Assembly (NCBI RefSeq): GCF_023856365.1
Contig: NC_064549.1
Location: forward strand, 11,363,608-11,427,607
Source: Brienomyrus brachyistius
Taxonomy: Eukaryota; Chordata; Actinopteri; Osteoglossiformes; Mormyridae
DNA: 64,000 bases
Direction of reading: 5' to 3'
Shown here: in pieces, positions 1 to 64,000 of the stretch
Layout: each line of letters begins with the position of its first letter
Numbering within the stretch: the stretch's first letter is position 1
Program-made: the position numbers and the translations under genes
Notes under the pieces: generated by a model
What the model saw: the letters and a program-made list of their open reading frames with translations, nothing else
Told to the model about the DNA's origin: nothing
The model's database searches: none

Positions 1-860
1 CAACTTGTGTGTACTTTAGGCCTATTATTAACAGCTGACAACATCCTGTCTCAAGAAACTTTCATTTTCCTGTGTTCTTCGACCTCATATGCTATAATTT
101 TATTCTTACAAGACAGCCTATGATGTACATTTTGCATCATAATTAAATGTCATCCTGTACCCAGACCTCAATTTCTGTAAATAAACATATATAAAAACAC
201 GTTAATATAAAGGTAAAAAAATAATAATAATTTGAATTATATGTATTTCATAATATACATCAACTTATTTTGAAAACCTTTTCGCCAGTCTCTCGCAAAA
301 TACTAGCTTGTAGCTTGTCACTACATTTATGGACAAATGTATCTGTACGTTTTTCAGCTGTGTGTTGGTTTATTTGTCTCCTGAGTGACAGTTATATTTT
401 GTTTGCGTATTTTATTGTTCTATTGTTCAATGTGTCCTTTTCGTTCATATGTAACATATAAATTTTGATAAATGTGTTATGCATTTTAAAGAACGAAGTA
501 AAAAAAAAAAAAAATTGGAGGGTCATATCTCGGCTTGCTAAGATCTTAGGCAACGACCGCGACCTAAGGCCTCGTTGTGGTAAAACACGGTTTCAACCAC
601 TAAGCTAGAGAACAGAACATTTATGCTGCAGCCTATACGCAGGCTACAGGAAACAATAACATATTGTACTTCAAAGCTGCATTTTGGACATTGACATCTA
701 AGCTAGAAAACGCTTCCTCTGTGCATTGTCTGCAGTTCTGTCTTTGTGACACCGCTTAATTATGCTTAAGTGAACAATTTTAAGCATCAGGACAAATGAT
801 TCACAAATTTCCTAATTTAAACACCTGCTCTCCTTCCGTTTTCGGCTCATATTCCTCTTT
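1..860. other. AT-rich flank downstream of samsn1, no gene seen
   Basis: Mostly AT-rich sequence that should be 3' UTR or a last intron of samsn1. No exon encoding the acidic PRDSGC-type tail was found. A segment at about 540-610 weakly resembles a degraded tRNA-like repeat head. Confidence 0.4.
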
Positions 861-1193
<333 letters not shown>

Positions 1194-1360
1194 TTATCTC
1201 ACGTGTTATCTATTTTTTTCCAATTGTAAAATGTGAGATTTTAATCAAACTTTACTCCCACTATATGTGGTACGTGGGTGTAAATCCCGCTTGCTTTGGG
1301 TCTGAGCGGGCAGTGTGGTTGATATGGTTATGAGCTTAAAGTTTATGCTGCAACTCCAAC

Positions 1361-1567
1361 CTCCAAGTTGAGACGTTCCAGCAGCTCCTGTAGTGTCTTC
1401 GGCCTCGGTCGCTTGCTCCGCCTGTTGCGCCTGATCTTTGGCTCTTCGGTGACCGTGTCATCGATGAGGTCAACGTAGATGAACTTGAAAGTGCCGACTT
1501 TATTGTTCAGCACGCCCGACCATATGCCCATGGGCGTTTTGCTGATGATGTCAATTATGTCACCCTC
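1361..1567 (-). CDS. samsn1: samsn1 exon: SH3 domain second half and NLS-like block
   Basis: 69 codons, phase 0 at both ends. It starts [16 protein letters not shown], then [19 protein letters not shown], which is the RT-loop end, the conserved SH3 tryptophan and the C-terminal strands of the SAMSN1/SASH SH3 domain. Next comes an Arg/Lys-rich block ([12 protein letters not shown]) in the position of the mammalian nuclear-localisation signal, and then [12 protein letters not shown], the first helix of the SAM domain. The donor reads GAG|GTTGGA, which is weak, but the protein continues smoothly into EYASS in the next exon. Confidence 0.92.
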
Positions 1568-1955
1568 CTAAGTAGAAGCAAAAAAGTCCATTATTAGAAC
1601 TAGAATAGAATTACAATAGAATAGCTCTTTTTATTGTCGACGTTTTCTAAAAAACAGCAAAAGACCATTTAGCGGCTCTGGGATCGTAAGCATAGAAAAT
1701 GCCGTAAAAGATGTAAACTTAAACGTGAACAGACATGAATAACATAACGCAGTGAGATAGTATGTACCGATACTGCAAACTGATGATAACGTAAAGTGCA
1801 AATGAAAAATAAGAGTGACAGGGAGTAATGAGTTTCCAGTTCTGTGGGGTGGGGGGTTCATTACATCTCAGTCAAGATGGTGGCGCGCTCACACACAGCG
1901 GCCTGGGGGCTTTTCAAGGTTTGGCAGCTATTTTACAATTACATCACTGCTCTTA

Positions 1956-2234
<279 letters not shown>

Positions 2235-2328
2235 TCAGCCATAGACACAGGCACAGTCAGGAGATGAATCGCTGTACGATGTTAATAAAACTTTATTTGT
2301 TCTCTCGCGAAATCCTGTGTTTACTCAC

Positions 2329-2443
2329 TGGACGAGCTCTGCTCACTGTTGAGGCTCTCCACAGAGTTGGCCTTCAGATGTTGCTCCTCTGAGTGATGAT
2401 GGCTGCCCACATCGTCCTCATGGTCTCCTTCTACGTCTTCACT
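2329..2443 (-). CDS. samsn1: samsn1 exon: acidic linker
   Basis: 115 nt that enter in phase 0 and leave in phase 1 at a consensus GTGAGT donor. The peptide SEDVEGDHEDDVG, then SVESLNSEQSSSS, parallels the acidic/Ser-rich linker of mammalian SAMSN1 (SDSMDSLYSGQSSSS). It is low complexity and probably disordered. A His-rich patch (SHHHSEEQH) sits in the middle and has no counterpart that I recall. Confidence 0.88.
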
Positions 2444-2506
2444 CTGAATCAGAAACCGTGTAAGTTGCCGGCTACAGGAAAGAGGTTCACCAAAGCTGGT
2501 GGGACT

Positions 2507-2897
2507 GTATGATGGCGCAGCAGACTGCACTGCTGCCTCACACCTGCGCAGCTGTGGCAGCCAGGCCTGCCTCTGTTCTGTGTGTCTGGAATCTGCATGT
2601 TCTCCCTATATAACATGGGGTACTTCCCACAGACCAGAGACATGCATTTACTTTATTCTTCCCTGTAGGGAAATTCTCTTTTTCCCTCCCCCCCTTGGTG
2701 CCAGTGTGACACACAGGCAGGTGAGAGCAAGCTTGGGGGTCATGGCATGCAATATCCCTGAATCTGAGGGGGGGAGGCTTTGCATGGGGGCCAACAGACA
2801 TGTGACACATCAGACCTTCTGATCACAGGCACAAAGGCTTAGCCCTCCCCCATGACCCTGAATAGAATAAGTGGTTGAAAGGTGGATGGATAAATCA
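2507..2897 (+). repeat. degraded tRNA-derived SINE, interrupted
   Basis: The head ATGGCGCAGCAGACTGCAC and CTGCCTCACACC, then CTGCATGTTCTCCC, matches the SINE at 24227. The tail GACCCTGAATAGAATAAG followed by GGTGGATGGAT also matches. The middle (about 2690-2840) is diverged or inserted. It lies in a samsn1 intron, immediately upstream of the acidic-linker exon on the gene strand. Confidence 0.65.
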
Positions 2898-3227
2898 TTC
2901 AGTCCGTAGGGAATGCAACCCTTTAATTAAGTGCTTTGACCTTTCAAAATGTATCTGACGGGTTTGGAGACAACAGTAATCTCACGTTACTTAAGGTAAT
3001 ACGCGGGTTTGAAATTCACAGTAAACGTTGACTCTGTTCTGTTTAGACAGCATTTAATGCAACATTTTGGTAAACTTACATTTATCAATGCATGTTCCTC
3101 TTCCATGCCTAATTTAGCTGTTTCAAAACGCTGTATGTTGACATAAGATTCTTGAGAAATTTAAGTAGAGGCCATTTCTGCAAGAGCTATTGAGGGAATC
3201 AAGCTTTTCTATCGGTCTCTAACTCAC

Positions 3228-3359
3228 CGTCACTTCAGAGGCCTTGGGATGCTTTTTGTACATCTTCATCCGCATAGTCAGAGAGATGGCCCTCATCTTC
3301 TTCCCCAGGCTCCCGGCTTTTGATTGGTCACTCTCGTCACCTGACTTTTCATCACGCTC
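3228..3359 (-). CDS. samsn1: samsn1 exon: basic GKKMRAIS segment
   Basis: 44 codons, phase 0 at both ends, with acceptor TAG and a consensus GTGAGT donor. It encodes ERDEKSGDESDQSKAGS, then LGKKMRAISLTMRMKMYKKH and PKASEVT. The GKKMRAIS-TM-KK block is a family hallmark (human GKKMRAISWTMKKKVGKK) and is basic enough to act in nuclear targeting, as proposed for SAMSN1. Confidence 0.92.
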
Positions 3360-3703
3360 CTATGTAAACATGCCCACAGCCAGGGACACGAGCATCAACC
3401 AGAATGTAAGAATTTTGTTATATAAAAAGTGCAAGGAAATAAGGCTTCTTATAAATGTCACAGAAACGACATGGTACTGTACAATACTGTTTTCCTCTGA
3501 TACCTACCAAGATACTGAAGTTTCAGACCAACTTAAGTCTTTATGCATTTTCAACGTGATCACTGAGGATAATAGCCTGGTCTGAATGAATGTTCTATAC
3601 AAGTAGGGCATTTTTGATGGTTTCCTATAAAGCGCACATAAGTGTTTTGGTCTTGCATATGACTAACAGGGAAAAGGCATTAAAAAACAATTCATGAACG
3701 TAC

Positions 3704-3781
3704 CCCTGTACATTCATCTTCTGTCTTCACTGGGGATGGATGGTGTTTGAAGGCTTCAAACTTTCCAAAGCTGGTGGAGCG
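3704..3781 (-). CDS. samsn1: samsn1 exon: RSTSFGKF motif
   Basis: 26 codons, phase 0 at both ends. It encodes RSTSFGKFEAFKHHPSPVKT then EDECTG. The RSxSF-x-F motif is shared by SAMSN1 and SASH3 and holds the serine that is phosphorylated in SASH3 (SLY1). The donor is GTACGT and the acceptor CAG. This is the first exon common to the short and the predicted long form. The short form reaches it from 4652 and the long form from 6823, both in phase 0. Confidence 0.92.
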
Positions 3782-4651
3782 CTGAGAAAAGATCAGCGCG
3801 ATCAGCATTTTGCAGATGGAAATGCTAAACCTTTGTAATGCTGACATTAACATGTGGATCTTGTATGTCAGTTCAGGAAAGCCCCTTTAAAAATGCACAT
3901 TGCAAATTTACTAGCAAAGAGTCCTCTTCTAGGTGGCTAGTGAAATAACACTAGAGGCATTTAATAGCAGTGAGGTTCTTTACTCAACAGTATGACCACA
4001 CTGAAGCTTTTTTGTAAGGTTGAGAATTCCATTGGGTTCTTATTGCTGTTGTAGATAAATTTGCCTTAACTGAACACTAACATATTTATATCTTGCAGTA
4101 ATATTATCCCCTTAATATTGTGGTCAGACTCGCAATGAAAAAAAACAGTAAAACTTTTTTAGTTCATTTATTAAATCTAACTTTCCAGATTTAACACTGA
4201 CATTTCTGCATCATCATTCAGTTTAAGTCCATGAATTACAGTTGCTGATCCCATCTACCGGGCCAGATACTCTAAATCTTCGTCTTTATTAAAAGTCGAA
4301 ATATATAAAAACCACTGCTGAGTTCAGAGCATGAGTGCTTGCAAAAGACGTTAAACCACACTCTGCCTTTAGTGGGGTCTCCCATTCATTGAAAAGGAAA
4401 AATAACAGCTGCTAAATCCTCGAAAAGCTGCATTTCTGTAATGCCATGTTTAATGAAATCCACAGAGTGGGTAAAGTTTAGAAGGTGTGACAGAAGACCT
4501 GAACTCTTCAAGCTGAAATCGTGCGACAGGATTGACGAATTACAAACTACAAGCTAATTACTAATTACAAGCTAATTACAACACCAGTTATAATCAGAAA
4601 AGCATCATACTTTGACTTATACGTGAATAATGTGCTCCTGCAATTCCCTAC

Positions 4652-4708
4652 CTTTGGCTTGCTGTTTTTTGCTTTGTCTGAGACGTTGGATGATTTCCTT
4701 TGAAGCAT
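4652..4708 (-). CDS. samsn1: samsn1 short-form first coding exon
   Basis: 19 codons, MLQRKSSNVSDKAKNSKPK, aligning with human SAMSN1 MLKRKPSNVSEKEKHQKPK. The start ATG has an A at -3 and is the only in-frame ATG in the open stretch, which extends upstream to about 4777 without another ATG. The donor AAG|GTAGGG joins in phase 0 to RSTSFG. The 5' UTR and promoter of this form should lie in about 4710-5100. I see no clear TATA box at a fixed distance. Confidence 0.92.
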
Positions 4709-6230
4709 GGTCAGCAATTTTATCGTTAAAATACCAAGCGGCGTCTGACTGAAACGGAGCCCTACCACACTAGACACGGATCAGCCACCAGCGAGTGCTT
4801 AAAGCAGCCGTAGATGGAAACAGTTCCATCTCGCCACTTCCTCAAAAATCGGACAGGATGTGCGCAAAGCAGTATTCTACCTATCTCAGAGCAATGTGAA
4901 TCAGTGGGGGAAAACCAGACTCCAACTGCTTAAATCAGCATTCTGTGATCTACCATTGGGCTGCAAGAGAAAATGAACTGCATTAGTTTTGCTGAGCCCA
5001 AATTTACCAATGAACGACCGATCTGGGAGGTAATATTACTGACTGAAATGATGCTAAGCATCTCAACAATATTTTATTCCCTGTGTGCGGTTGTATGCGC
5101 TAGCCTGCTGTGTTTGCACACTGCTCTGTAACATTAGATGTGACATTCACATTTATCTACATCTATGCTTAGTCTTTAAGAAAAGAGAGCGCGACAGGTT
5201 CAGTGACGACAAAATACAGACTGAAAACAAGGCAAAATGCCAGTTCTGTCAGTTTCAGTGTTTCTGTATCTACTGTGTCGTTTCTTCGTGGGCCAGCGTA
5301 ACTTGTGAAATAATTATTGAGAAAAGTGGTTTCAAAACTAGAACTTTGAACATTCATCATTTCTAGTCTTTCAAAACCCCAGAAAAGCTTGTTCAGGAAG
5401 TCCGAAGCCTCAGCGATGCTTACAGGAACAGCCGATGGTGGTAAATTACACTGTTGCAACAATTTCCTCCTCGATTACCTCACTCTCGGTGTACTCAGTG
5501 ACTTCAGAACCCTCAGCGAACAACACTTCAGTAACAACGTCACACCTGGTCAAATCTAAGTTCTGCCGATAACTTACTTTAGACATAAATGCTGTCTGAT
5601 AACATGGAGTGTTGAGAACATCACAAAAAGGAAACCATGTCAATTCTACCAGACTTTGGGACATTTGTCTGATTAAAAAAACATTTATAAATTCAAGGCC
5701 TTATTCTCACTTAGTCATTTTCCAGCTATATCAATGGGACTATTGTGCATGAATTCAGTGTAATAACTGTAAAACAGCACCACTGCAAAACAATAGCTGC
5801 ATCCTATGCTATTTCATTACAATCCTTTTATGTTCGTTGCTTTCAATAATCCTAAAGTAAAAATATCTATTGACATAACATTTAATATAAAAAAAATGAG
5901 TACAGCTCCTTTTTATATGTATTAAACACCGGATATTTACTGTTTTTCATGCTCTCTTATTTTTAATTCGATCATTTCTGCAAAGACACAGCAATGCGTT
6001 AAACTAGCATACAAATGGTGATTTTTTTTTTACGGCCCAGTTTTTGACTATATGGTTAAATGCAACATTTATTTGAAGATGATGATACTCAGGGTCACTC
6101 GCAGCTCAGCGGGTTTGTGGCACCTGTATGGTCATGTGAGCTTCCTCTGGGTCCTTGTATTTCCTCTCACAGGCCAAAGGCAAGCAGTTTTGCAAATTAT
6201 TATTTCCAAGTTGCCTTTAGTATGAGATTG

Positions 6231-6394
6231 TGGGCGGACAGTTCAGGTTCAGAAAGTAAAAAGTCCAGACCAAGATTTTGTTTCATCCAACCAGTTGAGT
6301 ACTCTATGACTATGACTCTTAACGTTCAACTGGTTAGTTGAAACAAAATCCTGGTCTGGACTTTTTTACTTTCTGAACCTGAACTGTCCATCTG
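6231..6394. mobile_element. hAT-like hairpin MITE, copy 1
   Basis: Long inverted repeat: the left arm (GGACAGTTCAGGTTCAGAAAG and on through the AACCAGTTGAGTAC region) is mirrored by the right arm ending CTGAACCTGAACTGTCC. The arms are about 65-70 bp with a short loop around 6300-6325. The same family occurs at 15243-15407. The right terminus CCATCTG is close to the CAGAGGTGGAA terminus of the second copy. The element is non-coding and intronic. Confidence 0.8.
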
Positions 6395-6536
6395 TGGTAT
6401 GTGTTTGCCTGATAATGGACTGAGATTCTCGCCCGCCTCACACCCTCTGCCTCCTCAGATGGACCCCAAGCTTACCACAAGCATGTACTGGATAAGCAGT
6501 TATAGAAGATGGGTAGAGAGGTACACCAAGCTGATT

Positions 6537-6708
6537 GACCATAGTGATGCAGTGGTTAGCCTCACACCTCTGGAACCTGGGTTGTAGTCTTAGCCCAGGT
6601 TCTTTGTATGAAGTTTGCACGTTCACCCTTTGTTATCGTCACTCCGGACCCCCAACAACCCTGAATAGGACAAGCAGTTACAGAAAATGGATGGGTGGAT
6701 GGATTTTC
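6537..6708 (+). repeat. truncated tRNA-derived SINE
   Basis: The A-box-like stretch ATGCAGTGGTTAGC is followed by CTCACACCTCTGGAACC. An internal part with GTTTGCACGTTCACC follows, and the tail is AGGACAAGCAGTTACAG then GGATGGGTGGATGGA. It is clearly the family of the 24227 SINE, with the middle deleted. Confidence 0.72.
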
Positions 6709-6822
6709 TCCATGGAGAATTCACAATTTGGAACTGGATTTGGAATCGAGGGTCAGATTTGAAGTGGCCTTCCATTAAACGCTCCCAAGGTTCAGACGAG
6801 CCCTAACCCAGGTTTCACTTAC

Positions 6823-7196
6823 ACTGGAGTCGTACAAATCCAGGTCGGTGATGGACCGCATGACGCGGGGGGGCGGATGCTCGCCAGAACATATCCAGTG
6901 GCAGTCCTTGCGGGGGAGAGTGAAGTCACCGGCGTGCGCTCGGCATTCGGTGAGAGGCCGACGGCAGGTATGGTAGCTGGCACTCCAAGGGAGGGGCCCC
7001 TCAACCGGGTTGCTCCAGCGCTGCTGGCCAGGGGGGGGGGCTGTGTTCCACGTCAGGTCCAAGGCCAGGAAGGGCTGCTCTTGGGCCTGCTCTGGGGCTT
7101 CTGTGTATGGCTTCTTCTCTGGTCTTTTGGCCATGCTGATGCAAGATGCCACAAAGTTCTCACTCATAGGTCTGCAGTCCTGAACATGTGCTACAG
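6823..7196 (-). CDS. samsn1: samsn1 predicted long-form exon (large, Pro/Trp-rich)
   Basis: 374 nt that enter in phase 1 and leave in phase 0 at a strong GTAAGT donor. Chosen acceptor: TTTCTCCAG, because with the preceding exon it gives an uninterrupted frame. Two other nearby CAGs run into TGA at the join. The peptide begins VAHVQDCRPMSENFVASCIS, passes through basic KRPEKKPY, a Gln/Glu patch (PEQAQEQPF), Trp- and Pro-rich sequence and several Cys/His, and ends MRSITDLDLYDSS. It then splices to RSTSFGKF. I know no domain for it. It is open for 124 codons and GC-rich compared with the flanks. Confidence 0.6.
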
Positions 7197-7439
7197 CTGG
7201 AGAAATTTGATCAAAGTTAATTCCTTTGTTATGGCTTCCAAGACTTGCTAAATTGAACTGCTAGTTAGTGCTTTTGTAGCTTTAGGAGAAAAGTTGATCC
7301 TTAGTTAATGTGCTACTTTCTCCAGAGAAGGAGATTTCTTTAGAATTACCATTGTTTTCAATGATGCTTTTGTTCTTCCTAGGGCTTTTATGCCCCCCCT
7401 TCTTCACACGTGGTGCATTCTGGGACGTCTTGGTTTTAC

Positions 7440-7497
7440 CTCTTGAGTCGACCATTTCTCCAAAGACATGGTCGGCCTGGAATTCATGAAGAATCGT
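7440..7497 (-). CDS. samsn1: samsn1 predicted long-form small exon
   Basis: 58-nt exon encoding TILHEFQADHVFGEMVDSR, with a good acceptor (TTTATCTCTGAAACAG) and donor G|GTAAAA. It enters in phase 0 from the 8080 exon and leaves in phase 1 into the 7196 acceptor. A second frame is also open, so phase consistency is the main argument for the chosen reading. Confidence 0.55.
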
Positions 7498-7747
7498 CTG
7501 TTTCAGAGATAAACATATAAGTTTATTTTTTTTCCTTCAGGAAGAACATACCTTACTCTCAGCCCATGGAAGATGTTTTCCGTTGGGCAGGATTTAAGTC
7601 AATTGTGGGTGTTAATATTTTTAAGCAGCCGAGAGTGACTGTTAAAACAGATGTGAAAATGGCAGCTGTAGAACGGTTTTACGCCAACAGAGATGTTCAC
7701 TCAAGTGCACATAGGTGATTATACTCAAGAGCCAGCTGATAGTAGCT

Positions 7748-7787
7748 GGTAGGCCAAAGGTAGGCCAAAGGTAAGCCAAAGGTAGGC
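7748..7787. repeat. 11-bp tandem repeat
   Basis: About 3.5 copies of GGTAGGCCAAA, one carrying A instead of G (GTAAGCC). It lies in the intron between the 8080 and 7497 exons. Confidence 0.85.
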
Positions 7788-8079
7788 CCTCGACTGAAGA
7801 ACTCTTGCATACTCTCATTGTTACTTCTGATTCACATGATAGATGGGACATTGCTCTCCACATAGGCTTGTCAGCATGTTCTACAAATTTCCCACTGCTC
7901 CACCTTCACCGGGACTGAGCAGCACATTCACAGCTGTGTGGCAAGGGATTTGCCCCCCCAGCCCCCCGGCCTTCTGCTCAGCATTACAGGATGGCCACAT
8001 TACGGAATTTAAAGGATGTTCCCCTCCAGAATGCCCCTTCTGTCTCCACCATCATGTTGTCCCAGAAGTGTAGACTAAC

Positions 8080-8115
8080 CGGGTCTTGCTGGCTCTCCCA
8101 ATTTGGGGTCCATGC
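8080..8115 (-). CDS. samsn1: samsn1 predicted long-form micro-exon
   Basis: 36 nt (12 codons), phase 0 at both ends: AWTPNWESQQDP. The acceptor is GGAAGTTTTCAG and the donor is CCG|GTTAGT. A (TA)n microsatellite begins about 40 bp upstream of the acceptor on the gene strand. Support comes only from splice signals and phase, so the assignment is tentative. Confidence 0.45.
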
Positions 8116-8148
8116 CTGAAAACTTCCAACCTAACAACAAAAGAAAAT

Positions 8149-8151
<3 letters not shown>

Positions 8152-8207
<56 letters not shown>
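8152..8207. repeat. (TA)n microsatellite
   Basis: About 28 uninterrupted TA dinucleotides, beginning about 37 bp upstream of the predicted 36-nt micro-exon on the gene strand. Confidence 0.98.
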
Positions 8208-8209
<2 letters not shown>

Positions 8210-9047
8210 AGTTATCAGAATCAGAATACTAATATTATCCTATAAAAAAATTCAATTACAATGCCTATAAAAAAGTGCTGAAAGTAAATATAAAAATATC
8301 CAAATATCCTTGTCACTCTGCAATTCCATTAATTAATTTGGGCTGCAAAGATTCGGTTCTGTACCTTGATTTTTCAAAATCGTGTTATTTTCAGTGTGCG
8401 CCGTAAATCTCTGCAGTTGCTACGCTACAGAATCCAGGATGCATGATTTTCGTCTCAGTTTTTTCACTGTGTTTTTTATGACCTTGTAGAGACATAGGGC
8501 GTAAGTTTGGTCTTAACATTGATAGGGACCAAATCGGCCCCCAACCCCCTACCCCCTAAATGCACCCAGTCCTCCCACAGTATTGGTAAGGACATGTCCC
8601 TACTGCCCTACCTAAATATACGCCCTTGGCGTAGATCATTTTCCAAGGATTCTTAATTATGCAGCACACGCAGCGCCATCCAGTCAGCGTACTGTAGCGG
8701 GTTTGCAAACCCGCATGTTTAGCTTGACAGGTCTGCCCTTCATCTGTGTGGTATCACTAGAGATTTGTTCGTGCGAAGCTTTAAAATGCCATACTACATG
8801 GCTTAAGAAGGCAGCGTGAAATCTGTTTGTCCCCCAAAGGACAAGCTGCTTGTTAATTCGAAGGAGATTTTTTTTTTTTTTGTGCCGGTTAACGTACTGA
8901 TATAAAACAGCAGATAGTCTGCTTTGCAGAAGAGCTATCATCTCGCCGATAGACCATTTTTGCTCACTAACATCACGAGTGTCCTCTGGCCATAAGATTT
9001 ATTTCTGAATCATTGCAGATAGTTATATCTTTAAATGAAACATTTAC

Positions 9048-9154
9048 TTCCTCTACCTCGACAACCAGTTCCTTCTTCCCCCTTCTGGAAATCAGCTGGC
9101 CAATCCTTTTCTCTTCTATCTTGGGTTCAGTCCGCGGCGCGTCCTTCCACATTT
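9048..9154 (-). CDS. samsn1: samsn1 predicted long-form exon
   Basis: 107 nt encoding, after the split codon, MWKDAPRTEPKIEEKRIGQL, then ISRRGKKELVVEVEE. It is charged, with a basic SRRGKK patch. The acceptor is ACATTTCAG. Two donors are possible, both in phase 0: GAA|GTAAAT (exon end 9048) or GAG|GTAGAG (exon end 9057). It enters in phase 1 from the 10058 exon, the split codon becoming GAA. Confidence 0.58.
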
Positions 9155-10057
9155 CTGAAATGTTACATTATTTCTGCCAAATTGCTGTCATAACTGCCCC
9201 AGACTCCGTTCGTGCGTGCTACAATTTGCATTTAATAATTTCAGTAATTATATCCCAGATGCCCTGCTTTTTGGGGCTACACTTTCAGACCCCATACAAA
9301 TTAGAACAAATTCCAAAAAATTTTTTATTGTAGCATAAAGGTGGATATAAATGTCACATTCCACCTGGTCAGCATTATAATCCTGTTTTGTTTATTGTAT
9401 TTAATTTTTTTAATGAATGATTGTTATGGCTTAAGTTCATTCGATTTTCAGTGAGTAAAGGGGTTTCTGAGAAATCTCACATCATCAACAGGAACAGAAA
9501 ACCGTGCGGAATGCATGACATTCTACCTCCTATTTGATTGCCTCTGACGAGAACTAAATCCTCTCCCTTCTTGGGCGCTTGCCAGTAAATGTTATGGCAG
9601 CAGGAGATGCCATCTGCAGCAAGGGACCCAAACCAAACTCCACTAAGGATTTATTTGTCAAGGGGGTGGGGGTTTGGGGGTTGCATAAATCAAATGGATT
9701 CCGAAAATCGAATGGACTCAAAGTGGGTCACAGTGTGCAGCACTCTCATCGCGTTTGCGAGCCTTTATTTTCCATATTAAATTTTTGGGCATAAACAAAG
9801 AAATGAATAGTGAATGCTGACATTGTCAGATGACACTTGTCGTTTCTGAAACGTTCCGTGTTGTTTTTGCTCGCTGGGCTAGTCCGCACCTCGCCTGTTG
9901 GCCTGATACGCCTCCTCAGCTAGTTTAACCAGATGTCACATGACATTATATGTCATGACATAATACTTCTTCTTTTGATTCAATTCACTGAGTAATCAAG
10001 GCTTTACTCATAAAAACAAAAGAGAAAAAAAAAAACAATGGAGTTATTTATACGCAC

Positions 10058-10092
10058 CTATTGTACTCAATGTTGATTTTGGCGTTAAGGTC
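10058..10092 (-). CDS. samsn1: samsn1 predicted long-form micro-exon
   Basis: 35-nt exon behind a textbook acceptor, TCTCTTTCTTGCTTCAG, with donor G|GTGCGT. It enters in phase 2 and leaves in phase 1. Its peptide TLTPKSTLSTI bridges KKKKIK upstream to EMWKDAP downstream. Without it, the flanking exons cannot be joined in frame. That it exactly repairs the phase is good evidence that it is real. Confidence 0.58.
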
Positions 10093-11442
10093 CTGAAGCA
10101 AGAAAGAGATTAATAAAATGGCATCATTTTCATATTTAAAACATGAATCGCACATGCAGGCACCGCACTTTCTTATTGTTAGATCCACCTGTGCCATGTT
10201 TATTTAGTCAAATAAAAGAGCCACCTTAGACAAGAATGTAAATTATCGTATTTTGTGAATTTATAGTCTGGGATAATTCATTTATGGCATTTACGTTATT
10301 ACGACATGACACCAATGAGTTGATCGATTCACTACGTTGTATGACTTTATGACAGTAACCAAAGTGTATAAGACAGTGGTATGTACTGCAATGAGTCCAT
10401 AGTTTTATTCATTTTCTTGGTAGTGATAAGAACTCCAATGGGCCTGGTACCGTTACTAGTCCTAACATGAGTGAAACGGGCCTTATCAGACATGCGTTCT
10501 TTCATCTTCACTTTCATTATTCATTTCAGATGAAAACTCACCAGGGTCAATGGAAAGTTTATCTTATGAGCCACCAAAGTGCACAAATATAAAAAAAAAA
10601 CTCCACGTTAAATATTAATGTGCCCAGCTAGCATACTTACGATGCAAAGCGCACAGACATCAGATTAAGTCGCTTATGACGGAATTGTTCTTTAATTGTC
10701 ATGCTCCAGTAGAAAATGGTTCAGGGTTTGCAGGAAACGTGTGAATATGATGGCTTTGGCTTTCAATACCCATGACCATCTAAAAAACATCTAAAAACAC
10801 CGAATAATAAAGCCTGTGAAATTTGAATGGGAATTAAGCGGCTCAGTTGTTGTTGCTGGGCAGCTTTATAATTGCATAAGATGCATCAGGCAAGCAGTAT
10901 TATTGTTTATGATTAATAATTATTGTATTATTCTTATTATCGTACACCTGTGAGGGAGAAATTATGTCAGCCCACCTGCAGATCTATTTTCTTTCACAGA
11001 TTAACTAAAAGTTTAATTTTGTAATTTCTTTTTCTTACTGTAAACCAAACGTTTTTTTTTCTCAGATAGAAGGGGTCTAGGTACCAGGTCTGACCAAAAA
11101 GCTTTCGCAGCACTGGGAAAAAAATTCCAGTGTAACTGGATGTCTCTGGTGCAGTGAATGCTGCAAAATGATTTTGTATTTGTTCATCATTGAGATAAAA
11201 AGTGCGTCACACAGATCTCGTGTTTGTTCATCACTATTTCAGTTCCTTCTGTAGTTCACGAAGATTTACGGCATTAACAGATCTAGTAACAAATTTACTA
11301 ACTGGTCGTGATGCTTCATGATTCATTAATGAACAAAAATAAGATTTCTCATGTGATATTCATTACTTGTTCCTTCAGTTGTTCCTCCTGTCTGGATAAC
11401 TTACAAGAAACAAAACCGAACAAAAACCGAAACAAAACTGAC

Positions 11443-11492
11443 TTTATCTTCTTCTTTTTGGCGCCGTCGTGGTGAAATCGGGAATAATGCTC
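11443..11492 (-). CDS. samsn1: samsn1 predicted long-form exon, basic
   Basis: 50 nt encoding EHYSRFHHDGAKKKKI plus two bases of a split codon. Acceptor: TGACTTCCCTCAG. Donor: AAA|GTCAGT, which is moderate. The GAKKKKIK block resembles a monopartite nuclear-localisation signal. It enters in phase 0 from the 12281 exon and leaves in phase 2 into the 35-nt exon. Confidence 0.52.
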
Positions 11493-12280
11493 CTGAGGGA
11501 AGTCAGAGGGACACGTTTTAAGTATTTATTTCATGCTTCTGTCTGCATTCTGCACATATTAGGTAAATATTTTAATGGAAATCATATGCTGTGAAGAAGC
11601 ACATTGCAAAACAGTGAGTTGGTTGTGGGTTTGATTGTGGCATCAGCTCCGTGGGAAAAGAGTCGATGTGCCCCCACTGTGTGTGTTTCCTGTTGCAGCT
11701 GAGGAGCAGCAGCGCCTCTCGGTTTGTCTAATGAGCATCCTGCAAAGACCGGATGTGCTGTCTAGGACACAGCCTCTCTCAGTCCACATCTTTAACCGGC
11801 TAGACTCCTATTATTTGTTAGCGTAGAAATATTCATCGTGCAGACCGATGAATTTTCGTATCTTTTTATTGAGCAGTATAGGTGGAAGTTGGACAATAAT
11901 GCATTGACTTTCTGGTGTTCAGTGTGGAAGAACCGAATGGAAAACCCTGGAGAAACTTGCTGATGCGCTTAAAGACGCATCGTAACGCGGATTTGCGTAA
12001 AATACGACACAGTTCAACCACTTGCATTACTGGAACGTACCCGGGCGGATGATAATAAATAGAAATACCAAATGAATGTTGAATGATTGCTGTGAAGTAA
12101 TAATGTTTGGTTCAAGAAGGTCAATTTGACTGTAATATATAATCCAAATCCAAACGGCATTTTCCTATTATTGGTGATGTGGAGGAATGGTGCTCTGAAC
12201 TCTGACTTATTAAGCACTGTGCAATGAAATGAAGCTCAGTCCTGTGTGACTGCGACCACGGCAGAAGTGACGGCACTCAC

Positions 12281-12424
12281 CGCGGAGGCAGATTTTGCTG
12301 AGCCATGCCACCTGGTGTCCTCGTCCGGCAGGACCCCCCTGCCACAAGGCCTGCTGGGAACGGCGTACATTTGTGTGCCGTTGCCTTCCTTGACTGGCTC
12401 ATATAGGCTCTCCAAAGAGCCTTC
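12281..12424 (-). CDS. samsn1: samsn1 predicted long-form exon 2
   Basis: 48 codons, phase 0 at both ends, with strong signals: acceptor TGTGTTTTGCAG and donor GCG|GTGAGT. The peptide begins EGSLESLYEPVKEGNGTQMY, then AVPSRPCGRGVLPDEDTRWH and GSAKSASA. The sequence is hydrophilic and Ser/Gly-rich, with a YEPV tyrosine motif that could be a phosphorylation site. Its frame continues open upstream through the intron into a minisatellite starting about 80 bp away, so intron retention would still be translated. Confidence 0.68.
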
Positions 12425-12468
12425 CTGCAAAACACAGTATGGAAAGTGCACAATAAGAGCAGCTTGTT

Positions 12469-13007
12469 TAGTGTTTCCCAACCCGGTACTTGGGTACCCC
12501 AGATAGTCCACATTTTTGCTCCCTCCCAGCTCCCTGGCAAACAGTCCACATTTTTGCTTCCTCCCAGCTCCCTGGCAAACAGTCCACATTTTTGCTTCCT
12601 CCCAGCTCCCTGGCAAACAGTCCACATTTTTACTCCCTCCCAACTCCCTGGCAAACAGTCCACATTTTTGCTCCCTCCCAGCTCCCTGGCAAACAGTCCA
12701 CATTTTTGCTCCCTCCCAGCTCCCTGGCAAACAGTCCACATTTTTGCTTCCTCCCAGCTCCCTGGCAAACAGTCCACATTTTTGCTCCCTCCCAGCTCCC
12801 TGGCAAACAGTCCACATTTTTGCTTCCTCCCAGCTCCCTGGCAAACAGTCCACATTTTTACTCCCTCCCAACTCCCTGGCAAACAGTCCACATTTTTGCT
12901 TCCTCCCAGCTCCCTGGCAAACAGTCCACATTTTTGCTCCCTCCCTGCTGTCGGAACAAAAACGTGGACTGTCTGGGGGTCTCTGGGGACCAGGTTGGGA
13001 AACACTG
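12469..13007. mobile_element. hAT-like MITE carrying an internal minisatellite
   Basis: The left end AGTGTTTCCCAACCCGGTAC and the right end ACCAGGTTGGGAAACACTG are inverted copies, and the identity continues inward (GTCCACATTTTT against AAAACGTGGAC). GTTTAG occurs at both outer flanks. Related elements without the expansion lie at 55157-55323 (full) and 52172-52232 (right-end fragment). The termini CAGTGTTTC/GAAACACTG are typical of non-autonomous hAT elements. Confidence 0.72.
12505..12952. repeat. 38-bp minisatellite, about 12 units
   Basis: Units start at 12505 and every 38 bp to 12923: 11 complete and one partial. Three unit types differ at GCTCCC, GCTTCC or TACTCCC (the last also with CAACTCC). 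The TACTCCC type recurs at units 4 and 10, each preceded by a GCTTCC unit, which suggests duplication of a multi-unit block. Because 38 is not a multiple of 3 and no unit frame holds a stop, all six frames are open through the array. Confidence 0.97.
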
Positions 13008-13786
13008 GTTTAGAACAGCAGTTCGCCATCCTGGTCTTTGGGGGCCTATGGGTGGTCAGTTTCTTCAGCCATAAAAAGTGTCATCATCTCCAGTACTGAC
13101 AAAATGGCTTAACTTTCATTAAGCCTAATTGCTACTTTGAGTATGTACCTCTCAGTGTAACCCAGCAGGAAATGTTGTTTCCGTAGCATTTCTTAGCACT
13201 GTTTGTTATATTTTCCACCGTGAAATAACCAACAGTCAGTCTCACACAAGGCCATACAGTCCCAGGTTATGGTAAGTTACTAAGTTATACACAACTTAAA
13301 AAAAATAGAAATGCAGTAAGTCCCAATTATCAAAATCTGTTGGGTGATTCTTTTCAAGAATCGGTAGTCTGGCCAACGAAGCTTTCGCCGCTCAGAATGA
13401 CTGATTGTCGCCATCCTTCAGTGCCCTACAGTTTACCCAGATTATGGGTTCCCATGCGAGTCGTGTACCAACGAACTTGAAATCAAATACTTTCAGACAA
13501 TGGCTCTGAAACGGGACTCGTCTATACCTCTGCATAGCTCATACTTCAGGATCTCTTATGGTGAATTTTCATTTTTCTAAAGGTAAAATATTCCTTCACA
13601 TCTGTCTAAGAATCTGCCGCTTTCATTCCCCTCTCAGCCTTTGTTGAGTTTTTTTTTTTATCTTTTGTCATTGATTGATTGATAATTAATTAAAGCAATA
13701 GCTGCTCACCCGTCCTTCTTTGAAGAACAATGACAGCTTGATGCAGGTAGGATGCAAAACAGACACCAGTCATCTTACCTCCATAC

Positions 13787-14002
13787 CAGTGGTCTCCAAC
13801 CTTTTTTACAGTGAGATACTTTTTTACAGTGAGATACTTTTGCAAATAAAATAATCTGGCATAATCTAATTGTGACGGTATTTTTTCCAGTGGGGTGTGG
13901 GGTGCTGCGTCACTGGACTTTGCCAATGGGGGAAGCCAGTCTGATCGTCACAATCGACTACCAACAACCTGGTGATCACGATCGATCGGTTGGCGACCAT
14001 TG
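13787..14002. mobile_element. hAT-like MITE, second family
   Basis: Terminal inverted repeat: left CAGTGGTCTCCAACC, right GGTTGGCGACCATTG (13 of 15 positions pair). It contains a tandem doublet of TTTTTTACAGTGAGATAC near 13801. The flanking 8-mers match poorly (4 of 8), so the target duplication is eroded or absent. Confidence 0.6.
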
Positions 14003-14295
14003 CTGTACATTTTTGGTATCGGAAGGCTTTACACCACTTGACTAAAAATTAACTGAGCCTGCCAGCTTGTACCAAAGTCCAGATGCGGGACATCCTCAAG
14101 TCTCAGTAAAGCCCTAGGAACCAGGCTGACCTGCTGATGCAGGGGACACATCTTCAGCACAGCACAATGATATTTGAAAGAAAGAACCCACTGGACTGCA
14201 CCCACATTAGAACTTAAAAAGCTATAAAAGTCTACTTTACCAGGGAGAAGCAGAAGAGGTTCATTTTGCTGAGTCGTTTCGTTGTCCCAAGATCC

Positions 14296-14402
14296 CAGTG
14301 CAGCGTGTAATGTAGCAGTCTGAAGCTCCAGTGCAGCCTATAATGTAACAGTCTGCAGCTCCAGTGCAGCGTATATTGTAACAGTCTGCAGCTCCAGTGC
14401 AG
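14296..14402. repeat. 33-bp tandem repeat, 3 copies
   Basis: CAGTGCAG recurs at 14296, 14329, 14362 and 14395 with a constant 33-bp step. The unit also contains TAATGTAACAGTCTGCAG. It lies in the predicted first intron of long-form samsn1. Confidence 0.92.
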
Positions 14403-15242
14403 GCAAGTTGCACCTTCTCTGGTCAGCTGCCTTCTGTCCCCCAGATTAGCACTGGCTGAAATCCTGCCGATAATCCTCTATATACAAGGAGCTACTGCTT
14501 CACTAGGCCATCTTCACAGCAGCTGCTCCATGACCCCAGCCCCGCCCACCCCACGTGGGACAGGATCAGAACCCGGGCAGCAAACAAACAAACTCCCAAT
14601 CCGTGGCAACTAGTTTTGCTGGAGGTCATGATCTTGTATCAAAGGTTACTGGAGGACCAATTAATATTCACTGTAGTTTCTTACATTATTTTTTTCCCGC
14701 AACATGTTTAACTGCTTTCACTAAATATAGGTAGCTTTTAAACATCTTAACATCTTTTAAACAACTTGAGCAAACATTTTTCTCTGTTACTTTGTTTTCC
14801 AGAGCTGAGATGCTCTCTTTCCAATAATATCTTGGAATTAAGAAATTAAAATGTTTTATTTATTAAGTGCAAACATCTACATGCAATTGCAATTAAATCA
14901 CTGTACTTACATAACATTTATTGCTTGCACTTGTTTTAAGTAGGTTAGCAGGTGTATGATTGAAAGGGGTTTTTAATTTTCAAAAAGCATTCTGCAGTGT
15001 AATGCGTAAGGTATAAAAAGTCACAAACACATTGCTCTTAGGAAATGTCATTTTAATTAAATTCATTAATCAGATTAAGCAGGTTGATACATTTGTTTAT
15101 CAATTTATCTGACCTTAGTGGGTTTCAGTGTAGATGTGAATGCAAAGATTAAATGCAAATCGAAAGGGGCATGGAATCTTTTAGCATTACTGTTTGTTAC
15201 ATTATTTACTTTGTAATATTATTTCCTTTATATACAATTACA

Positions 15243-15407
15243 CAGAGGTGGAAGTTTCAGGTCCAGAAATTAAAAATCCTGACCATGATTTTGGTTCAAT
15301 CAACCAGTTGAACATAAAGAATAACAGTCACATAGTACTCAACCGGTTGGTTGAAACAAAATCTTGGCCTGGATTTTCAGTTTCCGGATCTGAAAGTTCC
15401 ACCTTTG
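15243..15407. mobile_element. hAT-like hairpin MITE, copy 2, with target duplication
   Basis: Terminal CAGAGGTGGAA at the left and TTCCACCTTTG at the right. The body is a near-complete palindrome of the same family as 6231-6394 (GATTTTGGTTCAATCAACC mirrored by GGTTGGTTGAAACAAAATC). Flanking 8-mers CAATTACA (15235-15242) and GAATTACA (15408-15415) match at 7 of 8, the target-site size of hAT transposases. Confidence 0.88.
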
Positions 15408-17214
15408 GAATTACAGGCATTGTAATATAATATTTGTTTAATAGTTCATTGCATGAATGTCTCATTCTGCACCAAGTGTCGGATTACGGAGCCAGTTAGT
15501 TTAGGGGTATTTGGAAACGGAAGATCTTTACGCAATGTTACACATTATAGGGATTGCCAAAGCTAAGATTCAGTCCTGAACCCCTGCGCGTGTCTTCCGA
15601 AAATACTTGCTGCATTGTTGCGTCGACGGCTTACGTTTATGGTCTGCATTAGCGCATGCACCATTCTGAGTAAGCTTTTCGCTTTTATGCAGCGAGCATT
15701 TAGGGAGGTCAGAAATCGCCGGGCAAATTACAGCCGCGACTTGCGTTTAAGTAGCCATCGACTGCTTTAGATAAGGTACCAGAAGCTTGGCTTTCATCAG
15801 GGCTGCCATACTGTGGTCCATTGACCTCCGACTTTGTTTGGTACGTCCCACGCAAGACAGGAAGCAGAGGCCTAAGCTCCAGATGAGCGCCAGAAGGCGG
15901 CAGATACAGCTACTGACCCCTATTGTGTCTTGTACAGAAGTAGGTCAAACTCCAGATGCTGAAGATAGTGGGTGGGTTGTCGCATCAAATGCGCAGGGCT
16001 CTGGCCAGGGTGTTGCAACATGCCACTGTTGCTGAGAGGTGCTTGAGGACCCACGGCTGCGGAACATTTTTCCCCCCACTTTTGTACTTATGATTATTTC
16101 TTCACATTGCATTAGTTATTATTTGCTATTTCTTTTGGTCAGCTCCCCCTTATTCTTCATACATGCTGATATATGGTTTTATTACCTTGTAAATAGTCTG
16201 TAGGGTTTGCAGACTGCCCCAGCGCTTTTGATTCGAGCTAATTTTAGGTTTATAATGGAGTAATATAGATTTGCTGTAACATTTCTTGTGCGAGCGTGAG
16301 AGTCAGAAAGCGTGAGAGTCACGACAAGTGCGTGAGATCTGGCAACCCTGTATGGCTTTACTGAGTAATGGGTTTATTGAAAATGCCATGGTAGCCAAAT
16401 CTCTCATGGTTTGGAGGAGGGCTCTTCTGTATTACGTATCACCCTTTTTAATCAACTGATAAACCAAAGAAATAAATATCGCCTGGGAAAGACCTGTGGG
16501 ACTTTCCCCGACACTTCCTGCGGGAGAAAGTGCCCCGCACGTTCGGGACTCTTCGTGTTTTTCTGTTTCTTTCCGCTGCCGAAAGTGGACCAAAAGCTGC
16601 GGGTTTCCGAAACGCGCCGTGGGGGGGGGGGGGGGGGGGTGAGGGGGGGTATGGTTAAAGTTTGGGGTTGGCAGTATTTTTAACGTCGAACGGGCGTCCT
16701 TCGCAAATACCGAAAGGTCATGGAAAAGGAAATTAAGACCGAGAGATTAAAACGCATCTGACCCATATTTAGTTTGGTTGAACAGCAGGCGGGTTATTTA
16801 TATGCAGACGAATGTGATTTATAAAATTGTATATCTACGCCCTCGATTTTTCGTGACTTTTTTTCGCAAGAAAACATGGATATAATTTTCAAAGTTGCTT
16901 TGAAATAGCCCGTTTCGCCCACTTGTATCATATTAGACGTTATTAATGTTTATTTAATATACAGTTAAAACTAGTAACGCGCCTATAGCACACTCCCCGT
17001 GTATCTCTTACGTCCAGTGTTAATTTTTAATAATCTTTTATTAAAAATGAAAAAAAGTTAATAAGAAATAGGACTTTTCTTAAAAACCTTTCTGTAGTGT
17101 TACTTCTACAGGTTGCATTAGTTGGTTACTGGTGGGGGGGGGGGGGAAATTATTGTACCTTTTGCTGTCTTACCAATGTAATTGCATCTAGGAAAAACTA
17201 AGCGATTACAGAGA

Positions 17215-17700
17215 CTAAGGATAATTTGAGCTATTTTGCTGTGCATTTTTTATTTCTGCAGTTCGGGTTGTTAGAATTCTGTACCGTGATTTATTGACGC
17301 AAGATATAGTGTTATATGCCTTGTGTTTAGCAGACTTTAGATAGGCTGCAATGTTCTTGGAGAATAATGTCTTTCTCAGTTTCGTAGAAATGGTTTTGTG
17401 ACCTTTTCCAACCTGATGACCATCAACAACTTTTTTTCTGGGGTCCTCAGAAATCTCCTTCAATCTAGCCATGACCAAGCTGCGTTGTGAAGATCAGATA
17501 ATGATCAGATAATGTATGTGCTATAAGATAATGTACGTGCTATAAGATAATGTACATGCTATAAACTTGCCAAAGGCTCCCACATTCACATTTGATTGTC
17601 ATCTCATTGACTGTAACTGATTCTCCGTCTAATGAAATCAAAATCCTTGCAATTCACATACTTTTTCCCACACGTAAATATGTTACATTGGATCATTTCC
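17215..17700 (-). pseudogene. Tc1/mariner remnant, internally deleted transposase
   Basis: On the minus strand an open stretch from an ATG at 17472 reads MARLKEISEDPRKKVVDGHQ, then GKGHKTISTKL, the N-terminal helix-turn-helix of Tc1-like transposases. It runs straight into LFSKNIAAYLKSAKH, which belongs near the start of the catalytic domain, so the central part is deleted. No DDE residues remain. The sequence upstream of the start (to about 17700), ending GTGGGAAAAAGTATGTG on the minus strand, resembles a Tc1 5' end. A 20-bp triplicate (GATAATGTACGTGCTATAA type) lies at 17503-17561. Confidence 0.7.
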
Positions 17701-18446
17701 TCAATAACCTTTAAATATCGTCAGTGAACAAGGCTGTAATATTTTGCTGACTGTAATCTTGCTTCCCAAGCTAAGTACCTGCAGCTTTGTTAGCCAATAT
17801 GATTCTGGGTTAATTGTTTAATTTTCTCTACAATTAATCTACATTCTTTTTTTTCTATGTAATGTAATGTTAATATGATGGACTCAGCTAGCCTGGAATG
17901 TGTTGATTTGAAGCAATTTTATGTACCTCTGGGTATACTGGGTCTGGTTTACCATAAATATCTAACCTAGATCTCTATTGGGGCAAACACCATGATCATT
18001 ATGTGGCTTATGCTGTGCAACTTTGAGGGCAATATTTTTTTTAAAATGCGAGTGCTATTTTGAGTGGTAAAGTAGACACCTTATTGTGTGGATAGTTATG
18101 CATAATAGATGTTATAACGGATATCAGCACAAGTTTCCCTTAAAATTTGTATGTCTTTGTTTTCAGACTTCATCTGTGAGCAGATAATCATCTGAGATCG
18201 AGATTAGAACAGGACCTGTGAGTAGCCTGAGCGCGCGATGATGGTGTATGCAGGTGAGATGGCAGTCCAGTTTAAATTTCTCCTGAGTTTTTTTGCCCAG
18301 TGATGTAGGAGATGCCCACAGATTTTTCGTTGAGACGTCTCTGAATTTTCTTGTGTTTCTATGTAGTTATAAATACAAAGAAAACAAAGGGCATGATGGT
18401 GTAATTATGTATTAATTTTTTGCAAAGAACGTATGACCATATATGT

Positions 18447-18449
<3 letters not shown>

Positions 18450-18480
<31 letters not shown>

Positions 18481-18657
18481 TATGCGTAAAAAATGTCAAA
18501 AGTCTTGCATTGTGTTTGGTTAGTTATGCTTAAGGTTAGGGTTGGAAAGGGATAAGATTGTCACTGTTGGGATTAGGGTTACGCCCATAGAAATGAGTGG
18601 ACGATTCCCACAAAGCTATGAATGCAAACGTGTGTGTTTGTGTGTGTGTGTGTGTGT
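18450..18657. repeat. (CA)n at 18450-18478 and (TG)n at 18631-18657
   Basis: Two microsatellites of complementary sequence about 150 bp apart. They could pair as a long inverted repeat. Confidence 0.93.
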
Positions 18658-19084
18658 TCTAAAAAGGAGAAAAATGGGCTTTGAGAAAATAAGTAACTCG
18701 ATGGTGCCTGTACTTCTATATGTGCAAATGGCAAATAAAGGATTGTTCCATTTCATTTACAAACGTTAACAAAAGACTATTAATCTCCAGTGCATCATTA
18801 GCTGCATTGGCGATTAAGCAAGTGCCTGAATCGGTATCTTGGTCGAGGAGACATTCTGGTGTATCACTAACCAGAGCTGATATCAAATATCAGGTGGGAG
18901 TTATAAAATGGGTGGGGGGGTTATAAAATCGTCATGTTAAAATCAAGAATAAAAAAATCTGCAGTCTATGAAATAAATAGGAAAGTGGTAAAAACCTGTG
19001 GTGTGCATTAACTTTTGATTGGTAGTGTATTTTTGGCCATGTAATGTGTGCATATTTCTTACTGACTGTAGTGATCGCTAGCTA

Positions 19085-19350
19085 GCTGTCAGGCTTTTAT
19101 CCTGAAGCGGGTTGGAGGGGAATCCAAGTCGCTGGTACGCCTGAGCGAAATGCCACCCACAATCATGAACTATGGGCAATTTAGTGCTGCGATTAGCCTA
19201 AACATGTGCCTCTGGACTGTGAGAGGAAGCCCACACCATGGGGGCGGGAGGGAACATACATCATAAACAGAGTGGGATTGAACTCCCCCCCCCCACCCTG
19301 GAAGTGCGATACAACAGTGCCACCCACTGAACCACAGTGCCACCCCTTAT
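19085..19350 (-). repeat. tRNA-derived SINE, minus orientation
   Basis: Read on the minus strand it begins GTGGCACTGTGGTTCAGTGG, has a B-box-like GAGTTCAATCCCACTC, then CTCACAGTCCAGAGGCACATG and CTAAATTGCCCATAG. This is the order seen in the intact copy at 24227, so it is a diverged member. Confidence 0.68.
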
Positions 19351-19436
19351 TACCGTATTTGGATTTAAATTACTGAAAAGCCTTAATTACATAGATAATA
19401 CATCCTGAATGACCGGGTAGGGGGAATCACGTTACG

Positions 19437-19545
19437 TACAGGTATCCTGTGATGGTCTGGAATTCCACCCAGGGTGTTCCCAGCCTCGGTCGTCATGTTC
19501 CTGGGATAGGCTCCAGGATGCTGTAAGCGGTTAAAGGAAAAGCCG
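19437..19545 (+). repeat. SINE 3' tail fragment
   Basis: CCTGTGATGGTCTGGAATTC, then CCTGGGATAGGCTCCAGGAT and GTAAGCGG correspond to the 3' half of the SINE family described at 24227. Confidence 0.6.
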
Positions 19546-21792
19546 TGGTTGGATTGATCAGTATTTCTTAAGGAATAACTGTACATTTTGGCAAAAACTG
19601 GTTATTGTTCTTTGTGTTCAGTGATTTCTGGGGTAATGCAGTTAGCATTCAGTGCATGATTATTATTGATGCGACTGTTATGCTAAAGGCCTGTTTCCTG
19701 GGTTAATGAGACGAACAGCTTGCTCAGATTTACCAGCAATGTTTAATAGATGTATATCGGCATACGTATCTTGTAATGGGCCAGTTCAGCAGAATATATG
19801 GAGAGATATTAAAGCCACAAATACCATAGCCTTCCGATCACAAATGAGAATTGAGTCGTCATTTCTCATCCCGTCCACCAGATGTCACCGTTGTAGTTTT
19901 TGTCCTTTATAGGGGCTGCATCTTAATTAACGGTTGTGAAATTCTATGACACCTACAAATCATTCAAGTGACAATCATTCAAGTGACACAAATCATAGTA
20001 GAGAAATCTACCAACTGTTATGTGTTTCTTCCTAGTGTCTTGTGAATATACTGCGTTCATTTGAAACAGATTTTTAATCTTTCTCCATGCGCTCTGCTTT
20101 TCTTTATTTGCCCATTTCTGGCAGATTCCTGAACTCACCATAAGCAGAATATGTGGCAGAGGGTTTTGGTTTGTTACAGACACTTCATTACCAACATTGT
20201 CCACTTTGTCATGGGCTTATTAGTCACGTGTCACTTAATGCCAACGAATCGATTGTCTGTCGGTGGACCTGTCTGAGCAGAGGGCAAAGAGAGTTCTGAA
20301 AAGACACCAGTGAAGCGCCAAGTAGCCATGTGAGTCTGTTCAGAGGGCTGCCATGGGTGGCTGGAGAGATGGCACCGAGGTCAGAGAGGGGGAAAAAAAC
20401 GTTTCAAACAGGATGATTTCTGCTCAGCCATAACCCTGTGTTGACTCGGCCAAGCCATAAAACCATTGATTCCATGTCCCCTCGCCCAGGCTCTGTAAAT
20501 TGCCTAAACAGGCTTTTGCATTTCACATCATAAATTTGCCACGGTGTGACTGAAGGTAATGAAGCAGTTTGCTAATCTTTCGGCCTCCAGCTTGCTGGTG
20601 CATTGCAAACGGAATGCGAATGGGTGTTGGGGGGCTGGGGGGGGGAGGCTAAATTAACAGCTTAGTGACCACTACTGACAGGAGGCCCCCAGGCTGAATG
20701 ATCATACTGCCACACACCCAGGAATGTTCCAGGTTTTTTCATTTGGTCCTAAACACATTTCTTCTTAACGTGTGTTAATCACAAGCGCTGGTTTGATGGG
20801 TCTCCACGCAAAAATGCAGCCCGTGGTAAATGGGTTCTGTGTAGAAGAAACTCTTCAAAAAGCAAAATGTCTATATTTCTAACAGAGGAGATAAGGCCTG
20901 TCCTTCCCTTTTCATTTACTCAGAGTTGCAGAGGTTTGGCGATCTCTTCTGGATAACACATTAATATGTTATAATTAAGCTTCACGCGCAAACATAGGGG
21001 CATCAACCATAGACATGCGATCAAAAAGATTGCTAGTTTTTGGCCAATAATGGTTCTACAATCATACGTCACCTAAAACTGCCCCGTGCCGAGCGACGTT
21101 TCCCGATTTAAAAGTGTTTGAGCTGAATTGGCTGCTGCATTTTTCAGTTATCGGTCCTGAGCGGGCTCTCAGTTTCGCTAATGAAATAGCCACGCGAGTA
21201 TGACGATGCTCCGTTGGCCCTGCGTGTCTCGCCACGTCTGAGCCAGAATCAAATGGGCCGTTTAGATGAAGTGACTGCCGCGGTGTGGGAAAGCCCACGC
21301 TGCTCTGATTTAGTGTGAAGCTCCGATTTGCTCGATGAAAAGTGCACAGATCTGCTGATGTAGGATCTTTCGCTGTGCCTTCCTACAGTTTCAGCTGCTC
21401 GGTAAAACACTGTGGGGGAAGTGGATTGGGCAGCTGGTCGGTGTTAATTTCCTTTGGCTAATAACTGGAACAGATGTCAGTTTGATAATACAAAGGAGAG
21501 ATTCACACCATCAGTTGAGAATGTAGCCTTAATATGTCTGGAAAAAAATGTATTGATATCTGCCTACCTATAAAGTCTGTACCTATACAAGGTTATTTAT
21601 ACCTGTTTGTGTTCTCAGCAGCTAATATTAATAATTATTGAATCATCTGATGAAAATTCTCTCTAAGTCTTGAATACCTCCACTGGAAAATATGCTGCGT
21701 ACTGTACACAAGTTTATCGGACAGCAGTTAACGAAAAACACACGCAGGATGGATGCACGGTATTCTCTCCCCTGCACCCGGACCCTGCATAC

Positions 21793-21924
21793 CTTTCCTG
21801 ACTTTTGACCTGATATAGGTACACCCAGGGGTTTGAACTTTGACCTCTCCTGCGACCCCTTGTGCACTTGCACCCCCCGAGTCAGAGAGTGAAACATTTT
21901 GCCCCTCCGACGGTGACCCGGCAT
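21793..21924 (-). CDS. samsn1: samsn1 predicted long-form first coding exon
   Basis: 44 codons from ATG at 21924 to the donor AAG|GTATGC. It starts MPGHRRRGKMFHSL and ends KFKPLGVPISGQKSGK, then joins in phase 0 to EGSLESLYEP. A second in-frame ATG (MFHSL, A at -3) could start instead. A TATA-like ATAAAAGG lies 62-69 bp upstream of the first ATG and a GC-rich block lies behind it, which fits a first exon. The exon is strongly basic. The distance to exon 2 (about 9.4 kb) and lack of homology knowledge keep confidence moderate. Confidence 0.48.
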
Positions 21925-21985
21925 CCCCTTGTACTCAGAGAGGTATGCGAAAGTGTCGACCTCCGGTAACCTTTCATTAGCCTGT

Positions 21986-21993
21986 CCTTTTAT
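21986..21993 (-). promoter_or_regulatory. TATA-like box of candidate samsn1 long-form promoter
   Basis: On the minus strand the sequence CCATAAAAGGACAG places a TATA-like ATAAAAGG about 60-70 bp before the first ATG of the predicted long form. A transcription start near 21960 would follow. The next 170 bp upstream (to about 22170) are GC-rich with many CpGs. Inferred from position and motif only. Confidence 0.4.
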
Positions 21994-22019
21994 GGAGCGG
22001 CTTCCTCCCAGCTGCCTTG

Positions 22020-22170
22020 TCAGCACACCGGGGAGGGGTGTCGGGACCAGGCGCCGAGGCCCCAGCGGACTCTGGGTTCCTCCGGCCGAGCCAAGCCTCT
22101 CGCTCCAGCACGCACCAGAGACGGCGCCTTTGCGTGTTCCGCTCGCCCGTCCTCAGCACGTCTGACCTGA
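22020..22170. promoter_or_regulatory. GC/CpG-rich block at samsn1 long-form 5' end
   Basis: A local rise in GC and CpG (for example GGCGCCGAGGCC and CCTCCGGCCGAGCC) directly upstream of the TATA-like box and predicted first exon. Taken as a candidate promoter core. No transcript evidence is available. Confidence 0.4.
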
Positions 22171-24226
22171 CCGGAGGTCGCTCTGTACTCTTGTGTCACC
22201 GTGATCCTTTTACAGAGAGTTTCCCATGGTTTTACCAGAGATCCTCAGGATTCACGTTTTATGAAGAGGGACACAGTTAAAATATCTTTCAGATCACATT
22301 GTGAACAAAGGCTGAAACATAACATTATTTGCGTTACTATACTCCACTATTACTGCTTTACTGGGTTTTTCTGTGGCAAGGTTAAGATCCCCTTAGGTTT
22401 TACCTAATGAAATCTACAACAGGGGGAGTGTCACTGCAGAAAGCTGCCTCACCAGGTGCCAGACCCTCACTCCAGGGGCCCCAAGTGCTGTAACTCCCCT
22501 CCACCCCCCACTCCCGCAGTTTTTTTTTTTTTTGTCCCTCTTGTTTAGGAAGCTCAAGGCTTCTCCAGCTGCATCCTCTCTCCTCCGCTGTTTATTCAAA
22601 GGGCCCCCATCTCAGAACAGAGGCCTTCCTGTTCGCGTAAACCGGGGCAGCGCACTGATCTCACAGGCCTGGGTGTCCTGCCGCCAGACCCCGGCACGGG
22701 CCGCCGGATCGGCGCAGCGTGCCACCAAATGTCTGCCGGCGAAAGCCGCTCGGTTGAGAGCAGGGATTTTCGTGTTTGCTATAAACATCAGTTCATTATG
22801 GTTGCAAATTAAAAGGTGAAACAAAGAAGTTCATGCAGGAGTACAAAATGCCTCAGAAATAAGTGGTTATCTTTTTTTCTTTTTCTTTTTTTACATCCCA
22901 TAATTAAACTAATTTAAAAATCACTTACAAAGGAGTTAAAAGGAAGCTTTTAAAGAGCAGTATAAAGGGTGTGTTCTGTGAATTTTGATAGGTCTCGATT
23001 ATTTATTGTCAAACAGTCGGGGGAAAGGGGCCTCTATGATAATGAATAGTGAAGGTCATCGCATAGACTCCGAAAAACAACAGTAATTTGCTTCCCTCAA
23101 ATGAACATGGTGGGTAGCTGCACTGCAAAACACTGGTTTGGTGATGATGAATCTCATCCCCAAGGGGGTCTCCAAAAACACTCTAAAAACTCGACTGTTA
23201 TGAGGTACACAGAATTTACTCGGCCTGCTGCATCTATTTGGTGGCATTCTTAAGGTAATATTGACTCAGTTTGTGTACATGCTCTGTTTTGCGATATGAA
23301 TGATAATTTGCTGACATATTCAACACGTTATTACAATATTCAACACATTATTAACGCCACATATAAAGTCAAATACAGCTAGAAACACAAAACATGCAGT
23401 TTTTAAGAAAATGATTAATTCTGAATTTTAATTTGTTCGGCAAATTAGCTCAAATAATGCTGCAGTAATCAGTATGTCCTGCTTGGTGAAGTTCTAGCGT
23501 CTATCTACATCTGATTTTAATAGGCTAGTGACAATTTCAACTGCAGCAAAGCCTCCCAGTCATAGGAATATATTTAAAAAAGGAAAAAAACTGAAATATG
23601 TAAAAAAAAAATAAAAAATAATGAAGAATGAAAAAGGCACAAGACAGATGTATTATTACGCCTTCACTTGAAGCTGAAATGTGAGCGAATTTCAGCTGTA
23701 AGCAAACCCTCCTTCTATTCAGAGAAACAATGGAAAATGCGTCAATATAGCAGGACTGAACGTTTCACGTACCAACGTACATACACACCTTCTGTGCTTT
23801 CAGACTCAAGCCCTTCACGACAGTAGTGCCATTATAAGTTATTTTCAGCCAGTTCATTTGTGGATAAAACTCGGCAAATCGAAATAGAAGCATTTCAGCA
23901 ATAAAACAGCATCTATGTAAGAGTCAGGAGGGGAAACCTGTTTTGCTTATTTGTATATTGAAGCATGTAACTTCACATTGAGCATTGTCTGGGTTGAGGG
24001 CCCCTCCCATTTGGCCATTTCTGATTATTTAGGGGTCGGGGGGTTACAACCCCCCAACCCCCTCCCCGTTTAACCCCATGTATATTCTGTATATAGTCTG
24101 TTTGTTGGTTGGTTGTTTGATGTTAGTATTCCATCTTATTTTTGTGATTATGTACTTTCTGAATAAAGTTGCGGGATCTTGAATGCATTTATTAACAAAT
24201 GTATATTATAAAATAAGATGGTGTCC

Positions 24227-24586
24227 GGGGTAGCATGGTGGTGCAGTGGTTAGCACTGTTGCCTCACACCTCTGGGACCCGGGTTCGAGTCTCCGCCTGG
24301 GTTACATGTGTGTAGAGTTTGCATGTTCTCCCCATGTCATCGTGGGGTTTCCTCCAGGTACTCCGGTTTCCCCCCCACAGTCCAAAAACATGCGGAGGCT
24401 AATTGGACTTGCTAAATTGCCCGTAGGTGTGCATGTGTGAGTGAATGGTGTGTGAGTGTGCCCTGCGATGGGCTGGCCCCCCATCCTGGGTTGTTCCCTG
24501 CCTCATGCCCATTGCTTCCGGGATAGGCTCCGGACCCCCCTGCGACCCAGTAGGATAAGCGGTTTGGAAAATGGATGGATGGATGG
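24227..24586 (+). mobile_element. intact tRNA-derived SINE with 12-bp target duplication
   Basis: The head GGTGGTGCAGTGGTTAGC (A box) and GGGTTCGAGTCTC (B box) are RNA polymerase III promoter elements of a tRNA-like module. The body includes GTTTGCATGTTCTCCCC, CACAGTCCAAAAACATGCGG and CTAAATTGCCC. The tail is AGGATAAGCGGTTTGG with (ATGG)n. Perfect direct repeats AAGATGGTGTCC flank it at 24215-24226 and 24587-24598. This is a well-preserved and probably recent insertion of a family common in teleost genomes. Confidence 0.92.
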
Positions 24587-25253
24587 AAGATGGTGTCCTT
24601 GGTGGGTGGTGTTTGTGGGGGGGGGGGGGGGCATGCACTGGCTCTGTTGGAGGAACATGGGCCCCCTCGAGACGTTAACCCTGGATGAAGTGGATAAAGA
24701 TGAAGAGGACGATGTGGAAGCTTTGCTTGAAATTCAGTAGGGGGGGCACTCTGAGAAAGAGCAGAAAGGTCGCTCTCTATTCCCCGGGCCTCAGCGTGGA
24801 TGTCAATGTGAGGACAGGGTCTTCTTCTCCTTCACATCGTGCGGTGCGACATCTTGCGTACACCATTCTGTGACATCGAGCGATCCACTTCTCACTACTG
24901 ACCAACGCATGAGAACTGCCCGGCTTCGCTGAATTTACGTTCCACTGCATTATCTCTGAGTGAAACCGTTTCTCTAAACATAGAAGTTAAAGGAAAAGTT
25001 GTGTCTGATAAGATTAATGTTCAATGTGTGTTTGAAAAAGGAATGAAGTATTCCTCTTTGAAAGTACTGCAGTCTGCCGTGCGTTATTCTCACTTTGATA
25101 AATGAGACATGGAAAGCGGGCCCTAAACGAGGTTTCATTACGATTATTTAAACAAGGTTACAGGTTGTAAATGTAGCATTTGCCATTGCATATTTCCTGA
25201 TTCCTGAATGTACAAATGTCCTCTACAAGGTTAGAAAAACCCTATTGAATTTT

Positions 25254-25462
25254 TTTTTCAGGGAGGTGGTAGCTCCGCAGGTTAGGATACTGTACCTGCG
25301 ATCAGAATGCTGCAGGTTTGAATCCCAGGATTTGCAGAGTGACATCACTGTTGGGTCCTTGAGTGAGGCCCTTAATCTCCAGTTGCTCCAGGGACTGTCT
25401 GACCCTGGTCACACAAAAATGTGTGCAGCTTTGGATAAAAGCCTTTCCTGAATAAATTAAAT
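25254..25462 (+). repeat. tRNA-derived SINE, second family
   Basis: The head GGTGGTAGCTCCGCAGGTTA and B-box-like GCAGGTTTGAATCCC are followed by GTGAGGCCCTTAATCTCC, CTGACCCTGGTCACAC and the tail GCTTTGGATAAAAGC. The same family is seen at 55500-55712 and, reversed, at 39975-40110 and 60307-60442. Confidence 0.7.
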
Positions 25463-27189
25463 CCAACTGAGAACTCATAGCGTGTTGAGTCTCGAGTTCC
25501 AGTGCGCAGTTTTCAATATATCTAGCACAGGATTCCCCATCTATTTGAATAAACATCCCCTCTGCAATGATATACATGGAACTGATCACAGATTTTAGTT
25601 GATTAAGATGCCATGCTGATGGGATTAAATCCATTTCCCACAGTGGGAGAATTTAGCATTTCAGCTGTAGCTTAATTGGGAATTTTCAGTAGGAACTGCT
25701 AAATTAAAATCGTCCTTAATGAATTCTGTCATAGATTAAGACGCGTAATTATGTGGCAAGTGAGTGGACTTCAGTCATTAATGCCTTCTAAAGCAATTAT
25801 GTATCTTTATTTCATATATCTTTATATCAGACATATATTTCTAATTTAGTAAATAAAACGCCAAAGGTAAATGTGTTGGTCTCCCCAGTCTTTTAATGTC
25901 AGTCTTGCCATCTGCCACTTGATGGCCAACACAATGTACAGACTGAAGCAAACATTTCACATTCTAGGCGATGACTCCGACCACACAGAGTAAACTGTTG
26001 CCCCCCCCCCACGTAACGCAGCAGCTGCGGAAGGCAGCATCAATCATTAATGGTCGCTCGTGGTTGGCAGTCATGTGTCCACAAACCTTCCCCCCGCACC
26101 CCCACCCCACCCCACCCCCCCGGGCTCAGCTGGCCTTGCTCCAGATCGGGCAGGCGTGGTGCAGTGTAGCCATGACGCAGGCTCGCCGCCTCGCACGCCC
26201 TGCTCCTGTCCGTGCACCGTCGCCCCCCAGCACCTCCAGCTAGAGGCTGCCGCTCCTTTACTCTGCAACTTACGAGAAAGGACAAAGCGGACGAGCCGAT
26301 CACCGGCCTGTGAAGAATATCCTCTCTTATGTTTTTTGTCCACAGCAAAGCACCATAGCGACGTCATGCTAAAGTGAACTGAGCCGAAGTGAAACAGCAC
26401 CATTAGATGATATATTAATGGCTTGCTTTATATTCGATTTGTTTGTTTGCAGTTGTGTGTTTGGTGAGGCTGAAGCAAAAATAAGCTCCCAGAATTTAAA
26501 TGCTGAGTCATAAGTGCTTATAACCCTTCGCTCAAACTGCGTCAAGGGGCGGATTGTCCGCACTGTAATCCAGCAACGTCCTTTCATCTGGTAATTTGGT
26601 GTTTAGCCTCTGAATGATCTCTGACCCCTTATGACCTTAGGACAGGGACTGTCTTTTCATCTCCCAGCAGGCTGGTGGCACTTATGCTGATTACCCAAGG
26701 TGTACACATGGCCTGACCCCCCCGTGACCTTAATGCGGCTGCTGCTGCTGCTTTGGGGTCCAGATGTGTGGCGTAAGCGAGTGGTGACCGAGGGACACTT
26801 CAAACGGGGGTGTTTGCAGGGCCATGCAGAAAAGCCCGTGGGGGGTGGGTTCCTGTCCCTGAGCCGATCGAGGATGTTCGGACACCCCTCAGCCCGTTGC
26901 GGCATAATTCGCGGAGAACGGGACTCATTTCCTATTTATCCGGAGTGAAAATCAAGCAGTTGGATTTGCCTGCGGAATTAAGAATGCTAATGAGCTAAAT
27001 GGAAGGCTTGGAAAGGCGGGGCACCTGTTTTATGACCTGACGTAAATGCCCAGAGACGCTGTTCTTCCCCCCCCCCCCCCAGCCCTGCCCCTCCAGGAAC
27101 AAAAACTGAAGAGCAATGACGTGATTAGGCATTGCCATGTTATTGTTCTCAGAAAACATAGACCACAAGATGAACAAATGGGCTCTTTG

Positions 27190-27310
27190 GCCAATAATTC
27201 AATTTCACCAGCCTTCAAGAAACACCTCAAGACCCATCTCCTTCATGAATTCCTCTACCAACCTAATCCCTCTTTACGTTCCTTGAAGGTTCTTGTGCTG
27301 TACTTCTGGT
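27190..27310 (+). repeat. probable LINE 3' fragment
   Basis: The open frame reads SPAFKKHLKTHLLHEFLYQP. This resembles the C-terminal tail of L2/CR1-like reverse transcriptases in fish, where an F-x-LKTHLF-type motif ends the protein. Only about 40 residues are present. A SINE/LINE-like tail (GGGATAGGCTCCAGGC) follows at 27470-27595. Confidence 0.42.
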
Positions 27311-27469
27311 CCTTGAAAAGTCCTATTAGGTCCTTGCTTTGTTAGAAGTTGTTGTGTAGCTCCAGCTCCAATACTAATTACTCTCATATCTGGGGATTGG
27401 AAGCTCAACCTACCTGTATTTGCATTTGTGTGAATTGGCCTTTTTTTGTGTGCACGTGTATATGTGTCC

Positions 27470-27595
27470 TGCGACGCTCTGGTTTCCTGTCCAGGGTGTC
27501 GCCTTCTTTGTGCCCCAGTGCATCCTGGGATAGGCTCCAGGCTCATTGTAACCCTGGGCTGCAAAAGCGCTTATAGAGGTTGGCTGGATGGAGGG
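27470..27595 (+). repeat. SINE 3' tail fragment
   Basis: GTTTCCTGTCCAGGGTGTCG, then CATCCTGGGATAGGCTCCAG and AGCGCTTATAGAGG with GGATGGA correspond to the tail of the 24227 family. Confidence 0.65.
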
Positions 27596-30500
27596 ACAAT
27601 GTATCAGTGCATGATAAGGGAAGAGGACACAAATGAATGCTCGCCACGCTTGGCGCGGCTTTGTCACTCGCTGTCAGCAGACCAATAAAAATCTGCAGCA
27701 CTCTGGGGCAAGATCAGAGCGGCGTGTGATGTCTCGGCGTTGTCAGAAACGCGGTAATCCTTTTGTGACCCACTTTGGATTCGGAAGGAGTCCGTTGTTA
27801 AGAGTGAAAGAGGAAATTTCCCTCGGCGCACAAATATCTCCAAAGCTTCCTTCATTTTCAAAAAAAAAAAAAAAATGTTTTCTCTTTTACCGAAAACACG
27901 GGATGTGCTAACAAACGGCCACGCTTGGATTTCCCAAGCACACAATCCCTTTAATAACTCTGTTGTTTCCAAGCTATAACACGTAATCGAATTTAAAAGC
28001 CTTTTGCTGTAGTCATAGTGTTTTTTTTTTTCCCAGCAACCTTTTCCACTTGGGCAATGACACCACATGTGTGTATTTAATTGGATAGGGAAGTAAAACC
28101 TCTTTTCTGGTCATCAATTACCCTTTTCAAATCTGGGTGGGACATAGTTTAGCAGGTTTTTTGGGGTCCAAATGGGGAATCGTGAAAGAATGGTGAAAAG
28201 CAAGGGCTTTATCACACTACTTCTGAAACATCTCTTAATAGTCGACTCCCTCGACTCCTGTGAATTTGATGATCCCATCTAAACGGCACCAAAATGCACC
28301 AAGCAGCACCTGCTATAGTTTTGCCAATGGTTGCTCTTCATCTGAAGCGGTGCTTTATGTTCCTCTCGCAATCTGCTGTGTCACAGGGAATATTTCAACA
28401 GGAATGGGATTTAGTGAATCTCGGGTGTATATATTTGAACTCAGTTTGTTTGCCTTCCAGATGAATGTGCTTGCACTTTGATAAGGAGACGGTAAATCTC
28501 GCAGTAGTGGTCCAAAGATACAAACAGCCGCACAGAGTCAGAGGAATTTTGAGGGGGGGGTGGGTGTGGTTGGTATCTTCTTTTGTTACAATAGATTTTA
28601 TGCCTTAAACCAGTCTGAAATACAGCATTCCCCCTCAAGTGGTGTGATCGCTGGAATGGCAAGCTTCCCAGAAGGAGGGGGGGACGGTTGAAGATCAGGG
28701 GTCTGGAATATGTGGGGGGGCTTTCTTCCCATGGCATTGTTTCAGCTGTCAGAGCAGATGAGGAGCGACAGTCATGAAGTGAAAAACCCGTTTTTCCTCA
28801 AGGTCTAACGGAAGGTCAGCAGTTTGTGTCATCGGACAAATTACTCACGCCGGTGCATCAGGGGTTAGAGTGGTGGTGGTAGTGCGGGGGGATGGGGGGG
28901 GGGGGGGGGGGGGGGGCAGTTCAGCAAAGTCCTGATTGCCTCTTGAACTTTCATTGCCTTTCTGCCTCACCTGTCTGAGTGCCTCGGCGTCACGTGACCG
29001 CGCTGCTTACCGCATCTCTCAAGGTCAGCTAACCCCACAGTGAACCCATCAGAGACCAGTCTAATTATTGAGCACCAACAGGCATGTCTGGAATAACCCA
29101 ATTATTCTGGGCATGTATTAGATAAAGAGTCTTATTGCTTTCTTTCCTGAGAGGAATAGTTTTAAAAGGAATTAGATTTCCCCCAATACTTCTCAGCCAA
29201 GACTTTCCTGGTGTTAATTGGGTATCGTAAGCATTGTGGAATACTTATTCCCAGCAAATTTCATAACTGGCCTTTTAAATTAAACATGTGGAGATGAGAA
29301 ATAGCGTGCCGAGATCGCTGATGAATCCTCACCCCTTGCCGTTAAATATTTTATAACAAGTTGAATGGTGCTGATCGATAAAAGTGGAGGGCAGCCCCCC
29401 CCCCACCCCGAATAATATGCAGTGAAATAATAGTTATGCCATCGTCTGGATTGCTGATTTTAAGGTCACCCTCAGTATAGCAAGAGGGCATATCAGTTTT
29501 TAGCACTCTCAAGGGAGAAAACATGTTTTCTCCTCAATCTGTTATGCTCCTGTGGAGGACTGACTTTCATGGGTCCTGGGGGGCTGTGTGGATTTGCACG
29601 CCGATTCATATCTGGACCACGATCAGGGTCCTGGCCCGGAGCAAAAACCCCTCGTACTTCGATTTTTGACTGGCACGAAGACATCTGGCAGATTAAATTC
29701 ACGGAGGACCGCCATTTGCATATCGCTCATCACCGATGGTTCCTGTCCCCCCTCCCCCCCCATCCACCCCTCGCCGCCGCCCCCCGCACGTCAGCCCCCA
29801 GTGTGCATTGGCTGTGAGAGCTGCCAGAGATAAGAAATGCGCTGCCTTCAAGGTCAAGGGTCGCCACAAAACTGCTTTTGGTCAACGGCACTAAACACCA
29901 GCTTCTCAGAACTGGCCTGATTCCCCCCCCCAGTGTGGGTGTACTTCTCCTGACGGATCACCAGATGATGCTTGTGCCCAAAAGGCCTCTGATTGTTTTA
30001 CAAATTTCTTCATGAAAGATCTGGATGGCATTCGGAGCATTGTGGGAAAAGAATAACAGTGAGTCACAGTATCAGATGATGATATTTTTAGACATCTTAG
30101 GTCAGAGGGTTAAACATCATGACTAAGTAGTTGATCCTTCGTTCCAGCGGGACATACTGAGAGCTACCGGCTGCGCTGTGGCCCACTTGGACCCAGGACA
30201 GCCCGAAGGCCTGGCCGCAAGTGGGCGTCCGCGATAACAGAACCACGGCATGAGACGAGAGAGATCTAGAAGCAAGAGGACGGGCTCAACTCCTGGGCGT
30301 TTAAGGAACATCTCCTGGCAGTGCAGCACAGCGGCCCAAAGAGCGGCTTTGTGTAATCGAAGGGGGGGGCTGGACCCTGGAAACCGTCCACGCCGACTGA
30401 CCTTTTCTGAAAATAACGAGAGCTGCTCGACAGCATGAGTCCTTGCAGGGCAGCCACTGCCTGCTCAGGCAGCAGCAGGGAATACAGAGGCCCTGTGTGG

Positions 30501-31572
30501 GCTGGCAGAGGACCCCTTTCCGGGAGGTCACGGCACTTCGAGCCGTCCTTGACGTGCCAGTCGCTGTTGTGGGAGGCTGTGAGGGAGCTCTGTGTCCGGG
30601 TGCTCCTGTCACCTCTGGCCGGTCATTGTCGGGCAGGAAGCCGGTACAGCCGCGGAGGCAGCCCCGAACAGAACATTGCGTTGTGCTGCAGGTGGAGGCT
30701 GGTACTTTTTAGGTTAGGACAGTACTCGGGTTGTCTCCCAGAGCCAAGATCATGCAGGCTACACTGGCGTGGGAGTGGGGGGCGATGGAGGGGGCTTCAT
30801 TTCACCCTGCCAAGCTTCTCTGAAAGGTCACAGAGCCGGCTTCTTGTGTCTTTGTGCATTTAACCTTCAGTGAGAGTTTGTGCTCCGTCCGCAACACAAG
30901 GCACAAGGGACTTTTTCTAACTTTTATTGGACAGGAACACAAAACAGTTGCTCCATATCCTCGTGCAGGATGCTAAATATTTTAAACCTGAATCTGCATG
31001 TCTAGTAGTATTACAGCATAGTCAACTACTGCCTCCCAAGACAATTAATAAAGTAAAATGCATAAAATTAACTGACTTATTTCACCAACATCCTGTACAA
31101 TTTTGCTAGAATTTGATGTGCTTGATACATCGAAAGTTTTAACAGGGGGTTTGCCTCCCGCTTGCCCCTCCCCTGAAGGTTCAGCGGGCCTATGAATATC
31201 GTGTAGAATGCTAAGAGATGAGCTGCCAATGGCACATGGGGGTGTGCACATGTAGTGTATTTCTGACACCCATTGGTCGCTCTTTCATTCACTGTGTCCC
31301 CATAGGCCAGCAGAGAGTAGGTGGAGCCACATCCATTTACGAAGCTGTAAAATTCTCCGTTGACACATTATGTGTTAATACACGGCTCGATTGCCACAGC
31401 TTAAACCATGAGTGGGTTAGTGAGGTTTCATAAACAGAGTCTCATTGTCTCAGAACTATTTATATAATTTCGAATAATGCGCCTACAGCTCAACCCAGAT
31501 TCTTGAATGAAAATGTCTTACACAACATAATCGGCTACACAGAGGTGCTTAATGAGATTGTTAAAACATGAT

Positions 31573-31600
31573 ATATGGATGGATGGATGGATGGATGATA
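31573..31600. repeat. (GGAT)n microsatellite
   Basis: ATGGATGGATGGATGGATGG tract. It may be a remnant of a SINE tail. Confidence 0.8.
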
Positions 31601-31939
31601 AATTTTATCAATCAGGAAGGAAAATCAAGGTGCAGAAACTGGCGACATAAAATATCAAGTAGTATAATTACTAGATAAGTATTGCAATTAAAAGATGAAA
31701 AATAAGCAACAGATGTTCATAAAAAAAAATTTAATGGATACATACAATGTACACATGAGACTGCATTACCTGGCAATGCTACAGACTGTTACAGAGCACA
31801 ATGTAATTGAATATGGATCATAGTCTTTCCCACAGACTTGATCACAACGCCGCACCAAAAAGAAAGGAATGAAGCTGCCATGGACTCAGCAGACCCACCG
31901 GCCCTTTTATTTAGTCTCATCTGCTCCTCAACAAGTCAA

Positions 31940-32360
31940 ACCGTGAGTCGTGGGGTGGCGTGGGGAGGGCCCCGGCGCCAGGGAGCAGATACCGCCACGG
32001 ATCGGCGGAGATGAGCTGCGGCGCACCCTGGGACCGCCTTCTGGGGAGGAGCAGGTCGCGGGAGGGGGATGGAGGCAGCGCCGCCACCGCTAGACGTCAG
32101 GACGGTGGGGCGCGGCGCGTCAGCGCCGGTGTCACCCATGCGTGAAATGAAACTCAGACAACCGGGCCCTCCGGCGGCACCTTGGTCTCCCGCTAGCCGA
32201 GCGCACCGCCGTCTCTCCTACGCGGACTGGAAAATAAGCCAGGGAGCATTCTGGGATCGTTCGGGTTGCCGGGGTTCGGCGGCTGACAACAGAAGCCTGG
32301 GAAGAACATCCGTCTGGGTCAGCTGAGGCGGTTCGGTGGGGCGGGGAGGGGAGTGGATCT
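31940..32360. promoter_or_regulatory. CpG-island-like block
   Basis: About 420 bp with high GC and dense CpG (for example GGCGCGGCGCGTCAGCGCCGG around 32107) in otherwise AT-rich surroundings. No coding frame or convincing splice site was seen. It could be an orphan CpG island, a promoter of a non-coding RNA or an enhancer. Confidence 0.45.
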
Positions 32361-32842
32361 CGGTCGCACAGGTCCCCAGTTACATCAGTCACAGCGATGA
32401 CAAGATCAAAGTGTTTCGCAGACACAGGTCTTCATCCAAACATGGCATTTTCCCTGGTGTCAGGTCGCAGCTTTTGTTGCCGCCCCCGTTGTCCATGAAA
32501 ACTGTTTGATGTGACGTAGCGTGCGAGAGGCTGACACTTGAAAAGGCTTCGTTTTGCGGGGGAAACCGCAACACTTACATTGCTGTTGAAAGTCACTTAG
32601 GATGTAGCAGACATTGCACTGAAGAGCTTTGAAATCCCATTGGGACACTTCTGTCAAAGAGGCATTTTTCTTAATGTGCTTATGAGAGGGGGGGGGAAAA
32701 AACTCAACTGTGGTATCTGTAGGGGGCCATTATGAATTATTGATATTAGCTGCTTTAGGGGAATAGAACTGCGAACAGCGAAATGCATTAATGCAAAGTA
32801 AATCATTATGAATAAAGGTGTTTCTAGGGAAAAAAAACATGG

Positions 32843-33006
32843 TTATTCAAAATGGAAATGTCAAACTAAAGATTGCCTAATTATGAATTAACATTCAGAA
32901 AATTTCATACAAGCAAAGATGACGGCGATGTGTAGATTAAGATGACAAAATATACAATTATTCAAAATGGAAATGTCAGCCAAGAGATTGCTTAATTATG
33001 AATTAA
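32843..33006. repeat. 49-bp direct repeat pair
   Basis: 32843-32891 and 32958-33006 share TTATTCAAAATGGAAATGTC and GATTGC-TAATTATGAATTAA with few mismatches, 115 bp apart. Both carry a TAATTA core. They do not match the mobile elements in the window. Confidence 0.88.
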
Positions 33007-36000
33007 GATTTTGACAGCTCCGTAGAAAAGTGCGATATTATGACACCTAATGAAATCAAATGGTGTTAAAGGGCACAGAACTCGCTGGAAGCAGGAGCGG
33101 ACATAGATTTCCAGACTCCTTCCTGACCTCCAAAACCGGTGAGCGAGGTTAACAACTTGATGAACCTGAGGAACTTTTATTACCATGAACCGTACCCATG
33201 GTCCAGAATATTAATCAGCTCCGGGATCCATACAAATTCTGAGCCACGTGGACAACCCTGATCAATGCATGGCAAGGTACTATGAATTGCAAAATCAATA
33301 AGGCTTTATTTGCTTTTACAATGCGCTGTCTCACTGCAAATAAGGGCCGTAACAGAGTTGCCCAGAAAGTGGGGCCTCGTCGCGAGTCTACTCTCATTGG
33401 GGGGGGGTGTGTTATCTGAGCCCTCTCTGGAGACATGGCAAAACCATGCAGTGACCCCTGGGTTCGAAAAAAAAGAAGAAACACAAGCGACCAGCGAAGG
33501 ACGTCATGTAAATTTAATGCTGTTAACGCTTCGTAGGAACTCTATAGCATCGCCCAGGGGCATAGGGAACATGGGACATGGGGGGGGGTGTGTACCCCCA
33601 ATGTTTCATGTGCTTTAATTCATCTCCCCCAATAAACAGGCCTTCATATGTAAATTACTTAGCTGCCTCCCCCCCCCCCCCCCCCCCCAATATCAAGCTT
33701 TGTCTTATGCCGTTGGCTGGGGATTGTTATGGTTTGAACCAGCCTACCCCAAGTGCTGTTTGTCTGAGATGCACGTCTACGTTCCCATAAGTGCCTCCGG
33801 CCCCTCGTTTTCTGAGGGTGGGGGGGGGGGGGTTACTCTCAGGGGGTCTCACAGGCGAGACGGAGCGTTTCAGGATCCCGACGTGACTCACACAGCCCCA
33901 AGCCCCCCGCTGTGAGCGGCTCACCTTTCATCCTTGACCTTGCGTCTGGGCCCCCTCCATTAAATACGGCTGAACTACGCTAAAGTATTCTCCCCCTGAC
34001 CTTCGTTCCCTACCACAGGAAATAATCCAGACAAAATAGGATGTTACCGTATAACATTTGTGGGCTAAAATAAAGAGCTGATTCAGGGAAGCCGAAGCGA
34101 ACATTTAAACCTTATAAATAAGGAATAACGACAATAATATTTGTCATGCCCCAGACTGGTTAAAACGTTAAAACGTGCTTATTATAGTTCAACACCAAGA
34201 GTGCAAGAGAGAACACCCCGAACCAGGCCACCCATCCGCAATGTCAGGCTCTGTGACCGATGGTCCCTGTGACCATAAAGGCAGGTAAGCAATGGCACTC
34301 GTGGAAATACGGTAGCAGCACATCCGAGTAAAAGTCGGGCCTCGGCAACCTTGACCAGAACCCTTAGACAAAATACACACAAACCAGAAAGCAGAGTCCG
34401 GAAAGCAGACTCCACACCAGCCCAAGCACTTGGTCTTACATGTGAGCTGCAATGATGACTGTGTACCAAGCAATTCTCACTATTCTGTGTAAATAAGATT
34501 CAGAGCCAACTACCACTGGCTCAGAGCAAGATCACACAGTCCTTGCTCAATTACGTGATCACAACAGAGCACAACTGTAAGAAATATTCTTTAAAAATAA
34601 ATATCTTTTGACAAGGCTCACTATCTTATTCCTCGAGCTCTTCGCAGCCAATGGGTACCGGTTCCTACCATATTTACTTTTAATTGTCAAGTGGAATTTA
34701 ACAAATTTTTTGTTAAAGTGTTTTGGTGGATGGACTTAGTATAGCAGAAATATAGCTGTTTAGATAGATGCATGTATGGATGGATGGGTGACAAACTCTA
34801 TGAATCAGGAGGGGAAATAGTTTAAGTATAATTGAAAAAAGATTGTTTGCTTTCAGCGGAAAGAAAGGAATGGATTTAGCAGCTTGGGAGGTTGTGGGTG
34901 GGGGGTGTTGGGGAGGTGGGTGGCTGTGGGCAGAGGGGGTTAGGGAGGTAGGTTTCAGGATGTCAGCGGCGCTGTCAGTGTCACATCAGGGAAGAATAAG
35001 AGAAGGCTTTCTTGACAGGCCTGCTGATCCGTGACTAGGCCACCAAAACCTCTGGACCTGGGGCCCCCTTAGGACCCATGTGGAGGGAACCGTCTAGAGG
35101 AGCTGACCTGACACCACGCAGACAAGGCTGAGATGCGTCTCACCGAAGAAGAAACAGCGCCGGGGACTTTGTCTTTATCTCGATCTCCCGTGCCACTTTC
35201 TGAATGCTGCTTGCTCATTCTGCAGGCAGAGATAGGCACCAAATGTGCTTAGCAAATGGCAGCCTTTCTCTTACAAACAGACAGAATATGACGAGCTATG
35301 TTATAATGCACAGGCTCTCACAGGCAGAAGCCCAGGGGCTTCAACCCCAGTCAACAACTTATACTGGCACCCAGTTGACAACTACACCATCATAGTAAAA
35401 AATTACCTCTGGCCTCTATCAAAAAGGGAGACCATATGCTTTAGGCATTGTGGCCCAACGTGGTTTTGTATTGGCCATCCGAATATCCTCCTAAGATCCA
35501 GGGCAAAAACAGTTTTTCAGCTTTAATTTTTTTGTTTTACATAAATTGTTGGGATGGCTAGAAGCTTAACCCCACATATGCGATGTCATCTCAAAGCCCA
35601 AACTGTCCTCTTTATGGAACAACAGGATCTACAAGAGTAGCATAGTATGAAAGATATGAGCAAAAATTTTATGTCCTCTACAGAGGACAAAAATGAATTG
35701 CTGGATTATGGATATAAGATGCCCGTAATCATCATGTAACACTGTCATCTTGTGAAGTTTCTGTTTGAGTAGATCGACAATCAGGATAAAGTTGAGTTTC
35801 CTTCTCTGTTCTTTCATTTCCTGCTAGATGGGGCATTTTTCTACACCAACGTGATCTTATTTATAAAATACGTTTATAAAATCTCATATAGAAATCACTA
35901 ACACGTCCCGTTTGATGGAACGTTTCAGTTTTGCCTGCTCTCATGAACTCTCCACGACTGCTTTATTGTTTGTGATTACAGGCTGGATCAGAATTTGGAC

Positions 36001-36266
36001 TTAACCCTCTGTACTGATTTATTTCTGGTCCACTGAGTCATTCTTGTACGTCAAAAGGTTTCCTGGCTCAAATTTACATTCTGCAGCCAAATAGCTTGCA
36101 AGTTTAAATGCACGATGAAAACTTTGCTGGTGCATTCAACTTCAGGCCAGTCAAGACAACATATTAACCATACGATCACAAAAAAAAAAATCACTCTCTG
36201 AGTAGCAAATTTCAGCACGACACTGGTTGCAATTAGAAACACAAAACAGCCCCTTTGTCGAATTAA

Positions 36267-36279
36267 GGTCATGGTGACC
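36267..36279. promoter_or_regulatory. perfect palindromic estrogen response element sequence
   Basis: GGTCATGGTGACC is an exact match to the consensus GGTCAnnnTGACC bound by estrogen receptor dimers. The motif is seen directly. Its use is not shown. A further AGGTCA half-site follows at 36283-36288. Confidence 0.5.
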
Positions 36280-37067
36280 AGGAGGTCAGCTGAGGAAGGG
36301 GAGCGTACAGCACAAGGGGAGCAAACATCCTGTATGAAAACATCAGTCCGCAAACGTGCGGCTTTCACAGAAAAAGGGCACCTGAGCTGCATGTAAGCGG
36401 GCTCCAGGGGGAATGGTGCAGAAGCACATGGATAACCAGTGTGCTCCATATGTGCACAGCTGGGGTCACAACAGACCCCCCACACACACAAACCACCATA
36501 CATAGGTGTTCAGAAATCCTCAGCAACATTAGGAGTGCTTCTTGTGAGTGTGCATGCCCAGAGATGAACAGGCATCCCGCACAGGATGTCTCCTGCCCTG
36601 TGCTCTTAGGCTCGGCATGACCCTGAATCAGATAAGCTGTTATGGCAGATAGATAAATAGGGCTGTTTTGTCAGCAAGAAAACATGACAAATACACTTAG
36701 AATTCATATTATTTTGTAGTTGTAAATTTGACTTCTGTCTATGGGCTTTTTCATGTAGACAGGAGATAAGAGCACAGTAGTGCCTATGACCTTATCCTCT
36801 GCGCCTTGGCATTGAGCGCCAGCGATAGCCTTGAGCTATAGTTAGCCGACAGTTTGTTGTGGTACCTTTCAGCTCCCTGCTTCGGACGCTCCTCCTTTAT
36901 TCCCTTATCAGTCTTCTGTCACACACTCGCTCTCTGTTTTTCCTCCTCTTTCTCTGCATCCATTCCCCATCCCTCACCCCTAAGCATCTGCAGGGCTCTT
37001 TCGCTTTAACACAGTTTGATTGTCCTGCACGTGGCTCTCTAAGTGTGGAAAATTCTGTATAACTTAC

Positions 37068-37155
37068 AGTAACTCATCTTGAGATCTTTGGTAGCTTCTG
37101 TAAAAAAAAAAAAAAAAAAAACGACACTATTACTCGAGATGAGTTACTGTGTCGT
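37068..37155. repeat. overlapping inverted repeats
   Basis: AGTAACTCATCTTGAG (37068-37083) pairs with CTCGAGATGAGTTACT (37133-37148) at 15 of 16 positions, across a 20-A tract. The right arm also lies inside a second hairpin, ACGACAC (37121-37127) with GTGTCGT (37149-37155). Confidence 0.85.
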
Positions 37156-38325
37156 TTCAGCGGTAGCCGACAATTCCATATAGATATAAAAAAGTTTTCA
37201 AAATGGTTCCAAAAGGGTCCAGGTCATTAACGGTAAGGAATTATGGTGACATCACCTCACCTGCCTGCTCGACTTCCTACAGCCGTAATTTGCTGCGACT
37301 GAGCCGTTCAAATTAGGGGCGTCCATCAAAAGAATTATTTTGACATGGTAGAATACCTAGCAGTAAAAGTTTAACACTGTATGCTTGTTTTTGCTAAAAG
37401 CCTTTGCTTAATACTTAAACGATGACAAACTGCCTTCAGTCCCCCTGCTTTAGGGTGTCATTTAGTCACATTCTAATATCACCGTGTCGCTCCCCTACCA
37501 TTTCAATAATGCGATCAATAACAGTCAGTTTTTCCCCTGATGCTTTTATAATAAGGGATTCAAAAGATTTAGGACTGCATTACCTGCTCCTTAATCCCCC
37601 AAACACCCCACATTCCCAACTTCACCACTAGAAAAAAATAGATTGTGATGCAATAATCCATCGTTTAAAAACCGCTTCCATTTATTATGTCATAAATCAC
37701 ATTTTTGTTCCCCCTCCCATACAGGCTACTGCTAAGCACCGCAACATGGCGCCAAAATGGGCCGGTTAATGATAGTCGATACGTCGACATTATTCCGTGT
37801 GATGGGTGAGGGGGGGGCGAGGGGAATTAGCCCCTGCATCACCCCTCTGCCAGACATACAAGAGACCCATGGCATGAGGCAATGGCGTGTTGGGGTGACC
37901 GATTGCAGCCAGAACCTCGACCTGTATCCACCATCCACCAATAGCTCAGGGCTACGGAACTAGAGCATGATGGGGGGGTTGTGCAGAGGGCCTGGAAGCT
38001 CCTCCTTGTCCCGGTGCCACATTCGTAGTCCTTGGCAGCTTTTACTGGTTAATCAAGCAGAAGAGCTTTGCAGGGCCTCCACCTCACGCCCGCTCTGTGG
38101 CAGATGTATTATGGACTGGCAGGGGTGGCGGGGGGGGGGGGGGGGGGGGGGGGGGGAGGTTGGCAGGGTGTAGAAGACATGTGATTGCACGGGTGTCACT
38201 TGAGGCCTTGGTGTGCACTTTCTCCTTCAGCTGGAGGTGACCTTAACGAGAAACCCCAGCAAGGGTCAGTGTGCTAAATAATTCACAAAGGCACAAAGGT
38301 CATTCATATAGTACTGAAATCTGCA

Positions 38326-38406
<81 letters not shown>
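38326..38406. repeat. (TA)n(CA)n compound microsatellite
   Basis: About 25 TA units passing into about 14 CA units. A diverged copy of the flanking sequence (AAGGGTCAGTG then CTAAA) occurs on both sides, near 38263 and 38406, suggesting a local duplication. Confidence 0.95.
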
Positions 38407-39974
38407 AGGGTCAGTGCACTAAAATCTGCTATAGATGTATATCTAATACATATATATAATATATTGATATACATACACACACAAATGTATATACACATGT
38501 GTGTATGCATATATACTGTCTTAATGTGAATCCATTTGTGTTGTTCCACATAAGAGGGGTAATTTGTAATCGTTGCAATCTCTGTTGTGCCAAATAGCAG
38601 GATGTAAATCTCTCTTGGTACAGTCATCTCTGTTAATCAGTCGTGCAATTTGAAAGACCGGCAGTGTTTAAAACTGTTTCCTTGCATATGTTTACGGTTA
38701 TTTTATTTGACACGGCAAAAAACCTGTCACGTGCAAGCGGCGCAGTATGTTTACGTGCCGCACCTGACCTACTTTTTGTCTGTTTGTAATATTTGTAAAT
38801 ATTTCTTGCTTTATTGGACTGCATACCATAATACTGTAGGGAGCTACTGCAACTATTTTTGTTACACATCACTCTTCTGTTTTCTGTTGGGACAGCATTA
38901 AGGAAGTATACACACACACACACACACACACAGACTTTTTTGTTGAAAAAAAAGAGGTTGATTCCATGTTTCCCAGTACTGCGTTGATGTCATGTGACCC
39001 CCTTTATCTGATATTCTGGACTGACACTCTGCCAAAAGATGCAGGTGATGATAGAAATGCTAATTTCTTGACATTAAGGCATTAATTATTTAGGCAGTAG
39101 CAAACACTATACGTGACAGTACTAAGGGAGTGGGGGGGGGTGTATCACTCGACCCATTTGTAACATTATCTTATAAATATGTCTCGTATTAGTAAGGAGG
39201 GGTTACTGGGCTGGCCTAGGTAAGCTCATCAGAACTGTCACAAAAATATATTTTCTCCTAAGCGACGCTCTCTCCATCAGTAACAGAAAAATGGAATCAC
39301 AAACATGCTTTTTTACTTATGTTTGTTTTTGATTTATCTTTAAATACGCTTTTTTTCACTCAAATGGACAAAGGATATATATGTCATTGTTCTGCTTAGT
39401 GTCTGTTATGTGTTCAAATAAATCAAAACTTTGACACAGAGATTTCGCTAGCAGGGGCCATATTTGAAGCTAATTTACCCCGAATGGGTTTTTCGGAGTC
39501 ATAATTTTTTCTGTTTCAGACACCAATGGGACATGCCGCAATTATCAAAAGAGCAATGGGGGACAATGGTTTCCGTGTGAACTATTGAACTCCCCTTTTA
39601 TGTTTTAATAGTTAGCAATGGCACATGGAGCCCACTTGGCAGAGGCTTTCACTACAGTGGCAGGCTTAACGGCGTGTGCAGGCCTGGTGTCGGGATCAGC
39701 GGTCGCCTTTACAAAATGCTTCTCACCCTGGGGGGGGGGGGGTGCCTTCCCCGTGACCTCAGTCGACACAGGGAGTGGAAAATACATTCAGGGTGAAGGC
39801 ATCGCCCTGTAAATCAGGACGTGTAGTCTGCTATCTATTCTCTTCCTTTCTCTAGACAATGATTATTTTATTTGCTATTTGCACAAGTATATTGGAAAGC
39901 TTCTTCTCACGTATCCCACCTTGCTCTCCTTTTCAGATATACACATGGCGCTGGGTCAGCCATTTATCTGGTGC

Positions 39975-40110
39975 CTCTGTGGCATTTTGGGGGAGGAGTA
40001 TAAGGGCCTTGCTCAAGGGCCCAACAGACAATTTTGTCGAGGCTCGACTCAGCAAACTTCCACTCATAGGCATAGAGGTATAATCCACTGAGCCATACAG
40101 CTACTGTTGT
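39975..40110 (-). repeat. tRNA-derived SINE, second family, reversed
   Basis: On the minus strand the head GTAGCTGTATGGCTCAGTGG is followed by the mirror of AAGGGCCTTGCTCAAGGGCC. It matches the family at 25254 and is truncated at its 3' side. Confidence 0.6.
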
Positions 40111-42141
40111 TCTGGCTGTACAATGGGCCCCGCGATTGGCCCCTGGGGACTCAGAGCTGCCATTTTTTTGGTGACACGTAAAGGTGGCGAGATGCCAGCC
40201 TAGACAATGCCCGTATTCGCTCGTATTCCACGGCTGACACACTGGCCCAGCCGATGCCCGCCCATCTCCCCAGGACCAGTCACGCCATGCCCGCGTCTCG
40301 CCCGCAATTAGACTCGGTGTAACTGACATTCGCAAGCTGCTGACGTGAGCCTGTTTTCCTGCAAATGCAGCAAGTCTCCCGGCATTTTGTGAAATAAGTG
40401 GCAGCGGAGAGGGTGGCGGGCGTCTTGTGTGGAAATGCAAAACTGCCCCCCCCCAACCACCTGCCCCCACAGCTCGCCTGCTCCCACCAGATACAAGGCA
40501 ACCACACAACCCCCGGCAATCGTTTCCTCAGCCGATGTTTGTTTGGCACCCAGATTCCCCCCCCCCACCCCCTGCCGAGCTATCAGGTGGGAGGTATCTA
40601 AGCGACTGTTGCCCCAGACAACATAACCCAGCCTTACTGGCGTGGGATATGGAAGCCGTGGCATTGAGCGATAGACCGATATCAGAGTATTTACGGGAGT
40701 GTGGGTAATGCAATACGATAGCAAAAGACAAATACGAGTTAGCCTGGCACCAGAGGGGGGGTTGGGACGGGAACAGCAAAAGGACAGCCGTGATAATGAT
40801 GTGAAGGACAAGGTCACTGACCCACGGATCATTTTGAGGGTTGTGTTTCGGTTTCAGCACAAGGTCGCCCTGCTTCTTTTACCTCATCGTTTTCATAATC
40901 TCCGCTTTATTTAGTATGGCAAACACGCTGAGATCTCCTTAAACAGACATCACCATACACCTGGACATACCTACAAAAAAAAACCCATCAATTATGCATC
41001 ACGTTGCTTATAGTAATTGCATATATATCCAAAGCTTTATGAAGACTTTATTATTACCCACATTACCCTTTATTAAGTGCGACACATGTGTACTTTTACA
41101 TTCATTCATTTTGCAGACATTTTTGTCCAAATAGAACAAAACAGACGTGAGGCAGGTAACACAAAACAGGAATGCCACTGTCTCTTTGCCATTTTTGCCA
41201 ACTGTTCCTAAGCCAATGTTACACGGTGATATCAATTTTTCAAATACTTAGAGAACTCTTTTGTATTCTATTGCAGGAGAAAACAAATACAGGAGAAAAA
41301 TGGATGTAGCTGCAATTCAAATGTAAATTTAATGGCTGTCGCAAATTTGCCTTTTTGCATCCCTGTTTTATGTTAATTTGTTTCAGAAGGTGAGAGGAGT
41401 TGAAACAAATGTTCCTTGTGTGCTGCATCCCTTTTGAGCTTGATCTGCTTGACAAATGCATTTGTTTGACCTCAGAATTAGCTCGTCTGCACCTCACCCC
41501 GCATTACATGCGTCCTTGGTGTCGCATGATAACGCGTCCTTGTCCATAATATGGTCACCTTCTTGGCTGCGTTTCTTTAGTTTTCAAATTAGCATATTAG
41601 TTCCTCATGTGCTTCCGAACATACTATTTGTTACACGAAGCATACGTGTTAGATCATGAAACTGGTCTGCGTGAGTGTTCAGGGTGGAGCAGACTGGGAT
41701 ATGTACAGCTGGGATTTAAATTCCGGCCCTTAACTGGGTGGATACGGGTTCACCACCCCCCCAAGCCCCCCCCCTTCCCCCCCACACACACAGATAAGAG
41801 GTGTTAACTGTAAAGAGTACAGCAGAAGCGTTAAGTGCCCCAGACAGCACTTTGGTAATAAGTAATCGGCAACTGAATGTCAGTTACCCCATGTGAACTA
41901 AAATGACCTTTTGCCTGCTTCTTTAGCTTACCAGCTAAAGGTAAGCATATTGACTGCCCCCCCCTCCCTCCCACCCACCCACCCAGCTGTGCAGGAACTG
42001 AGGGCTGAAAGCAGAGGGGGGGAGTCAGCCCCCTCTTCCGGGCTACCTGCTGCCGCGAGTGGGGGCAGAGGAACCTGAACAGCAGCAGTAACAGAAGTAC
42101 ACACGAGTAGGCAAACTTGTGCCCCCAATGGAGGCAAACGG

Positions 42142-42180
42142 AATCCCTTTCCCACAATCCCTTTCCCACAATCCCTTTCC
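42142..42180. repeat. 14-bp tandem repeat, about 3 copies
   Basis: Three steps of AATCCCTTTCCCAC. Confidence 0.92.
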
Positions 42181-42239
42181 TGTTTCCCTCGCCTCCTTTG
42201 ATAATCTTTGGCTCGCTGGAAGAGGAGACGACGAAGCCG

Positions 42240-42330
42240 GCGACCACATTCGCCACAGCCGGTTAATTATTCCCTTTGCCCTAATTATACGTCGGTGCTG
42301 TAATTACACCGGTTCCTTTCGACAGCGCAG
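42240..42330. promoter_or_regulatory. candidate enhancer with three spaced TAATTA sites
   Basis: TAATTA cores at 42264, 42282 and 42301, evenly spaced by 18 and 19 bp, and flanked by mirrored CCGGTTAATTA and TAATTACACCGG. These are homeodomain-type core sites. The arrangement is seen directly. Enhancer function is inference. Confidence 0.4.
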
Positions 42331-42830
42331 GGGCAGGATAGGCTGGGGACTCTGGAAATTTCAGGAGGATCATAAAGATCACTGGTAGAAACATTCACTT
42401 TGATTACTATCCCATAGAGATCAGTTTGTTTTTCCAAGGGAAAAAAAAATAAACATATGCTTTGAGGAAGGGTTCCTAGTTATTTAAATAAGACAGCAGG
42501 TGAGATATAAATCTTCAAATAATTCTAAACTCTTTTGTATCAACACACACCATGCACCTATTTACATCTTTAGCTCTTCGGCTCTTATGGGAAAATTGGA
42601 ACAGAAATATCTACAAATCGACACTGATGGACAAGATAATGCCGTGGAACTTAACCCTGCATGATTGTTATCGCGCATTGCTGAGAAAACTACATTGCAC
42701 CCGCAAGATAACGGCTTTGCAAGAGAATGCAACAAATACAGAGAATTTCTCCTGCACATAACAGGAGCACTGTGGTGGGTTGTGACGTTCATTGCTTGGT
42801 AAACAAGTTAAGCAGATTGTACTTGGCTGC

Positions 42831-43180
42831 TAAAAAGCACCTAGCTATATTCTGGAATGCAAAAGTAATTAAAAGCACCTAGCTAGATTCTGGAATGCAA
42901 AAGTAATTAAAAGCACCTAGCTATGTTTTGGAATGCAGAAATAATAAAAAGCACCTAGCTATATTGGAGAACTCAATAAGAATAAAAAGCACCTAGCTAT
43001 ATTCGAGAACTCAATAAGAATAAAAAGCACCTAGCTATATTCGAGAACTCAATAAGAATAAAAAGCACCTAGTTATATTCGAGAACTCGATAATAATCAT
43101 TAAAAAGAGCACCTAGCAAAATTTTTGAAACAGGATAATAATACAAAGCACCTGGCTAAATTTTGGAACTTAAAAATATT
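42831..43180. repeat. 38-bp minisatellite, 9 units
   Basis: GCACCTAG-type unit starts at 42837, 42875, 42913, 42951, 42989, 43027, 43065, 43109 and 43148. The step is 38 bp for seven units, then 44 and 39. The unit is AT-rich (AAAAAGCACCTAGCTATATT). The centre units are nearly identical and the outer ones diverged. Confidence 0.96.
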
Positions 43181-43299
43181 GTTAATAAACAAACTGCAGC
43201 AATTTCTGGAGAATCCTGTGTTGACAGACACACATACAAGATAGTTTGAAGAGTGCAGTGTGCTGTCTCCGCTAAATGGGGTCGTTAGAAAAAAGAACA

Positions 43300-43637
43300 A
43301 CAAAAAACGAGTTCAGCGCGGGCCCGAGGACAGTGCGCGTCACAGCCGCGCCGAAATCCTTTGGCAGCGGAGTCCCATCTCCTGGGACGGCGGTGCCTTC
43401 ACCATCTGATACTCCTATGAATAATCGGGGTGGGCCCCACCCGGATGACCCAGGGATTAGCCGAAAAGGCAGGAAGTAGGTCATCGAGGCGCAGAGACGG
43501 TGCGTGCCCTCGCACTTTTGCGCGCAAGCGGGTGGCGCGGCGGGTCACCTCATCTGATTCGCTGAGACGGGGCATGTCCTCTCGCTGCCCACATCTGAGG
43601 CACACGCGAAGAGGCCCTGACCCGCTTTTTACGTTTG
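43300..43637 (+). promoter_or_regulatory. CpG-rich block ending at a strong splice donor
   Basis: Dense CpG (for example TTTTGCGCGCAAGCGGGTGG) directly before TTTG|GTAAGTGATAGG, with the donor GT at 43638. This looks like a non-coding first exon on the plus strand. The plus-strand frame through it is Arg-rich and short, so I do not call it coding. There is no transcript evidence. Confidence 0.35.
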
Positions 43638-44809
43638 GTAAGTGATAGGCAGATGCTTCCTGCGTTATCTCAAAGGAATGTAGGGCACCCAACAAATAAG
43701 TGTATTTATTTATCCCCCGTGAAACATATAGATATAAATGAATGACATTTTTATAAAAAAAAAAAACCCAACACATCTGTCTTAAGAAAATAATCTGTCT
43801 TTATGAACTGGTCACTGGTATGTCATTTGTCCATGAAATATAGATCAGTTTGTTTCACCATTTCTGATCATAAATCTGGATATTCACGATATGAATCAAA
43901 AAATTAAATCAAGCATATAACCTACTCCCTTCACTGGTTGATCCAACTTCACATCACATGCTTTTAATTTTCTAATCCTAATAAAAATATATTTTCTACC
44001 ATACAGGCATACAGAGGAGATGTAAAACTGCGTGGCATGTATTATTATTATTTATTTATTTTTAGTATTAAAGCAGCATGGGTGAAAATGCGTAATATCT
44101 TATAAGGTGTTTCAAAGGTGAGATGGTAGTATGACAGTCGGACTCATTTTATTAATAAATCCGGCAAAGTACATCAAAAGCATTCGGCAGATTTTCTCGT
44201 TTTCATGTAAACGGGATTTTATTTCTCTGCGTTCTTCATCTCAGCTTTTCGGTTTGGCTGCCTGAGAATCTTTTACATGATGAATGAAAGTGAAATTCTG
44301 CCGTGACTTTATTTAATATTTTTTTTTCCATAATCAGTGCATAAATTATAACAAACACTACAGCACCTAAACTGCTGTGTCATCAACATCCTTTCATGAT
44401 CAAATGAAACAAGGGGGAAAGAAATGGAGGAATGCCCTTGGTTGATGCATATTTGAGATGGGACACTCTCTCCTTGTTATACATACACTTGTACCCTCAA
44501 CAGGGTACGATCCCCAATTTGGCTGAGAAACATGGTTCAGTGCCCTTTACAGGCGCCGCACTGTTGCCATAAACATTAAGGGTTGTTGCCTCGGTTCTGA
44601 TTCAGTGACCTTCACACCTTTACTTGGTGTTTCGGTGCGTGTGGAACATGTAGGGGCACTTATGCATAGAGGCACCGGGGGCACGAGGTGTGGAGAATGC
44701 GCCTGCAATCGCTGCGAGGGATCTGTCGCAGTTCATTTAGCCAGTTTCGTTAAACCGCAAATTAAGCCGGGGAATTCTGTTCACAACACCTCTGAATCTG
44801 CCACAGGGC

Positions 44810-44814
44810 TTTTT

Positions 44815-44846
<32 letters not shown>

Positions 44847-44848
44847 TC
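44810..44848. repeat. (CTTT)n microsatellite
   Basis: About nine CTTT units after a short T run. Confidence 0.97.
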
Positions 44849-47764
44849 AAGCGCAGTTGTTTTAAGTTGTAGTGCCTCTGTGCACCTGTAGGTGTCTCTG
44901 TAGGGAGCTGACTTTTCACCAAAACAAGTGAGCAGAGCTAAAGGTATTGACAAATCGGGTTTTGGATGATTCTTATTAACTCTCAGCCTGTTAACTCCAA
45001 CACTCCAAACTGAAACGGAATTAAAAATATTTTGGTCTCATCTCGTGCCGCAAATGACTTTAATGCCTTTAATAATCTCGCTTTCCTAACCAACCTCTCC
45101 ATCAATCTCTTACCAATACATTATAATACCCACTCTACCTATCAGTTGCTCTTTTAGTATTGCTGTCTTCCTCCTACTTTCAAAAGCAGACTATCTTGGT
45201 TTTTCGTTCACCGGTGTATCATTCTGAAAGGCAACTTTATGAACGACGAGCGTGGGTCCGGCCTGTTTTCTGAAAAAACCAGGCTCACATCTTAATGCAG
45301 AACTGTTTACTCTAGCGAGTGTAACAGCTCTCTCCAGGCTAATCTGATAGCCTCTTTGGTTTTATCGCTGAAGCCACATACTGTAAATATAACACTGAGC
45401 TGAGCCTCTGAAACTGTTCCTCTGGATCAGTGTCTCTCTATAAATTGACCTGTGACTGGTGCAGATTGCCTTGTTAGCTTTAGGCTATTCCAGGTAGCAG
45501 TTAAATTTCACCATGACGTTAATAGAAAATTTCTGCAGATTTTGCCGTGCTCACACTGGCCAAAGTTGTGACCGGTATTCAGAACTGGCCCACATGGTAT
45601 TCTTTGCAATTACTGATGGTCTGTAAGCTGTGCTAGATGAAATAGAAGCAGCCCTCCAAATGTACCGCTTTAGAGGGACACACATAAGAGTGACTTGGGA
45701 AGGTGGAGATTTAGAACTGAGGAAAGGTCACTGTGGTATTTCAGTCATAATATAAGGGCTCCACAGTGTGTGAAAGTCAATCAAATCGCCTAAACTTTCT
45801 AAGGAAATCCCCTGTGTATTGCTGACTTTTCATTAACTACTGGTCGTTCAATAATTATAATACAGTCAATGTCAGTGTCTCCAGTATAGTCTAATCCAGT
45901 TTATGCAATCGAGTAGGAATGTGGAAGGGAGTAATTAAAAACTGAGTAAACTTATAAGATTTTATAATGGTATTTCAGCCTAATGGAAACTTGATGGTTA
46001 TTAATCTCCATCCGATTTCTGAGACTGCGTCGTATGTAACTCCGAAGGTTGTCCAGCATCCCTCGGACCCCTTGTTATTCCTGCACCTGCCCGGTTCCTG
46101 CCGAGACCTTCAGACTTCCTGCCTGGAAGTATTCCTTCTAAAACCCAGGGGTCAGAGGTTAATGTCTGCTGGTACTCAGATTGTTCGCCTATCCGGCATT
46201 TGAGGCTGGAGTCTCTATGGCAGCCCCCCCGCGGGCTGTGATGCGGTCAGCCGGGGGGAGGGAGGGAACGACCTTTGCATTCTGTCGATTTTTATTGTGC
46301 CGTCAAGTTAAAGACAGATACACAGCAAAACAAAAATACATGTCAGTGCGGGGATTTTGAGTCCCCCCCCCCCCACCCCACAAAAATGGGATATAGATGC
46401 AAAATTTTCGGTTATAATGGCAGAAATAAATCTCATACATCCAGCACCCATACGTTCACGCAGTTTCACCGGTAATCAGTCCGAGTAACCGAAGACTGAA
46501 CCAGAACTCCCGCTTGAGCGGTTTATTACAGTTTTCGGGATGCTTCTCCTTCCGCTGTACAAACCATGATTTATTCATAACGGCTCCCAATCTATTTAGG
46601 AATCGTACCCGGCTAAACGTATCGTTGTGTTTCGCGCAACTGAAAATTGAATCGCGGCGCCGCTATACCGAGATTGATGATTTACTCGCCGCATTTTATG
46701 CGCACTTTCTGCTTACCCTCCCCGTGCACATGCGCTTAAACTGATGTTTGCTGCTCCCTAACAGCTGTCTCGATTAAGGAATCTGCCCCGCTGCTTCATA
46801 ATAACAGAAATAAATCATGTTTTAATGTTTAATAAACAGTTAAGGTATTTTTTTGAGATATTACATTTTTAACATTCTTTTTGTCCAGGGTTTTGTATAT
46901 TTTATGAACCTGGTTTTGTGATTTTGTTTCCCCGACAAGGTAGCAAATGTATTTTTAAATCGATGGGTCTGAACTGTGGATAAACAACCGTTCGACTTTA
47001 TAGTCAATGTCCAGAAATTAATTTAATATTAGTTAATATGAATCTTTTTAAGTTACCACAAATCCCCCAATAAACATAGGCCTACGGTAAACTATTTTAA
47101 CCGCTGGCATATCTTAAACCACGTCTAATGAAGGTTAATTAATACTACAAGTTGAGAGAAATTTTGTTTCTTTTATATGTCTTCGTATAATGTGGGATAT
47201 TTTGCGGGGAAGAATATTGCGGAATTCCAGGTATTAATGAATTAATTATGTCATTCTTCTCTCCTCGTTAAAATTTTATTGGCCCGCTTTTTGCTTGCGT
47301 TACATCGAAAACTAACCAGTCTTCTTAATGTAATATAATTTACAAGGTGTAGACTACATACTCAGTTTCAGATATTTAAGATGTTGGAATATGAATATAA
47401 GTACCTAGAGCGGATTTGGCGATGAATCTACTGGCTAGATGCAGTCGTTCATTATTATTTCTATATTTGGTGACGCACAAATTGTGGGAAGTGTTACCTG
47501 TGCGGAAGGACACATCTGTCAGTGTGGGCACCTTGCTTTTCGCACCAGATCCTCTGCAGGTAAACTGTTAAGTGTTTACAAGATTATAAAAAATGCACTC
47601 TAACCTATAAAACAACAGGACACCCTCACAAATGGTCTTAAAAATGATTTACAGGAGTGTTAAGAGTTTTCTTACTTTACGAATTATTTTCCAGCGCATC
47701 TACCTCAATCATGTCGGTCATTAAGTATTCACCAGCCAAGTTTGATAGTTTAATTCATCAAGCT

Positions 47765-47765
47765 T

Positions 47766-47800
<35 letters not shown>

Positions 47801-47804
47801 TTTT
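47765..47804. repeat. (TTTA)n microsatellite
   Basis: Ten TTTA/TTAT units. Confidence 0.97.
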
Positions 47805-47883
47805 TGTAGAAAACCTGCTGCCAGACTAGAGTTTATTGCTTTTCTGTCCCAACAAACTAAAACTAGGAATATGTTGGGGTTGA

Positions 47884-48033
47884 AGGTCAAAGTTCCATGA
47901 ACCGCTGTTCTGTCAACGGCACAAAGGGGTCAAGAAGTTCTTTAAAAAATGAATGTGAAGATCTTGTGTCTCCATTCGCATGCTATTTCGGGTTAAAGTT
48001 CAAAGGTGAAAGTTCGTATAAGGTCAAAGATTT
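47884..48033 (+). promoter_or_regulatory. cluster of DR1-like nuclear-receptor sites
   Basis: AGGTCAAAGTTCC at 47884, AGTTCA-A-AGGTGA-A-AGTTCG at 47997-48016 (two overlapping DR1 arrangements) and AGGTCAAAGATTT at 48021. DR1 repeats bind RXR heterodimers, HNF4 and COUP-TF. Function is inferred. Confidence 0.4.
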
Positions 48034-49299
48034 AAATTGCTGACACCGCTTCTCTGTGATGGCCCATTGACAGACGCCATGTTTAAGTTTGTTGGGTGGA
48101 ACAGAGAAGAGAAAATAGGAAAATGAGAACTGTGGGAATTAGCCTGAAACGCATCATAAGGTCAATTAACCAAGTAAATGAGTGTACTATGTTTGATTTA
48201 TAGGTTATGTCTTAAATAGTTAATTTCTGGGTCTTTATAGGTGGTATACGATTTTAAGGTTGAAATGTAAACAGAATGTGGTTATTTTAGGTTTAATACT
48301 ACACAAATTGTGTTCATCTCAAAGCATGTCACCAATTTCCATCACTTTAAAAGCACCTTGCTGTTATAGTTAACTGAAATTAATAAAAATGTGAACGGCT
48401 TGAAGCCCAGTTTCTGCATCTGACAATCAGGGGTAAAGAGTGTGGACTCAGAGCAGTGTAGCTGGACTGGTGCTGCGGTATACGGTGTAACGCGTGCACA
48501 CGCTCATTGTTGTAGCCTTTGTTTGTTTAATCCCCCTAACAACCAAGCATCATTACGCCGGTTCCGTGGGCAGATTATGCTAATGGTGGGTTTCCGTGAC
48601 ACAAGGCTGCTGTCGTCATGTCAGCCTGATGGCCGCCTGCACAGGTCCGACAATCGCCAAGACCATCCTCAACCCTGCGGTCGGCTGCACAGCGAGGGGG
48701 CGGCACTCACAATGGCACGGCGGGGGTGAGGGGGGGGGGGGCAGGAAATGTGCATCTCTGCCGGGGGGGGCGGAAAGGCCAGTCTTTGAGGAGGGGTGGA
48801 ACCACAAGCAGGTTAACAACTCCTCATTCATAAGAGATCTGCAGAAAACCTGACGACAGCTGGGGCACCACCCCCCCCCAACATATGATGCTATGTACAC
48901 ACCCTGGATGTGTTTGCTTAAGGCCCCATCTATATATTATTTGGCTGAACTGATGGAGCTTGGTACATTGATAAGAACTGCTAGAAATCTACAGCCGTGC
49001 TCTTCATCATTTAGATACAAGACAGTATGAGCCTATGTAGCACCCCCTGCTTGTTTAACGGAGTTTTCTCAACTCATAATATTTTACCTGTCCATATATT
49101 TAAACTGATAACGTTTACTAAAATCGCTAAGCACACTTTCAGTATTTGTTTTGTAGTCGCTGCTTTTGCGTTTCGTTTCGGTGGCAAATAAAACACATGT
49201 TGCAAATCAACATTGCAGTAGCGTATCACGTGCGTGTGCTCTGTAAACTCGGGATTCACTGTGATCGATAAGACTTCTGCGTTTTGATTTTAGTGAAAC

Positions 49300-49702
49300 A
49301 CTGTGGAGACACGCTGGGCAGGTTCGAGCTACGTGTGGGACGGCCTGGAATGTCACTACGCCTTTAAGGGTGGCGTTCACGCCGGGGAGAGGAGGAGTGT
49401 AGATTGCATTGCAGAGCGCCGGGGATACCGAGAATAAACAATTCCGTCAGACCCCGACTGCAGGGCGCGGAGCTCAACTGGCTCGGCGACAGCTTAGGGA
49501 CGTTTCAACTGCGATGACAGTTTAGCCGGAAAAAAAAACAGTGGAAAAAAAAACAAGGCGACTGCGTTAAAAGCGTGAGCGGCCGCCGAGCCGGCTTGCT
49601 TCGTTGAGCGGCGCGAGAAGTGCAGCGCGTGCCGGAGGATTTCGCACGTTCTGCCGAAGATGCGGCGCGTCTCTTCCCGGCCGGATCCCCACATCTAAAC
49701 AG
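49300..49702 (+). promoter_or_regulatory. CpG-rich promoter and putative non-coding first exon
   Basis: From about 49320 the sequence becomes GC- and CpG-rich. It ends in CACATCTAAACAG|GTACGT, a strong donor with the GT at 49703. The only short frame before the donor starts at an ATG at 49659 and stops after 12 codons, so the exon would be 5' UTR with a small upstream ORF. The downstream coding exon must lie beyond a long intron, perhaps outside the window. Human synteny would suggest nrip1 or usp25 nearby, but orientation does not fit nrip1 simply, so no gene is named. Confidence 0.55.
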
Positions 49703-50698
49703 GTACGTGTCGGAAATAAGGCAGGCAAGCGCAGATCGCAATGGGGTGTATTAATGGGAAACATACGACTTGGAGATACGGGATTTCTTAAGCAAAATGT
49801 TTTAGATCGCAGGTATCGCCTCCGATGTAGCCGTGTTTAAAGTCTAATGAAAACGGCTGGGGTTCGCGCACGTCGAAAATTACGATCTGCGTATAAACGG
49901 GGAGATAGGCGAGGTGTCACCCAGTGGCACCGTAACGTAGTTTCCATTTTGCATTTTGTATCGTTGTAATAAAACGCATCATGCTCGTCTGAGGAGGGTA
50001 ATTTCACATAGCATGCATCGTGGAGGGAAAGTCTGTTATTATTGCCATTTTGACGGTGTGAAACTGTTATTAGTCTGTTAGGCGATTACTGAGGGTCGCT
50101 CAAGTCAATTGCATGTGTGCAGTCCCCCTGAACCATGTAGGCTTACTTGTGTGTTGTCCTGTCCGTACAGTATTAATCCTGAGGTGGGCGCATCCGTGCA
50201 TTTCTTACCGTATCAATCTGACGTGTTTAAATTATCACAAAAAAGCATATTATCTGATGTTTCTATCGGTCTTTTATTTCCAACGAGGACCGTCTTTCAG
50301 CATCGCATCTGTGCGTTTATCTTACAGTGGGGGCTTGGCTTTGGGTTGAGTTGGCAGCTTTGATCTGCAGTGCTAAAACTCCGGTGCGGGCTGCCAGAGA
50401 TGTAATACTTTGTGGATGAAGACTGTATCGATCAGCAGTAATGGCAGTCATTATACAAAAACACCGCATATCCCCGAAGACCACACGATGTTGGTGGTTA
50501 CTTTAGCATTCTCTGCTTCTCTTCGTTTGAGGCATTTCAGATTATTTGCAAGTGTGTCCCAGATGCAATATGCCAACCAATGGACTGGTTGGGTTTAACC
50601 TGCTAAATATTTCATAAATTACAGCACTCTACATATTTATATATGCCGACGTAATAATACTTTGTGAACGTTTTAAACATAGTTCCAGCCAGTATGTT

Positions 50699-50803
50699 TA
50701 AATAATAATAATAACAACATTATTAATAATAATAACAATAACAACAATAATAATTATGGTTATAATAATAACAAGAATAATATTTTTTATTATTATTTGT
50801 AGG
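50699..50803. repeat. AAT/AAC-rich microsatellite
   Basis: Interrupted AATAAT and AACAAT trinucleotide array of about 100 bp. Confidence 0.9.
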
Positions 50804-52171
50804 ATTAGCACCCTATATGTCAGTTTTTGCAGCTTTGTGGTATCAGTCAGGAAGAATGTTGGGGGGTGGGGGAGGTGGGTGCAATGAAGGTCTAAACCAA
50901 AAGGTTGTCAGAGTCACAGGTAAATGTCAATGCTCAGGTCTCTTTGTTAGTTCAGGTGTCCCCTTATGCCTGTCCCAGCTCATTCGACACGATCACTAAA
51001 GCGAGTGAAAACACACTGTTGTTAAACAAGCCAGAGCCCAGAGGTCAGCGTTTCATCGGGCTGCATGTGACCAAGGTATTCCCTTTGATGCTTTAACATG
51101 CACTCGGAAGTTTTATACGCTTGTGAATGACATGCATTGTTTAATTGAATGGGGAAGTATGCTGGATGTTCCTGCCTGGTCATGCAGACTTGGGGCTGAA
51201 CACCCTCCCTGTGAGGTTTATAGCCCAATATATGTCCATCTTTTGCCGTAACTTAGTTTGCTGTGCGCTGTATGTTTCTAGCAATATCGTGATTTTTTTT
51301 TTTTTTTATGTGTTTTTTGAAGTATGTGTTCGTTCACTGCTGTAAAGTGACATCAGTTCGCTTTTACAATGATAACGCCATTGACCCAAACATGTTGGGC
51401 TTCGACAGCCAGGCCTGTACCTTCTCTCTTGGGGTACATGTCCATCGCGATCTGATCTTAGTCAACAGCTTCTCAACGTCTCTGAACTTTGGGTGAGCCT
51501 GCAGCAGGCACCAGCGAACGGGGGTCAACCTTGCCGGGAAGCGGGTTTTAGATAAACGGTGAGGCTTTTTTTACCACTTGGTCTTGAAGCTCTGGGTCGT
51601 TCAGTAGCCACATGGACCGTGTTCTGTTCTGGTGTGATAGATTACATTAGGAACCTGCACGAGGTAAAGATCATGTGCCAGAACCTTAACATCAAGGCTA
51701 CCCCCTGATTCTTTTGCATTAATTTTTAAACAGACAGGAAACTGGATAGATTAGCTTATCCAATGGACACAATTGCCGAGTGGTATGTTAGCCAAGTCAT
51801 TATTTAAGGAATTAAGTAATGGGCTTAATGATTATTTGGTAAAACTTCAAAAGCTTTACTATTATAGAAGCCGTTGTCTTTTTCCCAGTGGAACTGGAAT
51901 TATGGGAAATATATAAGGGAATGTCTTCTTCAGTTAGGTCAGATGGTTCCTGATTCAGTGAAGCCAGACAAAATTCCAGACGGCCTGAGGTATGGAGAGT
52001 GTTTGTTCCAGATATGCCCCAGAATTGAGGTTCTGGTGGACATGGTCCACTGGAAAAAAGAAGGTTTGTTGTGGCCAACTAAATGTGTACCATAGGTTCG
52101 TCCTACGATGACTTTGATGGCCTATGAAGTGCTGCTGAACTTGTGCTTTGGTTGCATGTGGGGAATTGCGA

Positions 52172-52232
52172 TAGGAGGGAGCAAAAACATGGAGTGACTG
52201 TGGGGCCCCGAGGACCGGATTAGGAAATACTG
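52172..52232. mobile_element. hAT-like MITE right-end fragment
   Basis: GGAGGGAGCAAAAACATGG, then GGGGCCCCGAGGACCGG and AGGAAATACTG correspond to the right end of the MITE at 12469-13007. Confidence 0.65.
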
Positions 52233-54750
52233 CTCTAAATATTTTACAGCGTATCCTACTTTGAATAGTGCATGTCTGAGGACATTTTTATCTGTAAGAT
52301 GACCCATCGGCATACAAGGTGACATTGTGACCCTAGTGTACAAGCCAGGGGGCAGAACAGGTGCATTGCATCGCTGGTTGCCCTCTGGTAGCCAGATGGT
52401 TGTGTCAATAGCCAAGAGTAGCTAATATGTGTATTGCATGTTATCTTCATTACCTCACCTAAGGAAAAAAAATTAAACCTTTATCGAGTCTGAGCATTTT
52501 TTTTTTGTTAGAGGAAGTACATGGATCGCCAGGCAGCACAGAGCCACTGGCGTCATCTTAAATTATGCTTAAAAACCGGAACATTTTAGCATATGATTAT
52601 ATCTTTTATATGCTTTTTTTCCACGCTGGGTTTCCGTGCAGTCGTATCGTCAAATTCGAAATCACATTTGTTCCTCTACTGAAACCAAGCGGCTGTCAAT
52701 GATGATAAAAGCAAGTTGGGGACACGTGACTCGAGCCTCAAATGTGGGGCCGACACATATGGAAACGCAGAAGGGTCTGGGTGAGCAGGATGACCCAGCT
52801 CGTGCAGATTGTGGTGGGGGGGTACCTGCAGACTTCGTGCAACGTGGCATGTCTGGTCGTCAGAGAGGTTTCTGGCTTTGGCCTCTGAGCGACGGCACGC
52901 CTCTCAATTATCACGTCGAATTGATTGCCCGTGATTGAGTTTGAGCTAAATTATTCATACTCCGCATAAATTACTCACAAAGCCCATAGACAGATCTAGG
53001 GCAGATAAATCAAGCAGAACACTTGTGCCATCAATTGCCTGTTGGGAGAAGAAACAAAACAGGCTGAAATTCTGCAAATATTCCAGATCAATGAGTTGGA
53101 GCAGAGGGGAACCATCACGATAGTTTTGGAACAGGAGGTTAAGGTCAAACTTTATTCTCTGCATGCGTCTTTTTTCCCCTAAATGGTCCAACCAAGTTCA
53201 TCGCTCACTAACCGTTGTGTCGGAATGGCCCAAGACGCTTCTCTTAAATCACGTCTCTCTGCTGCAACCTCATCTATCAGTTACAGGAAGTCTACTGAGC
53301 AGATGATATTGCCATCAGCCGTATAGGACTGTCAGCCCAAGGCGAAGGAACTTTGTCACCGACGGCTGTTTTTATAGAACGGACCTAAATCTCGCCAGTG
53401 ATTTAATGTACGAACAGAGCAAACACCACTGAAGTTCCTACATAAATTGTAAAAAAAAATTCAAGGGTAAACCAGGCAATGAGCATTTATATCAACTAAA
53501 TAAAAATGTTAAGCCCCCCCCCCCACCAAAGTCCTCTCTATGTGTGACAAGTATTTTGATGTACTCGTTCAGTGTCCTACTCATTTAAAGGACCTTATAA
53601 TCTTTATATTCTAATGGGATGCTTCAGTTAGGCATATAGCTCTTACCGTCTTCCTGGATATCGGTTTTCCATGTGTGACTTCCCTAGCGATCTCGTGTTC
53701 TTTTTCCAAGGATGTGTCACGGGAACACTTTGACTTACATATGCGAAATTGTAACAACATTTCTTAACATTTTGCGTGGCCCCTCTGTAAACTATTCAGA
53801 CTTCTTATGCGGCACTAAAATTAAGGAAATATCCACTCATCCACATTCCGTAACTGCTTTCCCAGTATAATGAGGAGGAGAAGCGTGGGGACATAACTAC
53901 CATTAACTATACTCTCTATACTCGACTGTATACTCAACTGTATACTCAAAGTTTGCTGTAACATAAGAGTTTGTCATTTGCCTGTGGCTTAAAAATATCG
54001 CTCTTGGCTAATAATATGCATAAAGTAAATGTCAGTCTTTCAAACTGCTGTTATGTTTACTAGTATTTATTGCTTCGTAGTATTATCAAGTGTAAGAATT
54101 TATTTTATTTTACACATGGTGCAGAATGTCAATTATTTTGACTAAATCCGTGTTCAATGTCACTTACGGGGATTGACCTTTTAATCAGAGGAACATGAAC
54201 TGGCTTTATCTACATGTGCTGTACCGTTTAGCTGTAGCTAACCGTCCTCGTTCCCACTTTATCTCGTAAAGTGTTCCGAAGCCGTAGGTCATGATGTGCC
54301 AGGACCTGGCGTTACGGGGAGCACAGCACGGCATGGGAGGGCGCGATTTTAACAGACTTAGTGCTGTTATTCAACTGCGTCTTAATTTAACCAGGTTATA
54401 TCGAGCGGGGGCAGTGTGGTTCACTGAAATGCCAGTCATTTCAGGCTGACCCCGAGACTCGGGAAGGTTACGGGCTCGTCTCTGTAAGCTGACGGATTGA
54501 TGCATGAGGGCCATCTCTCTCGTGGAGAATTCTGGCCGTCCAAGGCCGCGGTGGCGCCGGCCAATCAGAGGGCCCCGTCCTTCGCAACTTCTTAGCTGGC
54601 CGTCCTTTCCAGAACCTTCAGCACTCCAGCAAGGGTGCCGCGTCTGGTACAGTGAGCTGCACGGGGCAGAGAGGCGTCCTTTACGTAATCATCTGACTTT
54701 AATGCGGGTCTTCGACACAGCACATGTCCTCGCTTGCTCTGGCCTGGCAA

Positions 54751-54880
54751 GGAGAGAGAGAGAGAGAGAGGAGAGGGTGGGCAGGCATGGAGGGGGTGGG
54801 GTTATGGGGAAGGGTGAGATGGAGTAGTGGTGGTGGTGGTGTGGTGGCGGTGGGGTGGGGGGGGTTGGTGGGGGCAGAGA
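54751..54880. repeat. (GA)n and purine-rich low-complexity tract
   Basis: GAGAGAGAGAGAGAGAGAG at 54751-54776, then G-rich and GGT/GGC-rich sequence to about 54880. Confidence 0.9.
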
Positions 54881-55156
54881 TCCCAACTTAATTATCTTTC
54901 TCTTTTTAAAAGCTTTTTTAAAATTAAATTTGCCAAGCAATTAACTAAAAGGGGATTTTTAGAATTTATGAATGACGGGAAAGATTGATATATTGCACAG
55001 AAAGACGGCAGCACATACAGTGGACGTATGAGGAGAGGTCCTGGATTTATTGCTGCCTCCCACTGTTCCATTTATTGAGCATAAAACAAGGTAAAACTTT
55101 TTTTAAAACCATAGCATGCGGCCAAGAATGATGTGAACGAGTTTCGTGGCCTAGGA

Positions 55157-55323
55157 CAGTGTTTCTCAACCCACTCCATGGGGACCATCAGACATTTTTG
55201 CTTCCTCCGAGCTCCCAGCACACCTGTGTCAGGTATTTGTAATTGCTTGACTGTTTCATTCAGCTGGAGGGAGCAAAATATGGCCTGGCTGCTAGTCCCT
55301 GAGGATTGGGTTGAGAAACACTG
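55157..55323. mobile_element. hAT-like MITE, complete copy
   Basis: CAGTGTTTCTCAACCCACTCC at the left, with the inverted GGATTGGGTTGAGAAACACTG at the right. The inside contains CATTTTTGCTTCCTCCGAGC, the counterpart of the 38-bp unit at 12505, present once. Flanking 8-mers GCCTAGGA and ATCTAAGA match at 5 of 8, with all differences being transitions, which fits an old target duplication. Confidence 0.78.
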
Positions 55324-55499
55324 ATCTAAGATGACTTTTGTTTTTGTACTGGTGTTAATCTGCCCATCTGTGTTTCTTTTGAGACCTAATCAGTCAAGAC
55401 AGGCGACTGCAGATCGTCACTGGTGAAGTTCAAAGGAAAGCAGATCTACACCTGATGTCTTTCAGCGTCGATGGGAATCGCTCTAGATCGGCAGTAGGG

Positions 55500-55712
55500 T
55501 GGCGGGTGTGTAGCTGAATGGGATTGGGACCTGTGTCAATGTCTAGCAGGTCGTGGGTTTGAATCCTGTGCCCGACAGAATGCTTATATCACCCTTGGGC
55601 CCGTGAGTGAGGCCCTTTGCCCTAACAGGAGGCGGCTGGTTCACCCTGCTCTATAACCCCAAACTTTCCTCACGTGTGCTTTGCTTTATACAAAAGCTCT
55701 GCTAAATGTGAA
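55500..55712 (+). repeat. tRNA-derived SINE, second family
   Basis: The head GTGTGTAGCTGAATGGGATT and B-box-like GTGGGTTTGAATCCTGTG, then GTGAGTGAGGCCCTTTGCCC and the tail TACAAAAGCTCTGCTAAATG. Same family as 25254-25462. Confidence 0.72.
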
Positions 55713-58119
55713 TCTTCTTCATCAGGAATTCGGCAGCCTGGTTGCCTCTGCTGTAGCTCTCGAGCCATAAGGCTCCCCTAAATGCCACAAATTTGCCAGC
55801 GTCTACCCCACGAAACCACTTTTACTCCTGGATGGGTAAGCAGTGAAGACACACATCCTGTTGAAAGTGGTTTTCAGGTGTTGACTGCAGACTCCCGTTG
55901 GGTGGACGAGGACAGCAGTTCTGACTCTGACTTACCATATCGCTTGGCGATGTTCTTTGGTTGCATTTGTAAATGAAACAATGCAAGGAAGCTTTAAACG
56001 GGGCTATTATTTGCGTGGATTGTTGCGTCGTTCGAAGTACTCAACGCTTGCTGTTTTTTGCATTTGTGAGCCCCGTGCAGTTCTGCATGGTGGGGCCCAC
56101 TTGACACGGAACCCCATCCCAGCCTGTGCTGTGCTAAAACCGATGATTATTTTCAGGCTGTGGAAGGAGACCAAGCATGGCCCGGGGGCAGAGGGGTAAT
56201 TTGACACTGGACGACGCACTCCTCTAATTAGAGTACAGCTCGGCCAAAGCATGAAAGCAGACTGGGTGGGGTGGGGGGGTAGAGTGTCCTTTGGCATCGG
56301 TAGGGCCCCCCCCCCCGCCGCAACCCCTCTGTCTGTCGACAAGGACACCCGGGGGACTGTTGAGGGGGGTGGCACCTTCACGGCGCGATGGTTACCGTTA
56401 GCGACAACGTGGCGCGAGCCCCAGTGTCTGGCTGGAGACGGGACGATGTAGGTTTGCCAGGTGAAAGGCCAAGCGGTTGTCAGCAGTGGTTTGCTTTGAG
56501 GCACGCAGGCCGGGCTGCTACTGAAAAGAAGATGGGGAGAAGGAGGATGACAGGATAGTCTTAGTGATTCCAGGTGTGGGTTTGCAACAAGATGGGTGAT
56601 TACAGTCCAGTCTCACGGTCCTGCTGCCTGCAAGGTGGTCCCATTGGGCACTGCCTGTTACTGCAGGCATCCAGTCAAACTCAAGTTTGTGTCCCAAAGT
56701 CAAGAACAGAAGCCTGTAAACTGTCACGCCCGTGTTCCAGGTGGTGCTGTGTGTGGCCGTTAACTTTTAATGAAGGCACACCTCCCCCCCCCACCCCTGA
56801 CAACAAAGTGCTCACTGGAAATTATACATGTAAAATCCTTTTTGTTTAGATCTTTGATATCACAGCTTTAACCGTGAGTCCACCGAGTTCTTCGCCTAAA
56901 TCCCTGTTCGTTTTGAGATGTGGATTCGCGCCGGAGAGACAGTGCGGGATGGTTCTGTCGCTTAAATGGGGGGCGAAACGGAGAGCGAGACGCCCACAGC
57001 CCTCCAAGAATGCCGCTTACGTAACTTGCAGAGTGGTCCATCTTAAGGTGGTGCAGAGAGCTCGTTCCCAGATGCCTGCTGGATCACAGCACTCGCAGGC
57101 TAGGTGAGATGACAGAGTCGGGCTGTTGCCAGGCAACCACGGACTCTTTTGGCTCCAGGGTGGGCGATGGGTGTTGGCATTCGCCCCAGGGATCCAGTTT
57201 AAGAGCGTGGAGTTTGGGTAGCTGCAAGCACCAATCCTACCCATTGCCCTAATGGTTTTATTGTTAACTGTGTACCCAGGAAGGAAAGCACAAGAAGCGT
57301 GTTTGAACAAGCAGTTTGGTCCATATTTATCAACCTGCCGGTCTGGGGGTGTTGGGGGGGGGGATCCTCCTGATCCTGCACTGCAGCACCATGTATGTGC
57401 GCCCGTGTGTGTGTGTACATTATTTCCGCATTTACTCATCCGTGTGTCCTCGGCGGATTGTTCCGCGGATTTCCTACTGGGCGCGCTCGATCCTGAACTC
57501 GGGTACAGTCTGTGCATTTTATATCCGTCAGCGAGGCAGTGCGATCGCCTCCCTGCATCTCAATGAGCTCTCGCCGCGATTCGCAAGAAAAGGCATCTTC
57601 GGCTGTGGCCCGAGATTGAGCCGCGAGAGTGTGGTTTGAAGACGTCCTTGGTGACACAGGACAGGAGGGGATGGGGTGGGGTGGGGGGGGTGAATGTTTC
57701 AGAGACCCAGCAAACTGCTGTGGACCTCCAGCCCCACCCCCCAAACCTAAAATAATTATATTTGATCATTGAAGCTGCTGTTTAGCAATACTGCCGGCAC
57801 ATTTTTAACAAGGATTGTCGGTAATGGGACCTGAAACCCAATACGGCTTTACACAAATTAGCGGACAGACAATCATGGGGCTTTTTGCATCTGCTTTGTC
57901 TTAGGGGTCAAGGTTGTTATGCCCCCCCCCCCCACCCTCCTTTGAAGCTGGGCCAACGTCAAAAAGGGTTTAATGAGCTGCTGTGTCAGGTCTGGAGAGA
58001 GACAGCCTTATGTTAGGGTGTAGTTTCACATACTTTGACTGAGGTTAATCCTTCCCATAGATATTCCATGGCATGTCTCCACCACAGGTGTTGCCACATG
58101 ACCTCTTTGGCCATGCCAA

Positions 58120-58660
58120 GAATCAGTGCGATTGGTCATGGGAAGTTCTGCACCCCAAATATTGATAATGATTGGTTCTCAAAACAGGTGCCTGTTTGGG
58201 ACTTTGATGAGATACTCTGTCTGTTAGATTTAGAGATTGATGCTTGGTAATGGATGCGATTACCCGTTTTCTAAGACTGTTATGCTGAAGAAGACTAATT
58301 GATGTGGATTTGAGTCCCTCTGTATGATTACAACAGGCAATTACTCCATTAATCATTAATGAATGATGATGTCGTGATGGATGTAACGTATGCAAAATGA
58401 CTGTGGCATGGGTAATTACAAATTCCGGGGCGACATATGTTTGCATTGTTTGCGTCCAGCATTTTATTTATTTATTTGTTTATTTTAATAGCGATATGTG
58501 TTCAGCCATGTGAGCCACAATAATTACATTGCCGGCTCTCGGAATGACAAAGATTAGTTATTAACTGCCATGTGAGATTTCGCTTACTTATTACAAAATG
58601 CCAGATTAACTTGTGTTGGTTTCCAGAAGAGTTTGAAATGTGTAGTTGTGTGTCAGCATT
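58120..58660. other. candidate conserved non-coding element
   Basis: AT-rich, repeat-free sequence rich in homeodomain-like (ATTAATCATTAATGAATG) and octamer-like (ATGCAAAAT) motifs. It has the look of a developmental enhancer, but conservation cannot be tested here. Confidence 0.25.
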
Positions 58661-60306
58661 TTGGACTAAGTAAGACGGCTTTACATCTGGGAATGTCATC
58701 CTTTGCAGAAATGTTGTGTGGTGGAGAAAGTAGGTCAGGGTTGTGTGTTGCCTGATCTTTATTATTATTTTTTTTTTTGCTCACAAATGTGGTGTAATTT
58801 GGTAATGGATTTCCACACCTCAGAAGATTGTTGAAATAGCCTGCTTTCCAGCCACTGTTCGCTTCACGCTAAATAAAATATTTGTAAATACCGTTCCCTC
58901 AGGCTGTGCTATGTGTAGCATAATGAAAGGTGTTGTCAGTAACTCCCATGTTATTCAAATATGTGTCACACAGGACCGTTATAAAAATCGCCAAGAGGCC
59001 TGATGTTTCTTTATTTAGCTAAATTTCTGCATTCGCTGAATCTCTGCGCTCGAGCGAACGGAGTCGCATTGATTCCGGAGGCCCGGAGCGGAAATCCTAA
59101 TCTTCCTATGCATTCAGCAAACTTTCCGTGTCCCTTTCACACCGAAACAAGCTTTGTCGCGGCGCTGCCCCGGCCCACAGGGATTGTGGGATTGAGCCAA
59201 AGCAGGTTTAGAGAAGCGTTTTACTAAAGCTGCAGAAGTCAGCTGACAAATTGTACCGAACGGATGCATCAGGGCACCCCGAAGAGAATGACGAGGAGTT
59301 CTGGAGGCCGTTGTATGACATTAGACTCAGAAAATTATACGGGGCTGTAAGAGATTCCTCTTAAAACAAGACGGTGCTTTTATGGGTAACTTTTCATTAT
59401 AGTCCTTTTGGTTTATTAAATACTGGAGGGGCAGTTTCGATGGAGTGTATTTTGCCGTATTATTTGAAATCCCAAAAAGTAAGACATTAATTGTATTCAC
59501 TTCTTGTGAGCTGCACATCTTTTTAAAAGCCTTCATGATCACAACTTAAAAAATAAGTTTAAAAGCCTTTTCCCTGTCCCCACTTTAGTCTTTGAACTAT
59601 TTTTGACCACATACACGATATCTGTGATATTTAGGCTTATAAAAACAATGTACATCTTCTCAGAAACTGTTTTTCTTTTTTTCTGTTTGAAAAAGGTCAC
59701 ATTTGCATCTTCTTGATACCACAAGGTACGAATGTGCTGAGAAGCACCTTTTTTCTGTATTTCACTTAGCGCAGAGAGCTGTGAAGGGAGCCGAGAGTGG
59801 CTCTCATGAGCTGCTTTCCTCGCAGCCGCGTTGCCTCAAAAAGGGATTTTTTTCTTTTCTTTTTCTTTTATCTTCTGCGGGCGGTGGGACGATGTACCTC
59901 CAGCCAGATAACGCGGTGGGGGGGCTTTTTCTCGAAGCCATCTGCACCTTTCGTTGCGGGTTGACCTCACTGATTAGGCCGAGATTAGGTTTGACCTAAA
60001 AACGGTCGAACGGCATTAATAGGGCCAGTGATCTAATTAAGTCACCCTCTGCCCTTCGTCCCCGTTTGATGTGGTGCACCTACGGCGGGGGATCAGGGGC
60101 CCAAACGCGGGGAGTCGCTTTTGAACGCGGTCCGACCGCAAATTTCTTGCCCTCTCCTTACAAAAATGCCCCATAGACAGTCATTTGTAGAAATAAATTC
60201 TAAACAAACTAAATGAGGCCAGACTTTGCTTCTGTGGGGCTTTGGCAAAGAAGAATACGCTACAGGTTTTCGTTCATTTTATCGTTTTTATTTATTTATT
60301 TATGTC

Positions 60307-60442
60307 GACACTTTTATCCAAAGCGATGCACATTTGAGGACGCAGGGCCAGTGCGTCTTCAAAGCGATAGGGGGTTAAGAGCCTTGCACAGAGATTTGAA
60401 CCGGCGACCTTTCGATTTACGTCCTGAGTCATAGAGCTGCAC
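60307..60442 (-). repeat. tRNA-derived SINE, second family, reversed
   Basis: Plus-strand ACTTTTATCCAAAGCGATGC, then GGGGTTAAGAGCCTTGCAC, GATTTGAACC and TCATAGAGCTGCAC. Read on the minus strand this is a tRNA-like head with B box GGTTCAAATCTC followed by the family tail. Confidence 0.65.
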
Positions 60443-61589
60443 ATTGTCTGGGCTTTAGTGGCCCAGGAGAAGGCGGCATTTACTACATTTACTTAAACAC
60501 ACATCTGTTTTTCCCGATAAATCTGTCAGTCTCCGTCTTACCCTCACGCTCAAAGCAAGGTCCTCATCTAATCCATTGGACAGAGCAACACAGGCCGCAC
60601 GTATGACACAGGCCCCGCGGCCCTCCCTCCGCCCTGCTCACCTCCAGTGCCCCCAGACCCTAGTGCATCGCTGACCTCACCCCGGAACAATGTCCAATCC
60701 GTGCAGACGGGTATAATTAAACGTGTGTTTATCATCCAGCCTGGGAAAGTTTAGCGATGTGGTGGGGTAAGGCTTGTTTGCTGTTGGCTGAAGGTCGGGG
60801 AGAGGTCGTGGCTGCGGGGGCGGGGGGGGGGGGGGGTGAGGCGGGAGGCATGCGGCCTTGCGATGGGCGCACACCCCCAAGCCCACGGCACTCTATTTTT
60901 ATGACTTAGGCGGGTTGGGGTGCATCGAGGAGTATCACACATGACCCCTCCCTACTGCCATCCCACATCGCGGGATCTTAGCTTAGAGAGACGCACATCA
61001 GTGGCCTGGCGAAGAGAACAAAAGCGGAAACGAAACAAACGCGTTACCCAGCTGTCTTATCAGTTTACAGCTTGACGAGACCAACAATGTCATCATTTAA
61101 AAATAAAAAAATTAAAAAACCACAGAATTAACTCGCACTTTCCAGAGGACGTTGCACATTAATGGCCGACGCCTTCCGCTGTGTGACCTGTTGGGTGAAT
61201 CGGCCACCGTTGCTTACCGGGATTCAGAGGTCGGTGCCGGTGGAAAATGAGGTTAATGAAACGGGAATTATTCGCTTCAGATAGTGTGAAGCTCAGTATG
61301 TTTTTGTAATAGGAATAAGGGTTTTATGGCACATAAAAAAATACATTTCCCATTAGCAAATGGAATAATTTTGAGTTGGGTGCGATAATGTTGAGGGCCA
61401 GATACCCATTCCCGGGTACTGGCGTGGGGGGGGGGGTGTTACACACCAGCTAAACCTATTTCCAAAGGATACATTGTTTATGCCTCTGTCATGGGCGGGG
61501 GGGGGGGGGGGCACTATCTTTGGTGGGGTGCTTTGTTTTTGCAGGTGAGGTGGGAGTCCCGGGGGGGAGGTGAGAGGAGGTAGTCGTGG

Positions 61590-61930
61590 GTGAGGGGAGC
61601 TGGCCGAGACACGGGGGCGGGGTCTACGTCACAGCTTCCGTCTCACAGACAATGTGAGACTGCAGCACTCAAGTGTTGCCATTTTCCGGCTCTTTCTATC
61701 TCTCCGCAGTTTAATGCGAGAGAGACGGAAGCCGCCCCTCACCCCTTTGAACGGTGGGAGGGGGGAAGCTGCCATGTTTGTGGGTTTGCTGATGTGCGTG
61801 TGAACGTTCCTCTGGCCAGAACCGCCGTGAGAGGCGCCGAGCCCCAAAACTCTGCTGACGCTCCCCAGTGGCGATTGGAGACTCTTTCCAGTTGCTCTGC
61901 CTCGCTTCCTGCATGCTCCTGATGAACGGC
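61590..61930. other. GC-rich block, function unknown
   Basis: Locally raised GC with CpGs. It includes a pyrimidine-rich acceptor-like site (TCTTTCTATCTCTCCGCAG) at about 61691-61709 on the plus strand. The frame after it is short. It could be a further 5' UTR exon of the plus-strand transcript proposed at 49.4-49.7 kb, without further support. Confidence 0.25.
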
Positions 61931-62752
61931 GGTACGGTTAATCCTGCGCTATATTCTCTTTCTGGGCTGTTGCTTTTGTTTTTGAAAAACCCAAGAGCCA
62001 TCAGCTCTCAGAGCAGCGGACGCTTAGATCCTGTCTGTTGCAGTTTAGAAAGAAAAAAAGAGTAAGTCCCTTACATAAAAATAAATGGGTCTGAATTTTA
62101 GGAGAGAAACTTGTGAGATCCTGCTGCAGAGTGTGAACTCTGAGCTACAATGTACTGCAGCTTCCTGTTTGCCTCTGCATGAAGTGAAAGACTTCTGGCA
62201 GGTTTCGGCTGCGACCTTGCCACGAGACCTTGACCCCCCCCGCCCCCCCCCCCCATGCTGAAAGTTTCCCTGTGCCCCTCTGTTCCTCGTCAGGATCCCT
62301 GACAGGTGTTCATTTTATGTGCTACGTGCAACCTAATCCTTTATGTGATATCACTTGGCACCAGGAAGACGCTCATTTAAATTTTGTTGGCTAAATTAAG
62401 ACTAATGACTCTGCCCCAGTCGCTGTGATCCCTGGATTTTGCAAAAAGAAAATGGGGGGGGGGTAGTGAAGGATATACTTATTTATTTATTTATGTTTAT
62501 TAAATTTTTTTTGAGTGAGGTGGACACATAAGGTCACAGTGCGTCAGCGGTGCTAATTTGATGTTGCCAAGGCATCGTGGGTACGCCTTTCGAGGTGCGG
62601 AAGACAGATGGACGGACGACCCAGGTTGGAGTAGTTAGTCATCAGGACTGGTGGCCATGTGGGTTGAGTGTGTGATACACTAATTTTTTAACCTGCTTTT
62701 TTATTATTATTTATAGAGTAACTCTTGTTTTTTACTTTTTGTGTCGTCAGTG

Positions 62753-62818
62753 TCTCCGGTGATGTGCAGTGACTGTGAGACGCTGTCCGGTGATGTGCAG
62801 TGACTGTGAGACGCTGTC
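62753..62818. repeat. 31-bp tandem duplication
   Basis: CCGGTGATGTGCAGTGACTG, then TGAGACGCTGT, present twice in perfect tandem. Confidence 0.95.
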
Positions 62819-64000
62819 CTCGTAAGACACTCACTGTAGCAGGTTTGTCCTGCCCGCCCTAACTATGAAATGAGTACAGTTGATTGTGCATGGGGCAGCT
62901 GCTGACAAACAATAACTATTGCGCCCCCTAGGGGTTCTCAACCCCGGGATCATGTCTGGGTTAGCATACTGGATTTCACAGTCGTGCCAATTTTTCGCGT
63001 TCCCAGAAAGGATGCAGTGGAGTGGCACTCGCGAGGTATCCCAGCATGGTGCAGCACGCTGTCAGGTGTGCGCCGATGTTTTATTTATGTGTTTCACAAC
63101 CTCTTGATGGTCTTTGGTGCATCTTCCAGACTTTGCCTTGCTTGAGGGACATTGTACTTTCTCAGCAGTTGGCGACGCTGCCAAATAAGAGACCGATTTT
63201 TCTTTTAGTCTTCGTAAGCATTTCTGAGTCTCTTTAGTAATATATGTAAACCACATTCTATGTAAATGAAATTGTGATTCTGTCACACCACGTAAATTTG
63301 GATCAGTCTCTGGCAGCCGTGTAATAAGGGACTCCTTGATTTAAGAGGAATCGGGGGCAGTTGTAAATAATATTATTGTCCTGATCTGCTTTGGAACGAC
63401 TAATATATCTGTTTTCTTTTCTTGACACAGTATCCAATGAAAATGATTTGACTATTAATTACTGTCCAATCAGGTTGAAACCCCAGTCAATCAGCCTGTG
63501 GGGAAAAAAAAGGTTATCAGGTAAAAAAAAATAAAATTCAATTCTGTTGGATGACAGCTCAGCGGTAAAGTTGTAGAGGCGACGTTGGGGTGAAAATGTT
63601 CCTTCCCTTCTACTGAGGCCCAGATAAGCCCATGAGCAGACAGCTCTGGGGGGGGGGGGAGGGAGGTGGGGGATAATAAAAACGGAGAAGATCTTAGATG
63701 TCTGTCAGGCCACCGTGAAGGGTTTTGTCTTGCAGATCCAGTTCAAGGACGCTTGCAGGCAGCTCGACCCTTGCTGCGTCACTGACGTAGCTCAAGGTCA
63801 CGCGCGCTCGCCCTGTGACATTCAGTGACAACGGGGGGGGGGTGGGGTGGGGTGGGGGGGGGGGGATTGATATTCATCATCCTCCTGTGCATAGGGAAAG
63901 GAGCCTTAAACGCTCTCTCCTGCACCTCTGCCTTTTTGCCGATCCCGACTCGCTGTCTGCTCCAGCACGCTTTCGTCTTGCGGCCCTGATGATATTGTTG

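What the first reader, a model, noticed from the sequence alone, without database searches (positions are those of the whole stretch)
6823..21924. A chain of eight upstream exons predicts a long samsn1 isoform
Eight minus-strand segments with GT/AG ends join with matching phases (0,0,2,1,0,0,1,0) and then enter the known samsn1 core at RSTSFG. Several alternative joins hit stops and the chosen ones do not. The extension would add about 312 residues of unknown fold before the motif, replacing the MLQRK start. I know of no described domain for it.
Basis: partly seen in the sequence, partly recalled or inferred. Interest (0 to 1): 0.75.

Follow-up and report, generated by a model that had tools for sequence, protein, structure and literature searches.

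The report
Long form of samsn1, mostly right

Summary
The exon chain is real in substance and wrong in part. Open phases alone prove nothing: this stretch holds about 1.9 billion open eight-exon chains, eight controls 0.24 to 149 billion. Protein comparison does decide it. Nine segments (328 residues) enter RSTSFG in phase 0 and match annotated fish proteins in frame. The likely first coding exon is 14264-14241 (MNLFCFSL); exon 9613-9527 was also missed. MNLFCFSL is 8 of 8 in the 20 of 21 chosen relatives that cover it, shark, chicken and dugong included. Databases already hold this form as "SAMSN-1(a) isoform X1/X2" and similar, in bony fishes, shark, amphibians, reptiles, birds and mammals. 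So it is an orthologue of an already predicted isoform. In the papers I searched I saw no account of its function. RNA evidence could not be tested. No Pfam domain was found in the extension.

The parts
14241..14264 (-).
   Evidence: Only occurrence of MNLFCFSL in six frames of the window; best six-frame score 44, next 27; 8 of 8 in 20 of 21 relatives, the 21st lacking this part
12281..12424 (-).
   Evidence: E 2e-18 to Paramormyrops, 5e-14 to Arapaima; 35/45 identical to Paramormyrops
11443..11492 (-).
   Evidence: E 0.002 to Paramormyrops; best six-frame score 65, next 28; donor gtcagt scores only 4.9
10058..10092 (-).
   Evidence: 9/11 identical to Paramormyrops; best six-frame score 45, next 23
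9527..9613 (-).
   Evidence: E 1e-11 to Paramormyrops, 1e-4 to Arapaima; six-frame score 131, next 31
9057..9154 (-).
   Evidence: E 4e-15 to Paramormyrops; 29/32 identical; acceptor scores only -0.1
8080..8130 (-).
   Evidence: First in the six-frame scan for 5 of 5 relatives' segments, Amia 52 against 26, narrowest salmonid 36 against 30; only E 0.14 by tblastn with Amia; absent from the Paramormyrops model, so possibly optional
7350..7476 (-). L8: ADHVFGEMVDSRGKTKTSQNAPRVKKGGHKSPRKNKSIIENN (reader had 7497-7440)
   Evidence: 38/42 identical to Paramormyrops; six-frame score 203, next 22
6823..7190 (-). L9: AHVQDCRPMSEN...RSITDLDLYDSS, last extension exon (reader had 7196-6823)
   Evidence: 110/122 identical to Paramormyrops; tblastn hit joining L8 and L9 has E 3e-95
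4652..4708 (-). E1: coding part of the short form's first exon, MLQRKSSNVSDKAKNSKPK; skipped in the long form
   Evidence: Sequence; the same exon read from an acceptor before 4880 gives VEYCFAHILSD as at the end of the Paramormyrops model, then F and a stop in the window (sequence)
3704..3781 (-). E2: RSTSFGKF..., first shared exon, starts in phase 0
   Evidence: SPIDER match starts here
896..3359 (-). E3-E7: 3359-3228, 2443-2329, 2227-2076, 1567-1361, 1046-896; rest of SPIDER, SH3 and SAM
   Evidence: Pfam matches, tblastn to Arapaima; the last coding exon lies about 840 bases beyond the window start

Best explanation
The stretch holds the upstream half of samsn1, coding for the long form of the SAMSN-1 adaptor. 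A promoter upstream of 14264 starts a transcript whose first coding exon is MNLFCFSL. It runs through up to nine coding exons (328 residues), skips the short form's own first exon (MLQRK...) and joins E2 (RSTSFG) in phase 0. The short form starts near 4.7 kb and joins the same E2, also in phase 0, so both share the SPIDER region, SH3 and SAM and differ only at the N-terminus. Shown: the exons, their frames, and their conservation in other species. Inferred: two promoters, the skipping, and the function, which I take to be an extra docking or targeting region of an adaptor with the near-invariant MNLFCFSL start as its key element.
For: In-frame matches of the exons to fish proteins; one consistent set of phases through nine exons into E2; MNLFCFSL 8 of 8 in 20 of 21 chosen relatives, and at the start of 132 of 195 fetched proteins; long forms with the same core annotated from shark to mammals; SPIDER, SH3 and SAM above Pfam cut-offs.
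Against: No RNA evidence. The relatives are mostly machine-made gene models. 56 of 195 fetched proteins do not hold MNLFCFSL at all (partial models or other predicted starts). L7 is missing from the nearest model, and the L6 acceptor and L3 donor are weak. Several relatives are annotated as extension-only proteins (P0001, P0061, P0134, P0195).
Confidence: 0.88

Rival explanations
1. The upstream exons mainly make a separate extension-only protein: L9 joins the exon that holds the short form's start, reads VEYCFAHILSDF and stops, giving about 340 residues without SH3 or SAM.
For: The Paramormyrops model ends in just this exon (VEYCFAHILSD 11/11 at 4880-4848); extension-only models also in Larimichthys P0195, Salmo P0061 and tinamou P0134.
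Against: Full-length models that run into RSTSFG or its counterpart are far more common in the listings (19 of 20 carry the SPIDER domain); L9 ends in phase 0 like E1.
Confidence: 0.08
2. The exons are decayed remains of a long form that this species no longer uses.
For: The core branch of the window is longish (0.39, median 0.18); some splice sites score poorly; L7 is missing from the nearest model.
Against: All nine exons are open in one consistent set of phases, with 78-91% identity to Paramormyrops in the seven exons that its model covers.
Confidence: 0.03
3. The chain is a chance product of many possible splice joins.
Against: Protein matches of the other segments; reversed window gave no hit at E<=0.5 for two of three queries, two hits (E 0.002, 0.25) for the third.
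Confidence: 0.01

Closest known systems
SAMSN-1 / SAMSN-1a long isoforms (names such as 'isoform X1/X2': Arapaima P0024, Amia P0002, turtle P0038, chicken P0112, dugong P0139, shark P0194)
   Same: MNLFCFSL start, EGS-x-(D/E)SLYE block, extension entering RSTSFG or its counterpart, then SPIDER, SH3, SAM
   Different: Extension sequence diverges fast outside the start; window lacks the GTL(K/R)RLQ(K/R)LV motif seen in bowfin, gar, tetrapods and shark
Paramormyrops kingsleyae uncharacterized protein, 337 aa (P0001)
   Same: 78-91% identical in seven of nine extension exons
   Different: Model starts inside L2, lacks L7, and ends in the short form's 5' exon instead of E2
Short SAMSN1/HACS1/SLy2 protein
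   Same: E2-E7 core with SPIDER, SH3, SAM
   Different: Starts at MLQRK... and lacks the 328-residue extension
Second samsn1-like copy on C30 and SASH-like copies on C10, C14, C61 of the same genome
   Same: Core domains match
   Different: Extension matches at E<=1 fell on C17 only; one L2-like stretch lies upstream of the C30 copy

Membership tests
Long SAMSN1 isoform | First coding exon MNLFCFSL followed by EGS-x-(D/E)SLYE | tested here: met
   L1 and L2
Long SAMSN1 isoform | Extension joins RSTSFG exon in phase 0, in frame | tested here: met
Long SAMSN1 isoform | SPIDER, SH3 and SAM downstream | tested here: met
   SPIDER 97.1 bits (cut-off 25), SAM_2 43.8 (20.5), SH3_2 25.3 (21.8)
Long SAMSN1 isoform | Transcript that joins L9 to E2 | not testable with these tools
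   No RNA data at hand
Any Pfam domain inside the extension | Match inside residues 1-328 | tested here: not met
   None at E<=1 for an early 590-aa exon assembly and for five relatives; the final 606-aa model itself was not scanned
SASH1-like N-terminal half | Homology of the extension to upstream exons of sash1 (recalled resemblance) | tested here: inconclusive
   70 kb of the C14 locus gave only the RTCSFGGF exon; further upstream was not obtained

The most novel reading that the evidence does not exclude
The long form is the ancestral jawed-vertebrate SAMSN1 product and a distinct adaptor that experimental work on the short HACS1/SLy2 protein has passed over. Its eight-residue start MNLFCFSL, unchanged from shark to dugong, is a targeting or binding signal under its own promoter. 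In human the upstream half may be filed as a separate uncharacterized locus (ENSP00000383407/LOC388813).
Probability: 0.4. Interest if true: 0.5.

Novelty: already known. Interest (0 to 1): 0.28.

Why it matters
It settles that the chain is a real conserved coding region and corrects its borders, so a proper gene model can be made for this species. It also points to something easily overlooked: an immune adaptor usually described as a protein of some 370 residues (length recalled) has a form nearly twice as long, conserved from sharks to mammals with an almost unchanging start, for which I saw no functional work in the papers searched.

Tried and rejected
(1) Reader exon 21924-21793 as first exon: 0 of 195 fetched proteins match at E<=1. 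(2) My own early exon list used 11492-11405 and read 10092-10058 as DLNAKINIEYN; wrong border and wrong frame, corrected by P0001. (3) Open-chain counting as evidence: no better than eight controls. (4) Structure prediction of the Amia long form with 19 sequences: mean pLDDT 47.4; the extension is nearly all below 50, but so is the known SH3 region (477-540), so the model fails its own control and says nothing about disorder. (5) Residue composition: 0.73 disorder-promoting in the extension against 0.69 in SH3-SAM, not decisive. (6) A recalled resemblance of the extension to the N-terminal half of SASH1: inconclusive. (7) dN/dS: no DNA of a related fish at hand. (8) Papers: searches; for most hits I saw only the listing and the start of abstracts. 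Read: passages of PMC3935309 and its section 13, passages of PMC6557731, PMC7666139 and PMC7475304. (9) NCBIfam: one chance-level hit in the core of P0002, none in three others. (10) The choice of 21 relatives for one search was mine and favoured complete models; 139 of all 195 fetched proteins hold MNLFCFSL and 132 start with it.
Full report
What was claimed and what is there. The finding gave a range, eight phases and a length. I rebuilt eight segments that reproduce all eight phases, both end coordinates and a stop-free reading of 314 residues.

Is it more than chance? With loose splice-site scores I counted eight-exon chains that start with ATG, stay open and end in phase 0. The stretch has about 1.9 billion; its other strand 0.70 billion; its reversal 0.24 billion; three other 15.5-kb stretches of the window, both strands, 0.52 to 149 billion. 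Stop-free chains are everywhere. Splice scores of the accepted sites vary: good at 12424, 12281, 11492 and 10092; low at the 11443 donor (4.9), the 9527 donor (4.0), the 7190 acceptor (3.0) and the 9154 acceptor (-0.1).

What does decide. A search with an early exon assembly against 5.8 billion proteins, scored on the extension alone, returned 20 fish proteins. The best, from Paramormyrops kingsleyae, covers the extension only. The other 19 carry the SPIDER and SAM domains, and 15 of the 20 are named SAMSN-1a. Aligned back to the window, the Paramormyrops protein hit 12415-12284, 11483-11436, 9614-9528, 9155-9045 and 7479-6820, E from 0.002 to 3e-95. Controls: the reversed window gave no hit at E<=0.5 for the Paramormyrops and Arapaima queries and two (E 0.002 and 0.25) for Amia. 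In the true orientation there were also three stray hits, E 0.07 to 0.44, which I set aside. An ungapped six-frame scan with 13 segments of relatives put the expected place first in 12, for instance 203 against 22 for L8; the narrowest were two for L7, salmonid 36 against 30 and eel 49 against 39. The thirteenth segment bridges an intron and did not find its place.

The corrected model. L1 14264-14241, L2 12424-12281, L3 11492-11443, L4 10092-10058, L5 9613-9527, L6 9154-9057, L7 8130-8080, L8 7476-7350, L9 7190-6823, then E2 3781-3704 onward: 984 bases or 328 residues of extension, 606 residues to the end of E7. The last coding exon lies about 840 bases beyond the window start and ends ...DSGCYVSLECSDNGKED, so the whole protein would have about 647 residues (my sum). 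Whether L7 is always used, and whether L8 can also start at 7497, is open.

The first exon. MNLFCFSL occurs once in six frames of the window, at 14264, with a rough chance expectation near 1.6e-6. In an alignment with 21 relatives that I chose it is 8 of 8 in the 20 that cover this part, among them shark, axolotl, turtle, chicken and dugong. Of all 195 fetched proteins 139 hold it and 132 start with it. The other 56 are partial models or have other predicted starts, such as EGSMDSLYE without the first exon; the set was gathered by searching with the extension and is not a sample of all SAMSN1 proteins.

How old and how well known. Searches with the Amia and the turtle extension gave 162 and 182 proteins, 120 listed each: teleosts, gar, bowfin, reedfish, shark, amphibians, reptiles, birds, and mammals including platypus, dugong and macaque. 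The macaque and platypus models lack the MNLFCFSL start. Names are mostly of the kind 'SAMSN-1 isoform X1'; [quoted passage not shown] A tinamou extension-only model is named after a human entry, ENSP00000383407, which PMC6557731 lists as LOC388813, an uncharacterized gene (passage). That this human locus is the upstream half of SAMSN1 is my inference. The long form is thus already in databases as a predicted isoform. In the papers searched I saw no account of its function, having seen most of them as listings only. PMC3935309 reports three new human SAMSN1 transcripts confirmed by experiment; the section read does not say whether they use these exons.

Surroundings in the genome. The window lies in a 985 Mb assembly on C17. 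A whole-genome search with the Arapaima long form found core matches on C17, C10, C14, C30 and C61 (plus two weak ones), and extension matches on C17 only. I read C14 as sash1 (RTCSFGGF exon, second SAM), C10 as sash3 and C30 as a second samsn1; these names are my judgement. In 40 kb upstream of the C30 copy, part of which reads N, one stretch at 3697294-3697214, in the right orientation and after an AG, resembles the start of L2 (score 61 against 31 for the next with the Amia segment; tblastn E 0.04), while L1, L7 and the end of the extension were not found. The second copy may keep a trace of the extension. On a tree of the core the window groups with Arapaima at 80/93, so a bony-tongue fish near the mormyrids is likely; whether this is samsn1a or samsn1b in the strict sense is unresolved.

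How it most likely works. Two alternative starts share one core. L9 and the short form's first exon both end in phase 0, so either can join E2. The long form has to skip the short form's exon here, because joining it through the acceptor before 4880 reads VEYCFAHILSDF and stops (sequence). The use of two starts is inferred from the anatomy and from annotated models, not shown by RNA. The extension has no Pfam match in the early assembly or in five relatives. The structure prediction failed its own control, since the known SH3 was not modelled either, so 'disordered' is not established. The steadiest element is the N-terminal MNLFCFSLEGS-x-(D/E)SLYE block, which I take to be a targeting or docking element; this is inference.

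Verdict. A good catch in substance, made with an argument that could not carry it, and ordinary in kind: the orthologue of an already predicted, conserved long isoform.

Noticed in passing
12505-12949: Minisatellite of 11.7 copies of a 38-base unit, 95% matches, directly upstream of exon L2; it produces long chance ORFs on both strands.
   Followed up: partly
14295-14402: Three copies of a 33-base unit just upstream of the MNLFCFSL exon, where a long-form 5' UTR or promoter would lie.
   Followed up: no
P0001, P0061, P0134, P0195: Extension-only models in unrelated fishes and a bird; either repeated annotation splits or a real short product.
   Followed up: partly
G000:C30, about 3686670-3689980 and 3697214-3697294: Second samsn1-like gene in the same genome, with an L2-like stretch about 7 kb upstream; possibly a partly lost extension.
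   Followed up: partly
P0002, P0021, P0031, P0038, P0112, P0194: Conserved GTL(K/R)RLQ(K/R)LV motif in the extension of bowfin, gar, reedfish, turtle, chicken and shark; the window has a diverged RGKTKTSQNAPRVKKGG there.
   Followed up: partly
6250-6390 and about 15240-15400: Two similar palindrome-like stretches (GACCA(G)GATTTTG... and its complement), seen by eye; perhaps copies of a small mobile element.
   Followed up: no
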